Origin: Mycobacterium saskatchewanense
GTDB lineage: Bacteria > Actinomycetota > Actinomycetes > Mycobacteriales > Mycobacteriaceae
Direction: 5' to 3'
Assembly (NCBI RefSeq): GCF_010729105.1
Contig: NZ_AP022573.1
Location: 1,116,001-1,180,000 of the forward strand
Length of the DNA: 64,000 nt
Shown here: positions 1 through 64,000 of the stretch, in pieces
Numbering within the stretch: the stretch's first letter is position 1
Layout of the letters: each line of letters opens with the position of its first letter
Position numbers and translations under genes: made by a program
The notes under the pieces: generated by a model
Told to the model about the DNA's origin: nothing
Databases searched by the model: none
The model's input: only the letters and a program-made list of their open reading frames with translations

Positions 1-1129
1 GCCGGAAGCCTTCGAGCAACCGCAACTTGGCCGGCCAATCCAGCAGCTCCGCGCACTCCATCGGGTCGCGCTCCAGCAGGTCGAGCACGTTCGCCCAGGT
101 CTCGACGATGTCGGACGCGCGCGGATCGGGATCTCGGCCGTCGACCAGCTTTGCGGCGCGGTCGAGATAAATCCGTTGCAGCGCAAGGGCTGTCATCTCG
201 CGGCCGTCGGCCATGGCGACGGCGACCCGCAGCGACGGATCGCGGCTGATCGCGTGGACGGCGTGCACCGGCCGCGCCAGCATCAGGTCGCTCAGGTCTA
301 TCCCGTGGGCCGGGCCCTCCTCGATCAGGTCGAGGACCAGCGCGGTGGTGCCCAGCTTCAGGTAGGTCGACGTCTCCGCGAGGTTGGCGTCGCCGATGAT
401 GACGTGCAGCCGGCGGTATCGGTCGGCGTCGGCGTGCGGCTCGTCGCGGGTGTTGATGATGCCGCGCTTGAGCGTCGTCTCGAGCCCGACCTCGACCTCG
501 ATGTAGTCGGAGCGCTGCGACAGCTGGAAGCCGGCCTCGTCGCCCGAGGGGCCGATGCCGACGCGGCCGGAACCCGTCACGACCTGCCGGGACACCAGGA
601 ACGGGGTGAGGCCCGCGATGATGGCCGAGAACGGCGTCTGCCGCGACATCAGGTAGTTCTCGTGCGCCCCGTAGGAAGCGCCCTTGCCGTCCACGTTGTT
701 CTTGTAAAGCTGCAGTTTGGCGGCCCCCGGCACGCTGGCGACGTGCCTGGCGGCGGCCTCCATCACCCGCTCGCCGGCCTTGTCCCAGATCACGGCGTCG
801 AGGGCGTCCGCGCACTCGGGCGCGGAATACTCCGGGTGCGCGTGGTCGACGTAGAGGCGGGCGCCGTTGGTCAGGATCATGTTGGCCGCGCCGACCTCGT
901 CGGCGTCGACCACCGGTGGCGGCCCGGCCGAGCGGCTCAGGTCGAACCCGCGCGCATCCCGCAGCGGCGATTCCACCTCGTAGTCCCACCGGGTGCGTTT
1001 GGCCCGCTGGATGCCGGCGGCGGCCGCATAGGCCAGCACCGCCTGCGTCGACGTGAGGATCGGGTTGGCGGTCGGGTCGGACGGCGACGAGATGCCGTAC
1101 TCGACCTCCGTCCCGATAATCCTTTGCAT
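1..1129 (-). CDS. dop: Dop, deamidase/depupylase of Pup (3' end outside window)
   Basis: Dop converts the C-terminal glutamine of Pup to glutamate and also removes Pup from tagged proteins, in the cytoplasm. The minus-strand frame opens with ATG at 1129 ([19 protein letters not shown]), the N-terminus typical of this glutamine-synthetase-like ligase family; the GTEVEYG stretch carries the nucleotide/metal-binding glutamates. A later stretch, [14 protein letters not shown], is also characteristic. About 376 codons are present of the roughly 500 usual, because the C-terminal part runs off base 1. In M. tuberculosis (Rv2112c) pup and the prcBA proteasome genes follow downstream, which here would lie outside the window; mpa lies 2 kb away. 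No frameshift is seen. Family identity is very secure. Confidence 0.95.
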
Positions 1130-1228
1130 GCCACCAGCCTAGGCCGCCGACGAACCGGCCCGCGCTGGGGCATGAGCCGCTGACCCGCCACCGGGCCGGC
1201 GGACTGCTCGCGCGGTTACGGTTGTCTC

Positions 1229-1984
1229 GTGCCGCCTTGGCCTGTCTTCGTCGGCGTCGGCGCGGTGCTGGGCTCGCTGAGCGGCCTATTCGGCGTAGGC
1301 GGGTCGTCATTGGCCACTCCGCTGTTGTCCGTGCTCGGAGTGCCCGGTCTGATGGCAGTCGCGTCGCCGCTCCCCGCGACGGTGCCTACGGCGGTGACGG
1401 CGGCCTGGCCGTACGTTCGCCGACGCAATGTCCGCCCACGTGCGGCGCTGTGGTCACTAGTGGGCGCGGTTCCGGCCAGTGTCATCGGCGCATTGCTCGC
1501 GCATCTGATCGGCGGTGGCCCGCTGCTCATCGCTTCCGGTGTCGCGCTGGTCGCGGTGGGTGTCAGGGTCCTGCGTCCCGTGTCCGATCGCGCCCACCGC
1601 GTCGGCGAAGCCCGGCGCCGGGACCGTCCCATGCTCGTGGCGGCGTCCGCGGGGGTAGGGCTATTCACCGGCCTGCTCGCCAACGGCGGCGGTTTTCTCC
1701 TTGTTCCGATGTTCCTGCTCGTGTTCGGTCTGACCATGTTGGAGGCCGCCGGCACCAGCCTGGCCGTGGTCGCGGCGCTGGCCATCCCGACGACCGCGAT
1801 GCACGGGGCGCTCGGACACATCGACTGGTCCGTGGCCGGGGCGCTGGCGATCGGGGCTACCCCTGCCAGCGCCGTCACGGCGTTGTGGGCGCAGCACAAG
1901 AACGCTCGGCGCATGCAGGCCGCCTTCGCGTGGTTTCTGATCGTCAGCGGGGCGGCGTTCATCTTGTACCGGCTGGTCGCGTGA
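1229..1984 (+). CDS. TauE/SafE family permease (sulfite/anion exporter type)
   Basis: A 251-residue, strongly hydrophobic protein with GTG start. Glycine-rich hydrophobic segments recur in two halves: the first around GAVLGSLSGLFGVGGSSLATPLL, the second around GLFTGLLANGGGFLLVPM. This duplicated pattern, with the GVGG/NGGG motif early in each half, is typical of TauE/SafE permeases, which are proposed to move sulfite, sulfonates or other small anions across the cytoplasmic membrane. The substrate cannot be told from sequence. It is divergent from dop with about 100 bases between the starts, so they may share a promoter region. I do not recall this gene at this position in M. tuberculosis. Confidence 0.8.
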   Translation: MPPWPVFVGVGAVLGSLSGLFGVGGSSLATPLLSVLGVPGLMAVASPLPATVPTAVTAAWPYVRRRNVRPRAALWSLVGAVPASVIGALLAHLIGGGPLLIASGVALVAVGVRVLRPVSDRAHRVGEARRRDRPMLVAASAGVGLFTGLLANGGGFLLVPMFLLVFGLTMLEAAGTSLAVVAALAIPTTAMHGALGHIDWSVAGALAIGATPASAVTALWAQHKNARRMQAAFAWFLIVSGAAFILYRLVA

Positions 1985-2044
1985 ATCGATCCGCCGCGAC
2001 GCTGCTGGGGTTCACGCTGCCGGTGCCGCACTCGCTCATCCACA

Positions 2045-2187
2045 ATGAGCCTCTTTCTCGGCTCGCTGACGTTCGTGTACATCAGCGCCCGAGCGACCGG
2101 CGACGCCGCATACCGCTCCACGTTCCTCGACCCGCTGATCGACGACCTGCGCGCGTGACCTTGGTAGCGCGGAACCGCTACCGCGGG
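2045..2187 (+). pseudogene. Possible 3' remnant of a membrane-protein gene (Rv2113 position)
   Basis: Two overlapping frames read like pieces of one protein end. From ATG 2045 one frame gives MSLFLGSLTFVYISARATGD and continues to DPLIDDLRA before TGA at 2156. The neighbouring frame then continues with VTLVARNRYRG from 2155. Joining them needs loss of one GC dinucleotide in the GCGCGCG run at 2149-2155, a classic slippage site. In M. tuberculosis the gene between dop and Rv2114 is Rv2113, an integral membrane protein, so this could be its decayed 3' end. The 5' part is not visible. Both the identity and the pseudogene status are inference. Confidence 0.35.
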
Positions 2188-2244
2188 GCCGTAGCGGTCG
2201 CGCGCCATGTTGACGCGACCGGGCCCAGTGATTAACTTCACCCT

Positions 2245-2889
2245 GTGTCCGCCCCAGAATCCGGTCCCATAGTGCGCGATCCGGCCAACGACCTGTCCGG
2301 GAAGCGTTACGGCGAAGTGCTTCTGGTGACCCCCGGTGAGGCGGGCCCGCAAGCAACGGTCTACAACAGCTTCCCGCTCAACGACTGCCCCGCCGAGCTG
2401 TGGTCCCAGCTCGACGCGCAGGCCATCGCCAAAGAGAACGGTGCCGCGACGGCGCTGCTCAACGGGCCGCGCTACTGGCTGATGAACTCCATCGAGAAGC
2501 AGACCCGCGGCCCGCAGATCACGAAGAACTTCGGCGGCATCGAGATGATCATGCAGGCGACGGTGCTGCTGGCCTCGATGAACCCGGCCCCGTACACGGT
2601 CAACCAGGTCAGCCGCAACACCGTCTTCGTCTTCAATGCCGGCGAAGAGGTCTACGAGCTGCAGGACCCGCACGGACAGCACTGGGTGATGCAGACCTGG
2701 AGCCAGGTCGCGGACCCGAACCTGTCGCGGGCCGACCTGCCGAAGCTGGGCGAGCGGCTCAAGCTGCCCGACGGGTGGTCCTACCAGCCGCGCGTGCTCA
2801 CCAGCGAACTGCGCGTCGACACCACGACGCGCGCCGCCCGCGTCCTGCAGGACGACCTGACGAACAGCTACTCGCTGGTGACGGGCTGA
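2245..2889 (+). CDS. Conserved hypothetical protein (Rv2114-like)
   Basis: A 214-residue soluble protein from GTG 2245. There is no signal peptide or membrane segment. The sequence has a mixed alpha/beta look, with stretches such as NGPRYWLMNSIEK and VFVFNAGEEVYELQDP and a conserved TW near residue 153. It resembles the mycobacterial protein encoded just before mpa in M. tuberculosis (Rv2114). In related actinobacteria such proteins are annotated only as hypothetical, and I do not recognise a catalytic motif. It converges on mpa, and a strong hairpin sits between them. A link to the Pup-proteasome pathway is suggested only by position. Confidence 0.8.
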   Translation: MSAPESGPIVRDPANDLSGKRYGEVLLVTPGEAGPQATVYNSFPLNDCPAELWSQLDAQAIAKENGAATALLNGPRYWLMNSIEKQTRGPQITKNFGGIEMIMQATVLLASMNPAPYTVNQVSRNTVFVFNAGEEVYELQDPHGQHWVMQTWSQVADPNLSRADLPKLGERLKLPDGWSYQPRVLTSELRVDTTTRAARVLQDDLTNSYSLVTG

Positions 2890-3004
2890 CCAGGCCACAA
2901 CTTCGCTGAGCGACCGTGTCTGTACACCGACACGCCGTGCGGGGTGTCATTTCGCGGCCGCTCGCGGAACCGCGACGTGACGGCCTCGGAACCGGCGACG
3001 TGAC

Positions 3005-3039
3005 GGCCTCGCCGACACCTCGAGCGTGTCGGCGAGGCC
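3005..3039. terminator. Bidirectional hairpin terminator between convergent genes
   Basis: A perfect inverted repeat. The left arm 3005-3018 (GGCCTCGCCGACAC) pairs with 3026-3039 (GTGTCGGCGAGGCC) around a 7-base loop. It lies just beyond the stop codons of the Rv2114-like gene (+) and mpa (-). There is no U-tract, as is common for mycobacterial terminators. A 14-bp GC-rich stem in this position is best read as a shared terminator. Confidence 0.75.
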
Positions 3040-3047
3040 CCAGACCC

Positions 3048-4877
3048 CTACAGGTACTGACCCAGGTTGGACTCGGTGTCGATGGCCCGAGAGGCGCTCG
3101 ACGACTTGCCGGTGACCAGCGTGCGGATGTAGACGATCCGTTCGCCCTTCTTGCCCGAGATCCGCGCCCAGTCGTCGGGGTTGGTGGTGTTGGGCAGGTC
3201 CTCGTTCTCGGCGAACTCGTCGACGATCGAGTCGAGCAGGTGCTGGATGCGCAGACCGGGCTGCCCGGTCTCCAGCACCGACTTGATCGCGTTCTTCTTC
3301 GCCCGGTCGACGACGTTCTGGATCATCGCCCCGGAGTTGAAGTCCTTGAAGTACATGACTTCCTTGTCACCGTTGGCGTAGGTGACCTCCAGGAACCGGT
3401 TGTCGTCGATCTCGGCGTACATCCGCTCGACGACCTTCTCGATCATCGCCATGATGCAGGCCGCCCGGTCGCCGTCGAACTCGGCCAGGTCATCGGCGTG
3501 CACCGGCAGCGAATCGGTCAGGTACTTCGAGAAGATGTCCTGTGCCGCTTCGGCATCCGGCCGCTCGATCTTGATCTTCACGTCCAGCCGGCCGGGCCGC
3601 AGGATTGCCGGGTCGATCATGTCCTCGCGGTTCGAGGCGCCGATCACGATGACATTCTCGAGCCCCTCCACGCCGTCGATCTCGCTCAGCAACTGCGGGA
3701 CCACGGTAGTTTCGACGTCCGACGAGACCCCGGTGCCGCGGGTGCGGAAGATCGAGTCCATCTCGTCGAAGAACACGATCACCGGCGTTCCCTCGGACGC
3801 CTTCTCGCGGGCGCGCTGGAAGATCAGCCGGATGTGGCGCTCCGTTTCACCCACGAACTTGTTGAGCAGCTCGGGGCCCTTGATGTTCAGGAAGTACGAC
3901 TTGGCCTCGCGGGCGTCGTCGCCGCGGACCTCTGCCATCTTCTTGGCCAGCGAGTTCGCGACCGCCTTGGCGATGAGCGTCTTGCCGCAGCCGGGTGGGC
4001 CGTAGAGCAACACGCCTTTGGGCGGACGCAGCGCGTACTCGCGGTACAGCTCCTTGTGCAGGAAGGGCAGCTCGACGGCGTCGCGGATCTGCTCGATCTG
4101 GCGCGTGAGACCACCGATGTCCTCGTAGCTGACGTCGGGCACCTCCTCGAGTACCAGGTCCTCGACCTCCGCCTTCGGGATGCGCTCGAACGCGTAGCCC
4201 GCCTTGGTGTCGACCAGCAGGGAGTCGCCGGGCCGCAGCTTGCGGGGCCGGGTGTCGTCGTTGAGGGCGTCGGGTTGGTTGTCCGGCAGGTCCGGTGCGA
4301 CCAGGGGCTCGGCGAGCCAGACGATGCGTTCCTCGTCGGCGTGGCCGACGACGAGCGCACGGTGCCCGTCGGCCAGGAGCTCGCGCAGCGTGGAGATCTC
4401 GCCGACCGATTCATACGTGCCGGCCTCGACGACGGTCAGGGCCTCGTTGAGCCGAACGGTCTGGCCCTTACGCAGGACCGAGACGTCGATGTTCGGCGAG
4501 CACGTCAGCCGCATCTTGCGGCCCGAGGTGAACACGTCGACCGTGTCGTCCTCGTGTGTGGACAGCAGCACGCCGTAACCGCTCGGCGGCTGACCGAGCC
4601 GGTCGACCTCCTCGCGGAGCGCCAACAGCTGCTGGCGCGCCTCCTTGAGGGTGTCCATCAACTTGGAGTTGCGCGCCGCAAGCGAATCGATGCGGGCCTC
4701 CAGCTGGTGCACATCGCGGGCGGACCGGGCGTTGCCCTGCGCGCCGCCCGCGCTCTCCAGTTGCTCGCGCAGCATTGCCGCTTCGCGGCGTAGTTGTTCC
4801 AATTCGGCAGCTTCGCCGCTGGACATGCTGGACTCGCGGGGGGTACCGAATGCTTCAGAACGCTCTGAGCCACCCAT
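3048..4877 (-). CDS. mpa: Mpa, proteasome-associated AAA ATPase
   Basis: Hexameric ATPase that recognises Pup, unfolds pupylated proteins and feeds them to the 20S proteasome. The start is ATG 4877 ([13 protein letters not shown]), preceded by the strong ribosome site GGAAAGGAG; the longer open frame upstream is not needed, and the 609 aa match the M. tuberculosis protein. The N-terminal coiled coil spans about residues 20-95 and is followed by an OB-fold region to about 235. Walker A GPPGCGKT lies near 293-300, Walker B VIVFFDE near 354-360, and arginine-rich LRPGRLD follows. The C-terminus ends in Q-Y-L; this penultimate tyrosine is the known proteasome-docking element. It is transcribed away from lppK. 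Confidence 0.97.
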
Positions 4878-5172
4878 GTTGCGCTCCTTTCCCACCCCGA
4901 AATGGCGTGGATACCTCAAAGCTACCGGCGATTGCCGGTTCATGTGCGCAGTCAAATACCCACGAAAAGTTAAGACTTTCGTCACGCTGGTAAATTCGGC
5001 GACGAATCGTGTTGATCGAAACGGCCCAGAGGGAACGTAGTGACCGCAAAGTGCCTCGCCACTGGCTCATCCGGCCGCTCACTATGGCGGCGGTGGCCGT
5101 CGCTGTGACTTCCGTTGCACCCGTTGGCCCGAAATCAGTGATCACCCGCCCGTAACCTGGCTGACCGTCCGG
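4878..5172. promoter_or_regulatory. Divergent intergenic region mpa / lppK
   Basis: A 295-base region between the mpa start (-) and the lppK start (+), so it must hold promoters for both. It contains a comparatively AT-rich stretch (about 4960-5020) including TTAAGACTTTCG and TAAATTC. No convincing paired -35/-10 boxes, hairpin or operator could be fixed by eye. Confidence 0.4.
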
Positions 5173-5817
5173 ATGCCCCGACACTCGTCCGCAACGCTGA
5201 TCGCCGCCGCGACCGTGGCGGCGGTCGCGCTCGCGGGATGTTCGGCGAGTAAGCCCAAGATCGCGTCGTCGCCCACGGCGCCGGCGCCGCCCGCCACCTC
5301 GATCCCGGTCGCCGCTCCCCCGACCGCTCCGCTCCCGGGCCCGGAAGCCCTCAACGCGGTGCTCACCCGGCTGGCCGACCCGAACGTCCCGGGCACCGAC
5401 AAGGTGAGCCTGGTCGAGGGCGCGACCCCCGAGAGCGCGGGCACCCTGGACAAGTTCGTCAGCGCGCTGCGCGACAACGGCTATCTGCCCATGACGTTCG
5501 CGGCCAACAACGTCGCCTGGTCGGACAAGAACCCCTCCCACGTGATGGCCAGCGTCACGGTCAACACGGCGCAACCGAACAACCCGAACTTCACCTTCCC
5601 GATGGAGTTCGCCCCGTTCCAGGGCGGGTGGCAGTTGTCCCGCCGGACCGCCGAAATGCTGCTGGCCCTGGGCAAGTCGCCGGCCCCGTCGTCCAGTTCC
5701 GCTCCGCCGGCTCCCAGTTCCGCTCCGCCGCCGCCCGGTCCACCCCTGCCACCGCCGCCCGAACCCGCCCCGGCGCCGACCCCGGAACCCGCTCCGACCC
5801 CACCGCCACCGGGTTGA
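5173..5817 (+). CDS. lppK: Lipoprotein LppK
   Basis: A 214-residue secreted lipoprotein. The signal peptide has a short basic start (MPRHSS), a hydrophobic core and the lipobox L-A-G-C, with the lipidated cysteine at residue 23. The folded part (about 60-165) includes the stretch [20 protein letters not shown], which is close to M. tuberculosis LppK (Rv2116). The last 45 residues are almost entirely Pro, Ala and Ser ([17 protein letters not shown]), longer than I recall in M. tuberculosis, and probably act as a wall-spanning tether. The function is unknown. The DUF503 gene follows after 8 bases, so the two are probably co-transcribed. Confidence 0.88.
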
Positions 5818-5825
5818 CCGGCGGG

Positions 5826-6125
5826 ATGTGGATCGGCTGGCTGGAGTTCGACGTGCTCCTCGGCGATGTGCGATCACTCAAACAGAAGAGGTCGGTTATC
5901 CGCCCGGTGGTGGCCGAACTGCAGCGAAAGTTCGGCGTGTCGGCGGCGGAGACGGGCGCGCGCGAGCTGTATCGGCGGGCCGGCATCGGCGTGGCGATGG
6001 TCTCCGGTGACCGCGGCCATGCGGTCGACGTGCTGGACGCGGCCGAACGCCTGGTCGCCGGCCATCCCGAGTTCGAGCTGTTGTCGGTCCGGCGCTCGTT
6101 GCTGCGCAGCGACGATCTGACCTGA
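5826..6125 (+). CDS. DUF503 family protein (Rv2117-like)
   Basis: A 99-residue protein from ATG 5826 (MWIGWLEFDVLLGDVRSLKQ). The opening LEFDVLLGDVRSLKQKR followed by VRPVVAEL-type helix and ARELYRRAGIGVAMVSGD is the hallmark of the DUF503 / YlxP-like fold. Some Gram-positive YlxP-type proteins sit near ribosome-associated genes, but a function is not established. The start lies 8 bases after lppK. The gene converges on trmI, with stop codons only a few bases apart. Confidence 0.85.
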   Translation: MWIGWLEFDVLLGDVRSLKQKRSVIRPVVAELQRKFGVSAAETGARELYRRAGIGVAMVSGDRGHAVDVLDAAERLVAGHPEFELLSVRRSLLRSDDLT

Positions 6126-6129
6126 CGGC

Positions 6130-7032
<903 letters not shown>

Positions 7033-7045
7033 CTAAGCTGCCGGC

Positions 7046-7915
7046 ATGACCGTCCTGCGGGTGGAGACGACGCCACGTCCGTCTGCAGCACCGGCCTCAA
7101 GACCGGCGTTGTCCCCGTCGCGGGCGGCGGACTTCAAGCAGTGCCCGTTGCTCTATCGCTTCCGGGCGATCGACCGGCTGCCGGAAGCACCGTCGGCGGC
7201 GCAGCTGCGCGGGTCGGTGGTGCACTCGGCGCTCGAGCAGCTCTACGGCCTGCCCGCGGCGCAGCGCGGCCCCGACACGGCGGCGGCGCTGGTGGAGGCG
7301 GCGTGGGACAAGGTGGTCGCCGCGGAGCCCGACCTTGCCGGCGAGCTGGCCGCCGCGCAGCGCACCGAACTGCTCGCCGAGGCGCGCGCGCTGCTGGCGG
7401 GGTATTACCGGCTCGAAGATCCGACCCGGTTCGATCCGCAGTGCTGCGAAGAACGGGTCGAAGTGGAACTCGCCGACGGCACGCTGTTGCGTGGATTCAT
7501 CGACCGCATCGACGTCGCCGCGACGGGGGAACTGCGGGTGGTCGACTACAAGACCGGCAAGGCGCCGCCCGCCGCGCGGGCACTCGCGGAGTTCAAAGCG
7601 ATGTTCCAGATGAAGTTCTACGCGGTTGCGCTGCTGCGGTCGCGCGGCGTGAAACCCGCGCGCCTGCGGTTGATCTACCTCGCCGACGGCCAGGTGTTGG
7701 ACTATTCGCCGGAGCACGACGAACTGCTGCGCTTCGAGAAGACGCTGATCGCGATCTGGCGGGCCATCCAATCCGCGGGCCAGACGGGCGATTTCCGCCC
7801 CAGCCAGTCGCGGTTGTGCGACTGGTGCCCGCATCAGCAGCATTGCCCGCTCTTTGGCGGAACTCCCCCGCCCTACCCCGGCTGGCCGGAAATTGCCGGC
7901 GCTCAGGCTGTTTGA
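7046..7915 (+). CDS. RecB-family PD-(D/E)XK nuclease with Fe-S cysteines
   Basis: A 289-residue protein matching the Rv2119 family annotated as RecB-type exonuclease. The nuclease core is visible as RGFIDRIDV followed by VVDYKTGK (the D-x-K signature). Four cysteines, C33 early and C258, C261 and C267 at the C-terminus (CDWCPHQQHC), match the split 4Fe-4S pattern of AddB/Cas4-like nucleases: one Cys before the nuclease core and three after. A DNA-processing role is expected, but partner and substrate are not shown. A repeat-rich segment follows the stop codon. Confidence 0.85.
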   Translation: MTVLRVETTPRPSAAPASRPALSPSRAADFKQCPLLYRFRAIDRLPEAPSAAQLRGSVVHSALEQLYGLPAAQRGPDTAAALVEAAWDKVVAAEPDLAGELAAAQRTELLAEARALLAGYYRLEDPTRFDPQCCEERVEVELADGTLLRGFIDRIDVAATGELRVVDYKTGKAPPAARALAEFKAMFQMKFYAVALLRSRGVKPARLRLIYLADGQVLDYSPEHDELLRFEKTLIAIWRAIQSAGQTGDFRPSQSRLCDWCPHQQHCPLFGGTPPPYPGWPEIAGAQAV

Positions 7916-7934
7916 GCCGGACCACCCGCCGCTT

Positions 7935-8022
7935 GGCTCATCGATCCGCCGGCTCCGCCGCGCCCGCCATCGCCACGGGCTCATCGATCCACGGGCTCAT
8001 CGATCTACCGGGCTCATCGATC
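7935..8022 (+). repeat. Four short direct repeats, GGCTCATCGATC
   Basis: The 12-mer GGCTCATCGATC occurs at 7935-7946, 7978-7989, 7994-8005 and 8011-8022. The last three copies are spaced 16 and 17 bases apart. The array lies in the non-coding stretch after the RecB-like gene and runs directly into a large inverted repeat. It is too short and irregular for CRISPR; local slippage-type duplication is the simplest reading. Confidence 0.7.
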
Positions 8023-8023
8023 C

Positions 8024-8083
8024 GCCGAACGTGGGGGCTACGCATGAAGATTCGGCGAATTTCGTACAACCCCCACGTTCGGC
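8024..8083. terminator. 14-bp inverted repeat between convergent genes
   Basis: GCCGAACGTGGGGG at 8024-8037 is perfectly complementary to CCCCCACGTTCGGC at 8070-8083. The 32-base middle has its own small palindrome, ATTCGGCGAAT. It separates the convergent RecB-like and reductase genes, so it may serve as a terminator. The long structured loop also fits an interspersed palindromic element or a protein-binding site. Confidence 0.55.
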
Positions 8084-8118
8084 GCGCGGAAGCCCGGCCC
8101 CACAGCGCCTTACGATCA

Positions 8119-9489
8119 CTACGCGAGCGGGGACATCTCCTGCAGCATCGTGGGGATCAACTCGCTGACGGTGGGATGGATGTGCATCGTGCGCGACAGC
8201 GTCGTGTACGGCGCCTTGGCCGACATGATGTCCAGGATGGCGTGAACGACCTCGTCGCCCCCGACCCCGAAGATCGCGGCCCCGAGGATCTCGTGGGTGG
8301 CGGCATCCACCACCACCTTCATGAAGCCTTCGGTCTCGCCCTTTTCCACCGCCCTGCCGACCCTGGTCATCGGCCGCTTGCCGACCAGCGCCCGGCGGCC
8401 CGAAGCGCGGACCTGGTCGACGGTCATGCCGGCCCGGCCCAGCGGCGGGTCGATGTAGAGGGCGTAGGCGGTGATGCGGTCGCTCACCCGACGCGGGTCG
8501 TCGTCGAGCAGATTGGCGGCGACGATCTCGAAGTCGTTGTAGGAGGTGTGGGTGAACGCCCCCTTGCCGTTGCAGTCGCCCATCGCCCAGATGTGCTCGA
8601 CGCTCGTCTTGAGCTGGTCGTCGACCACGATGTAGCCACGCCCGTCGATCTGCACACCGGCCGCATCAAGGCCCAGGTCGTCGGTGTTGGGTCGCCGCCC
8701 CACCGCCAGCAGCAGGTGACTACCGGCGATGGCGCCGGCGCCGGCGCGCGGGGTCAGTTCGAATCCGTTGTCCACCTTACGGACTCGCACGTCGTCGGCG
8801 CCCACGACGACGTCGATGCCCTCGGCCTCGAGGATCTCCCGGACGGTGGCCGACACGTCCTCGTCTTCGCGCGACGCCAGCCGCGAGGCCCGCTCGACTA
8901 CGGTCACCCGGGCCCCGAAGCGCCGGTACATCTGGGCGAACTCCAGCGCGATGTAGCCGCCACCGACGATGACGAGATGGTCTGGCACGCTGTCGAGTTC
9001 GAGGATGGACACGTTGGTCAGGTACTCCACGTCGGACAGGCCGGGGATGTCCGGGACCACCGCGCGGCCACCGACATTGAGGAAGATCCGGTCGGCCTTC
9101 ACCACTTTTTCGCCGACCCGCAGGGTGTGCGGGTCCTCGAAGCGGGCGTGCCCGCGAAAGACCGTGCAGCCCTCCATGCCGTCGAGCCAGTCTTCGATGC
9201 CCGCGCGGTCGGCGAGCATGATCTCGTCCTTGCGCGCCTTGACCTTCGCCATGTCCACGCTGATGGCCCCGGTTCCGACCCCGTACTCGGCGCCGCGGCG
9301 CGCCAGGTGGGCGGCGTAGGCGCTGGCCACGAGCGTCTTCGTCGGGATGCATCCGGTGTTGACACACGTCCCTCCGAAGAGCTTGCGCTCGACCAGCGCG
9401 ACGCGCTGCCCGGCCGCGGTCAGCCGACCCGCAAGCGGGGGCCCGGCCTGTCCCGCGCCGACGATGATCGCGTCGAAATGGTCTGTCAC
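8119..9489 (-). CDS. FAD-dependent pyridine nucleotide-disulfide oxidoreductase (mercuric-reductase-like)
   Basis: A 456-residue cytoplasmic flavoprotein with GTG start at 9489. The FAD site GAGQAG is at residues 11-16. The redox-active disulfide CVNTGC is at 42-47. A second Rossmann motif VIVGGGYIALE marks NAD(P)H binding, and a C-terminal HPTVSE supplies the His-Glu pair. It resembles MerA and other group I reductases, but the N-terminal metal-binding domain and the C-terminal vicinal cysteines of true mercuric reductases are absent, so mercury reduction is unlikely. Its start overlaps the stop of the DUF4126 gene by 4 bases (GTGA), so the two form an operon. Confidence 0.88.
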   Translation of the reverse strand: MTDHFDAIIVGAGQAGPPLAGRLTAAGQRVALVERKLFGGTCVNTGCIPTKTLVASAYAAHLARRGAEYGVGTGAISVDMAKVKARKDEIMLADRAGIEDWLDGMEGCTVFRGHARFEDPHTLRVGEKVVKADRIFLNVGGRAVVPDIPGLSDVEYLTNVSILELDSVPDHLVIVGGGYIALEFAQMYRRFGARVTVVERASRLASREDEDVSATVREILEAEGIDVVVGADDVRVRKVDNGFELTPRAGAGAIAGSHLLLAVGRRPNTDDLGLDAAGVQIDGRGYIVVDDQLKTSVEHIWAMGDCNGKGAFTHTSYNDFEIVAANLLDDDPRRVSDRITAYALYIDPPLGRAGMTVDQVRASGRRALVGKRPMTRVGRAVEKGETEGFMKVVVDAATHEILGAAIFGVGGDEVVHAILDIMSAKAPYTTLSRTMHIHPTVSELIPTMLQEMSPLA

Positions 9490-9968
9490 AGGCTGGCCGT
9501 CACGGCGAGGATCGCGAAACCTCCCAAGATCGCGATCGCATCCTCGAGCAGCGCGATCGGCAGGTCCTGCCCGTCGCGAGCGGCGACCAGCCGCCGGCGG
9601 GCGTGGAAGCCGCCCAGGGTACCCAGCACCGCGCCGATCACACCGGCGCCCAGTGCGCTGAAGGTGTAGTGCCACGCGGCCCCGATGACCGCGCCGGCGA
9701 ACGCGCCCATCACCATCCGGGCGGCGAACGAGGGCGGCGCGGTGCGCGCCGGGGTCTGGGGCAGCTTGTCGGTGACCAGTTCGCCGATCGCCAGAACGGT
9801 CAGCACCAACACCGTGATGATGTTGGCGACCCACGACGCCCAGGTGGCATGCAGATTGATCCACCCGAGAAAGCCCGCCCAGGCGACGACCGCGGGAGCG
9901 GTGAGCGAGCGCAGGCCCGCGACGACGCCAATCAGCAACGCCATCAACAGAACAAGAGCGTGTGTCAC
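9486..9968 (-). CDS. DUF4126 integral membrane protein (Rv2120c-like)
   Basis: A 160-residue protein with about four hydrophobic segments: residues 5-30, 45-63, 83-115 and the C-terminal ALLEDAIAILGGFAILAV. The opening LLIGVVAGLRSLTAPAVVAWA is typical of DUF4126 proteins, whose function is unknown. GTG start at 9968 follows TAGGAGGCTGTC, a good ribosome site. It is the first gene of a two-gene unit with the reductase. Confidence 0.85.
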   Translation of the reverse strand: MTHALVLLMALLIGVVAGLRSLTAPAVVAWAGFLGWINLHATWASWVANIITVLVLTVLAIGELVTDKLPQTPARTAPPSFAARMVMGAFAGAVIGAAWHYTFSALGAGVIGAVLGTLGGFHARRRLVAARDGQDLPIALLEDAIAILGGFAILAVTASL

Positions 9969-10084
9969 GACAGCCTCCTAGAGGTTGAACAGCCCGGCGA
10001 CGAACAGGGCTGAGGCCTATGGAGGTGACACGGGCACGGCCCTAGGCGGACGCTAACACAGCAATGCCGCCGCTGCCGGGTCGA

Positions 10085-15606
<5,522 letters not shown>

Positions 15607-15611
15607 TACGG

Positions 15612-15686
15612 AAGGCGTCCTTGACTCTGCCGAGCGTGGCGGATACCGGTAGGGACCGGAAAACCGTTGCAACGCCTCTCGACCAG
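15612..15686 (-). promoter_or_regulatory. Candidate S-adenosylhomocysteine (SAH) riboswitch upstream of metH
   Basis: Read on the minus strand. P1 is GTCGAG (15683-15678) with CTCGGC (15634-15629). A following AGGCGT (15677-15672) pairs with ACGCCT (15618-15613) as a pseudoknot. A hairpin CCGGT/ACCGG lies in the middle. The conserved-looking core GAGAGGCGTTGCAACGG, followed by CCACGCTCGGC and CAAGGACGCC, matches the layout I know for SAH riboswitches, which switch on SAH-recycling genes such as ahcY and metH. The pseudoknot strand abuts the AAGGA ribosome site, so control could be at translation. No covariance search was run. Confidence 0.72.
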
Positions 15687-15950
15687 AAAAGTCTACGTCG
15701 TCACGCGACGTCTGGACGCCCAGCTCGACTCGACCCGCTCGGCGTTCGCAGCGCCCGTGAGCGCCATCTCGCGGATCTTGTCGACGGTGTCATAGTTACC
15801 AATGTTAACGAGTTAGCAGCCGAACGTATTTCGTCGCAGTCACCCCACAAGGATAGTCGTCCTATGGAATGCGCCCGCTGGTTGACAGGGCCCTGACAGC
15901 TCGCAGCGAGTTCCCGGCGAGCGTATTCGCAGGCAGTCTGCAGAAGGCCG

Positions 15951-15956
15951 TACGCT
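15951..15956 (+). promoter_or_regulatory. Candidate -10 box TACGCT for a leaderless mRNA
   Basis: TACGCT fits the mycobacterial TANNNT -10 pattern and lies 6 bases before the GTG start of the PAC2 gene at 15963. That spacing would place transcription initiation at or next to the start codon. No ribosome-binding site is visible, which agrees with a leaderless transcript. The rest of 15687-15950 holds no gene I can support. Confidence 0.45.
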
Positions 15957-15962
15957 GATTCT

Positions 15963-16853
15963 GTGACCCCGCCCCAGGGCCCCCCTTACGGAGAAGCCGC
16001 GCTGCCCGAACTGCACAACACCATCGTCGTGGCGGCGTTCGAGGGCTGGAACGACGCCGGCGACGCGGCCAGCGATGCGCTCGACCATCTCGAGACCATC
16101 TGGGAGGCCGACCCGATCATCGAGATCGACGACGAGGCGTATTACGACTACCAGGTGAATCGCCCCGTCATCCGGCAGGTCGACGGGGTGACGCGAGAGC
16201 TGGTGTGGCCGGCGATGCGCATCTCCCACTGCCGGCCGCCGGGCTGCGACCGCGACGTCGTGCTGATGCATGGGGTGGAGCCCAACATGCGCTGGCGGAC
16301 CTTCTCCGCCGAATTGGTGGCCATCGCCGACAAGCTCAACGCCGACACCGTCGTCATCCTCGGCGCCCTGCTGGCCGATACCCCGCACACCCGGCCGGTG
16401 CCCGTGTCGGGCGCGGCGTACTCCCCCGAGTCGGCGAAGCGCTTCGGCCTCGAGGAGACCCGCTACGAGGGCCCGACCGGGATCGCCGGGGTATTCCAGG
16501 ACGCCTGCGTGGCCGCCGGGATCCCGGCGGTGACGTTCTGGGCGGCGGTGCCGCACTACGTGTCACAGCCGCCGAACCCGAAGGCGACGGTGGCGCTGCT
16601 GCGGCGGGTCGAGGACGTGCTGGACGTCGAGGTGCCACTGGCCGACCTGCCGGCTCAGGCCGAGGAGTGGGAGCAGGCGATCACCGAGATGGCCGCCGAG
16701 GACGAGGACCTGGCCGAGTACGTGACGTCCCTCGAGCAGCGCGGCGACGCCGAGGTCGACATGAACGAGGCCCTGGGCAAGATCGACGGCGACGCCCTGG
16801 CCGCCGAGTTCGAGCGCTACCTGCGCCGCCGGCGACCCGGGTTCGGGCGCTGA
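15963..16853 (+). CDS. PAC2-family protein (proteasome assembly chaperone-like, Rv2125)
   Basis: A 296-residue cytoplasmic protein opening MTPPQGPPYGEAALPELHNT. The PAC2 fold shows as VVAAFEGWNDAGDAASDALDHL, then VVILGALLADTPHTRPVPVSG, then the C-terminal helical part EEWEQAITEMAAEDEDLAEYV. Nearly identical in length and sequence to what I recall of M. tuberculosis Rv2125. The family is related to eukaryotic and archaeal proteasome assembly chaperones, and dop and mpa are near, but a proteasome role in mycobacteria is inference. GTG start, apparently leaderless. Confidence 0.88.
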   Translation: MTPPQGPPYGEAALPELHNTIVVAAFEGWNDAGDAASDALDHLETIWEADPIIEIDDEAYYDYQVNRPVIRQVDGVTRELVWPAMRISHCRPPGCDRDVVLMHGVEPNMRWRTFSAELVAIADKLNADTVVILGALLADTPHTRPVPVSGAAYSPESAKRFGLEETRYEGPTGIAGVFQDACVAAGIPAVTFWAAVPHYVSQPPNPKATVALLRRVEDVLDVEVPLADLPAQAEEWEQAITEMAAEDEDLAEYVTSLEQRGDAEVDMNEALGKIDGDALAAEFERYLRRRRPGFGR

Positions 16854-16904
16854 CCCTTCCGCCGAACGTCGACTAGTTGTGCCGCAACTCGCCGACTCCG
16901 CGCA

Positions 16905-17792
16905 TCAACTCGACGCTGGACCGTCCAGGGCCGCGTTGTAGGCGCTGGTCGACCGCCCCAGCGCGGCCACCTCGTCATCCATCCGCGGCACCAGTTCCGC
17001 GGTGTGCCGCAGCACCGGCAGCTCGCCGATCGGGGTGGACAGCACCGGCTTGAGCCACCGGAACAGCCCCACCCAGGGCGGCGAGTAGACGTGCCGCGCG
17101 CGGCCCTCGATGCCCTTGACGAAGGCGTCCGCGCAGTCGTCGACGGTGGTGGTCTTGTTCAGCGGCCACGGCAGCTTCGTCAGCAGTTCGGCGAAGGACG
17201 GCAGGTCGGCCTTGGTGTCGCGGACCAGGGCGGTGTCGATCCACGACATGTGCGCCGAGCCGACGCTGACACCGTGGTGGGCGACCTCCAGGCGCAGCGC
17301 GTTGGCGAGGATCTCGACGGCCGCCTTCGACGCGTTGTACGGCGCCAGCCCCGGAGCCGCCGCGTAGGCCGCCAGCGACGAGACGACGAGCACGTAGCCG
17401 CGACGGTCGATCACCGCCGGCAGGGTGGCGCGAACCGTGTGGAAGACGCCGAGCACGTTGATGTCCTGCACCCGCTTGAACGCCTCGGGGTCGACATGCA
17501 GCAGCGACCCATAGCTGGCGATGCCCGCGTTGGCGACCACGACATCGATACCGCCGAAGCGTTCGATGGCCTGGGCGGCGGCGGACTGCATTGCGGGCAG
17601 GTCGCGCACGTCGGCGACCGCGGTCAGCACCCGGTCGTCGCCGAGCTCGGCCGCCAGCGCGGTGAGCTCGGCCTGGTCGAGATCCGTCAGCACCAATTTG
17701 GCGCCCCGCTTGGCCAGCCGGCGCGCCACCTCGGCCCCGATCCCGCGGGCGCCGCCGGTGATGAAAACAACTTTGTCCCGCAGTGACGTCAT
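16905..17792 (-). CDS. SDR family oxidoreductase (Rv2129c-like)
   Basis: A 295-residue classical short-chain dehydrogenase. The cofactor loop TGGARGIG is at residues 12-19 with D37-L-D favouring NAD(H), the structural NAG motif is at 88-90, and the catalytic residues are S139, Y152 and K156 in YNASK. The C-terminal tail beyond residue 230 is longer than in minimal SDRs. The substrate is unknown. It lies 36 bases downstream of mshC on the same strand and is probably co-transcribed. Confidence 0.9.
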   Translation of the reverse strand: MTSLRDKVVFITGGARGIGAEVARRLAKRGAKLVLTDLDQAELTALAAELGDDRVLTAVADVRDLPAMQSAAAQAIERFGGIDVVVANAGIASYGSLLHVDPEAFKRVQDINVLGVFHTVRATLPAVIDRRGYVLVVSSLAAYAAAPGLAPYNASKAAVEILANALRLEVAHHGVSVGSAHMSWIDTALVRDTKADLPSFAELLTKLPWPLNKTTTVDDCADAFVKGIEGRARHVYSPPWVGLFRWLKPVLSTPIGELPVLRHTAELVPRMDDEVAALGRSTSAYNAALDGPASS

Positions 17793-17828
17793 GGCCGAGA
17801 CCGTACCTCGTGACCGGCTCCGCGACGA

Positions 17829-19064
17829 TTACAGGTCTACGCCGAGCAGCGCGTCGATCGCGGTGGCCACCAGTTTCGGCGCCGCGGTGTCGTGACCCCC
17901 GTATTGCAGCGCGTCGGCGGCCCAACCATCGAGGGCGGCGAGCGCTTTCGGCGTGTTCAGGTCGTCGGCCAGGTATTGGCGCAGGCGGGCGATCACGTCG
18001 GTGGCGTCCGGCCCGGCCGGCAGCGCGGCCGCGGAGCGCCAGCGGTGCAGCCGCGCGTTCGCGTCGTCGAGCACCTGGGGGCTCCAGAACCGGTCCGCCC
18101 GGTAGTGGCCGGACAGCAGTCCCAGCCGGATCGCCGACGGTTCGACGCCCTGTTCGCGCAGCTTGGACACCAGGACCAGGTTTCCGCGGCTCTTGGACAT
18201 CTTGTGCCCGTCCCAGCCGATCATTCCGGCGTGCACGTAGTGCCGCGCGAACCGGCGCTCGACCCGCACGCATTCGGCGTGCGCGGCGGTGAATTCGTGG
18301 TGCGGGAAGATCAGGTCGGCGCCCCCGCCCTGGATGTCCGGGCCGGTGCCGATGCGGCTCAGCGCGATCGCCGCGCACTCGACGTGCCAGCCGGGCCGTC
18401 CGGCGCCGAACGGTGACGGCCAGCTCGGTTCCCCCGGCCGCGCCGCGCGCCACAGCAGCGCGTCGAGCTCGTCGCTCTTGCCGGGGCGGTGGGGGTCGCC
18501 GCCGCGTTCCTCGGACAGGCGCAGCATGGTCTCCCGGTCATAGCCGGACTCGTAGCCGAACTGGGGCGTGGCGTCCGCCCGGTAATAGACGTCGGGATGA
18601 TCGCCGTCCAGCACGTAGGCCGCGCCCGACGCCAGCATCTTCTCGACGAGCTCGACGACCTCGGCGATCGCCTCGGTGGCGCCGACGTACTCGCGCGGCG
18701 GCAGCACCCGCAGGGCGGCCATATCCTCCCGGAAGAGCGCGACCTCGCGGTCGCCCAGCACGCGCCAGTCGATGCCGTCCCGTTCGGCGCGTGCCAGCAG
18801 CGGGTCGTCGACGTCGGTGACGTTCTGCACGTAGTGCACGTCGTGCCCGAGGTCCAGCCATTGGCGGTAGACGAGGTCGAACGCCAGGTACGTCGCCGCG
18901 TGGCCGAGGTGGGTGGCGTCGTAGGGCGTGATCCCGCAGACGTACATGCTCGCTTTGGCACCGGCCGCCACCGGGCGCACCTGCCGGTCGGCGGTGTCGT
19001 ACAGCCGTAGCTCCGGCCCGCGCCCCGGTACCACCGGAACCTGTGCGGAAGACCACGTCTGCAT
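17829..19064 (-). CDS. mshC: MshC, cysteine-glucosaminyl-inositol ligase of mycothiol synthesis
   Basis: ATP-dependent joining of cysteine to the amine of GlcN-Ins, the third enzyme step toward mycothiol. 411 residues from ATG 19064 ([14 protein letters not shown]). Built like cysteinyl-tRNA synthetase without the anticodon domain: a zinc/cysteine-site Cys in [10 protein letters not shown], the HIGH-type motif HLGH, a second Cys in [21 protein letters not shown], and the KMSKS loop intact in [10 protein letters not shown]. It follows cysQ by 26 bases; both genes serve cysteine/sulfur metabolism. Confidence 0.96.
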
Positions 19065-19090
19065 AACGTCGACTCTAAACGCGGGCGGGA

Positions 19091-19891
19091 TCAGCGAAAT
19101 TCCTGGCGGATGGCGCCGAGGAGGATCGGCGCCAGCTCGGCGCGGCACATCACGAAGTCGGGCAGGTAGGGGTCGAGCTGGTTGTAGCGCAGCGGTGACC
19201 CGTCGAGCCGCGACGCGTGCATGCCCGCGGCCATCACCACCCCGGCCGGCGCCGCCGAGTCCCACTCCCATTGGCCGCCGGCATGCACGTAGGCGTCGAC
19301 GTGTCCGTCGATGATGGCCATTGCCTTGGCGCCCGCGGAACCGATCGCGACGGGCTGGATGTGCAGGGTCTGCCGCATACGGTGCAGGACGGCCGGGGGC
19401 CGGGTCGCGCTGACGGCGATGCGGATGGTGTCCGGGATGCCCTCGCGGGCGGTGCCGGCGGTGACGGTGTCGCTGCGGTACACGGTGTTGCCGCGGGCGG
19501 GCAGGGCGACAGCCGCGTCGGTGATCTCGGGCCGGTCGTCGCCTCGGCCGTCGCCGGGACGCTGCCACAGCGCGACGTGCACCGCCCAGTCATCGCGGCC
19601 GGGCGTGGAGAACTCGCGGGTGCCGTCCAGCGGGTCGATGATCCACACCCGGTCGCGCTTGAGCCGGACCAGGTCGTCGTACGCCTCCTCGCTGAGCACC
19701 GCGTCGCCGGGCCGCTCGGCGCGCAGGCGTCGGAGCAGAAGGTCGTTCGCCAGGGTGTCGCCCGCATCCCCGAGCGCCCACGGATGGCCGAAGCCGATCT
19801 CGTCGCGCACCTTCAGCAGCAACTCCCCCGCGTCTGCGGCCAGGTCGGCGGCGAGCGCGGCGTCCGTCATCTCATCGCCGGCCGGGGTCAC
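19091..19891 (-). CDS. cysQ: CysQ, 3'-phosphoadenosine-5'-phosphate phosphatase
   Basis: Dephosphorylates PAP/PAPS, tuning sulfate activation; related mycobacterial enzymes also hydrolyse inositol and fructose phosphates. 266 residues with Mg/Li-site motifs of the inositol monophosphatase superfamily: SEEAYDD, then [17 protein letters not shown], then [17 protein letters not shown] 19891 is taken as the start; ATG 19870 ([10 protein letters not shown]) is an alternative giving 259 residues. Upstream on the same strand lies a 55-bp tandem array separating it from the Rv2133c-like gene. Confidence 0.93.
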
Positions 19892-19930
19892 CGCATCAGT
19901 ATCGCCGACGGCCGCGCACGGCCGCGCCCC

Positions 19931-20226
19931 ACGCTAGAACGCCGGTGCCGGCGCCGACCCGCCACGCCCGGCTCCGCCGCGCTCGCGATCGACGCTAGAA
20001 CGCCGGCGCCGACCCGCCACGCCCGGCTCCGCCGCGCTCGCGATCGACGCTAGAACGCCGGCGCCGACCCGCCACGCCCGGCTCCGCCGCGCTCGCGATC
20101 GACGCTAGAACGCCGGCGCCGACCCGCCACACCCGGCTCCGCCGCGCTCGCGATCGACGCTAGAACGCCGGCGCCGACCCGCCACACCCGGCTCCGCCGC
20201 GCTCGCGATCGACGCTAGAACGCCGG
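19931..20226 (-). repeat. 55-bp tandem repeat array (VNTR/MIRU-like)
   Basis: Units begin at 19931, 19992, 20047, 20102, 20157 and 20212 (unit start ACGCTAGAACGCCGG). The middle copies are exactly 55 bases. The first copy has a 6-base insertion, and the last is the 15-base start shared with the 3' end of the neighbouring gene. Copies differ by a CACGCCCGG/CACACCCGG variant. On the minus strand each unit repeats the end of that gene including its TAG stop, so the array grew from the gene end. The position between operon genes resembles MIRU loci of mycobacteria. Confidence 0.9.
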
Positions 20227-21039
20227 CCAGGGAATCGGGCGGTGCCGGTTGGGGCCGGGCATGACGGGGTTGTCCAGCAGCGCGAACGCGCGCTTGCGCA
20301 GCGCCGCGATCTCGGCTCGGGTGATCCGCTCGGCCAGCTCGTCACCGAATGACCCGGCGACCGCCTCGGCGAGACCGGCCACGGCCTCCAGTGCCTCGTC
20401 GTCGACCGGCTTGCCCGCCCACCCCCACAACACCGTGCGCAGCTTGTTCTCCACGTGCAGGCACACCCCGTGGTCGACGCCGTAGACGCGGCCGTCGACG
20501 CCACACAGGATGTGGCCCCCCTTGCGGTCGGCGTTGTTGACCAGCACGTCGAACACTGCCATCCGACGCAATCGGGGGTCGTCGGCATGCATGAGGATGA
20601 CCTCGTCGCCGGCGTAGTCGTAAGCGCGCAGCACCGGCAGGTAGCCGCGCCCCGGCTTGCCGACTGGAAACAGGTCGACCAGGTCCGGGCCGGGCGCCGG
20701 ATCGGAGTCGGCCGCGTCGCCGGGCTGGTCCACCCACAGCTGCAGCATCCCTGGACCGGCGGGGCCGTCCCGAATCACCGTGTACGGCACGATGTTCCAG
20801 CCCAGCTGGCGCGACACCAGGTACGCGGACAGCTCGCGGCCGGCAAGGGTCCCGTCGGGAAAGTCCCACAGCGGCGCCTCACCCGCGACCGGCTTGTAGA
20901 CGCAGTGCACGGTGGACTCGCCCAGTGTGGCTTCGCACAGGAAGGTGGCGTTACTGGCTGAGCGGATGCGCCCGAGGACCGTCAGCTCGCCGTCCCGAAG
21001 CACCTCACGCTCGTCAGTCCCGCTACTCCTCGGGCTCAT
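20215..21039 (-). CDS. SCO1664-family / PI3-4-kinase-like protein (Rv2133c-like)
   Basis: A 274-residue protein with a degenerate kinase-like layout. VHCVYKPVAGEAPL supplies a probable nucleotide-binding lysine, FDVLVNNADRKGGH a catalytic-loop-like motif, and VYGVDHGVCLHVE an aspartate in DFG-like position. It ends NRHRPIPWPAF. Such proteins are found in actinobacteria beside a DUF3090 protein and a histidine phosphatase, exactly as here. Biochemical role is unknown. Start ATG 21039 lies inside the end of the DUF3090 gene (17-base overlap). Its 3' end seeds the tandem array. Confidence 0.85.
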   Translation of the reverse strand: MSPRSSGTDEREVLRDGELTVLGRIRSASNATFLCEATLGESTVHCVYKPVAGEAPLWDFPDGTLAGRELSAYLVSRQLGWNIVPYTVIRDGPAGPGMLQLWVDQPGDAADSDPAPGPDLVDLFPVGKPGRGYLPVLRAYDYAGDEVILMHADDPRLRRMAVFDVLVNNADRKGGHILCGVDGRVYGVDHGVCLHVENKLRTVLWGWAGKPVDDEALEAVAGLAEAVAGSFGDELAERITRAEIAALRKRAFALLDNPVMPGPNRHRPIPWPAF

Positions 21040-21610
21040 CGTTCGGCCCGAGCAGCGCGCTGCGCCGGTAGCCGTTGGTGCGCGCGCAGATGTGCCCCTC
21101 CGGGTCCAGCGGCTCCTCGCACAGCGGGCAGGGCGGACGTCCGGCCGAGATGACCCGATTGGAGCGCGTGGCGAACTGGCGCGCGGACTCCGGCGTCAGG
21201 AACACACGAACCGCGTCGGGACCCTCCTCGGTGTCGTCCAGGACCACCGACGCGTCGAACTCGGCGTCGGTGACGGCGAGGAGTTCCACCACCACGGTCT
21301 GCGCCTCGGAATCCCAGCCCAAGCCCATGGTGCCGACGCGGAATTCCGCGTCGACCGGCGTGATCAGCGGGCTGAGGTCGTCGACCTCGGTGGGCTCGGG
21401 CGGAACCGGCGTGCCGAACCGGCGGTTCACCTCGAGCAGCAGCGCGCCGATGCGCTCCGCGAGCACCGCGACCTGTTGCTTTTCCAAAACCACCGACACC
21501 ACGCGCGAATCGCCGACCGCCTGGATGTAGAAGGTCCGATTGCCAGGCTGGCCAACGGTCCCGGCCACGAATCGGTCGGGTGTGCGGAAAACGTGGATTG
21601 CGCGTGCCAT
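21023..21610 (-). CDS. DUF3090 family protein (Rv2134c-like)
   Basis: 195 residues from ATG 21610 (MARAIHVFRTPDRFVAGTVG), the same length as the M. tuberculosis protein. A beta-rich body is followed by a C-terminal zinc-ribbon-like half, CPLCEEPLDPEGHIC, with the spacing of a metal site, and an acidic tail. Function unknown. It is the middle gene of a three-gene actinobacterial set, after the histidine phosphatase and overlapping the kinase-like gene by 17 bases, which suggests translational coupling. Confidence 0.88.
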   Translation of the reverse strand: MARAIHVFRTPDRFVAGTVGQPGNRTFYIQAVGDSRVVSVVLEKQQVAVLAERIGALLLEVNRRFGTPVPPEPTEVDDLSPLITPVDAEFRVGTMGLGWDSEAQTVVVELLAVTDAEFDASVVLDDTEEGPDAVRVFLTPESARQFATRSNRVISAGRPPCPLCEEPLDPEGHICARTNGYRRSALLGPNDEPEE

Positions 21611-21686
21611 GGCACTTCCAAAATACCGGCTGTTGCGGTCGCCGTGCGATCCGATCGCCGTTGTGGTCCCCGGCGGCGCAGCCGGG

Positions 21687-22421
21687 TCAATCCGTGGAGC
21701 CGCCGACGACCGCGTCACTCGAGGATGCCGCCGCGGCCTGCTCCGGTTGCGCCTCCCCGTCCTTCTTCGGTGGGGGTCCCGCCCGCAGCGCGGCCGACAG
21801 CCGAGCGCCGGTGTGGTTGACGTGCAACACAAACGGGCGCAGTTCGGTGTAGCGGATCACGCTCACGGAGCTCGGGTCGGCGGTGACGCGCTGAAATCCG
21901 TCCAGATGCATGCCGTAGGCGTCGGCGATCACCGCCTTGATGACGTCACCGTGCGTACACGCCACCCAGAGGGCGTCGCCGCCGTGCTCCGCCCCGAATT
22001 CCTGGGCCAGCCTGCGGTCGTGCTCGCGGACGGCGGCCACCGCGCGCGTCTGCACCTCCGCCAGGCCCTCGCCGCCCGGGAACGTCGCCGCGCTGGGGTG
22101 CGCCTGCACCACCCGCCACAGCGGCTCCTTGGCCAACTCGCCGATCTTGCGGCCGGTCCAGTCGCCGTAGTCCACCTCGGCGAGTCGCTCGTCGATGAGC
22201 GGCTCCAGGCACAGCGCCTCGGCGAGCGGCTCAAGGGTGCGCCGGCACCGCAGCAGCGGCGAACTGACCAGCGCCCGGATCGGCAGGTCACCGATCCGGT
22301 CGATCAGCCCGGCGGCTTGTTCGCGGCCCTTGTCGTCGAGGTCGACCCCCTCGGAGCGCCCGGCCAGGGTGCCCGCGGTGTTGGAAGTCGAGCGACCGTG
22401 TCGCAACAGGATGACGGTCAT
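21687..22421 (-). CDS. Histidine phosphatase (phosphoglycerate-mutase-like, Rv2135c)
   Basis: 244 residues. The catalytic RHG is at residues 7-9 (VILLRHGRSTSN), SSPLLRCRRT supplies the second arginine, and THGDVIKAV gives the second catalytic histidine. The family hydrolyses phosphate monoesters; in M. tuberculosis Rv2135c has been reported as an acid phosphatase. The last 40 residues are low complexity (Ala/Ser/Gln). In M. tuberculosis uppP lies immediately upstream in this operon; it is not present here. Confidence 0.9.
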   Translation of the reverse strand: MTVILLRHGRSTSNTAGTLAGRSEGVDLDDKGREQAAGLIDRIGDLPIRALVSSPLLRCRRTLEPLAEALCLEPLIDERLAEVDYGDWTGRKIGELAKEPLWRVVQAHPSAATFPGGEGLAEVQTRAVAAVREHDRRLAQEFGAEHGGDALWVACTHGDVIKAVIADAYGMHLDGFQRVTADPSSVSVIRYTELRPFVLHVNHTGARLSAALRAGPPPKKDGEAQPEQAAAASSSDAVVGGSTD

Positions 22422-22514
22422 GTCGCGGGGCTTGAGCCCAGCCGCCGGGTCATCGCCGGAACCGCAGTCACGACGACGACCGTACCTGGTGTGGGCGGCC
22501 GCGACCGGACGAAG

Positions 22515-22817
22515 TTAGTGTGACACCGCCACGGCGTGCGCGACCGAATCGCGCACCGCGGCGGTCAGGCTGCGCGCGTCGGTGAGGTCGATGTCGACCA
22601 GGCTGCGCACCGCCCGCGCGACGACCTCCTCGGCCTGCGGAACCGGGCCGGCCAGCCGCGGCCGGTAAATTTCGACGACGAGCGATCGGTGTTCAATATG
22701 GAATGAAAAACTGCGTCCATCACCGACTTGCCCATACCCACTGGCGAAAATGCCCGCGGTCATGTCCTCGACAGCAAACTCTTTCTGTGTGATATGCCGG
22801 TCGGCGATGACGGTCAT
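22515..22817 (-). CDS. Conserved hypothetical protein (Rv2137c position)
   Basis: 100 residues from ATG 22817 (MTVIADRHITQKEFAVEDMT); the frame is open to 22853, but this ATG fits the usual start. There is a beta-rich first half (FHIEHRSLVVEIYRP), then a helical half (EEVVARAVRSLVDIDLTDARSL). No motif is recognised. It lies 93 bases before the histidine phosphatase on the same strand and is divergent from lppL. Confidence 0.75.
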   Translation of the reverse strand: MTVIADRHITQKEFAVEDMTAGIFASGYGQVGDGRSFSFHIEHRSLVVEIYRPRLAGPVPQAEEVVARAVRSLVDIDLTDARSLTAAVRDSVAHAVAVSH

Positions 22818-22916
22818 GACGCGACCATACCTCGCCACTCGGACTTGATGCATTCAACATGGCCATATTGGATGCGAAACCGTTCCTTAAGATTTCGCTT
22901 ACGTGAGGGAAAATAA

Positions 22917-23990
22917 TTGCTGTCACGGTTGATAGCGCTTAGACCGCCTGGCAGTCGGCACGCCGCGGGATTGTTCGCTTTGCTGGCCGCGACGGCGGTA
23001 TTGCCGGCATGTTCATCGAGTCCGCTTTCCAGCGCGCCTCCGACCATCGAACCAGCGAAGGCGGCGCAGTCCCCACCGGTGTCGCAACGGCCGGCTGGTG
23101 CGGTCCGACCGATGGCCGGTCCCGCCACCGCCGCGACCTTCGACGGTGGAACACACCAGCTGGCGGTCCTGACGCCCGGCGCCGCCCCCGCCGCACCCGC
23201 CACCATCACAGCGTTCGCCGGCCCGGAGGCGGCGCCGCGGGTCTTCACCCTGCCCGGGCCCGCCACCGCGCTGACGGGCGACGGCCGCGGCGCCGCGTAC
23301 CTCGCGACCCGGGGCGGCTACTTCGTCGTCGAGCTGTCGGACGGCCACACCGGATTCGTGAGCGTCGCCGGAGCGCAACAGGTGGACTTCACCGCCATCG
23401 CCCGTCGCGCCGACGGCAGGCTGGCACTGGGCAGCGCCGACGGCGCCGTCTACCTCCTGCAGGGGCCGGACAGCACCGGCGCGGCGGCGGCCGTCACCAG
23501 CCGGAACAAGATCTTCGCTCGCGTCGATTGCCTTGTGGCGCAGGGCAATACGACGGTGGTGCTGGACCGCGGACAGACCTCGGTGACGTCGATCAGCGCC
23601 GACGGCCACGCCGAACAGGCGCTGCGGGCGGGCGCTGGGGCGACCACCCTGGCCGCCGACCCCCTCGGGGTGGTGCTCGCCGCGGACACCCGCGGTGGCC
23701 AGCTGTTGGTGTACGGAGTCGACCCGCTGATGTTGCGCCAGGCCTACCCGGTGCGGCACGCCCCGTACGGCCTCGCCGGATCCCGCGAGTTGGCCTGGGT
23801 GTCCCTGACCGCTTCGAATATGGTGGTTGGTTACGATCTGTCCACCGGAATTCCCGTCGAAAAGGTGCGATACCCAACCGTGCAGCAACCGAACACACTG
23901 GCCTTTGACGAAACGTCGGGCACCTTGTACGTGGTGTCGGGGTCCGGTGCCGGAATCCAGGTCATCGAGCACGCGGCGAGCGCACCGTGA
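22917..23990 (+). CDS. lppL: Lipoprotein LppL
   Basis: 357 residues starting at TTG 22917, supported by GAGGGA at 22905-22910 six bases upstream. The signal peptide core [10 protein letters not shown] is followed by the lipobox L-P-A-C with Cys at residue 32. After a Pro/Ala linker the body looks like a beta-propeller: repeated blades such as [44 protein letters not shown] and [21 protein letters not shown]. Very close to M. tuberculosis Rv2138 LppL; function unknown. Its stop overlaps the next start (GTGA), so it forms an operon with the DUF5703 gene and pyrD. Confidence 0.9.
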
Positions 23991-24250
23991 CGAGCGGGAC
24001 CGCGCCGCGGTGGAGTCGGCTGCCGGCCGGCTGGGAAGCCGAGATGTCGGACGAATACGAATGGGTGCCGCTGCGGCTGCCGCCGGACGTGACGCGGATC
24101 AGCGCGTCCATCCGGTTGTCGATCGAGGCGGAATACCGCGGCTGGGAGCTGACCCGAGTGCGGCTGTACACCGACGGCAGCCGGCGAGTGTTGTTGCGCC
24201 GCAAGAAAAGTCGCTTGGACAAGCGACTGCCCGACCAGCCCGAGCTGTGA
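23987..24250 (+). CDS. DUF5703 family small protein
   Basis: An 87-residue protein; the core [21 protein letters not shown] then [26 protein letters not shown] is typical of the actinobacterial DUF5703 family. The basic C-terminus contains [10 protein letters not shown]. No catalytic site is seen. GTG start overlaps the lppL stop and its own stop overlaps the pyrD start, both by 4 bases, so translation of the three genes is probably coupled. Confidence 0.85.
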
Positions 24251-25353
24251 CTCCGGCCCCATCCCGCGGCCACCGGGTGTACGGCGTGGTCCGACGGCTG
24301 CTGTTTGCGGTCCCGCCCGAGAGCATTCACACGCTGGTTTTCGCTGTGCTGCGCGGGGTCACGTCGGTCGGCCCGGCGCGGCGGTTGTTGCGCCGGCTGC
24401 TCGGCCCGACGGATGCCCTGCTCGCCAGCACCGTCTTCGGGGTGCGGTTCCCGGCGCCGCTCGGCCTGGCTGCCGGGTTCGACAAGGACGGCCTGGGGCT
24501 GGGCACCTGGGGCGCGCTCGGCTTCGGATATGCCGAGGTCGGCACCGTGACCGCGCGCCCGCAGCCCGGCAACCCGGCGCCGCGCATGTTCCGGCTGCCC
24601 GCCGACCGCGCCCTGCTGAACCGGATGGGGTTCAACAACCTTGGCGCGGGAGCCCTGGCGATCCGACTCGCCCGGCATAGCCCCGATGTCCCGATCGGGG
24701 TCAACATCGGCAAGACGAAGACGACCCCGCCCGCCGAGGCGGTCGACGACTACCGCGCCAGCGCGCGGCTCGTCGGGCCGCTGGCGTCGTATCTGGTGGT
24801 CAACGTCAGTTCGCCGAACACGCCGGGGCTGCGCGACCTGCAGGCGGTCGAGTCGCTGCGGCCGATCCTCGCCGGCGTCCTCGCCGAGGTGTCCCGAGGC
24901 CCCGGCGCCCCCACGCCGGTGCTGGTGAAGATCTCGCCCGACCTCTCCGACTCCGATGTCGACGACATCGCCGACCTGGCCGTCGAATTGGGGCTGGCGG
25001 GCATCGTCGCGACCAACACGACCGTGTCGCGCGACGGCCTGCTCACGCCCGGCGTCGACGAGCTGGGGCCGGGCGGCATCTCCGGTCCGCCGGTCGCGCA
25101 TCGCGCCGTCGAGGTGCTGCGCCGGTTGTACGGCCGCGTCGGCGGTCGCCTGGTGCTCATCAGCGTCGGGGGCATCGAGACAGCCGACGACGCCTGGGAA
25201 CGGATCACCGCGGGAGCGTCGCTCTTGCAGGGGTATACCGGGTTCATCTACGGCGGGGGCTTGTGGCCCAAGCACATTCACGATGGCATAGCCCGCCGAT
25301 TGCGCGACGGCGGCTTCGCCTCGCTCAGCGATGCGGTCGGTTCGGCGGCTTAA
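24247..25353 (+). CDS. pyrD: PyrD, class 2 dihydroorotate dehydrogenase (quinone)
   Basis: Membrane-associated FMN enzyme oxidising dihydroorotate to orotate with quinone as acceptor, the fourth step of pyrimidine synthesis. 368 residues from GTG 24247; GTG 24277 ([15 protein letters not shown]) matches the usual N-terminus better and is an alternative. The amphipathic N-terminal helices that dock the membrane ([17 protein letters not shown]) mark class 2. The catalytic serine stretch [15 protein letters not shown], the FMN-binding [15 protein letters not shown] and the TGFIYGG end are present. Its stop TAA overlaps the stop of the convergent HNH gene. Confidence 0.96.
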
Positions 25354-26771
25354 GCCGCTCCCCCAGCGTCCTCAGCCGCTCCCCCAGCGTCCTCGTCGTC
25401 CTCGTCTCCGTCTTCGTCGTCGTCTTCGTTGGGGGTGAGGAGTCTTTCGGGATGGTGGTAGGTGTTGGTGCGGGGTTGGCCGCGGTCTTGGTGGGGCGGG
25501 GGGATCCATTGGGTGGTGCTGTTGGGGTGTTTGCGGGTGGTCCAGCCGTTGTCGAGGAGGCGGTGGTGGGGTTTGCAGGTCAGGGTGAGTTGGTTGATGT
25601 CGGTGGTGTGGGTGCTCGCCCAGTCGGTGACGTGGTGGGCTTCGCAGTAATAGCCCGCCACATCGCAGCCCGGTGCCGTGCAGCCGCGGTCTTTGGCGTG
25701 CAAGACGATGCGTTGGCCTGGTGAGGCGAGCCGTTTGGTGTGGTAGAGCGCTAAGGGTTTGGCGTCGTCGAAGACGGCTAGATAGTGGTAGGCGTGGCGG
25801 GCTAGGCGGATGACATCGCTGATCGGTAGCCGGGAGCCGCCGGCGGTGTGGCCGGTGCCGGTGGCGTGGTGTAGGTCGTTGAGGGTGGTGGTGATGATGA
25901 TGGTGGCCGGCAGCCCGTTGTGCTGGCCGAGTTTGCCGGAGGCCAGCAGGGCGCGCAGGGCGGTGGTGAGGGCGTCGTGGTGGCGTTGGGCGGCGCTGCG
26001 GGTGTCGCGCCCAGCGGCGTCGTTGGCGGCGGGTCCATCGACGACGGGTTGTTCGTCGTCGGGGTTGCACAGGCCGGGGGCGGCGAGTTTGGCGAGCACG
26101 GCTTCCAGGGTGGCGCGGGCTTCGGGAGTCAAGGTGGCGCGCAGTTCGGACATGCCGTCGGGGCCCTGGCGGCCGAGGGTCAGGCCGCGGCGCCGGGCGC
26201 GGTCCTCATCGGTGTAGGAGCCGTCGGGGTTGAGGCAGTCGGTGAGGGTGTCGGCCAGCCCGGCGAGGTGGTCGGGCCGAAATCCGGTGGCTAGGCGGGC
26301 CAGGTGGGCTTCGGCGCACTGCCGGGTGTCCACATCCACGGTGGTGGGCAGCTGATGGACGAAGCGGCGGATGACCCGGATGTGGGCGGGGCCGAGGCGG
26401 CCGTCGCGTTCGGCGGCCGCGGTCGCCTCGAGCAGGGGTGGCAGGGGTTGGCCGGTCAGGGCGCGGCGCGGCCCGAGGTCGGCGGCCTCGGCCACCCGCC
26501 GGGCGGCCTCGGCGCGGGTCAGCCCCAGCCGGTCGGCCAGCACGTGCGACAGCCGCCCGCCGAGTTGTTCGGGGTCGGCCTGCTCGCCCAGCTGGTTGAG
26601 CAGCTGATGCCCGGGCACCCGCAACCGGCGCCCCTCGACCTCAAGACGCTCCAACAACACCAACCGCTCCGGACACGTCAGGGCGTCATAGGAGTGTTCC
26701 AAGATCCGCGTGACCGCGGCGTGCAACGCCTCGAAATCCCGCTGCACCTCATCCCGATCACTCGAACTCAT
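25350..26771 (-). CDS. DUF222/HNH protein of the 13E12 repeat family
   Basis: About 473 residues from ATG 26771 ([13 protein letters not shown]); GTG 26801 would add 10. The large helical DUF222 region (about 20-340) is followed by a C-terminal HNH nuclease module: [20 protein letters not shown] with zinc cysteines and the HH pair, then [16 protein letters not shown]. Many copies of this family occur in mycobacteria (13E12 repeats), and several are LexA-regulated in M. tuberculosis. A perfect SOS box covers the start codon here. The acidic end contains a duplicated 21-base unit. Whether it cuts DNA in vivo is unknown. Confidence 0.88.
25353..25394 (-). repeat. 21-bp tandem duplication in the 3' end of the HNH gene
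   Basis: AGCCGCTCCCCCAGCGTCCTC occurs twice back to back (25353-25373 and 25374-25394). It encodes two copies of a 7-residue Ala/Glu/Asp/Gly unit at the C-terminus, after an acidic low-complexity stretch. The length is a multiple of three, so the frame is kept. Confidence 0.8.
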
Positions 26772-26777
26772 GTTCGA
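26762..26777 (-). promoter_or_regulatory. SOS box (LexA operator)
   Basis: TCGAAC-TCAT-GTTCGA is an exact match to the mycobacterial LexA consensus TCGAAC-N4-GTTCGA. The ATG at 26771-26769 falls in the spacer, so bound LexA would sit on the start of the HNH gene. This implies DNA-damage induction, as known for several 13E12 genes. Confidence 0.85.
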
Positions 26778-26942
26778 AACATTAGGCCTGTCCTCTGACA
26801 CGAACCCACAATTTGTGACTCCCGAGCCGCTTGGGACGGAAGTTTTTCATGCGGCCGCCTCCGCTAGGCATATGTCGAACAGCCCCCGGATGTGCTTATG
26901 ATCACAACGTCGGGTTCGGGGCCCCGAGTCGAGGAGACATCC

Positions 26943-28790
26943 ATGTCCTTTTTGACGGCAGCACCCGAGGCAATTACGGCGGCGGCCGGGAACCTGGCGC
27001 ACATCGGCTCGTCGCTACAGGAGGCAACCGCCGCGGCGTCTGGCCAAACCACCACGCTCGCGGCCGCAGCCGCTGACGAGGTATCCGTCGCGATCTCCCA
27101 GCTGTTCGGCACGTTCGGCGAGGACTTCCAAGCTCTGAGCGCGCAGGCGGCGGCGTTTCACAGCGCCTTCGTCAGCGTGTTGAACGGCGGGTCGGCCGCC
27201 TACCTGAGCACCGAGGCCGCCAGCGCCGAGCAGGTTCTCTTCCACGCCGGCGCCGCCGGCGTCCCCGCGGCCACGCTCCCGATCATCGGCGACCTGGGCG
27301 GGATCCTCGGTGGCGGCACGGGCGGCACGACGGGCGGGCTTCTCGGCGGCTTGGGCCCGATACTCAGCGGTAGCCCGCTCGGCCCGATCCTCAACGGCGT
27401 AGGCCAAGACCTCGGCGGCGTGCTGTCGGGCATTCTGGGCGGCAGCCCGGTCTCCCTGCTCGCCAATCCGCTCGGGCCGGTCCTGCAAACCCTCTCCGGA
27501 GCGTTTACGGACGTCCCGGGGCTGCAGGGACTCGGGGCCCTACTCCAACCCCTGCTGCAACCCGTCCTCCCCGCGTTATTCGCGCCCGGCGCACTGCCGT
27601 CGCCCGCCGGCGACCCGTGGGCGCTGCTGTTCGCGCAGACCGGGGCCAACCTGCAGAACCTGTACGCGACCTGGTCGGCCGACCCGTTCCCGTTCCTGCA
27701 CCAGATCCTCGTCAACCAGCAGGGCTACGCGCAGCAGCTGGGCAGCCAGATGGCGTTCGCCCTGCAGAACTTCCCCACCACGCTGGCGAACGCGCCAGCG
27801 AGCCTTCAACTCGGCGTCCAGTCGGCGTTGAACTTCAACCCGGTGGCCGCCGCACAGGTCTTCGTCAACCAGCAGCTCGGCTGGGCCGGGACCATCACGA
27901 CGTCGCTGCAGAAGGCGGGCGCGGACCTACAGACGACGCTGCCGGTGTTCCAGGCCGACATGGGGCTGGCCAGCCAGGCGATCGCGGCGGGTGATTACCA
28001 CGGCGCGGTGCAGGACTTCACCCACGGCCTCTTGGGCCTCTTTGTCAGCGGATTCGACACCAGCAACCTGTCGAACATCACGGTGCTGGGCCCGGGTGGG
28101 GACCTGCTGCCCATCCTCGCCATCCCCGCGCAGCAGGCGCAGGCGTTTGCCGGTCTGTTCCCGCCCGGTTCGATCCCCGGCCAGATCGCGCACAACTACC
28201 TCAACGCGGTGTCCACGCTGACGAGCTCCACCACGTCGACGACCTTCGGGCTGAACCTCTTCAACCCCAGCGCGAACGTGCTGCAGGCCGATGCCTTCTT
28301 CGGGACGCCGTTGTCGCTTGCCTTCTCCGTTCTGGGGGCGCCGGTCTCCGGGCTGAACGGGCTCGCGACGGGCGCGACCGTGCTGTCGGCGGCCCTGCAA
28401 TCCGGCAACGGCGCGGCGGCGGCCGGCGCGCTCTTCGACATGCCGGCCTACGGGTTGAACGGCTTCCTCAACGGCGAGACAATCGTCGACCTGGCCCTGC
28501 CGGTGAGCACGTCGACCGTTCTGCCGAGCTTCCTCGGTCCGCTTGGCCAGCCTCTCGCGGCGATCCTGGGCGTCGCCGGCATCGATCCCACCATCCCGAT
28601 CGTGATCCACCTGCCGTTCGACGGACTTCTCGTCCCGCCGCATCCGATTTCGTCCACGGTGGACGTGACCGTCGGAGGCGTTCTCAACCTCCCGATCAGC
28701 CTCACACTCGGCGGCACCCCGTTCGGGGGCCTGCTTCCCCTGCTGGTGAACGACCTGCCGCGACAGCTCGCGACCGCCATCACGCCGTAA
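26943..28790 (+). CDS. PE family protein with a long non-PGRS C-terminal domain
   Basis: 615 residues from ATG 26943 after GAGGAGACATCC. The PE domain (1-95) begins MSFLTAAPE with the P8-E9 signature and carries the type VII secretion motif Y87-L-S-T-E91. A Gly/Leu-rich linker (GGTTGGLLGGLGPILSG) leads to a domain of about 400 residues with segments like NFPTTLANAPASLQLGVQSA, LNLFNPSANVLQADAFFGTP and GDLLPILAIPAQQAQAF. This looks like the region found in mycobacterial proteins annotated as GjpA-type porins. That assignment is tentative, and the PGRS glycine repeats are absent. Probably exported by an ESX system. No PPE partner is adjacent. Confidence 0.82.
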   Translation: MSFLTAAPEAITAAAGNLAHIGSSLQEATAAASGQTTTLAAAAADEVSVAISQLFGTFGEDFQALSAQAAAFHSAFVSVLNGGSAAYLSTEAASAEQVLFHAGAAGVPAATLPIIGDLGGILGGGTGGTTGGLLGGLGPILSGSPLGPILNGVGQDLGGVLSGILGGSPVSLLANPLGPVLQTLSGAFTDVPGLQGLGALLQPLLQPVLPALFAPGALPSPAGDPWALLFAQTGANLQNLYATWSADPFPFLHQILVNQQGYAQQLGSQMAFALQNFPTTLANAPASLQLGVQSALNFNPVAAAQVFVNQQLGWAGTITTSLQKAGADLQTTLPVFQADMGLASQAIAAGDYHGAVQDFTHGLLGLFVSGFDTSNLSNITVLGPGGDLLPILAIPAQQAQAFAGLFPPGSIPGQIAHNYLNAVSTLTSSTTSTTFGLNLFNPSANVLQADAFFGTPLSLAFSVLGAPVSGLNGLATGATVLSAALQSGNGAAAAGALFDMPAYGLNGFLNGETIVDLALPVSTSTVLPSFLGPLGQPLAAILGVAGIDPTIPIVIHLPFDGLLVPPHPISSTVDVTVGGVLNLPISLTLGGTPFGGLLPLLVNDLPRQLATAITP

Positions 28791-28797
28791 GAGCGAT

Positions 28798-29328
28798 TTA
28801 GCTCTGCTCGTAGGTGGCGTGGATGACCGCGCGCGCGATGGCGTGCTGGAACAGGTTGAACCCGAGGTACGCGGGGCTGGCGTCCTCGGTCAGGTCGAGC
28901 TTGTCGACGTCGACGGCGTGCACGGCGACGTAGTAGCGGTGCGGGCCGTGCCCGGGAGGCGGCGCGGCGCCGATGTAGCGGCGCATCCCGGCGTCGTTGA
29001 CCAGCGTCAATGCGTCGCCGGGCAGGTCGCTGCCGTCGCCGGCGCCCGCCGGCAGCTCGGTGACGTCGGCCGGCAGGTTCGCGACCGCCCAGTGCCAGAA
29101 CCCGGATGCGGTGGGGGCGTCGGGGTCGTAGACGGTGACCGCGAAGCTGCGCGTCTCCTCGGGAAAACCCGACCAGCTGAGCTGCGGGCTGACGTCTTCC
29201 CCGCCGGCGCCCATGATGCCGCTGACTTGGGGTTTGGCCAGTGGCTGACCGTCGGTGATCGATTCCGAGGTCAGGGTGAACGTCGGCAGCTGCGGCAGCG
29301 AGGCATACGGGTCGGGCGCGGTGCTCAT
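28798..29328 (-). CDS. PEBP/YbhB family protein (TB18.6-like, Rv2140c)
   Basis: 176 residues from ATG 29328 ([19 protein letters not shown]), the same length as M. tuberculosis Rv2140c. The phosphatidylethanolamine-binding fold is marked by [51 protein letters not shown] and the C-terminal [15 protein letters not shown]. Cytoplasmic, with no signal peptide. The bacterial role is unclear; the family binds small anionic or lipid ligands. Convergent with the PE gene and 29 bases after the M20 peptidase stop on the same strand. Confidence 0.93.
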
Positions 29329-29357
29329 GAACGGTCCTCTCGTGTGATCGGCTTGCT

Positions 29358-30707
29358 CTAGCAGTGTGTCAGGAAGTGTGCCAGCACTTCGGTGCCGAAC
29401 CTCAGCGCGTCGATGGGTACCCGCTCGTCGACGCCGTGGAACAGGGCGGTGAAATCCAGGTCCGGCGGCAGGCGGAGCGGGGCAAAGCCGAAGCAACGAA
29501 TGCCCAAGCGCGCGAACGCCTTTGCGTCTGTGCCGCCGGACAGCATGTACGGCACCGTCCGGGCGTCCGGGTCGAGCGCCAGCAGCGCGGCGTTCATGGC
29601 GTCGACGAGATCGCCGTCAAAGGTCGTCTCGTACGAAGAGAAATCCCTGATCCACTCCCGGGTCACGTGCGGGCCGATCAGCTCGTCCACCTCGGCCTCG
29701 AACGCGGCCTTGCGGCCGGGCAGGATGCGGCAGTCCACCACGGCTTCGGCCGTTGCCGGGATGACGTTGGCCTTGTATCCGGCCTTGAGCATGGTGGGAT
29801 TCGCGGTGTCGTGCAGCACGGCCTTGAGCACACGGGCCATCGGGCCGAGCTTCTCGATCATTCCTTCCAGGTCGGGCGAGTTCACGTCGAAGGAGAGGCC
29901 GGTCTCTTCGCTGACGGCGGTCAGGAACTGGGCGACCGTGTCGGTCATGACCAGCGGGAAGCGGTGCCGCCCCAGCCGGGCGACGGCCTCGGCGACGGCG
30001 GTGACGGCGTTGCGGTCGTGGGCCATGGAGCCGTGCCCGGCCGGGCCGCGGGCCGTCAGCCGCATCCAGGACAGCCCCTTCTCGGCCGTCTCGATCACGT
30101 AGAGCCGGCGCTCGCCCCCGTCGCGTCGCGGCACGGTCAACGAGAACCCGCCCACCTCGCCGATGGCCTCGGTGACTCCGTCGAAGAGCTCGGGCCGGTT
30201 GCGGACCAGCCACTGCGCCCCGTAATGGCCGCCGTGCTCTTCGTCGGCGAGGAAGGCGAACACCAGGTCGCGGGGCGGGACGATCCCGGCGCGCTTCAAC
30301 TGCCGCGCGACCACGACCATCATGCCGACCATGTCCTTCATGTCGACCGCGCCGCGGCCCCAGACGAAGCCCTCTTCCACCGCGCCGGAGAACGGGTGCA
30401 CGCTCCACTCGGCAGGCTCGGCCGGCACCACGTCGAGATGCCCATGGATGAGCAGGGCGCCACGCGAGCTGTCCGCCCCGGGCAGCCGGACGAACACGTT
30501 GCCGCGACCGGGCGCGCCGGATTCGACGTATTCCGGCTGATAGCCGACCTCGGCGAGCTGCTCACCGATCCAGCGGGCGCATTCGGCCTCTCCGCGCGTG
30601 GTTTCCGGCTCGCCGGTGTTGGTGGTGTCGAACCGGATCAGCCTGCTGACGACCTCGACCACGTCGTCGCTGGGGTTGACCGGGGCCTCCGCGGCATCAA
30701 GGGTCAC
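29358..30707 (-). CDS. M20 family metallopeptidase (DapE/ArgE-like, Rv2141c)
   Basis: 449 residues from GTG 30707, chosen because AGGAAAGG lies 5 bases upstream; the frame is open to 30809, but the extra N-terminus is Ala-rich and unlikely. Zinc ligands are in [21 protein letters not shown] and FLADEEHGG. The dimerisation domain includes [16 protein letters not shown], and the late histidine is in [13 protein letters not shown]. tuberculosis annotates the counterpart dapE2, but the sequence is that of a general amidohydrolase/dipeptidase, so a succinyl-DAP role is unproven. Confidence 0.88.
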
Positions 30708-30769
30708 AACCACCTTTCCTACCATCGGCGCCGCCGCGCGGCTCGCGGGCCGATCGGCACCCGCCTGGC

Positions 30770-30799
30770 TTGGGTCCGCGCAGCCCGATCCGCTAGCCT
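30770..30799 (+). promoter_or_regulatory. Candidate tRNA-Leu promoter
   Basis: TTGGGT (30770-30775) and TAGCCT (30794-30799) are separated by 18 bases, a reasonable vegetative-type pair. Transcription would begin about 20 bases before the tRNA. The boxes lie upstream of, and divergent from, the M20 peptidase start. Confidence 0.5.
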
Positions 30800-30823
30800 T
30801 AGCTGCCAACTCTGGTTGGTCTT

Positions 30824-30909
30824 GTCCGAGTGGCGGAATGGCAGACGCGCTAGCTTGAGGTGCTAGTGCCCTACTAATGGGCGTGGGGGTTCAAGTCCCC
30901 CCTCGGACA
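30824..30909 (+). tRNA. tRNA-Leu (anticodon GAG)
   Basis: An 86-nt tRNA. Acceptor arm GTCCGAG pairs with CTCGGAC (30902-30908). The anticodon stem CTAGC/GCTAG encloses loop TTGAGGT, giving anticodon GAG for CUC/CUU codons. A long variable arm, TGCCCTACTAATGGGCGT, is typical of class II leucine tRNAs. The T arm is GGGGGTTCAAGTCCCCC. No CCA is encoded. A T-run follows immediately. It marks the left border of a non-conserved accessory stretch. Confidence 0.95.
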
Positions 30910-30917
30910 CTTTTTGT

Positions 30918-31145
30918 GATGAGTCGGGTCATGGGTTACACATGAGTCGCGACATCGGTTACAGATTCCCGGCCATCGGCCGGGGTTTTTGTTTTGGTTC
31001 GGCCGGTAGTTTCGTCGGGGTCGATGTGGTGGCTGGCGACGAATTGGTAGCCGATTTTGCCGGTGACGGTGGCGGTGGCGGGGTGCTGTTGACCAGGATG
31101 CGCTAAACGACGGTTTAGACCATTACGGATAACACTGTCACCCAC
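30918..31145 (-). mobile_element. Remnant resembling the end of an IS481-type element
   Basis: Two related 20-mers, GAGTCGGGTCATGGGTTACA and GAGTCGCGACATCGGTTACA, lie close together at 30922-30965 and look like insertion-sequence ends with the GTCGCGACAT core I associate with IS481-family termini. On the minus strand a short frame (stop at 30936) reads HPATATVTGKIGYQFVASHH, which could be a transposase tail. No complete transposase, second terminus or target duplication is present. Family assignment is tentative. Confidence 0.4.
30968..30990 (+). terminator. Rho-independent-type terminator after tRNA-Leu
   Basis: CCCGGCC-ATC-GGCCGGG forms a 7-bp perfect stem with a 3-base loop, followed by G and TTTTT, then GTTTT. 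It is one of the few textbook intrinsic terminators in the window. It lies 60 bases past the tRNA and would stop + strand transcription before the broken genes. Confidence 0.8.
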
Positions 31146-31310
31146 GCGAGAATCCGGGTCGCGAACGAACCACGGTAACTGTCATACACAGACCGAGAAC
31201 CGATACCGAATAGAACCGGTGTTACACCCTCGAGGCTCGGGTGGATTCCGATGCGCAGCTGCGGCTCTACAGCTGGTCTGCCGCGATCGCGGCACAGGCG
31301 TCCTAGCGCC

Positions 31311-32016
31311 CTACGGCACCAACCGGGACAGAATCTGCTCGGTCGGCTGGCGACGGGCGTGGCGATACCCGGTCCCTGCCCACAAGTGCACCAACTCGGG
31401 ATCGCCTGCGGCCGCGGCGGCCTTGCGCAGCGGACTGGTCGCGGCCGGCGGCGGCCGGTCCGGGGTCAGGGTTGCCGAATGCCCGCCCGCGACGGTCGCC
31501 TGCACCGCGAGCGCGTCCACGCCCGCCGCCGCGGCGGCCTTGGCCTCCTGAAGCGACGTGACCGTCTGCACCACCGTCGTTCCCGCGCGTTGTAGATCGC
31601 GGATGACTCCATGACCGGGGATGCCGAACGTGAAGCTGACCAACGGAACCGGCTCGGCACGCAGCAGGTCGATCTTTGGCGTCGAAGTAGTCGTCGCTGT
31701 CGATCGGTTCGGTGGGCAGCGTGATCCCGAAGCGATCCGCTTCGCCCTGCATGAAGCGGGCGTACTCGCGATAGCGGGCCGGCGAGATCGGCACCGGAGT
31801 CGGCACGAAGACGTTGACGCCGAACGGTACTCCCGCCTCGCGTACAGCGAGTACGTCGGCCTCGACGGCTTCGGGTGTCTTGTAACCCGTGGCCAGGAAT
31901 CCCAACCCACCGGCACGGTGGGCGGCGATCACCATGGCAGGCGTGGTCGGGCCACCGGACATCGGTGCAGCGATGACGGGGGTGGTCAGGCCGAGACCGG
32001 CCAGTAGTGAGGTCAT
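31311..32016 (-). pseudogene. Nitronate monooxygenase (2-nitropropane dioxygenase) pseudogene
   Basis: From ATG 32016 the frame starts as a clear FMN TIM-barrel [46 protein letters not shown]. Near 31680 an extra A (CCAAAGATC for CCAAGATC) shifts the frame. The continuation [20 protein letters not shown] and [15 protein letters not shown] is in the next frame and ends at TAG 31311. After HSATLTPD the FMN phosphate-binding part (normally AAGGI..GRDV and beyond) is missing and the text jumps to the normal C-terminus [20 protein letters not shown]. One frameshift plus an internal deletion of roughly 100 codons make it non-functional. Confidence 0.85.
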
Positions 32017-32081
32017 GACGCAACCAGGCTAGGTCTGTCTGCCTGCAGCCGACAGGCGTTACGGCCGCCAAAGGCGGATAC

Positions 32082-32121
32082 ATTCCAGCCGAGTCCGGCG
32101 GTCGACGTCGCTGGCTGGAAT
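32082..32121. promoter_or_regulatory. Dyad ATTCCAGCC / GGCTGGAAT, possible GlxA-family operator
   Basis: Perfect 9-bp inverted repeat: 32082-32090 and 32113-32121. The arm centres are 31 bases apart, i.e. about three helical turns. It ends 24 bases before the ATG of the AraC/GlxA regulator and lies between that gene and the divergent pseudogene. This suits binding by a dimeric activator with autoregulation, but it could also be a leader hairpin. Confidence 0.45.
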
Positions 32122-32145
32122 CGTCGCAATGAGTAGAATCATGCC

Positions 32146-33120
32146 ATGCCGATGTGTTCGCCAACCCCTGGTTCGGCGGCGCATGAGGTTGCGGTGGTGG
32201 CGATGCCCGGCGTGTTGTCCTTCGAGTTGGGCATCGCCATCCACGTTTTCGACTTCGACGCCTACGCGGTCACCGTCTGCGGGGAAGGTACGGTCCAAGA
32301 CGGGCAATCGCGTGTCGCCATCAGCCCGCCCGCAGGGCTGGAAGCGATCGCCGAAGCCGATACGGTGATCGTGCCCGGCTCTTTTCCTGCGGCCGCACGA
32401 CCGTCCCCGGCGTTGATCTCGGCACTGCAAGAGGCACACGGCAACGGCGCTCGCATCGCCTCGATCTGTCTGGGAAGCTTCGCGTTGGGCTATGCCGGTC
32501 TGCTCGATCATCGGCAATCGACCACTCACTGGCTGCACCTGGACACACTCGCGCAAAGATTCCCCGGCACCGAAGTGTGCCGCGACGTGCTCTACGTTCG
32601 CGACGGTTCGGTGTGCACTTCGGCGGGTGTCGCGTCCGGGATCGACCTGTGCCTGGACATGATTCGCAGCGATTTGGGCGCGGCCGAAGCCAATCAGCGC
32701 GGACGGATCCTGGTGGCGGCACCCCACCGATCCGGTGATCAGCGGCAGTTCGTGCAACATTTCGTTCCCCCGGTGCGCGGTGACTCGATGTCCTCGACAC
32801 GCGACTGGCTGCTCGCTCATCTGCATGCCCCGCTGACCCTGGAGGACATTGCCCGGCATGCCAACATGTCGACACGGAACTTTTCGCGGCGCTTCTTCGC
32901 CGAAACCGGTGTCTCACCGATGAAATGGCTACAGACAGCCCGCATCGACCACGCGCGCGAATTGTTGGAATCCACCGACCTGACCGTCGAGCAGGTGGCT
33001 CGCCGATCGGGACTGGGCACGGTGGCCAATTTTCGGCGCATCTTCACCCGTCAAGTCAGCGTGCTCCCCCGCGACTACCGGCAACTTTATCGGCCGCTGC
33101 TTGCTGCAGCGGGCGAGTGA
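32146..33120 (+). CDS. GlxA-family transcriptional regulator (DJ-1/PfpI + AraC HTH)
   Basis: 324 residues. The N-terminal DJ-1/PfpI-like sensor (about 15-185) includes VAVVAMPGVLSFELGI and the nucleophile-elbow-like ARIASICLGSFALGYAG with Cys. The C-terminal AraC module (about 220-318) carries two helix-turn-helix motifs: TLEDIARHANMSTRNFSRRF, and LTVEQVARRSGLGTVANFRR. Such regulators control detoxification or catabolic genes. Likely targets are the neighbouring hydrolase, azoreductase and broken monooxygenase, by position only. Confidence 0.9.
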   Translation: MPMCSPTPGSAAHEVAVVAMPGVLSFELGIAIHVFDFDAYAVTVCGEGTVQDGQSRVAISPPAGLEAIAEADTVIVPGSFPAAARPSPALISALQEAHGNGARIASICLGSFALGYAGLLDHRQSTTHWLHLDTLAQRFPGTEVCRDVLYVRDGSVCTSAGVASGIDLCLDMIRSDLGAAEANQRGRILVAAPHRSGDQRQFVQHFVPPVRGDSMSSTRDWLLAHLHAPLTLEDIARHANMSTRNFSRRFFAETGVSPMKWLQTARIDHARELLESTDLTVEQVARRSGLGTVANFRRIFTRQVSVLPRDYRQLYRPLLAAAGE

Positions 33121-33975
33121 TCAGCGGGCAAACGTTTCTTGCAAGAACTTGTCGGTGAGCTCGGCGACGGAGTCGGCTTCCTCTTCGAGTGCGAAGTGAC
33201 CGGTGTCGAGCAGCACGACCTGAGCGTCGGGAACATCGGTCTTGTAGGCCTGGGCACCGGGCGGGACGAAGAACGGATCGTTCATGCCCCAGACGGCAAG
33301 GACTTTGGGCGCACGGCACCGCAGCCAGGCCTGCCACTCGGGATATTTGGGTGGATTGGTGCGGTAGTCGTACAGGAGTTCTTTCATGTACTCGGCCCGA
33401 CCGGGCAAGTCGATGACGGCCTGATCGGCCAGCGCCTGCTCGGGATCGATATTGGCCACATCACGGGCACCGGCCTCCCACTGGAATCGGGTGCCGGTGA
33501 GGCTGACGAACCCGTCGATGGCGGCCTGGCCGGCCGGGCGATCGGCCCAATACGCCTGCAGCGGAGCGGCACCGGTACCCAGGCCCTCGACGTAGGCGTT
33601 GCCGTTCTGCGTGACGATGCCGCGTACCCGCTGATCGTGAGCCAGCGCGATCCGAAATCCCACCGGGGCGCCGTAGTCGAACATGTAGATCGCGTAATCG
33701 CCGATACTCAGTAGGTCGATCGCGCGTCCGGTCACCTCGGCAAGCCGATCGAAGGTCGGGGATTCCGGCAGTGGATCCGAGCCGCCGAAGCCCGGGTAAT
33801 CGATTGCCACGGCGTGCCATCGGGCGGCGAGCCGGTCGATGAGGCGCACGTAGGCACGGGTGCTGGAGGGATACCCCGGCAGCAGAACGATCGTCGATGC
33901 GGCGGGATCGCCGGCTTCCCGGACGAAGATGTTCAACCCGTCGACAGTGATCGAGTGATGGCGGATGGGGGGCAT
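33121..33975 (-). CDS. Alpha/beta hydrolase with Asp nucleophile (epoxide hydrolase / dehalogenase type)
   Basis: 284 residues. VLLPGYPSSTRAYVRLID is the oxyanion-side region with GYPSS in place of HGxP. The nucleophile elbow is MFDYGAPVG with Asp at residue 100, the choice of epoxide hydrolases and haloalkane dehalogenases rather than esterases. VWGMNDPFF carries the acid and DTGHFALEEE the histidine. The substrate is unknown. Convergent with the GlxA gene and 23 bases after the azoreductase stop, so it probably forms a two-gene unit with it. A degraded relative lies at 40174-40285. Confidence 0.85.
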   Translation of the reverse strand: MPPIRHHSITVDGLNIFVREAGDPAASTIVLLPGYPSSTRAYVRLIDRLAARWHAVAIDYPGFGGSDPLPESPTFDRLAEVTGRAIDLLSIGDYAIYMFDYGAPVGFRIALAHDQRVRGIVTQNGNAYVEGLGTGAAPLQAYWADRPAGQAAIDGFVSLTGTRFQWEAGARDVANIDPEQALADQAVIDLPGRAEYMKELLYDYRTNPPKYPEWQAWLRCRAPKVLAVWGMNDPFFVPPGAQAYKTDVPDAQVVLLDTGHFALEEEADSVAELTDKFLQETFAR

Positions 33976-33998
33976 GGCGGCCTCCTTTTTGTGTCCGA

Positions 33999-34637
33999 TT
34001 ACACGTGGCCGTGGCGCTCGGCGAGTTCGACGGCCCTGCGGATGGCTTTCTCCAGATCGCCGGCGGGGTCAGGCGTCAACATGGACGGTTGAAAGCGCAG
34101 TTCGTCGATCTCACTGACATTGGCCTGGTTGAGCCAGGCGGTGAGGTACGCCGCGTGGTGATCGACTCCGTAGGCTGGCTCCTGGACACCGGGCGCGTAG
34201 ACCCCGGACGTGTAGACCACCGTGGCGTGCTTGGCTCTGAGCAGCCCGCGGTAACCGGTGTCCGGGTCGAGCGTCCAGAGCAGGCCCGGCTGGTGGATGA
34301 GATCGATGTATTGCTTGAGGCGGTAGGGGATCCCGGCATTCCACATCGGCACGGCGAACAGGTAGCGGTCGGCGGAGATGAATCTCTGCGCGATCTCGGT
34401 GATCTGATCCCAGGCCGTCTTCTGGACGCCCGTCTGCTCGTTGCCGACGATGGCGTTCATCTTCGCGGCGGCCTTGTCGCCGTCGAATTGCGGCAGGTCG
34501 GTGTCCCATAGTTCGAGAATGCCGACGTCGAGGCCGGGGGTCTGCGCGCGCAGGGCGCTCAGGTACGCCGTCGCGATCTGAACCGACTTCGAGTCCGCCT
34601 TTCGTGGCGAGGCTTGGATGAACAACAGCTTGGTCAT
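33999..34637 (-). CDS. FMN-dependent NADH-azoreductase / quinone reductase (AzoR family)
   Basis: 212 residues with flavodoxin-like fold. LLFIQASPRKADSKSV is the FMN phosphate loop, and RYLFAVPMWNAGIPYRLKQYIDLI is the second FMN-binding signature, with VVYTSGVYAPG following. The family reduces quinones, azo dyes and nitro compounds with NAD(P)H. It precedes the hydrolase and is divergent from an NADPH:quinone oxidoreductase-like gene, so this cluster looks devoted to electrophile or quinone handling. ATG start with GGAGTCCG upstream. Confidence 0.88.
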   Translation of the reverse strand: MTKLLFIQASPRKADSKSVQIATAYLSALRAQTPGLDVGILELWDTDLPQFDGDKAAAKMNAIVGNEQTGVQKTAWDQITEIAQRFISADRYLFAVPMWNAGIPYRLKQYIDLIHQPGLLWTLDPDTGYRGLLRAKHATVVYTSGVYAPGVQEPAYGVDHHAAYLTAWLNQANVSEIDELRFQPSMLTPDPAGDLEKAIRRAVELAERHGHV

Positions 34638-34816
34638 GGACGGACTCCTTCGACGCGCGGTTCGACGTGCGGGCGAGATACCACGTCAATGGAACGCGGA
34701 CGAACTCGGTTCCTCTTACCACCGGCGACAGATTGGCCGAAAGGTATCCATCAACGGCGCGACTGACGCATCTTTTCCGGCGCCTCCGAACCTACGATGA
34801 CAACCGAAAGCAAAGA

Positions 34817-35821
34817 ATGGGAGTGGCTGTGAAAGCGTGGCTGTGGGACGGGGAACCCGGGCTGGACCATTTGAGCCTGAGCGAGGCACCCGATCCCGTC
34901 GCAGGCGAGGGCGAAGTCGTACTACAGGTCCACTACGCCGCGCTCAATCCCGCCGACCGGATGCTCGCGGAACGACGCTACCCGTATCCCGTTGACCCGC
35001 CGCTGCCACACGTTCTGGGACGAGACGGGGTGGGCACCGTCGTGGCTGTGGGCGACGGGGTCACCGACGTCAGCGTCGGAGAACGGCGCGTCATCCTTCG
35101 CAGCGAGGTCGGCGTTTTCAGGTGGGGCACATTCGCCGAGCGGGTGGCCCTGCCGGCCGTCAACCTGGTGGAGATTCCGGAAGGGTGGACCCAACAGGAA
35201 TCAGCCGGTGCCACCCTGGTCTACCTTTCGGCATACCACGCGCTGACCATGTGGGAACCGCTCAAGGAGAACTCGGTCGTCCTGGTCACCGGCGCATCTG
35301 GCGGGGTAGGGCTTGCGGCCGTACAGCTGGCCGCGGCGATGGGCCACACCGTGGTGGCGCTGTCCCGCAGCGAGGAAAAACAACAACGACTCAAGCAGAT
35401 CGGCGCGAAGTTCGCGTTCGATCCCGGGGAGGGCCAGTGGCCGGCACGCGTCAAGGACGCGTTGGGTTCGCGCGGGGTGAACCTGGCCGTTGACACCATC
35501 GGAGGCAAGCAGTTCACGAATCTGATCGAAACCATGGGTGAACTGGGCAGGCTCAGCCTGGTCGGAGAACTCGGCGGCCCGGTCCCCAACTTCTATACGG
35601 GCACACTGTTTTCGCGCCGGCTGAGGATCGGCGCCATGGCCCTGGGCTATTACACAACCTCAGAGAATCGCGCCGCGTGGAACGAGGTGCTGAAAACACT
35701 GGCACGCAACGGCTCCCGGCCATTGGTCGACCGGGCATTCCCGTTCGACCAGTTGCCCCAGGCGTTCGAATACCTCGCCGATGGCCCGATGGGCAAAGTA
35801 GCGGTGAGCGTCAATCCCTGA
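34817..35821 (+). CDS. Zinc-independent NADPH:quinone reductase-like (MDR family)
   Basis: 334 residues from ATG 34817; GTG 34829 (VKAWLWDG, behind GGGAG) is an equally good start. GroES-like N-terminal domain: VHYAALNPADRMLAERRYPY and PHVLGRDGVGTVVAVG. The NADPH Rossmann motif is VLVTGASGGVGLAAVQLA, about residues 159-176. The structural and catalytic zinc cysteines of alcohol dehydrogenases are absent, which points to the quinone oxidoreductase branch. Divergent from the azoreductase, with about 180 bases between them. Confidence 0.88.
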   Translation: MGVAVKAWLWDGEPGLDHLSLSEAPDPVAGEGEVVLQVHYAALNPADRMLAERRYPYPVDPPLPHVLGRDGVGTVVAVGDGVTDVSVGERRVILRSEVGVFRWGTFAERVALPAVNLVEIPEGWTQQESAGATLVYLSAYHALTMWEPLKENSVVLVTGASGGVGLAAVQLAAAMGHTVVALSRSEEKQQRLKQIGAKFAFDPGEGQWPARVKDALGSRGVNLAVDTIGGKQFTNLIETMGELGRLSLVGELGGPVPNFYTGTLFSRRLRIGAMALGYYTTSENRAAWNEVLKTLARNGSRPLVDRAFPFDQLPQAFEYLADGPMGKVAVSVNP

Positions 35822-35911
35822 CCTGGGCGGCAAGACGATCCTGATCGTCGGGCGCGCCAGCGGAATCGCCCACCAATGAACGACTTTGTTTGTGCGGATG
35901 TCCACAGGATT

Positions 35912-36079
35912 TGATGAGCGTGTTTTCTGGCTGCGGACACGTTGGTAGTGGCGCGCCGTGCCTGCACGGTTGCCGCAGGCTTCTGAGCACCATTCGCGGC
36001 GCGGGTGTGGTCTAACGAAGTAAAGCACGCGGCCTGGCGCATTGCAGGCGCGCAAATTGACCGCGGCGGGTCCGGAGGC
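35912..36079 (-). pseudogene. Fragment of a CGNR zinc-finger protein
   Basis: On the minus strand, NLRACNAPGRVLYFVRPHPR followed by REWCSEACGNRAGTARHYQR is unmistakably the C-terminal CGNR zinc-finger module of actinobacterial regulators. The usual second cysteine (C-x4-C) is replaced by Arg (CNAPGR), and no upstream ABATE/N-terminal domain is present. It sits between two + strand genes in a 340-base gap. It is best read as a decayed leftover; the rest of 35822-36162 shows nothing else. Confidence 0.7.
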
Positions 36080-36162
36080 ATCGCCTCTTTTTCCGTTCAC
36101 CCGCTTGGCGCAATCTAAAGTGTCGAAACACGCGACGCGCGCCTGAGGAAGGACCCGACCGG

Positions 36163-36630
36163 ATGACTGAGCCCCGCCCACCATTTCCCCCGTACGACCC
36201 GGAGTCGGCGCTGATCAAGGTCCAGGCCGCCGAGGATGCGTGGAACACCTGCGACCCCCACAAGGTCAGCCTGGCGTACACGCCCGACAGCGCCTGGCGC
36301 AACCGCGACCAGTTCGTCACCGGCCGGGACCAGATCGTGGAGTTTCTCACCGCCAAGTGGGAGCGGGAACTCGACTACTCGCTGCGCAAGAGCCTGTGGG
36401 ACTTCCACGGCAACCGGATCGCGGTGCGCTTCCAGTACGAGTGCCACGACGTCGCCGGCCAGTGGTGGCGCAGCTACGGCAACGAGCTGTGGGAGTTCGA
36501 CGACAACGGGCTGATGCGGCGACGCGAGGCGAGCATCAACGACGTCCGCATCGACGAGTCCGAACGCCGCTACTTCGGCCCGCGGCCCGAGAGCGAACGC
36601 GGCCCGGGCCACGACTTCCCCCTGCGCTGA
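36163..36630 (+). CDS. DUF1348 / NTF2-like (SnoaL fold) protein
   Basis: 155 residues from ATG 36163. It opens with a helix [21 protein letters not shown], then [23 protein letters not shown], then [20 protein letters not shown] text and [24 protein letters not shown]. This pattern is the DUF1348 branch of the NTF2-like cone fold. The reaction is unknown. It is followed by a convergent LysR gene. Confidence 0.88.
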
Positions 36631-36650
36631 GCGCGACGCCCCACCGTCGT

Positions 36651-37583
36651 TCAGCCGTGGCCGTGCCGCAGGTGGTCGGGCTGGGTCACCCAGCCCGAGG
36701 GCATTTCGACGGTGAGCGCCAGGTGCACGAAGCGGCCGACGGCCGCGGTGGTGGCCCGATCGGGGTTCCATTGCAACGTGTACGGCACCAGTTGGGTCGG
36801 AGACGCGGGACGAATCGGGGTCGTCATGTCGGCGCCGGCGATCGATGCCGTGGTGAGAATCCAGTCGACGTCCGCCTGGGCCTCCCAGTGGCACGCCGAA
36901 AGATCCGAGTCCGCGAGCTCGACGGTGGGCGGCGAGACCCCGGCCGCCGCCAGCGCCTGGCGCTGGGCCAGCGTCCACGCCGGGAAGAGCGCCTCACTGT
37001 GGATGCCGAGCGTCTGGTCGGCAAGCGCGGCCAGCGGCACCGAATCGCATTCGGCGAGTGGGTGGTTGGGCCGCACGCCAACCAACAGGGGCTCACCGCA
37101 GAACACCTCGCCAACGACCCCCGGCGGGTCGGGAACGATACCGCAGGTGATCGCCACGTCGACCGCGCCGTCGGCCACAGCGCGCTCGACGTCGTGCAAC
37201 CACATGCGGCGCACGACGAGGTCGACGTCCGGTGCCTCCTCGCGCAGGGCCGCCGCGAGGTGAGGTGCCAGCACCGGCGCGACGGGCGGCGTGATGCCCA
37301 CGCGCACGGTGCCCGCCTCGCCGTCGGCCAACCGGTGCACCGCCGCCGACGCGGAGGCAACCTCGTCGAGGATCACCTTGGCGCGCTTGAGCAACTCGGC
37401 CCCCGCGGCCGTCAGGGCCACCCGGCGCGTGGTGCGTGTCAGCAGCGATGCGCCCACCTCGCGCTCCAGGCGCCGCACCAGGTCGCTCAGCGTCGGCTGG
37501 CCCATGTGGAGCTTCTGCGCCGCCCGGCCGAAGTGCAGCTCGGTGGCTACCGCGACGAACGCTTCCAGCTGCCTCAACTCCAC
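36651..37583 (-). CDS. LysR-family transcriptional regulator
   Basis: 310 residues from GTG 37583 (VELRQLEAFVAVATELHFGR); the frame runs upstream, but LysR proteins begin at this helix. The N-terminal winged helix is FGRAAQKLHMGQPTLSDLVRRLEREVG, and the effector domain (about 90-295) starts TVRVGITPPVAPVLAPHL. It is divergent from the haloperoxidase-like / cysteine hydrolase / MBL genes, with about 170 bases between starts. This is the usual LysR arrangement for controlling the divergent operon. Confidence 0.88.
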   Translation of the reverse strand: MELRQLEAFVAVATELHFGRAAQKLHMGQPTLSDLVRRLEREVGASLLTRTTRRVALTAAGAELLKRAKVILDEVASASAAVHRLADGEAGTVRVGITPPVAPVLAPHLAAALREEAPDVDLVVRRMWLHDVERAVADGAVDVAITCGIVPDPPGVVGEVFCGEPLLVGVRPNHPLAECDSVPLAALADQTLGIHSEALFPAWTLAQRQALAAAGVSPPTVELADSDLSACHWEAQADVDWILTTASIAGADMTTPIRPASPTQLVPYTLQWNPDRATTAAVGRFVHLALTVEMPSGWVTQPDHLRHGHG

Positions 37584-37752
37584 GTGCAGATAGTAGGTGG
37601 GCGCGTGGAACCACGCCTGATTTATCAGCAGCGACGATCGCATTGATTCGGTATTGGCCCTTTTTTCGATCGACGCGACCGAGCAGTCTGTATCACATGA
37701 GCGGGTTGAGCCGGCGGTCGTACACCGCTGCATCGGCGGCGTCGAGGTCTCG

Positions 37753-38577
37753 ATGAACAGCATCACGACGACCGACGGTGTCGAGATCTACTACAAGGAC
37801 TGGGGCTCCGGTCAGCCGATCGTGTTCAGCCACGGGTGGCCGCTGTCGGCCGACGACTGGGACACCCAGATGCTGTTCTTCCTCCGGCACGGGTACCGGG
37901 TGATCGCTCACGATCGACGGGGCCACGGACGGTCCAGCCAGACCGGTGACGGTCACGACATGGACCACTATGCCGATGATCTCGCGGCCCTGACCACTCA
38001 CCTCGATCTGCACGACGCCGTCCACGTGGGTCATTCCACCGGGGGCGGCGAAGTGGTGCGCTACCTGGCGCGCCACGGGGAAAGCCGGGTCGCCAAGGCG
38101 GCGCTGTTGAGTTCGGTGCCTCCGTTGATGGTCCAATCCGAGGCGAACCCCGGCGGGCAGCCGAAGGAGGCGTTCGACGCGTTGCAGGCGCAGCTGGCCG
38201 CCAATCGGTCGACGTTCTACCGCGACTTGGCTTCCGGACCGTTCTACGGATTCAATCGGCCGGGCGTGGAAGCCTCGGAGGCGATCGTCGCCAACTGGTG
38301 GCGGCAAGGCATGATGGGCGGCGCCAAGGCGCATTACGACGGGATCGTCGCGTTCTCCCAGACCGACTTCACCGAGGATCTCAGGAAAATCACGGCGCCG
38401 GTGCTGGTCATGCACGGCGACGACGATCAGATCGTGCCGTACGCCGACTCCGGGCCGTTGACGGCGCGGCTCCTCCGCAACGGGCACCTGAAGACGTATC
38501 CGGGTTTCCCCCACGGCATGCCGACCGTCCACGCCGACGTCATCAACGCCGACCTGTTGGAGTTCATCCGGCAATGA
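37753..38577 (+). CDS. Alpha/beta hydrolase, non-heme haloperoxidase/esterase type
   Basis: 274 residues from ATG 37753. [15 protein letters not shown] is the oxyanion region and [14 protein letters not shown] has the nucleophile Ser95. [13 protein letters not shown] carries the Asp and [15 protein letters not shown] the His. The motif set is that of cofactor-free haloperoxidases/arylesterases. Its stop overlaps the next start by 4 bases (ATGA), so it is coupled with the isochorismatase-like gene; the divergent LysR gene is the likely regulator. Confidence 0.9.
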
Positions 38578-39242
38578 CACCTCTGACATACCACCCCTCC
38601 GACACGGCCGTCGTCGTCATCGATCCCCAGAACGACGTGCTGAGCCCTACCGGCAAGAGCTGGGAGGTGTTGAAAGACAGCGTCGTCGAGAACAAGACGG
38701 TCGAGCATCTCGTCGACATCTTCACCGCCGCGAAGGCCGGCGGCTTCACCGTCTTCATCTCTCCGCACTACTTCTATCCGACCGACCACGGCTGGCTGTT
38801 CAACGGTCCGCTGGAATCCGATGAGCTGCGCACCAACACGTTCGCGCGCACCGGCCCCCTGCGCCTGGACGGCCTGGCCGGTTCGGGCGCCGACTGGCTC
38901 GACCGGCTCAGGTCGTTCATCGAGGACCCGGCGACCGTGGTGGCGAGCCCCCACAAGGTGTGGGGCCCGCAGACCAACGACCTGGTGCTGCAGCTGCGCA
39001 AGCGAGGGATCAGCAAGGTCGTCCTGTGCGGCATGCTCGCCAACATCTGCGTGGAGTCCCATCTCCGGGATCTGCTCGAGCAAGGGTTCCAGGTGGCCGT
39101 CGTCCGTGACGCCACGGCCGGCCCCCGCCACCCGGCCTGGGGCGACGGATACCAGGCCGCGTTGGTCAACTACGCGTTCCTGGCCCACGCCGTCCCGTAC
39201 ACAGAAGACGTCGTCGAAGCCATGAAGGCCCAACGCCCCTAA
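38574..39242 (+). CDS. Cysteine hydrolase, isochorismatase-like
   Basis: 222 residues. Catalytic triad positions are visible: D17 (VVVIDPQND), K128 (SPHKVWGP) and C159 ([11 protein letters not shown]) with the preceding cis-peptide-type LAN. The family includes nicotinamidases, carbamoylases and isochorismatases; the specific substrate cannot be told. Translationally coupled to the upstream hydrolase and 23 bases before the MBL gene, making a three-gene operon. Confidence 0.9.
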
Positions 39243-39265
39243 CGTTTTCCGAGGAGAGCGCCCAC

Positions 39266-40105
39266 ATGACATCCCTGGAGCTTGCCGGCGGCGGGACCGC
39301 GGACTTCACCGAGGGTGCCGTCTACTTCATCGGCAATGCCACGACGTTGATCCGTTTCGGCGGGCTGACGATCCTGACCGATCCGGCCTTTCTGCACAAA
39401 GGCGAGCATGTGTACCTGGGCCACGGGATCTGGGCGCGTCGCGAGGTCGAGCCGGCCTGCCAGATCGCCGACTTGCCACCGATCGACCTGATCGTGTTAT
39501 CGCATTACCACGGAGACCATTTCGATGACGTCGCCGCCCGGGAGCTCGATAAGACACTGCCCATCGTGTCGACGGCCGACGCGGTCGACAAGCTGCAAGC
39601 CCTCGGCTTCCAGCACGGGCACCCCCTGGACACGTGGGAATCCCTCGAGGTCCGCAAAGGCGACGCGACGCTGACGGTCACCGCCATGCCGGCCAAGCAC
39701 GCCGCCGAGGAGACGGTCGATGAGCTGCTCATGCCCGTCAACGGCCACCTGCTCGACTTCGGCCGCAGCGGTGATCTGCTGTATCGGCTGTACATCACCG
39801 GGGACACCATGCTCGTCGACAGCCTCGAGGACATCCCCCGCCGCTACCCCGACATCGACCTCGGCCTCATTCACACCGGTGGCACGACATTCCTCGTCAC
39901 CGTCGTCACGATGACGGGCGAGCAGGGGGTGCGGGCGGTCGAAATCACCAAGCCCCGCACCGCCATTCCGATCCACTACAACGACTTCTCGGTGTTCTTG
40001 TCGGGACTCGACGACTTCAAGAAGGCGGCCGAATCATCGAGCACAGCAACTAAATTCGTGTACCTGAGCCACGGCGAGACCTACACATTCACCCCCACCG
40101 GGTGA
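39266..40105 (+). CDS. MBL-fold metal-dependent hydrolase
   Basis: 279 residues from ATG 39266 with GAGGAGAG upstream. The metallo-beta-lactamase signature is LSHYHGDHFDD, followed by AMPAKHAAEE, YITGDTMLVDS and the late AIPIHYNDFSVF. The opening NATTLIRFGGLTILTDPAF is typical of the UlaG/YcjY-like lipid- or lactone-hydrolysing branch. Third gene of the operon divergent from LysR. The natural substrate is unknown. Confidence 0.9.
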   Translation: MTSLELAGGGTADFTEGAVYFIGNATTLIRFGGLTILTDPAFLHKGEHVYLGHGIWARREVEPACQIADLPPIDLIVLSHYHGDHFDDVAARELDKTLPIVSTADAVDKLQALGFQHGHPLDTWESLEVRKGDATLTVTAMPAKHAAEETVDELLMPVNGHLLDFGRSGDLLYRLYITGDTMLVDSLEDIPRRYPDIDLGLIHTGGTTFLVTVVTMTGEQGVRAVEITKPRTAIPIHYNDFSVFLSGLDDFKKAAESSSTATKFVYLSHGETYTFTPTG

Positions 40106-40173
40106 CGACCGCACTCCGCCAGAGCGCCGCCGGGAGCTGGTTGAATCCCTTGGTCATCGACGGGTGGCTGAAG

Positions 40174-40285
40174 ATCGGCGCACTGATCGGCCTGCGCATC
40201 GCCGGCGCAAGCCCGGCGAACGCATCGCCGCGATCATCGCCCAGAGCGGCAGCGCCTATGTGGAGGGGTTCACGAATCCAGCGGC
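40174..40285 (+). pseudogene. Frameshifted fragment of an alpha/beta hydrolase
   Basis: In one frame KIGALIGLRIAGAS and in the next frame GERIAAIIAQSGSAYVEGFT align well with the GAPVGFRIALAH and RVRGIVTQNGNAYVEGLG region of the Asp-nucleophile hydrolase at 33121-33975. A one-base shift falls near 40212. No start or full domain remains. The 307-base gap 40106-40412 shows no intact gene. Confidence 0.45.
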
Positions 40286-40412
40286 TAAGTCCGCGACTCC
40301 CTCGGTGTGCTGTGGCCGTGGGATTCAGCGTTCTTTGACGCCTTACCGCCGGAAATGTTCGCGGGCGGGACCAGGTTGAGAACGCTATGCCCCCGCTGAC
40401 GGAAGGGACCCC

Positions 40413-41048
40413 ATGAGCAAGCACTACGGCGCCATAGCGTTCACCGACGACGTCCGCGCCGTCCAGCGTCGCTACGGCAGCGAAGCCTTCTACGACCGCA
40501 AGCGCCTGGCCGGTAAGGCGTCGCCCGGCCGCGACCCGCTGACCACGACCGAGCGGGACTATCTGGCCGAGCGAGACAGCTTCTACGTCGCCACCGTCAG
40601 CGAGACTGGTTGGCCCTATGTCCAATTCCGCGGCGGTCCAAGGGGTTTCCTGCGCGTCTTGGACGAGCACACGGTCGGGTGGGCCGACTTCCGCGGCAAC
40701 CTGCAATACATCAGCACCGGCAACCTGGCCGGCCAGGACCGCGTCGCCATCATCGCCGTCGACTACCCACATCGCCGGCGCCTCAAGCTCTTCGGCCACG
40801 CGAGGGTCGTCACCGCCGAGGATGACCCGCAACTGACCTCGGCCCTGACGGATCCCGCCTACGAGGCCGCCGTGGAGCGCGCCGTCGTCGTCGACGTCGA
40901 CGCATTCGACTGGAACTGTCCGCAGCACATCACGCCCAGGTACACCGCCGCCGAGCTCGAAGCGGCGCTGGCGCCGGTGCGAGAACAGCTGGCGGCCCTG
41001 CAGGCCGAAAACGCCAGACTGCGCAGCGAGATTCCCGCGTCGCAGTGA
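40413..41048 (+). CDS. Pyridoxamine-5'-phosphate-oxidase-like flavin-binding protein
   Basis: 211 residues from ATG 40413 with GGAAGGGACCCC upstream. The split-barrel FMN fold appears as ERDSFYVATVSETGWPYVQFRGGPRGFLRVLDE then FRGNLQYISTGNL and RRRLKLFGHARVV. The C-terminal 40 residues form a charged helix (EAALAPVREQLAALQAENARL), likely a coiled coil. The family is often found beside MOSC/ferredoxin reductases; here such a fusion follows after 62 bases. F420 or FMN preference is unknown. Confidence 0.88.
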   Translation: MSKHYGAIAFTDDVRAVQRRYGSEAFYDRKRLAGKASPGRDPLTTTERDYLAERDSFYVATVSETGWPYVQFRGGPRGFLRVLDEHTVGWADFRGNLQYISTGNLAGQDRVAIIAVDYPHRRRLKLFGHARVVTAEDDPQLTSALTDPAYEAAVERAVVVDVDAFDWNCPQHITPRYTAAELEAALAPVREQLAALQAENARLRSEIPASQ

Positions 41049-41110
41049 CCGCCCATCTTCCCGGTGCTGACACGATGGCGCCCTCGTAACTTTTCGGGAA
41101 GGATCTCAGC

Positions 41111-42868
41111 ATGGCAAAGCTGGTCTCGGTGAACGTCGGCAAGCCGAAAAACGTGCCATGGCAAGGCCGTACGGTTTACACCGGCGTCTGGAAAGCCCCC
41201 GTGACGGGGCCGCGCATGGTTCGCCGCCTCAATATCGACGGCGACGGCCAGGGCGACTTGGACGGCCATGGCGGGGAGAACCGGGCCGTGCTCTTCTACC
41301 AAGTCGCCTCCTACGACCACTGGGCGGCCGAGCTCGGGCGCGACGACCTGAAGCCCGGCGCGCTCGGCGAGAACTTCACCGTGGACGGGCTTCCCGATGA
41401 TGAAGTGTGCATCGGGGATCGCTATCGCATCGGCCCGGTGGTCCTCGAGGTCACCCAGCCCCGGGTCACCTGTTATCGGGTGGGCATCCGGGTCGGCGAG
41501 CCGCGCATGCCGGCGCTGCTGGTGTCGCATCGGCGGCCGGGCTTCTATTGCCGCGTGCTGGCCGAAGGCGAAGTCCAGGCGGGACAGGACATCGAGAAGA
41601 TCGCAGCCGGGCCCGAGCGGGTCACGGTCGCCGAGATCGACGCGCTGCTCTACCTGCCGGGCCATCCCCGGGACGCGCTGGAGCGCGCACTGCGCATCCC
41701 GGCGCTGAGCCCAGGCTGGAAGTGGTCGCTGCAGCAGCTGCTCGATCAGGGCGCCGACAAGGCGGCCGGCAACAGCGGCCTGACCGGCAGCACCGCCCCG
41801 CGGCCGGCCTGGCCGGGCTTCCGGTCACTACGCGTGACCGGTACCCGCGACGAAAGCACAACCGTGCGCTCCGTGTCGTTGGCCGGCGCCGACGGCGCGG
41901 CCCTGCCGGAATGGCTGCCCGGGCAGTCCGTCACTGTGCGGCTTCCGGCCGGACCCGACGGAGGGTCCCTGATCCGCAACTACTCACTGTCCAACGAGCC
42001 CGCCTCCGGCACATACCGAATCGGCGTCAAGCGCGAGCCGCACGGCACCGTCAGCGCATACATCCACGCCCATGTGCGGCCCGGCGACGTCGTCGACGTC
42101 GCGGCCCCGCGCGGGCCCTTCTTCCTCGACGACGGCGAAGACTCGCTGATCCTGCTCTCGGCGGGAGTCGGTGTCACGCCGGTGCTTTCCATGCTGCACT
42201 CACTGGCCGGGGTCGCGTCGAAACGATCCGTCTGGTGGGTGCACGGCGCGCGCGACGGCGCGGAGCACCCGTTCGCCGCGGAGGCTCGAGCGTTGCTCGA
42301 TGCATTGCCCAACCGGCGATCGCACGTCTTCTACAGCCGTCCGGCGCTCACCGATCGCCGAGGTGTCGATTACGACGAACAGGGCCGGATCACCGCCGAC
42401 GGCCTGCGCCTACTGGGCGTGCCCGTCACCGCGCAGGCCTACTTGTGCGGGCCGGAATTGTTCATGGCTGAAATGGGCAGGGCGCTCGCCGGAATCGGCG
42501 TCGACCCGGCCAACATCCATATGGAGACATTCGGCGCCCGCGCCGGTCTCACACCCGGTATCGCCCCTACCGGAGCGAAGCCGCCCCATCCGCCGGAAGG
42601 CCCGTCAGGCCCCGGACCCGAAATCCAGTTCGCGCGCAGCGCGCTGTCCGCGCAATGGGCCCCCGGCTACGAAAGCCTGCTCGAATTCGCCGAAGCGTGC
42701 GACGTGCCGACCCGGTGGTCATGCCGCACCGGTGTCTGCCACAACTGCGAGACGGCGCTGCTGTCCGGGCAGGTGCGGTACGGCCTCGATCCCCTCGAAC
42801 CTCCCGCCCCGGGCAGCGTCCTCCTCTGCGTTTCCACACCGTCAGAGAACGTCGTTCTCGATCTCTGA
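41111..42868 (+). CDS. MOSC domain - ferredoxin-reductase - 2Fe-2S fusion protein
   Basis: 585 residues, three modules. MOSC domain (1 to about 165): WQGRTVYTGVWKAP, DGDGQGDLDGHGG and the sulfur-carrier-type Cys in PRVTCYRVGIR. FAD/NAD(P) reductase (about 225-475): RNYSLSNEPASGTYRIGVK and LLSAGVGVTPVLSMLH. C-terminal plant-type ferredoxin with C538, C543, C546 and C573 (C-x4-C-x2-C...C). The layout resembles YiiM-like MOSC joined to a phthalate-dioxygenase-type reductase, so electron delivery to a bound or sulfur-linked cofactor is likely. Substrate unknown. ATG start follows GGGAAGGATC. Confidence 0.9.
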   Translation: MAKLVSVNVGKPKNVPWQGRTVYTGVWKAPVTGPRMVRRLNIDGDGQGDLDGHGGENRAVLFYQVASYDHWAAELGRDDLKPGALGENFTVDGLPDDEVCIGDRYRIGPVVLEVTQPRVTCYRVGIRVGEPRMPALLVSHRRPGFYCRVLAEGEVQAGQDIEKIAAGPERVTVAEIDALLYLPGHPRDALERALRIPALSPGWKWSLQQLLDQGADKAAGNSGLTGSTAPRPAWPGFRSLRVTGTRDESTTVRSVSLAGADGAALPEWLPGQSVTVRLPAGPDGGSLIRNYSLSNEPASGTYRIGVKREPHGTVSAYIHAHVRPGDVVDVAAPRGPFFLDDGEDSLILLSAGVGVTPVLSMLHSLAGVASKRSVWWVHGARDGAEHPFAAEARALLDALPNRRSHVFYSRPALTDRRGVDYDEQGRITADGLRLLGVPVTAQAYLCGPELFMAEMGRALAGIGVDPANIHMETFGARAGLTPGIAPTGAKPPHPPEGPSGPGPEIQFARSALSAQWAPGYESLLEFAEACDVPTRWSCRTGVCHNCETALLSGQVRYGLDPLEPPAPGSVLLCVSTPSENVVLDL

Positions 42869-42950
42869 AGAAATCAGGAAGAAAGCAAAGGGCGCATCGC
42901 CGCGGCGCGAGCGCCGCTTCGCACGCTCTGTGCGTAGTATCGAAATATTG

Positions 42951-42985
42951 CCGAACCGGGTCGGACTCGGGCCAGACCGGTTCGG
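42951..42985. promoter_or_regulatory. Inverted repeat CCGAACCGG / CCGGTTCGG
   Basis: Perfect 9-bp arms at 42951-42959 and 42977-42985 with a 17-base spacer, in the 152-base gap between the MOSC fusion and the SpoIIE gene and 35 bases before the latter's ATG. It could be a terminator stem for the upstream gene or an operator for the phosphatase operon. No T-run follows. Confidence 0.5.
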
Positions 42986-43020
42986 TTATTGACCACACAG
43001 ACCAGTGACAGGCCCATGCG

Positions 43021-44682
43021 ATGCATGATGGAGCGCCCATAGGCGTCGAGCCCGAACTCGACGCTTTGTGGGCCTCTGTGCCGTGCCCAACCCTGGTGGT
43101 CGACCGTGCCGGCATCGTCCGGACCGTGAGCGCATCGGCCGAGGCCGTCCTCCCGAACACCTCGCCGGGCGCCCGGCTCCAGGACACGGCCGACTGGCTG
43201 TGGCAGGCGCACGACCGCCTGGCCGGCGCCCCACCGGGTACGGCTGATACCGAGGCGGTCGTCGTGTCCGGAAGCCTGGCGGGTCGCAAATTCGACGCGC
43301 ACGCCGCGGTGCTGCCCAGCGGTGAGGTCGTGTGGTCGCTGGTCGAGGACACCGGCCAGCTGCTGCGCGACGCGCAGCGGGCGCTGGCGCGCGAACAGGA
43401 GCGCACGGCCTTCCTGCTCGAAGCGTCCTCGGTGTTGACGGCCTCGCTCAACGTCGACCGCTGCCGGGAAGCGACGGTGCAGATGGCGGCCCGTCACCTG
43501 GCGGACGCCGCGGTCCTGGTGGCACCCGCGGGGCGCGGCCGGCGGCTCCCGGTGTTCAGCAGCTTCGTGGACGGGGCGGTCGAGCAGTGCAGCGTGGACG
43601 CCGATCCCGCGACGGTGGCCGGATTGAGCGAGGCCTTGCACGGGTCCCCGCCGGTCTCGTCGGGCTGGATCGATCCCACGTCCGTGCCGGAATGGCTTGT
43701 GCCGCAGAACTTTTCCGGACCCGTCGGGTCTGTCATGATCATGACGCTGCCCGGGCACGGGGTGTCCGCCGGGGCGCTGGTGCTGCTGCGGCACGCCGAC
43801 CGGCCGGGGTTCTCCGAGGACGACGAGATGTTCGCGCGGCAGTTCTCGGCGCGGGCCGGAGCGGCCCTCTCCGCCGCCCGGCTGTACGCGGAGCAGGCGG
43901 CCATCACGCGCACGCTGATGCGCGACCTGCTCCCCCCGCCTTTGCACGGCCTGCACGGGATCGAATACGCCGGCGGTTACCGGGCCTCGAAGGACCACGA
44001 GGTCGTGGGCGGCGACTTCTACGACTTCCACCCCGCGGCGACGCCCGAGGACGAGACGCTCGTGGTGCTCGGGGACGTCTGCGGCAAGGGCCTCGAGGCC
44101 GCCGTGATGACGGGCAAGATCCGCAACACGCTGCAAGCGCTCACGCCGCTGGCGGCCAGCCACGAGGGCGTGCTCACGCTGCTCAACCGCGCGATGCTGT
44201 CCGACGACCACACCCGGTTCGCCACCCTCGTGCTGGCGTCAGTCGCCTACCGGGACGGTGAGGTGACGCTGCGGCTGACCAGCGCCGGGCATCCCCCGCC
44301 GCTGATCCTGCGCGACGGCGGCCACGTCGAAGAGGCCGACACCCGCGGCACCCTGGTCGGCGCCCTGCCGCAGATCAGGGTGCAGACGTTCGAGACGTCC
44401 CTGGCGCCGGGCGAGACGTGCGTGCTCTACACGGACGGGGTCACCGAGGCCCGCGGCGGCCCGCTGGGCGGCGACTTCTTCGGCGACCAGCGGCTGGCCG
44501 ACGCGCTGGCCCAATGCGCCGGGATGCCGGCCGAGGCCGTGGTCGAGCGGGTCCTGATGCTGACCGCGCAGTGGGTGGGTTTCCGCGCCCACGACGACAT
44601 CGCCGTGGTCGCCATCACGGCCCCGCGGCGCACCCATCTCAGCGCGGTCGACGGTCACACCCGGGGGAGGTATATCGCTTGA
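43021..44682 (+). CDS. PAS/GAF-sensor SpoIIE-type PP2C serine phosphatase (RsbU-like)
   Basis: 553 residues. A PAS-like region is at about 15-110 (CPTLVVDRAGIVRTVSASAE). A coiled linker RDAQRALAREQERTAFLLEA precedes a GAF region to about 300. The SpoIIE phosphatase domain is at about 320-540, with metal-site motifs VVGGDFYDF, VLGDVCGKGLEAA, TLVLASVAYRDG, TDGVTEARG and HDDIAVVAI. Such enzymes dephosphorylate STAS anti-sigma-antagonists in partner switching, and a STAS gene follows two genes later. No kinase (RsbW-like) domain is fused or adjacent, so the partner lies elsewhere. Confidence 0.9.
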   Translation: MHDGAPIGVEPELDALWASVPCPTLVVDRAGIVRTVSASAEAVLPNTSPGARLQDTADWLWQAHDRLAGAPPGTADTEAVVVSGSLAGRKFDAHAAVLPSGEVVWSLVEDTGQLLRDAQRALAREQERTAFLLEASSVLTASLNVDRCREATVQMAARHLADAAVLVAPAGRGRRLPVFSSFVDGAVEQCSVDADPATVAGLSEALHGSPPVSSGWIDPTSVPEWLVPQNFSGPVGSVMIMTLPGHGVSAGALVLLRHADRPGFSEDDEMFARQFSARAGAALSAARLYAEQAAITRTLMRDLLPPPLHGLHGIEYAGGYRASKDHEVVGGDFYDFHPAATPEDETLVVLGDVCGKGLEAAVMTGKIRNTLQALTPLAASHEGVLTLLNRAMLSDDHTRFATLVLASVAYRDGEVTLRLTSAGHPPPLILRDGGHVEEADTRGTLVGALPQIRVQTFETSLAPGETCVLYTDGVTEARGGPLGGDFFGDQRLADALAQCAGMPAEAVVERVLMLTAQWVGFRAHDDIAVVAITAPRRTHLSAVDGHTRGRYIA

Positions 44683-44921
44683 GTTGCAACGACACCGAGA
44701 CCACCACCCGGACTGCCGCTGCCACTGAGAATCTCACGAACCTCGAGAAGAGCCTCGTCCGTCACCGGGGTGCGCTCACCGACCGCGACGAGTACGCGGC
44801 CTCGCTGCGCCCCGCGCGCGAGCTGCTCGATGGCCAGCTGAACGATTTCCCACGAGCCCGCCGCCTGCTGCACGCGGCCAAAGACGCGCTCGACGCCGAG
44901 AGCCCGGGAGCACCCGAATGA
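44679..44921 (+). CDS. Small unknown protein between SpoIIE phosphatase and STAS genes
   Basis: 80 residues from TTG 44679, supported by the strong GGGGGAGG site 8 bases upstream and 4-base overlaps with both neighbours (TTGA before, ATGA after). The predicted protein is helical and charged (NLEKSLVRHRGALTDRDEYA, then LNDFPRARRLLHAAKDALDA), with no membrane segment. I do not recognise the family. The tight coupling implies it works with the phosphatase and the anti-sigma antagonist, for instance as an adaptor, but that is inference. Confidence 0.7.
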   Translation: MSCNDTETTTRTAAATENLTNLEKSLVRHRGALTDRDEYAASLRPARELLDGQLNDFPRARRLLHAAKDALDAESPGAPE

Positions 44922-45259
44922 CCCTGACCATGACCGCCGCCACGACACCGCGATCGGCCAGCCTGCACCTCGCCGGGGAACTCGACTACCAGTCCACCGG
45001 CGGCTTCATCGACACCGTCGACGCGTTGATCGGCCGGCGCCCCGCCCCGGAGGACCTGCACCTCGACCTCTCGGAACTGACCTTCTGCGACTCGGCCGGC
45101 CTGTCCGGTCTACTCCTCGTCCACCGCCGCACGAGCCAGGCCGGAGTGCGGCTGCACCTCGAACACCGGCCCCGGTTTCTCGACCGGATCCTCGACATCA
45201 CCGGCACGTTCGAGCACCTCGTGACGTCGAACGCCCCGGGCGAGACCGGGGTCCGTTAA
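44918..45259 (+). CDS. STAS-domain anti-sigma factor antagonist
   Basis: 113 residues. STAS fold: [23 protein letters not shown], then [21 protein letters not shown] with the phospho-acceptor Ser59 in the D-S-A-G loop, and a C-terminal helix [15 protein letters not shown]. In the unphosphorylated form such proteins bind the anti-sigma kinase and free a sigma factor; the upstream SpoIIE phosphatase is the expected activator. Start overlaps the small gene by 4 bases. Confidence 0.9.
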
Positions 45260-45287
45260 GGCCGTCGCACCGAATCTGGCTCCGACG

Positions 45288-45965
45288 ATGAACTCTCCGA
45301 GCGGCTTCCTCCGGCGAACCAGGACGCGCACCTTCCGCGACCGCCGCGAAGCCGGCCGCGCCCTGGCGGGCGAACTGGGCTCCTACCGCAAAAAGGACGG
45401 CGTGCTGGTGCTCGGGCTGGCGCGCGGCGGCGTCCCGGTGGCTCGGGAGATCGCGGCGGCGCTGCACGCCCCGCTGGACGCCTTCGTGGTCCGCAAACTC
45501 GGGGTGCCCGGCTGGTCGGAGCTCGCGATGGGGGCGCTGGCCAGCGGCGGTGCGCTGGTATTGAACGACAACGTGATCGCCAGCATGCGGGTCACCGACG
45601 AGCAGGTCCGCGAGGTGATCGAACGCGAGACCGCGGAGCTCGCCCGGCGGGAGCGGGCCTACCGGGGTGACCGCCCGGTCGCCGACCCCCGCGGCAAGAC
45701 CGTCATCCTGGTCGACGACGGCATCGCCACCGGTGCCAGCATGCTGGCCGCCGTCCGCGCGGTGCGGGCCGGGCAGCCGAAGTCGATCGTGGTGGCGGTG
45801 CCCGTCGGGGCGTCGTCGACCTGCCGCGAACTCGCACGGGAGGCCGACGAGGTGGTGTGCGTGACCATGCCGCCCGGATTCGAAGCGGTCGGGCAGGTCT
45901 ACGCCGACTTCCACCAGGTCGGCGACAACGAGGTGCGCCGGCTGCTCAGCACCCCGACGGGTTGA
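45288..45965 (+). CDS. Phosphoribosyltransferase-family protein (Rv2143-like)
   Basis: 225 residues. A PRTase type I fold with the PRPP loop [13 protein letters not shown] at about residues 139-151, an N-terminal [18 protein letters not shown], and [18 protein letters not shown] between. It resembles the N-terminal part of M. tuberculosis Rv2143, which is longer (about 350 aa) as I recall. Members are thought to act on unusual bases or as regulators, and the substrate is not known. It is where conserved synteny resumes after the accessory stretch. Confidence 0.85.
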
Positions 45966-45974
45966 GCGGCGGTC

Positions 45975-46346
45975 CTACCTGGCCGGCTCCTCGCCGGGCC
46001 CGTCCGCGGGCACCCGGGATTCCTCCGACACTTCGGGCTCCCCGGTCGCGTGGGCGGCGTCCTCACCGGTTGCGTCGCCGGTGGGCAGGTCGTGCGACTC
46101 CTCCCCCGGAACCTCTTCCGGGTAGTCGACGTAGGCGTCATGGTCCTCCCCGGCCACCTCGTCCTCGTGCGGCGGCTCGCCGGTGTCGCGGCGCTGGCGT
46201 TCCCGCACCGCGTCGATGATCAGCAGCACCACGCCCAGGACGCTGGCCCCGATGCAGACCCACGCCACCAGCTCGTTGCTGGTCACAACCGCGAACACCA
46301 ACGCCACGAGCCCGATGAGGGCCAGGACCAGCGCAATGATGAGCAT
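45975..46346 (-). CDS. Small membrane protein with acidic tail (Rv2144c-like)
   Basis: 123 residues from ATG 46346, with GGAGGA 8 bases upstream. Two membrane helices (about 2-22 and 27-48) are followed by a basic RERQRRD and a 70-residue strongly acidic, disordered cytoplasmic tail (EDEVAGEDHDAYVDYPEEV). In position and architecture it matches M. tuberculosis Rv2144c, next to wag31. Function unknown; a structural link with the division cluster is only positional. Confidence 0.85.
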   Translation of the reverse strand: MLIIALVLALIGLVALVFAVVTSNELVAWVCIGASVLGVVLLIIDAVRERQRRDTGEPPHEDEVAGEDHDAYVDYPEEVPGEESHDLPTGDATGEDAAHATGEPEVSEESRVPADGPGEEPAR

Positions 46347-46409
46347 CAGTCGTCCTCCAGCCGACAAGCCCGACCGTCAGGTCCAGGCATCTGGTGTGCG
46401 GTTCCGATG

Positions 46410-47213
46410 CTAGTTATTGCCCCGATTGAACTGATCGAACCCGCCGGCGTCGGCGCTGGAGTCGACCGGTGCGGCCGACCCGCGCTGGCCGAGCTCCTCC
46501 AGCTGGGATTCGAGGTAGGTCTTGAGTCGCGTGCGGTATTCGCGCTCGAAGGTGCGGAGCTGCTCGAGGCGGCCTTCCAGCACCGTGCGCTGCTGGTTGA
46601 TGGTTCCCATGATCTCGGAGTGCTTGCGCTCGGCGTCGGCCTGCAGGGCGTCGGCCTTTTCCTGGGCCTGACGCAGCTGGGCCTCGGAGCGGGTCTGCGC
46701 GTCGGCCAGCATCGCGTCGGCGCGCTGGCGGGCCTCGGTGACCGTGGTCTCGGCGGTGTGCCGCGCCTCGCTGAGGATCTGGTCGGCGTTGGCGCGGGCG
46801 TCGGCCAGCATCTTCTCCGACTCGGCCTTGGCGGTGCTGGTCAGGCGGTCGGCGGTGTCCTGCGCGAGGGTCAACACGCGGGCGGCCTTCATGGCCTGCT
46901 CCTCGTTGTTGCCCGCGGGCGCCGCGGGGGCCGCAACCGGGGCCGGGGCCGCCTTGACGGGCTCCGGCTCGGGCGTCGGGATCGCCTGGGTCGGCGCGGC
47001 GGTGACGGACGGGCCGGCGGCGCCACCGGCGGCGAGCTCCTGGTCCAGCTCCTCGATCCGCTGACGCAGATCGGAGTTCTCTTCGATGAGCCGCGTCAGC
47101 TCGGCCTCGACCAGGTCGAGGAAAGCGTCGACCTCGTCTTCGTTGTAGCCCCGCTTGCCGATGGGTGGCTTACTGAACGCCACATTGTGGACGTCGGCTG
47201 GTGTAAGCGGCAT
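46410..47213 (-). CDS. wag31: Wag31 / DivIVA, polar growth scaffold
   Basis: 267 residues. The DivIVA N-terminal membrane-curvature domain (1-60) is [30 protein letters not shown] Pro/Ala/Thr linker follows with the TPEPEP region that in M. tuberculosis holds the PknA phosphosite. A long coiled coil spans about 105-240. Wag31 marks the cell poles and directs peptidoglycan synthesis and tip elongation. It is the last gene of the division cluster, separated from the YggT gene by 261 bases, so it probably has its own promoter. Confidence 0.96.
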
Positions 47214-47474
47214 TGTTTCGTCCCCTCAAGTTCCTGTCGAACGTTCTGGAAAGTGTAGAACGCAGTGCTAGCCGTCGCGCAACTGCCGTCCATCCTGTCA
47301 CACCAGCCGCGAACGTTGCTGAGTCGGCCAATAATTAAGAACGGATTTCAAACACTAAGAGCAATAAAATCCCATTCCTTAGATTTTTTAAATCGCGCCC
47401 CCCGAACCGACACTAAAACGTGGCCGAACCGTCTCCCGGCTTCGCCCGCGACTTCTCCGATGACCGCGCGTCGC
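47214..47474 (-). promoter_or_regulatory. wag31 upstream region with an AT-rich block
   Basis: A 261-base non-coding gap. Bases 47330-47395 are unusually AT-rich for this genome (AATTAAGAACGG, TAAAATCCC, TTAGATTTTTTAAATC). It probably carries the wag31 promoter and may give strong or regulated expression. Exact boxes were not fixed. Confidence 0.45.
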
Positions 47475-47765
47475 TCACGCGGCGGCACCGAACGCCAGCT
47501 GCATGCCGATGAACGCGACCAGGAGCAGCACCATGATGGACAGGTCGAAGCGGACCGCACCGATGGTGAGCTGGGGAATCAGGCGGCGAAGCAGTTTCAC
47601 CGGCGGATCGGTGATCGACATGATGATCTCGAGGATCACCACGGTGAGGCCGGTGGGCCGCCAGTCGCGACTGAATGAGCGGATGAACTCCACGACCACG
47701 CGCGCAATGAGCAGCAGCCAGAAGATGAACAGCGCAAACCCAAGGATCTGGAAAAACAGCACCAA
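47475..47765 (-). CDS. YggT-family membrane protein (Rv2146c-like)
   Basis: 96 residues from TTG 47765, or 95 from GTG 47762. Two hydrophobic segments, QILGFALFIFWLLLIARVVVEF and LSIMVLLLVAFIGMQLAF, flank the conserved SITDPPVKLLRRLIP loop that defines YggT proteins. In actinobacteria the gene sits between sepF and wag31, as here, and is thought to help division or osmotic fitness; the mechanism is unknown. Confidence 0.93.
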   Translation of the reverse strand: MVLFFQILGFALFIFWLLLIARVVVEFIRSFSRDWRPTGLTVVILEIIMSITDPPVKLLRRLIPQLTIGAVRFDLSIMVLLLVAFIGMQLAFGAAA

Positions 47766-47922
47766 CTGCGGGCCCCGACCTTACTCGTGAGACGTCAAGT
47801 GCCGCACGTCAGCGCGGCAGTTGCCAGCGTACCGACTCCGAAGAGGCACCCACATCCGGTGTGAGCAGCATCAACACGGTGCGGTCGGCACCCGGGCCAC
47901 GCGACGCGGGGTGGCTAGCGCG

Positions 47923-48579
47923 TTATTGGTAGGCGTAGAAACCGGTTTCGGCGATCCGGCGGCGCTCCTCCGGGGACACATCGACGTCGGCCGGCGACAG
48001 CAGGAACACCTTGGTCGCGACCTTGTCGAAGGAGCCGCGCAGCGCGAACGCCAGCCCGGCGGCGAAATCGACCAGCCGTTTCGCGTCGGCGTTGTCCATC
48101 GCCACCAGGTCCATGATCACGGGGGTGCCGTCGCGGAACCGCTCGCCGATGGTGCGGGCCTCACTGTAGTCCTTGGGCCGCAGCGTGGTGATCTTCGACA
48201 GCGGGTGGCCCTCTTCGAACATCATGGCCATCCGGCGCGGGTCCATCGCCAGGGCGCCACGCGTGGAGTTGCGCAGCCAGGACCCCAGGCGCGGCCTGGT
48301 CATGTCGGGGCGATCGAACTCGCGCGGGTGAACGGCACCATAGCGCGGGTCGTCCGCATAGCCCCCGCGGTAACTGGCCGGCGGCGGGTAATCTGCGGGC
48401 TCGGCGCGTGGGTCGTCATATTCGCGCCCCTCGTAGCGGCCGTCCAGGCGGCCATATCCCTCGTCGAAGCGGGGACGCGGGAAGCCGCGCGACGGGGCCC
48501 GGTCGTCGTAATACTCGTCGTCGTAGTCGTCCATCGGGGCCATCCCGAAATAGGCCTTGACCTTGTGCAGTGTGCTCAT
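47923..48579 (-). CDS. sepF: SepF, FtsZ membrane anchor
   Basis: 218 residues. The N-terminal amphipathic membrane-binding helix is [16 protein letters not shown] long acidic/Tyr/Arg-rich disordered linker spans about 17-110. The SepF core (about 125-215) is [44 protein letters not shown] and [17 protein letters not shown]. It tethers FtsZ to the membrane and is essential in mycobacteria, which lack FtsA. It follows the YggS gene in the same direction. Confidence 0.96.
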
Positions 48580-48644
48580 TGCGTTCGACCCCTTCTAGCC
48601 CCTGGCGTTGGTGTCAGTGATGAAGATGTGACTACAGTGACTTA

Positions 48645-49466
48645 TTACGGTGACGGTAGCGGCCGGGGGCCCAATAGCGCGGTACCGACACGCACACACG
48701 TCGAACCGTGTTTGACGGCGACTTCGAAATCGTTGCTCATGCCGGCCGAGAGGCCGACGGCCCCGGGGTGCGACCCGAGCACCCGCCGGTATTCGGATTG
48801 CAGCCGGTCGAAGGCCCGGTCGGGGTCCCAGTCCAGCGGCGGAATCGCCATCAGCCCGACGAGCTTGAGGTTCTTGGCCTGCGCGGTCTGGTCACACACC
48901 TGGTCCACGGCCTTCGCGTTCGAGATGTCGACTCCCCCGCGCGAGACGTCGCCGTCGAGGCTGAGCTGCACATAGACGCGCAGCGACTCGGCGCGATGTC
49001 CGTCGGCCAGCGCGACGCCCGCCCCGCGATCGAGCGCCGTCACCAGCGCGACGCTGTCGACGGAGTGCGCGGTGTGCGCCCACCGCGCCACCGAGCGCGC
49101 CTTGTTGCGTTGGATGTGACCCACCATGTGCCAGCGGATGCCGCGCGAATCGGTCCACGGGGAAGCCGCCGACCCTTTCCCGGTGTCGGCCAATCGGGCG
49201 ACTTCGGCCACCTTCGCCGACGCTTCCTGGTCGCGCGATTCCCCAACGGCCCGGCAACCCAATCGAGACAAAATCACTACATCGGTTGCTGGAAAGAATT
49301 TGGTAATTGGCAAAAGCTCAATTTCGCCGACATTGCGACCCGCCGCTTCCGCGGCCGCCGCAAGGCGCGATCGGACCACCGCCAGCGCATGGGTCAATTC
49401 GGCTTCGCGGTTTCCCGGCTCGCCCCGACTTCCGCCGGCCGCGTCCCCTGGGGCCACCACCGTCAC
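48645..49466 (-). CDS. YggS/PROSC-family PLP-binding protein
   Basis: About 273 residues from GTG 49466, which overlaps the pgeF stop by 4 bases; a shorter start nearer AELTHAL would give the 258 residues of M. tuberculosis Rv2148c. The PLP lysine lies in LLPITKFFPATDV. Further family marks are GESRDQEA, WHMVGHIQRNKA, GGVDISNAKA and GLSAGMSNDFEVAVKHGST. It maintains vitamin B6 and amino-acid balance without known catalysis. Located between pgeF and sepF, as in many Gram-positive division clusters. Confidence 0.93.
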   Translation of the reverse strand: MTVVAPGDAAGGSRGEPGNREAELTHALAVVRSRLAAAAEAAGRNVGEIELLPITKFFPATDVVILSRLGCRAVGESRDQEASAKVAEVARLADTGKGSAASPWTDSRGIRWHMVGHIQRNKARSVARWAHTAHSVDSVALVTALDRGAGVALADGHRAESLRVYVQLSLDGDVSRGGVDISNAKAVDQVCDQTAQAKNLKLVGLMAIPPLDWDPDRAFDRLQSEYRRVLGSHPGAVGLSAGMSNDFEVAVKHGSTCVRVGTALLGPRPLPSP

Positions 49467-50212
49467 TCCATCCAGACCAGCGAGGCCAGCCGCCCCGTGG
49501 GCGCGTCCCGACGGTGACTGAACAATCTCGGGTCGGCCACCGTGCAACGAGGATCGATGTCGACCGACGTGACGCCCAAATCCTTTAGCTGCCAAGCTAT
49601 TCCGGCCCGCAGATCGAGGCCGGGGGTCCCGTCCGCGGTGGTGGTGCGGCTGCCGGGCAGCGCCGCCTCCACCTCGTCGGCCATCGCCGCGGGAACTTCG
49701 TAGTTGCGACCGCTGACCGCCGGGCCCAGCAGCGCCGAGATGTCGGCGGCACGGGCGCCCAATCCCAGCATCGCCTCGACCGCCCGGACCACCACCCCGC
49801 GCTGCGCCCCGACACGACCGGCGTGCACCGCCGCGACGACACCCGCGCGCGCGTCCGCCAGCAACACCGGCACACAGTCGGCGGTCACCACCGCCAGCGC
49901 CAGCCGCGGCGAAGTGGTCACGAGCGCATCGGTGTCGTCGAGCGCCGCGTCCTGCGGCCCGTCGACCACTTCGACCCGGTCGCCGTGGACCTGGTTCATC
50001 CACACGATCCGATCACGGCCGAGCCGGTCGGCGCCGAGGCCCGTGGCGGTGGCCAGGCGGGCGCGGTTCGCGGCCACCGCCGCCGGATCGTCACCGACGT
50101 GGTCGCCGAGGTTGAAGGTGTCGAAGGGGGGCGCCGAGACACCACCCGCGCGGGTGGTGGTCACCCGCCGGATGCGAACGCTCACACGACAAGTATCGGC
50201 TGTCGCGCCCAT
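49463..50212 (-). CDS. pgeF: PgeF / YfiH laccase-domain protein
   Basis: 249 residues. Metal-site motifs of the multicopper-polyphenol-oxidase-like family: MNQVHGDRVEVV, VTADCVPVLLAD and VAAVHAGRVGAQRG with the conserved His, Cys and His. In E. coli YfiH (PgeF) removes misincorporated residues from peptidoglycan precursors, while related enzymes act on purine nucleosides. The start is taken at ATG 50212; GTG 50185 (VSVRIRR) is possible. It lies 4 bases after the ftsZ stop and overlaps the YggS gene. Confidence 0.93.
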   Translation of the reverse strand: MGATADTCRVSVRIRRVTTTRAGGVSAPPFDTFNLGDHVGDDPAAVAANRARLATATGLGADRLGRDRIVWMNQVHGDRVEVVDGPQDAALDDTDALVTTSPRLALAVVTADCVPVLLADARAGVVAAVHAGRVGAQRGVVVRAVEAMLGLGARAADISALLGPAVSGRNYEVPAAMADEVEAALPGSRTTTADGTPGLDLRAGIAWQLKDLGVTSVDIDPRCTVADPRLFSHRRDAPTGRLASLVWME

Positions 50213-50216
50213 GACC

Positions 50217-51374
50217 TCAGCGGCGCATGAACGGCGGCACGTCGACCTCGTCGTCGTCGCCGCCGATGTTGAGCGTCGCGCCGTTGGTGTGCAACGGCAC
50301 GCTGACCGCGTCGACCGGCTCGAACAGCGTCGAGCTGAGCTTGCCGGCCTTCGCCGACTCGATCCGGTGGGCCCCGCCGGTGCCTGCCTCCGCCGCGCCG
50401 CCCACCACCGGCTTGCGCCCCGGACCGGCGGCGTCGAAGCCCGCCGCGATCACCGTGACCCGCACCTCGTCGCCCAGGGAGTCGTCGATGACCGTGCCGA
50501 AGATGATGTTGGCGTCGGCGTGTGCGGCGTCCTGCACCAGCGACGCCGCCTCGTTGATCTCGAACAGGCCCAGGTCGCTGCCGCCTGCAATCGACATCAG
50601 CACGCCCCGCGCGCCCTCCATCGAGGCCTCCAGCAGCGGCGAGTTGATCGCGATCTCGGCGGCCTTGAGGGAGCGGCCCTCGCCGCGGGCCGAGCCGATC
50701 CCCATCAGGGCGGTGCCGGCACCGGACATGATGCCCTTGACGTCGGCGAAGTCGACGTTGATGAGGCCGGGCGTGGTGATCAGGTCGGTGATGCCCTGCA
50801 CGCCGTTGAGCAGCACCTCGTCCGCGCTGCGGAAGGCGTCCATGAGCGACACCGCGGCGTCGCCCATCTGCAGCAGCCGGTCGTTGGGGATCACGATCAG
50901 GGTGTCGCAGCTCTCGCGCAGCGCGGCGATCCCGTTCTCGGCCTGGTTGCCGCGGCGCTTGCCCTCGAACGAGAACGGCCGGGTGACCACGCCGACGGTC
51001 AGCGCGCCCAGTTTGCGGGCGATGCTGGCGACGACGGGCGCACCGCCGGTGCCCGTCCCGCCGCCCTCGCCGGCGGTGACGAACACCATGTCCGCCCCGC
51101 GCAGCAGCTCCTCGATCTCGTCCTTGGCGTCCTCGGCGGCCTTGCGCCCGACCTCCGGGTCGGCCCCGGCGCCCAGGCCGCGGGTGGAATCGCGCCCGAC
51201 GTCGAGCTTGACGTCGGCATCGCTCATCAACAACGCCTGCGCGTCGGTGTTGATCGCGATGAATTCCACGCCCTTGAGGCCCTGCTCGATCATCCGGTTG
51301 ACGGCGTTGACGCCGCCGCCACCGATCCCCACGACCTTGATCACGGCCAGGTAATTGTGCGGGGGGGTCATCAT
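50217..51374 (-). CDS. ftsZ: FtsZ, tubulin-like division GTPase
   Basis: 385 residues (ATG 51374, or the next ATG 51371 as in M. tuberculosis), behind GGGAGGAAG. The tubulin signature GGGTGTG is at about 105-111, with [19 protein letters not shown] before it and [18 protein letters not shown] and the T7-type loop region after. The C-terminal conserved peptide [13 protein letters not shown] binds SepF and other partners. The 190-base gap before it holds its main promoter region. Confidence 0.98.
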
Positions 51375-51565
51375 TCGTCTTCCTCCCTGGTGGGCTCAAA
51401 GCTCTCGCGATGGCGGATATCCGCCGGCAAAACCCTCAACCTCAACCATAGGGTTAGAGTTATGTCAAGTAGTTCCGCGCAACCAGAACGGTATGGGCAC
51501 GGCGCGCGCTAGCCCCGCAGGCGCGCCGAGGAGGCGCCGCGCAAATTTTTCGGTGCGGCCCCCGC

Positions 51566-52513
51566 CTATTTGACCGTCGGCAGGTCGGGGCTGGACACGT
51601 CATAGGTCCGTCCCGGCTGCGTCAGCAGGGCGGCCAGCTTCTCGGCCTTCTCCTCGGTGCGGTCGGTGGTCCCCCAGATCACTACCCGACCGTCGCCAAG
51701 CGTCAGGGTGATCGAGGCGACCGACGGTGCCGCGATGCGCCCCACCTGGCCCGCGACCTCCGGGCGCAGCGCGGTCAGCACCTGCAGCGCGGCCTTGGTC
51801 GCCGGGTCGCCGGGCGCGGGGTCAGCGACGTCGAGGTAGGGCAGCGCCGGCGGCGGCGGCCCGGTCGCGAAGTCCACCCCGTCGCGGTCGAACAGGTGCG
51901 GTCCGTCCGGAAAGTCCTTGACCGCCACGGGAACACGCTCCACGATGGTGATCCGCAGCGCGGACGGATACTGGCGCTGCACGCGCGCGCTGGCCACCCG
52001 CCGGATCGCCGCCACCCGGTCGGCGACCTGGCTGGTGTTGATCTGCAGCAACGGGGTTCCCGGGCGCACCTTTGCGGCGTCCAGCACATCCTCGCGGGTG
52101 ACCGTCCCGGTGCCGGTGACGACGATGTTGCGCGCGGACATCGCGGGCGTGAAGTACAGGACCAACGCCAGCCCGACCCCGGCGACGGCCAGCAGCACCG
52201 TGGCCAGCAGCATCTTCAGGCCGCGAACGACGCCCCGCTTGACCGGCTTGCGCTGCTCGGCGATCCGCCCGCCGGCCCGGCGCTTGGCCTCCCGGCGGGC
52301 CTCCTCGATGGCCCGCGCGCGCTCCTGCGCGGCCCGGCGCTCGGCCCGTTCCCGGCGCGCGCGCCGGCGCGGACCCTCGAGATCGGCTTCCTCCGCCCGT
52401 TCGGGCGCCGGGCGGCCCGCGACCAGCGGCTCGGTGACGGCTTCGGCCGACGGGCCCGAGTCGGCCACGTCGGTCGGGGTGGCGCCGGTCGGCTCCGGGT
52501 CCGCCTCGGTCAC
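51566..52513 (-). CDS. ftsQ: FtsQ, divisome protein
   Basis: 315 residues. The charged cytoplasmic part of about 100 residues is very rich in Arg/Glu/Ala ([20 protein letters not shown]), followed by one membrane helix ([21 protein letters not shown]). The periplasmic POTRA domain begins [20 protein letters not shown], and the FtsQ beta domain continues to the C-terminus. GTG 52513 overlaps the murC stop by 4 bases. About 190 bases separate it from ftsZ. Confidence 0.96.
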
Positions 52514-54012
52514 CGCAGCGCCCCCGGCCGTCCCGGAGCGCTGCGGTTGGCCCTTACCCGCAGCGCGGTCACGATCTCCGGACCCAGCAGGGTCACGTCG
52601 CCCGCGCCCATGGTGACGACGACGTCGCCGGGACCGACCGCCGCGGCCACCTCCTCGGCGACGGCGGAGAAGTTTGCCAGGTAGTGCACCGGCTTGGTGA
52701 CGTGCTCGGCGACGCTGGCCCCGCTGACGCCCGCGAGCGGTTGTTCGCGGGCGCCGTAGACATCAAGCACGAACACCTCGTCCGCCGCGTCCAGCGCGCG
52801 CCCGAATTCGGCCGCGAATGTCTTTGTGCGCGAGTACAAGTGCGGTTGGAAGACCACGATGCAGCGGCCACCGGGGCTCTGCTCGAGCACGGTGCGGACC
52901 GCCGCCAGCGTGGCGCCGATCTCGGTGGGATGGTGGGCGTAGTCGTCGAAGACCCGCACCAACGAGTTCGGGGTCGCGCCGATCGCCGAGGTGCCGACCA
53001 GTTCGAACCGGCGGCGCACGCCCTCGAAGCCGGCCAGCCCGTCGAGCACGTCGTCGGGCTCGGCGCCGATCTCGATCGCCGCCAGCAGTGCCCCGAGCGC
53101 GTTGAGCGCCATGTGCCGCCCGGGCACCGAGAGCCGCATCACCCGCGGGTGCGGTTCGCCGGCCAGCTGAATGTGGGCCACGCTCTCGGTGCCGCGCTGC
53201 TCCCACGACAGCAGCGCGCCGGCCAGGGGCTGTGGCGAACCCGCCTCCGCCGAGCCGTAACGCAGCACCCGGATCCCCAGATCGGCGGTGCGTTCGGCCA
53301 GCGCGGCGGCCCCGGGGTCGTCGGTGCACACCACCAGCGCTCCCCCGGGCACGAGCCGCTCCATGAACGAGTCGAACACCGCGACGTAGGCGTCGGCGCT
53401 GCCATAGAAGTCCAGGTGGTCGGTTTCGATATTGGTGACCACCACGACGTTGGGGCTGTATTCCAGCAGCGAGCCGTCGCTTTCGTCGGCCTCGGCGACA
53501 AAGCAGTCGCCGCTGCCGTGGTGGGCGTTGGTGCCGGCCTCGCCCAGCTCGCCGCCCACCGCGAAGGACGGGTCGCGCCCGCAGTGCTGCAGCGCGACGA
53601 TCAGCATGGACGTCGTCGTCGTCTTGCCGTGCGTGCCGGTGACCATGAGCGTGGTGCGCCCGGCCATCAGCTTGGCCAGCACGACGGGCCGCAGCACTAC
53701 CGGAATACCGCGCCGCCGGGCCTCGACGAGTTCGGGGTTGGTCTTGGGGATCGCGGCGTGGGTGGTGATGACCGCGGTGGGGCCGCCCGGCAGCAGGTCC
53801 AGCGATGAGGCGTCGTGGCCGACACGGATCAGCGCGCCGCGCGCCCGCAGGGCGTGCAGGCCGCGCGACTCCTTGGCGTCGGAGCCGGACACCAGCCCGC
53901 CGCGGTCCAGCAGGATGCGGGCGATGCCGGACATGCCGGCCCCGCCGATGCCCACCATGTGGACCCTTCGCAGCTCGGGGGGCAGCTCGGGGGGCAGCTG
54001 GTCGGCGGTCAC
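52510..54012 (-). CDS. murC: MurC, UDP-MurNAc:L-alanine ligase
   Basis: 500 residues. Mur ligase layout: N-terminal Rossmann-like [18 protein letters not shown], the ATP loop [41 protein letters not shown] in the centre, and the C-terminal [17 protein letters not shown]. Adds the first amino acid to UDP-MurNAc. GTG start overlaps the murG stop, and its stop overlaps ftsQ. Confidence 0.97.
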
Positions 54013-55250
54013 CGCGCTCCCTCATTGGGATGTCCGGCGCGCGCCCGTCTGGCGATGTCCAGCCCCGCCTCGGCCACCTGGCGCGCGGCGTCGCGGTGGC
54101 CCACCCGCGCGGCGGCAGCCGTCATCGCGGCCAGCCGCGGCGCGTCGTTGAGCAGACCGCCGACCTGCTCGACCACCAGGTCGGGGGTGAGGGCCGCGTC
54201 GTTGACCAGCATGCCGCCGCCGGCGTTGACCACCGGCAGCGCGTTGAGCCGCTGCTCCCCGTTGCCGATGGGCAGCGGCACGTAGATGGCGGGCAGCCCG
54301 ACGGCCGACACCTCGGCGACGGTCATCGCCCCGGACCGGCAGATCGCCAGATCGGCCGCGGCGTAGGCCAGGTCCATCCGGTCGAGGTACGGCACCGCCA
54401 CGTAGGGCGGGTCGCCCGGCTGCGGATTCCGCAGGTCGAGGGTGTTCTTCGGGCCGTGGGCGTGCAGCACGGCCACCCCGGCGGCGGCCAGGCCGGCCGC
54501 GGCCCCGGAAACCGCGCGGTTGAGCGAGACGGCGCCCTGCGAGCCACCGAACACGAGCAACACCTTGGCGTCGTCGGCGAAGCCGAAGTAGCGCCGCGCC
54601 TCGGCGCGCAGAGCTGCGCGATCCAGCGTGGTAAGGGCCGCCCGGATCGGCACGCCGACCACCTCGGCGCGCGGCAGCCCGCAATCCGGCACGGCCGACA
54701 GCACGCGGTCCGCGGTGCGGGCCCCGACCCGGTTCGCGATCCCGGCGCGGGCGTTGGCCTCGTGGATCAACACCGGGATGCGGCGCCGCCGGCGGAAACC
54801 GCTCGGGATGCCCCGGGCCGCCAGGTACGCCGGCAGGGCCACGTACCCGCCGAAGCCGATCACCACGTCGGCGTGCACGGCGTCCAGCACGGCGCGGGTC
54901 TCGCGAACGGCCCGCCACACCCGCGGTGGCAGCCGGGCCAGGTCGCCGGTGGGCTTGCGGGGCAGCGGCACCGGCGTGATCAGCTCCAGGTGGTAGCCGC
55001 GCTTGGGCACCAGCGTGGTTTCCAGGCCCCGCGGCGTGCCCAGCGCGGTGATGCGTACCCGCGGGTCGAGCGCGGTGAGCGCGTCGGCGACGGCCATCGC
55101 GGGCTCGACGTGGCCGGCGGTGCCGCCGCCGGCGAGGACGACCGATAGGGAAGACGCGAACGGCGGCGACTCAAGAGACGGCGACGCGGCACCGGCGGGC
55201 GAGGGGCTCGCCCCCAGCCCGCCGGCCGGCTTCCTGACCGTGTCGTTCAC
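54009..55250 (-). CDS. murG: MurG, lipid II-forming GlcNAc transferase
   Basis: 413 residues with a 35-residue Pro/Ser/Ala N-terminal extension common in mycobacteria. GT-B fold: [51 protein letters not shown], and the UDP-GlcNAc-binding [23 protein letters not shown]. Peripheral membrane enzyme converting lipid I to lipid II. The start GTG 55250 overlaps the ftsW stop by 4 bases. Confidence 0.97.
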
Positions 55251-57079
55251 CCGTAACGCTGACCTTCCAGTGCGCGTGTGCGCCGTGGCTGACGCTGGCC
55301 CGCGCCCTTGCTGGTGCCCGTGGCGACCCCGCGCTGGCCAGATCCATGATGCCTAACCCGCGACCGGGCGCCGCCGCCAGACTGGCGGGACGACCGGGGC
55401 GCGGCCGGGCGCGGCGGCGTCTCGGAGTTGCGGGACGCCTTCCGTCCGGGCGCCTTGGTCTTGGCGTTGGTCTTGGGGGTGGTCTTGCCGCCGCCCTTCC
55501 CGGGCCCGCGCGGGCCGCCCTTGCCGGGCGGCGCGCCGACCCGCCTGCGGTCGCGGAACGCCTCGAGGCGGCTCGGCACGTACGGCTCGGGCAGCGGCAA
55601 CCGCAGGATGCGATTCATCTTGTCGTCGCGCCCCGCGCGCAGCGCGGCCACCGCCTCCGGCTCGTGACGCGCGGCGTTGGCCATGATGCCGATCATGAAA
55701 AGCGTTGCTGCCGTTGATGTTCCACCGGCTGAGATGAGCGGCAGCTGGATGCCGGTGACCGGGAGGATGCCGATCACGTAGCCGATGTTGATGAACGCCT
55801 GGCCCAGCACCCACATGGTCGTGGTGGCGGTCAGCAGCCGCAGGAACGGGTCTGCCGAGCGGCGCGCGATCCGCATCCCGGCGTAGGCGAACAACCCGAA
55901 CAGGACCAGCAGCCCGAACGCGCCGATGAACCCGAGCTCCTCGCCGATGATCGCGAAGATGAAGTCGTTGTGCGCGTTGGGCAGGTAGTTCCACTTGGCC
56001 ACGCCCTGGCCCAGGCCGTCGCCGAAGACGCCGCCGTGGGCGAGCGCGAACTTCGCCTGCCGCGCCTGGTAGCCGGTGTCCATGGGGTCGTTCTCGGGGT
56101 TCATCCAGGACCGCACCCGGTCGGAGCGGTACCCCGCCGACATTGCCAGCACGCCACCTGCCATGAAGACCGCCAGCAGCGAGGTGCCGAAGACACGCAG
56201 CGGGAGCCCCGCATACCACAGCAGGGCCAGCAGGATGATGCCGAACGACACCGTCTGCCCGAGGTCGGGCTGCGCCACGATCAGCGCCAGGGCGATGACC
56301 GCGGCGGGCACCAGCGGAATCAGCAGCTCACGCAGCGACGCCCGCTCCAGGCGCCGGGCCGCGAGCAGGTGCGCGCCCCAGATGGCGAAGGCGATCTTGG
56401 CCAGCTCGGACGGCTGCATCGAGAAGCCCGCGATGACGAACCACTTCCGCGACCCGTTGGCCAGGTTGCCGATTCCGGGAACGAGCACCAGCACCAGCAG
56501 GATGACGGTGACGACGTAGCCGGTGAACGCGACCCGGCGGAGGAACCGGACCGACATCCGCAGCGCGGCGTAGCAGCCGATGAGGCCGATGATCGTCCAC
56601 ATGACCTGCTTGCCGAAGATCACCCACGCCGAGCCGTCCGCGCCGTAGGACCGCACGCCCGACGCCGACAGCACCATGATCAGGCCGAGGGTCGTGAGCA
56701 GCCCGGCGACGGCGATGATCAGGTGAAACGAGGTCATCGGGCGGCCCAGCCAGGCGCCGAATCGGCTGCCCGGGCCCGGCGCCGGGGCCGGGGCCTCGCG
56801 GGCGGCGAACACCGGCGCGTCGGCGGCCCGGTCGTCTTCGCCGGCCTCGCGCGCCTCCTCGGTGCTCTCCGCGGGGGCCTGGTGGGCGCCGGTCGCCTCC
56901 TCGGCCGTGACGTCGTCGACTTCAGCGTCGGTCACGTCGTCGACTTCAGCGTCGGTCACGTCGTCGACTTCGGCGTCGGTCACGGCGAGTTCGTCGCGCT
57001 GCTCGGCCGGGGTCGTCTCCCCAGCCGTCCCCGTCGATTTCTTGCCCCGGCGCAGCCGCCGGGTCAGCCCGTTACCCAC
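55247..57079 (-). CDS. ftsW: FtsW, SEDS peptidoglycan polymerase, with long N- and C-terminal tails
   Basis: 610 residues, longer than the roughly 524 of M. tuberculosis. The cytoplasmic N-terminus (about 115 residues) is acidic and contains a threefold 8-residue repeat (VTDAEVDD). Ten membrane helices follow ([24 protein letters not shown] onward). SEDS marks include WKWFVIAG-like text, [37 protein letters not shown] and [14 protein letters not shown]. The C-terminal tail (about 100 residues) is basic and Lys/Arg/Pro-rich. It polymerises lipid II at the septum with its cognate PBP. Six bases separate it from murD. Confidence 0.95.
56907..56978 (-). repeat. 24-bp in-frame tandem repeat (3 copies) in ftsW
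   Basis: Units 56907-56930, 56931-56954 and 56955-56978 are nearly identical (GTCACGTCGTCGACTTC plus a 7-base end). They encode three copies of an acidic 8-mer in the cytoplasmic N-terminus of FtsW. A partial fourth copy follows. The multiple of three keeps the frame, so copy number can change without loss of function. Confidence 0.9.
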
Positions 57080-57085
57080 ACCCGC

Positions 57086-58555
57086 CTACCGCAGCGCCGC
57101 GCGTACGGCGGCAGCGAACGCGTCGCCGCGGTCGGCGTACCCCGTGAACTGGTCGAACGACGCGCCGGCCGGCGCCAGCAGCACCGTGTCCCCGGGCCGG
57201 GCGAGGTCGCGGGCCGCGGCCACGGCGGCGGTCATGACGCGGGCGCCGAGGTCTCCGCCCGGATGTTTCACTTCTGTCACATTTGCATCAGAAACCACAA
57301 CCGTCGCATTCATATCAGCATCCTCGCCTGTCACAACCTGGACGACGGGGACATCCGGCGCGTGTCGCGATAACGCCTCTGCAACCTCGCGGCGATCCCG
57401 GCCGATGAGCACCGCGCCGACCAGGCGCGACGCCATCCTGGCGACCTCGGCGTCCACCGAGGTCCCCTTCAGCAAACCGCCCGCGACCCACACCACCCGC
57501 GGGTAGGCCAGCACGGACGCCTCGGCCGCGTGCGGATTGGTGGCCTTGGAGTCGTCGACGTAGGTGATCCCGTCGGCGACGGCCACCACCTCGGCCCGGT
57601 GCCGACCCAGCCGGAACGCGGCGATCGCGGTCCGGATCGCGTCGACGGGCACCCCGATGCTGCGCGCCAGCGCCGCCGCGGCCAGGGCGTCCAGAATCCC
57701 GACGGGGCCGGGCACCGGAATCGAGTCGACCGGCAGCAACGCGAGGTCGTCGGCAAACGCGCGATCCACCAGGTGGCCGTCGCGCACACCGAGCTCGCCG
57801 GCTCCCGGTTCGCCGAGCCGGAAGCCGACCCGCACCGGCGCCGCGGCCGTGTCCAGCAACGCCGCGGCCCGGCGGTCGTCCAGCCCGACGACCGCCACCC
57901 GGCCGTCCAGCACCCGGGCCTTGTCGGCGGTGTACCCGGCCATCGTGGCGTGCCAGTCCAGGTGGTCCTCGGCGATGTTGAGGACGACGCCCGCCTCCGG
58001 CCGCAGGGAGGGCGCCCAGTGCAGCTGGAAGCTGGACAGCTCGACGGCCAGCAGGTCACCGGGCTCTTCCAGCACGTCGAGGACGGGATCGCCGATGTTG
58101 CCGCAGAGCAGGCTGCGGCGTCCGGCGGCGGTGAGGATGGCGTGCAGCATCGACGTCGTGGTCGTCTTGCCGTTGGTCCCGGTGACCGCCAGCCACCGGC
58201 GCGGCGGGCCGTACCGCCCCGCGGCGTCGAGCCGCCAGGCGAGCTCGACGTCCCCCCAGATGGGCACGCCCGCCGCCGCGGCGGCGGCCAGCAGCGGTGT
58301 CGCCGGGGAGAAGCCCGGGCTGGTGACCACCAGCGCGTAGTCGGCGATCCGCGGGATCGCCGCCGCGGTGGCGGCCGTCGCCACGCCCTCGCCGGCGTAG
58401 CGGCGCAGCGTGACCGGGTCGTCGTCGCACAGCGTCGGTGCGGCGCCGAACCGGGCCAGGGCCGCCAGCACCGCTTTGCCGGTGACGCCCCCGCCGGCCA
58501 CCAGCACCGGCGCGCCCGGCGCGAGCGGCGCCAGGGGGTCAGGGCCGCTCATCAT
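57086..58555 (-). CDS. murD: MurD, UDP-MurNAc-Ala:D-glutamate ligase
   Basis: 489 residues from ATG 58555, which overlaps the mraY stop (ATGA); the frame is open to 58576, but this start is coupled. The N-terminal domain [21 protein letters not shown] precedes the ATP loop [14 protein letters not shown], then [41 protein letters not shown] and [19 protein letters not shown]. Adds D-Glu, the second residue of the stem peptide. Confidence 0.97.
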
Positions 58556-59631
58556 GCACCGGTCGCGGCGAGCCACTCACCGTAGAACAGCGCGACGCCC
58601 AGGCCGCAGGTGATCGCGGTCAGCAGCCAGAACCGGATGATCACCGTGGTCTCGGCCCAGCCGGCCAGCTCGAAGTGGTGGTGGAAGGGAGCCATCCGGA
58701 ACACCCGGCGCCCGGTGGTGCGGAAGGCGAGGATCTGCAGCACGACGGAGGTGACCTCGGCGACGAACAGCGCGCCCAGCACGACGGCGAGGATCTCGGT
58801 CCGGCTGGTGACCGACAGGCCGGCGATGATGCCGCCGAGGGCCAGGGAGCCCGTGTCCCCCATGAAGATCTTGGCGGGCGCGGCGTTCCACCAGAGGAAG
58901 CCGATGCAGGCGCCGGCGGTCGAGGCCGCGACGATCGCCAGGTCCAGCGGGTCGCGGACGTTGTAGCAGCCCAGGCCCGGCGTGCTGACGCAGGCGCTGT
59001 GGGCCTGCCAGAACGTGATGAGCACGTAGGCGGCGCAGACCATCGCCATGGCGCCGGCGGCCAGCCCGTCGAGGCCGTCGGTGAAGTTGACCGCATTCGA
59101 CCAGGCGCTGACGACGACGACGCAGAACAGCACGAACAGCCCCGGGGCCAGGGAGACGGTGGCGATCTCGCGCACGTAGGACAGGTTGGGGCTTCCCGGC
59201 GTCAGGCCGTTGGCGTTGTGGAACTGCAGCACCAGCACCCCGAACAGCACCGCGGCCCCGACCTGGCCGAGCGCCTTGGCGGTCTTGTTCAGTCCGAGAT
59301 TGCGCGCCTTGCGGACCTTGATGATGTCGTCGAGGAACCCGACGCCGCCCAGCGCCGTGGCCAGGCCAAGCACCAGCAGGCCGGACGCGGAGACGCCCTC
59401 GCCGTCGAACGCCAGCCCGGCGAGGTGCGTGCCCAGGTACCCGGCCCAGATGCCGGCGAGGATCGCCACGCCACCCATCGATGGCGTGCCCCGCTTGCTG
59501 TGGTGGGTCGGCGGGCCGTCCTCCCGGGTCTGGTGGCCGAACCCCTGCTTGGTGAAGAGCCGGATCAACACCGGCGTCAGAAGGATGGACACGGTCAGCG
59601 CGATGGCGACGGCGATCAGGATCTGTCTCAT
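58552..59631 (-). CDS. mraY: MraY (MurX), phospho-MurNAc-pentapeptide translocase
   Basis: 359 residues with about ten membrane helices. It transfers phospho-MurNAc-pentapeptide to decaprenyl phosphate, forming lipid I. Signature loops: [30 protein letters not shown] with the catalytic aspartates, [13 protein letters not shown], and [14 protein letters not shown]. Its start overlaps the murF stop and its stop overlaps murD, both by 4 bases. In M. tuberculosis this gene is named murX. Confidence 0.97.
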
Positions 59632-61208
59632 GGACGTTCCCCGCCCACCCCGCCGCTCGATGGTGACGACCCGCTTCGCCCGGCTTCGCCGCCCTCGCGA
59701 TCGTCACGGGTCAGCGCGTCGGCCAGCGCACCCAGTCCCGCCGCGTTCGACGCCTTGACCAGGACCACGTCACCGGGCCGCAGCTCGGCGCGCAACAACG
59801 CCAGGGCCGCGTCGCCGTCGGCGACCTCCACGGCTTCGGTTCCCCACGACCCCTCCATGACCGCTCCGTGGTGCATCGCGCTCATCGGCCTCCCGCTTCC
59901 CACGACGACGAGTCGAGACACATCTAAGCGCACGGCCAGCCGGCCGATGCGGTCGTGCTCGGTTATCGCGTCCTCACCGAGCTCGGCCATCTCCCCCAGC
60001 ACGGCCCAGCTCCTGCGCTTCTCGCCGGGGCCCGCCACTCCGCCGTGGGCCATCCAGGCCAGCGCCTGCAAGCCGGCCCGCATCGAATCGGGGTTGGCGT
60101 TGTAGGCGTCGTCGATCACGGTCACCCCGTCGGCGCGGGTGGTCACCTGCATGCGGTGCCGCGACACCGGTCCCGCCGCGGCGAGCGCGCCCGCCACCTG
60201 CTCGACGGTGGCGCCACATTCCAGGGCGACCGCGCCCGCGCACAGCGCGTTGGTGACCTGGTGGTCGCCGGACACGGCGAGCCGCACCCGCGCCTCGCCG
60301 GCGCCGCGCGCGTGCAGGGTGAAGCGCGGCCGGGCCAGCTCGTCGAGGGACACGTCGGCCGCCCACACGTCCGCCCATTCGTTGGCGCCGCCGGAATCGT
60401 CGCGGCTCACCCGCAGCACCCGGGCCGCGGTCTGCCGGGCCATCGCCGCCACGGCCGGGTCGTCGATGTTGAGGACGACCGTGCCTGAAGCCGGGACCGA
60501 TTGCGGCAGTTCGGCTTTCGTCCGTGCGATGGCTTCGCGGGAGCCGAACTCCCCCAGGTGCGCGGTGCCGACGTTGAGCACCACGCCGATGGCCGGCGGG
60601 GCGATCTCCGCCAGCGCGGCGATGTTGCCGGGGTGGCGCGCCGACATCTCCAAGACCAGGAAGTCGGTGTCCCGGGTCGCGCGCAGCACGGTCCAGGGAT
60701 GACCCAGTTCGTTGTTGAACGAGCCCGGCGGCGCCACCACCCGGCCCAGGGGCGCCAGCACGGCGGCCATCAGGTCCTTGGTCGAGGTCTTGCCCGACGA
60801 GCCGGTGATCCCGACGATCGTCAGGCCCCCGGCCACCAGCTCCGCGGCCACCGCCTTGGCCAGCTTGCCCAGCGCGGCCAGCACCGCGGCGCCAGAGCCG
60901 TCGGCGTCATGCTCGAGCACCCCGGTCCGCGCGTCGGCCGCGCTCACGGATGGCACCACGATCGCCGGCGCCCCCACCGGCCGGGCCGCCAGCACGGCGA
61001 CGGCGCCCGCCGCCACCGCGGACGCCGCGTGGTCGTGCCCGTCGGACCGCGCCCCGGGCAACGCCAGGAACAGCCCGCCGGGACCGACGGCGCGCGAGTC
61101 GAACTCCACCGTCCCGGTGACTGTGGTCCGCGCCGCCGCCGCCGGGGTGATGTCGGCGAGCCGGCCGCCGACGATGTCGGCGATCTGGGCGACGGTCAGG
61201 TCAATCAT
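59628..61208 (-). CDS. murF: MurF, D-Ala-D-Ala adding ligase
   Basis: 526 residues. The N-terminal substrate domain includes [26 protein letters not shown]. The ATP loop is [16 protein letters not shown], followed by [38 protein letters not shown] and [17 protein letters not shown]. The C-terminus carries an extra 25-residue Gly/Ser/Arg-rich tail ([16 protein letters not shown]). Completes the UDP-MurNAc-pentapeptide. Overlaps murE and mraY by 4 bases each. Confidence 0.96.
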
Positions 61209-62788
61209 CGCCGGGCCTCGAGCGCCTCGAGCGCCTCCCCGAGCTCGACCCGGTCGTCGAACGGGCGCGTGTGGCCCCCGCCGCTCTGTCCGGTCTCATG
61301 CCCCTTGCCGGCGACCAGCACCACGTCGCCCGGGCCCGCCCAGGCCACCGCGTGCCGGATCGCGTCGCGCCGGTCGCCGATCTCCACCACCTCGGCCGCG
61401 CCGCCGGCCGCCCCGGCCAGGATCTCGCGGCGGATGGCCGCGGGGTCCTCGCCGCGCGGGTTGTCGTCGGTGACGACGACCAGGTCGGCCAGCTCGGCGG
61501 CGGTCGCGCCCATCGGCGCCCGCTTGCCGGGATCGCGCTCGCCGCCGGCACCGAACACCACCGCCAGCCGCCGGCCCGGCCGCGCCAGGGCGGTCAGCAC
61601 GGCGCGCAGCGCTCCGGGCTTGTGGGCGTAGTCGACCAGCGCGAGGAAATCCTGACCCCGGTCGATCTCTTCCATCCGCCCGGGCACGCGCGTGGCGAGC
61701 AACCCGGGCGACGCCTGCTCCGGCGACACCCCGACCGCCTCCAGAATGGCAAGCGCCAGAAGGCAGTTGGCGATGTTGTAAGCGCCGGGAAGCCGAATGC
61801 CGACGCGGTGCTGCACGCCGGCGGGGTCGACGGCGGTGAACTGCTGGCCGCCGGCGCTCAAGGGCGCCGCGTCGGTGGCGCGCCAGTCGGCGGGCCGGCC
61901 GGTGGCGCTGACGGTGACCGCGTCGCCGGCCCGGGCGACCATCGCACGTCCGGCGTCGTCGTCGACGCAGACGACGACCGTGCGCGCCCGCAGCTTGGAG
62001 GCCGGGTCGATCAGCAAGGCCTTGGCCTCGAAGTAGTCGGCCATCGTCGGGTGGAAGTCCAGGTGGTCGCGGGAGAGGTTGGTGAACGCGCCCACCGCGA
62101 AGCCGGTGCCGTCCACGCGGCCCAGCGCCAGCGCGTGGCTGGACACCTCCATGACGACCGTGTCCACGCCGCGTTCGGCCATCGCCGCCAGCAGGGCCTG
62201 CAGGGCCGGGGCCTCCGGGGTGGTGAGCGCGCTGGGGATGTCGGCGCCGTCAATGCGGATGCCGATCGTGCCGATGAGCCCGACGGTGCGGCCGGCGGCC
62301 CGCAGCCCGGACTCGACCAGGTAGGTGGTGGTCGTCTTGCCGGAGGTGCCGGTGATCCCGACGACGGCCAACCGGTCGGAGGGGTTGCCGTACACCGCGG
62401 CGGCCAGGCCGCCCAGTACGCCGCGCGGCGCGGGATGCACCAGAGTGGGGACCCGACCGGCGTGGGCGCCCATTTCGGCCACCCCGGCGGCGTCGGTCAG
62501 CACGGCGGCCGCGCCGCGGTCGATGGCGTCGCCCGCGTAACGGGCGCCGTGCGTCGCCGAGCCGGGCAACGCTGCGAACAGGTCGCCGGCGAGCACGTCC
62601 TGGGCGCGCAGCGTCACACCGGTGACCGCGACGTCCGGGACGGCGGCGCTCCCGTCGGCGGCCACCGCGCCCACCTGGGCTGCCAGCGTGGACAGGGGAA
62701 CGCCCGCGACGGCGCTGGGGCGCAAGCCACCCGGCACTGTTCCCACCTCCCTCGGCCCCTGCCCGATCCTCATGTTCGGCCATGACAC
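61205..62788 (-). CDS. murE: MurE, UDP-MurNAc-tripeptide (meso-DAP) ligase
   Basis: 527 residues from GTG 62788; ATG 62773 ([10 protein letters not shown]) is a close alternative. The ATP loop is [16 protein letters not shown], followed by [43 protein letters not shown] and the DAP-recognition motif DDNPRGE, as expected for meso-diaminopimelate walls. First gene in transcription order of the coupled murE-F-mraY-D / ftsW-murG-C-ftsQ chain. The M. tuberculosis pbpB lies upstream at this point, but here the window shows a TetR gene instead. Confidence 0.95.
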
Positions 62789-62838
62789 CCTACCGAGGGA
62801 CCGGGGGCGACGCGGTCTTCCCGCGCCCGGCTGGCGCG

Positions 62839-63444
62839 CTACCGGCTCTTACGCCAGTCGAGCAAGGGCAGGAAAATAGTGTCGACGATTTCTTCGATCG
62901 CATCGTCGGACAGCGGTTTCAAGGTCATCATGATCTCGTAACGGAACAGGTCGAGGGGCAGCCGGGCAATTCGCCCGGTGACCTGTCCGGGGGTGATTTC
63001 ACCGCGGTCGACAGCCCGCCGGATCACCTGCTCGAGCATGGCCTCGCGATCGCCGTGCACGAACTTCTTGAGGTCGGCGAGACTGCTGCCGGTGTGCTGG
63101 TAAAAGCCGCCGAACCGGGTCAACAGCAGGGCCACGAGGCCCGCCCTGACCTTGTTGGCTTGCTGCAGTAAAGCGATGATGTCGCCGCGCAGGCTACCGG
63201 TGTCGGGGACGGCCACGGCGTCTTTGCGCGCCTGGTGCGCCAATACGTCGAGCACCAGTTCGTGCTTGTTGGGCCAGCGCCGGTACAGCACCGCGCGGCT
63301 GGTTCCCGCCCGCACGGCGACCGCGTCGATCGTCATGTCGTCGTACCCGCGTTCAGTCAGCTCCGTCCACGCGGCGTTCAGGAGCGCCTCCTCCAACGCC
63401 AGACCCCGGCGTCGCCGCGTAACCCCGGGCGCATTTAGAGACAT
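62839..63444 (-). CDS. TetR-family transcriptional regulator
   Basis: 201 residues. The N-terminal helix-turn-helix (about 15-65) is [20 protein letters not shown] then [22 protein letters not shown]. The ligand domain is all-helical, with a FGGFYQH segment and ending [14 protein letters not shown]. Divergent from the FAD monooxygenase with 69 bases between, so it most likely represses that gene and itself through the palindrome at 63477-63491. It lies just upstream of murE, 50 bases away on the same strand. Confidence 0.92.
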
Positions 63445-63476
63445 TGCGTTTCCTATTGCTGGCGTCTACGTTGATG

Positions 63477-63491
63477 GATACACGTTGTATC
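63477..63491. promoter_or_regulatory. Palindrome GATACA-CGT-TGTATC, probable TetR operator
   Basis: Perfect 6-bp arms around a 3-base centre, lying between the TetR start (63444, -) and the monooxygenase ATG (63514, +). Size and position suit a TetR-family dimer site controlling both genes. The monooxygenase ribosome site GAGGGAGAG follows shortly after. Confidence 0.65.
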
Positions 63492-63513
63492 TTATCCCCG
63501 AGGGAGAGCTTCG

Positions 63514-64000
63514 ATGCGCATTCTTGTCTCCGGCGCGGGCATAGCGGGACTGAGTACGGCGATCAACCTGGGCGCGGACGGTCACGACGTCATCCTCGTC
63601 GAACGCGCTAACCACCTGCGGACCAACGGGTCGCCCATCGATATTCGCGGCCACGCCATCGGCGTAGCCGACAAAATGGGTGTGCTCACCGAGATCCACG
63701 ATCGCCGGGTTGACATGACCGAACGCATCCAGTTCGTCGACCGGAACGGCGACGTGGTCGCCGAGCCGCCCCTGGACCAGATCAACGATTCGCCCGACGA
63801 CGTCGAAATCGCCCGCGAAGACCTGACCCACATCCTGCACGGCCATCTTGGGCCGTCGGTCGAGCTGCGGTTCGAAGAATCCATCGCCGGCCTCGAAGAC
63901 GACGACGCAGGAGTCACCATCCGCTTCGCCTCGGGCGCCGAGGAAACCTATGACCTGGTCGTGGGAGCCGACGGCATGCACTCGGCGGTCCGCCGGCTCA
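63514..64000 (+). CDS. FAD-dependent monooxygenase (3' end outside window)
   Basis: The first 162 codons of a PHBH-type flavin hydroxylase. The FAD dinucleotide motif LVSGAGIAGLSTAINLG is at about residues 4-20, VILVERANHLRTNG follows with the Glu that binds FAD ribose, and a second FAD/NAD(P)H motif LVVGADGMHSAVRRL is at the window edge. The opening and the DIRGHAIGVADKMG text resemble the tetracycline-monooxygenase / salicylate-hydroxylase-like group often paired with TetR regulators. The substrate cannot be inferred. Start ATG 63514 follows GAGGGAGAG. Confidence 0.9.
   Translation, partial: MRILVSGAGIAGLSTAINLGADGHDVILVERANHLRTNGSPIDIRGHAIGVADKMGVLTEIHDRRVDMTERIQFVDRNGDVVAEPPLDQINDSPDDVEIAREDLTHILHGHLGPSVELRFEESIAGLEDDDAGVTIRFASGAEETYDLVVGADGMHSAVRRL

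Follow-up and report, generated by a model that had tools for sequence, protein, structure and literature searches.

The riboswitch class that senses S-adenosylhomocysteine (SAH) was reportedly described by Wang and colleagues in 2008 and is represented in Rfam by family RF01057. SAH riboswitches function as genetic "ON" switches, and several other small pseudoknot RNAs, including the SAM/SAH (RF01727), SAM-II, and SAM-V riboswitches, are tied to the metabolism of S-adenosylmethionine (SAM). In excerpts of PMC4239095, metH is described as a taxon-specific SAH riboswitch target in the Comamonadaceae. The preliminary description of the locus examined herein stated that known SAH riboswitches reside mostly in proteobacteria, and this is true of the described cases. 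However, one clause in an excerpt of Sun et al. 2013 (PMC3766115) already reports that such RNAs are also found in Mycobacteriaceae. These represent the same class in the same family and are probably the same element as ours, although that clause gives no gene, structure, or mechanism.

Mycobacteria have two methionine synthases to choose from, and also place a riboswitch on the gene for the other one. According to excerpts of PMC8088520, metE in mycobacteria is controlled by a cobalamin riboswitch, which differs from the RNA examined herein in its fold, its ligand, its associated enzyme, and its OFF direction. Two cobalamin riboswitches lie at 2352657-2352879 (+) and 5114606-5114784 (-) of the genome examined in this study, one of 60.6 bits before a metE-like gene and one of 84.5 bits before a PPE-like gene (names are taken from translations). 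If metH were under the control of a SAH-sensing ON switch, the two synthase genes would be subject to opposite RNA controls, one by cofactor and the other by need. Neither of two papers on cobalamin in mycobacteria (PMC8088520 and PMC12713380) uses the term "SAH" in its main text, and in the open literature we found no other paper with a title directed toward a mycobacterial metH SAH riboswitch, although RegPrecise, which holds the 2013 regulons, may list metH. As far as the literature searched is concerned, the breadth of the class among Actinomycetes, the range of its targets, the terminator-like platforms upstream of some ahcY genes, the clade-wide exchange of two nucleotides beside the ligand pocket, and the apparent fossil of a second metH gene are new.

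The locus is located in a stretch of 64,000 nucleotides (hereafter called the window) from Mycobacterium saskatchewanense, and all features described below are on its minus strand unless otherwise indicated. A gene for cobalamin-dependent methionine synthase (metH, 11830-15591, 1253 amino acids) is identified by matches to NF007024 (2155 bits) and TIGR02082 (1735 bits), and the closest named MetH protein is that of M. paraense (96% identity over 238 residues). Upstream of this gene is a leader of about 95 bases (approximately 15684-15589). The -10 promoter element TAGACT at 15690-15695 is a conserved box located at the foot of the first aptamer stem, P1. Specifically, we selected 101 distinct leaders of the genus type that share an exact 18-base core; one of these (L209) belongs to a different genus in the family, and some of the contigs carry labels of other taxa. 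In 100 of the 101, the sequence TANNNT ends 7 to 9 bases ahead of CGAG, and in 91 leaders the box is TAGACT. This constant position supports the existence of a short leader, with transcription predicted to start near 15684-15682. The preliminary description had the element begin at 15690, but this base already belongs to the end of the -10 box, and therefore the RNA probably begins near 15684.

The likely start codon of metH is the GTG at 15589-15591, which is in frame with the open reading frame and is separated by a spacer of 7 from the Shine-Dalgarno sequence GGAAGG (15599-15604). GTG at this spacing is also the scripted start choice in 55 of the 101 leaders. For the window, the script selected an out-of-frame ATG at a spacing of 5 (15593-15591) that runs directly into TGA. 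The GTG assignment is a prediction, because the ATG codons at 15606 and 15597 share the same reading frame. A weak match to the L19-leader family on the opposite strand (15488-15561, 20.8 bits) is below the cut-off for that family and lies within metH, and was rejected.

When the leader is searched with the Rfam collection, the RF01057 model aligns from its first to its last position (1-78 of 78) at 15606-15686 with a score of 27.4 bits (E = 0.0045 for 601 bases against 4227 families), which is below the gathering score of 37 for this family. Nevertheless, this is the best RF01057 match in the entire 6-Mb genome (E = 0.011, compared to 1.44 for the next), and its full length agrees with the SAH-riboswitch-like layout that had been proposed for this leader. 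The RF01727, SAM-II, and SAM-V families give no match in 15400-16000 at E values up to 10. Searching the whole window at Rfam gathering thresholds yields nothing but one tRNA gene, at 30824-30909 (+). A search of 61 genomes identified only one that passes the RF01057 cut-off, and this genome is outside the genus. Because none of the searched genomes of the genus passes, routine annotation would skip the mycobacterial element. Among 20 actinobacterial loci tested, nine exceed the cut-off, reaching 46.0 bits for a metH leader, and these carry the same C30/G46 core as the leader in the window.

The architecture of the leader resembles that of RF01057 in that P1, P2, and a six-base pseudoknot are present in the same order and are accompanied by the UGC(A/G)A, CCA, and GCUCG core sequences. 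Based on the Rfam alignment and on pair counts, the 5' strand of P1 spans 15678-15684, with the core GUCGAG at 15683-15678, and its 3' strand CUCGGC occupies 15629-15634. P2 (15640-15666) is formed by CGG (15666-15664) and CCG (15642-15640), and is capped by a CCGG/CCGG pairing of 15659-15656 with 15649-15646. The pseudoknot joins AGGCGU (15672-15677) to ACGCCU (15613-15618). The P1 and pseudoknot pairings named in the preliminary description, as well as its CCUUCC/GGAAGG pairing, are all present in the sequence. The leader differs from RF01057 in its score, in the nucleotides at positions 30 and 46 (C and G rather than G and C), and in the exchange of three of the six pseudoknot pairs relative to the printed Rfam consensus, where the comparison is our own reading because the Rfam model does not mark the pseudoknot. 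A plain minimum-energy fold of the leader is no better than those of shuffled sequences (z = -0.43), but this method cannot model a pseudoknot. The minimum-energy fold of 15580-15690 does reveal that the first metH codons contain an AACGCC available for pairing with AGGCGUU, and this might constitute a third state, although by eye this pairing is not conserved in the leaders compared.

Given these features, the metH leader very probably represents a true SAH-class riboswitch that turns on translation. Sequence comparisons lend good support to this mechanism, whereas we infer that SAH is the ligand, along with the direction of control and the size of the effect. Without ligand, the anti-Shine-Dalgarno strand CCUUCC (15610-15615) would pair with GGAAGG, and metH would be translated poorly. 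Upon entry of SAH into the pocket that lies between P1, P2, and the pseudoknot, the strand ACGCCU would pair with AGGCGU. Nucleotides 15615-15613 are common to the pseudoknot 3' strand and the anti-Shine-Dalgarno strand, and so the two pairings are mutually exclusive. Because of this overlap, the ribosome site should become accessible once ligand is bound: the pseudoknot would take three bases of CCUUCC, GGAAGG would be released, and MetH would be made. The accumulation of SAH would be a sign that methylation has consumed SAM and that homocysteine needs to be recycled, such that the cell would produce more of the enzyme that converts homocysteine back to methionine.

The pairing that hides the ribosome site is present without exception in the 101 genus-type leaders, none of which was dropped for lacking a strand, and its loop is five bases long in 92 of these. 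In folding calculations, the mean unpaired probability of the Shine-Dalgarno sequence in these leaders is 0.022 when the RNA is free to fold and rises to 0.449 when the pseudoknot strands are blocked, whereas masking a neighboring stretch of equal length gives 0.014. The increase upon blocking the pseudoknot strands is seen in 100 of the 101 leaders. For the leader in the window, the corresponding values are 0.003 when free and 0.312 when the pseudoknot strands are taken. The earlier proposal that a CCTTCC/GGAAGG pairing imposes translational control is therefore supported, but the trapped element is the Shine-Dalgarno sequence rather than the start codon.

Similar arrangements appear outside the genus, where the trapped site is often GGAGG paired with CCUCC instead of GGAAGG paired with CCUUCC. 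In 70 of 71 leaders from outside the genus, the same strand of the pseudoknot also takes part, with three or more pairs, in an alternative hairpin located downstream. Nearly all metH leaders from outside the genus (36 of 37) have a Shine-Dalgarno sequence and start codon as judged by a simple pattern, and the alternative hairpin covers the Shine-Dalgarno sequence. Among 24 ahcY leaders, 15 fit a loose pattern for a run of T residues, six fit the Shine-Dalgarno pattern, and three fit neither. By eye, an unbroken run of at least four T residues directly follows the hairpin in six of the 24 (L001, L212, L225, L231, L247, and L271), and the other nine leaders with the loose pattern have an interrupted T-rich stretch. 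The ribosome-site and terminator-like arrangements both predict that ligand binding turns expression on.

We take G15 and C16 (numbered as in the crystal structure) to reside in the UGC at 15669-15671 of the leader, A29 to correspond to 15637, and C46 to correspond to 15620. On this mapping, the equivalents of the adenine-pocket nucleotides G15, C16, and A29 are retained, and the UGC columns are invariant in an alignment of 38 leaders. In contrast, G30 is replaced by C (15636) and C46 is replaced by G (15620). Our search with patterns of known cores yielded 199 distinct actinobacterial aptamers, of which one (L266) could not be parsed. In all 198 parsed aptamers, A is present at position 29, C at position 30, and G at position 46. 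Both the Rfam consensus and two proteobacterial leaders carry G30 and C46, these being from Burkholderia glumae (L316, 55.2 bits) and Acinetobacter cumulans (L317, 26.1 bits, which is sub-threshold). The leader of ahcY from Paracoccus (L315) gave no SAH match. Excerpts of PMC7057144, a simulation study of the solved SAH riboswitch, describe stacking of C16 and A29 on the ligand, hydrogen bonding by G15, and a contact between C46 and the homocysteine tail.

The strongest competing explanation for these data is that the fold has been retained but the ligand has changed, such that RNAs with C30 and G46 sense SAM, homocysteine, methylthioadenosine, or adenosine. C46 is the nucleotide that reaches the homocysteine tail of SAH in the known structure (PMC7057144, in excerpt), yet every parsed actinobacterial aptamer has G at this position, and the targets include genes for adenosine deaminase. 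We nevertheless consider a different ligand unlikely. The nucleotides that contact the adenine moiety, including A29, are kept, and the reciprocal exchange at positions 30 and 46 resembles a pair that has been turned around with the pocket preserved. Furthermore, the targets center on ahcY and metH, as in the proteobacterial SAH regulon covered in excerpts of PMC4239095, and an ON switch located before metK and ahcY would be an odd choice for a SAM sensor. The reciprocal change from G-C to C-G suggests that nucleotides 30 and 46 form a base pair. However, with a single such event separating the two groups, this is a lead rather than a proof. Discrimination between SAH and SAM may be more or less strict with the swapped pair, which provides a natural test of how the pocket reads its ligand.

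The target genes that bear on this question come from 68 of the 74 order-level matches of at least 43 bits from outside the genus. These RNAs precede metH (34), ahcY (24), metK followed by ahcY (2), adenosine deaminase genes (2), genes for MOSC-domain proteins (3), and methyltransferase genes (3). The metH and ahcY assignments were made by tblastn (at L230, the match displayed covers the C-terminal portion of MetH), and Pfam was run on ten other target proteins, one of which is a repeat of the gene at L039. The two leaders upstream of metK and ahcY (L220 and L222, the latter assigned by its protein start, which is identical over 80 printed residues) depart from the proteobacterial rule in excerpts of PMC4239095, where SAH riboswitches do not control metK. 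In the two cases associated with adenosine deaminase (L221 and L264, PF00962), the enzyme would clear the second product released when SAH is hydrolyzed. The class I methyltransferases downstream of L268, L269, and L275 are similar in sequence, and a product-sensing loop is possible for these genes. SAH-type aptamers also precede genes for MOSC-domain proteins at L248, L249, L276, and L039/L283, and at L249 a cobalamin riboswitch (93.7 bits) is located downstream at 815-996.

A second alternative is that the mycobacterial RNA is a genuine aptamer that has become degenerate or regulates only weakly, and that is kept chiefly for message stability or because it forms part of the promoter and 5' end of the transcript. 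Its low Rfam score fits this idea, as do the outer P1 pairs, which are often missing (the pair at columns 7/82 is unformed in 29 of 38 leaders). However, all 101 core-chosen genus-type leaders retain the pseudoknot strand, the anti-Shine-Dalgarno strand, and the Shine-Dalgarno sequence while the length of the P2 loop varies, and consequently we regard this explanation as very improbable.

In the genomes of the genus examined first, the RNA accompanies every orthologous metH gene. Among these first 37 genomes of the genus, 35 have a MetH match. In 32 of these the N-terminal identity to the protein of the window is at least 81%, and all 32 carry the aptamer. The remaining three have MetH proteins with 45-48% N-terminal identity and no aptamer. 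A covariance model that includes sequences of the genus (R1) has a match at E values of 0.01 or lower in 180 of 198 genomes of the genus with at least 95% completeness, where position relative to metH was established for 32 matches in the genus. In a named collection that overlaps with these in species, 73 of 80 metH loci carry the aptamer. The seven named metH loci without an aptamer are L164, five from Nocardioides, and one from Mumia. At L164 (513-4232 of JAHZKD010000382.1), the aptamer core is decayed, but the 3' part and the Shine-Dalgarno region are still recognizable.

Judging from the alignments, changes on both sides of a pair have preserved the stems and the pseudoknot. In the set of 38 leaders, 91.9% of the P1, P2, and pseudoknot cells hold standard pairs, and neither this percentage nor the covariation score is reached by any of 500 shuffles; sliding the strands against each other never exceeds 46% paired. 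Two-sided changes occur in 5 of 18 pairs (11 of 500 shuffles reach five). The pseudoknot is paired in 100% of its cells, and in 6 of the 38 leaders a U-A pair has become C-G by a double change. Compensatory changes, which the preliminary description had named as a means of checking its proposal, are also present in 75 distinct leaders from outside the genus, where 12 of 21 pairs have two-sided changes, involving 128 cells compared to 48.7 in shuffles. The covariation score for this set is 0.243 compared to 0.118 when shuffled (reached by 0 of 500 shuffles, and by 4 of 500 for pair types), where the shuffle control takes no account of relatedness among the leaders. P2 contributes two-sided changes in two of four pairs in the smaller set and four of six in the larger, and in the larger set the outer P1 pairs 4/66 and 5/65 are unformed in 29 and 41 leaders, respectively. 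In the 38 leaders, 90.6% of the cells of the anti-Shine-Dalgarno helix are paired, with two-sided changes in three of seven pairs (36 of 500 shuffles), a covariation score reached by 1 of 500 shuffles, and pair types reached by 183 of 500. Thus, this helix, when taken alone, appears to have little two-sided change.

A covariance model built from 76 leaders, none of which is from the genus, was used to examine the window genome. From both this model and the set of 71 leaders noted above, L266, L268, and L209 were left out, the last because it belongs to the same family. The leader in the window scores 46.6 bits (E of about 1e-6), and the next-best match in the genome scores 23.6 bits. This constitutes a hold-out for sequence but not for discovery, because most of the 76 leaders were found by R1. 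Covariance searching, another check that had been proposed, thus gives a strong result with the actinobacterial model and a sub-threshold one with that from Rfam. A chance similarity, or conservation of the DNA as promoter or overlapping coding sequence with no RNA function, is rejected as having almost no probability, because despite the sub-threshold Rfam score and the matches at E values up to 10 in 9 of 14 control genomes (none above the cut-off), it is opposed by the genus-free match, the covariation in 75 leaders, and the recurrence of the RNA before SAM-cycle genes in distant families.

The distribution of matches is as follows. Among the 30 RF01057 loci listed from the 61 genomes, each the best match of its genome, 29 are directly before metH and one is before ahcY. 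The latter (L001, 42.6 bits) is the locus from the sole genome above the Rfam cut-off. Of 13 further RF01057 matches that were fetched, six are before metH, one is before a MOSC gene, and six weak examples that are not before metH (L032, L035, L037, L040, L042, and L043) are chance-like and were set aside. In covariance-model searches of broader samples at E values of 0.01 or lower, 105 of 298 genomes in a sample of the order have a match, 34 of which are in the genus. In a sample of the class, 74 of 394 genomes have a match, with 25 in the genus. In a sample of the phylum, only 5 of 296 genomes match at E values of 1e-4 or lower, and all five are in the family of the window. Twelve extra, mostly weak places were also inspected. 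Eight of these (L277-L279, L282, L284, L285, L287, and L288) are false positives of the model in coding-like sequence, with L277-L279 being one repeated match of about 30 bits in one genus that appears prfB-like by eye. The other four are real, and comprise two metH loci of the genus (L280 and L281), a repeat of L039 (L283), and a leader before ahcY (L286).

Although the proteobacterial RNAs and ours resemble each other, the window genome has no SAH-model match near its single ahcY match (5140578-5141984), and the riboswitch precedes metH instead. The presence of the riboswitch also divides the genus. Among the 18 genomes of the genus that lack a riboswitch match, 17 carry another MetH, and the last (7% contamination) lacks a MetH match. 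These other MetH proteins are 45-51% identical to that of the window over the N-terminus and 36-38% over the longest aligned stretch, and all 17 form one group in a tree of 47 N-terminal sequences with midpoint rooting. Their genes are apparently leaderless, as by eye a TANNNT box is located a few bases before the start.

An apparent fossil of such a leaderless metH lies just upstream of the riboswitch, at 15718-15899 of the window, as judged by blastn matches to riboswitch-less loci of the genus. One piece corresponds to a promoter and first codons (15899-15830, E = 4e-8 with L295), and a second corresponds to N-terminal coding sequence (15830-15718, E = 2e-11 with L299 over 15835-15731). The upstream neighbor gene (15963-16853, plus strand), which matches proteasome assembly chaperone models weakly and below the cut-off, is common to both kinds of metH locus, with 80-86% nucleotide identity to the seven riboswitch-less loci with matches listed among the 17 searched. 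If one mismatch is tolerated, 16 of 104 riboswitch loci have a 10-base promoter mark upstream, a count that includes repeated species and has no chance level attached. The position of the fossil points to displacement of the leaderless gene by the riboswitch-bearing metH. The simplest reading would be that two metH genes stood in tandem in the window and that the leaderless copy decayed.

These observations could be part of a larger pattern, in which a separate branch of SAH riboswitches with C30 and G46 extends across the Actinomycetes. This branch would use two ON platforms, with release of the ribosome site before metH and antitermination before some ahcY genes, and would control a wider regulon that includes metK, adenosine deaminase, and methyltransferase genes. 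In mycobacteria, the riboswitch would have arrived along with its metH, which then displaced the leaderless metH in place. We offer this proposal tentatively, and with somewhat less than even confidence, in part because an unbroken run of T residues directly follows the hairpin in only 6 of the 24 ahcY leaders. If correct, methionine synthase would respond to SAH in some species and not in others.

Finally, four contigs labeled as other taxa, namely Bifidobacterium breve (L128), Acidobacteria (L170), Marmoricola (L167), and Propionibacteriales (L159), carry metH genes that are 82-85% like that of the window and are accompanied by the riboswitch. At least the contigs of L128 and L170 look like they have been misbinned.
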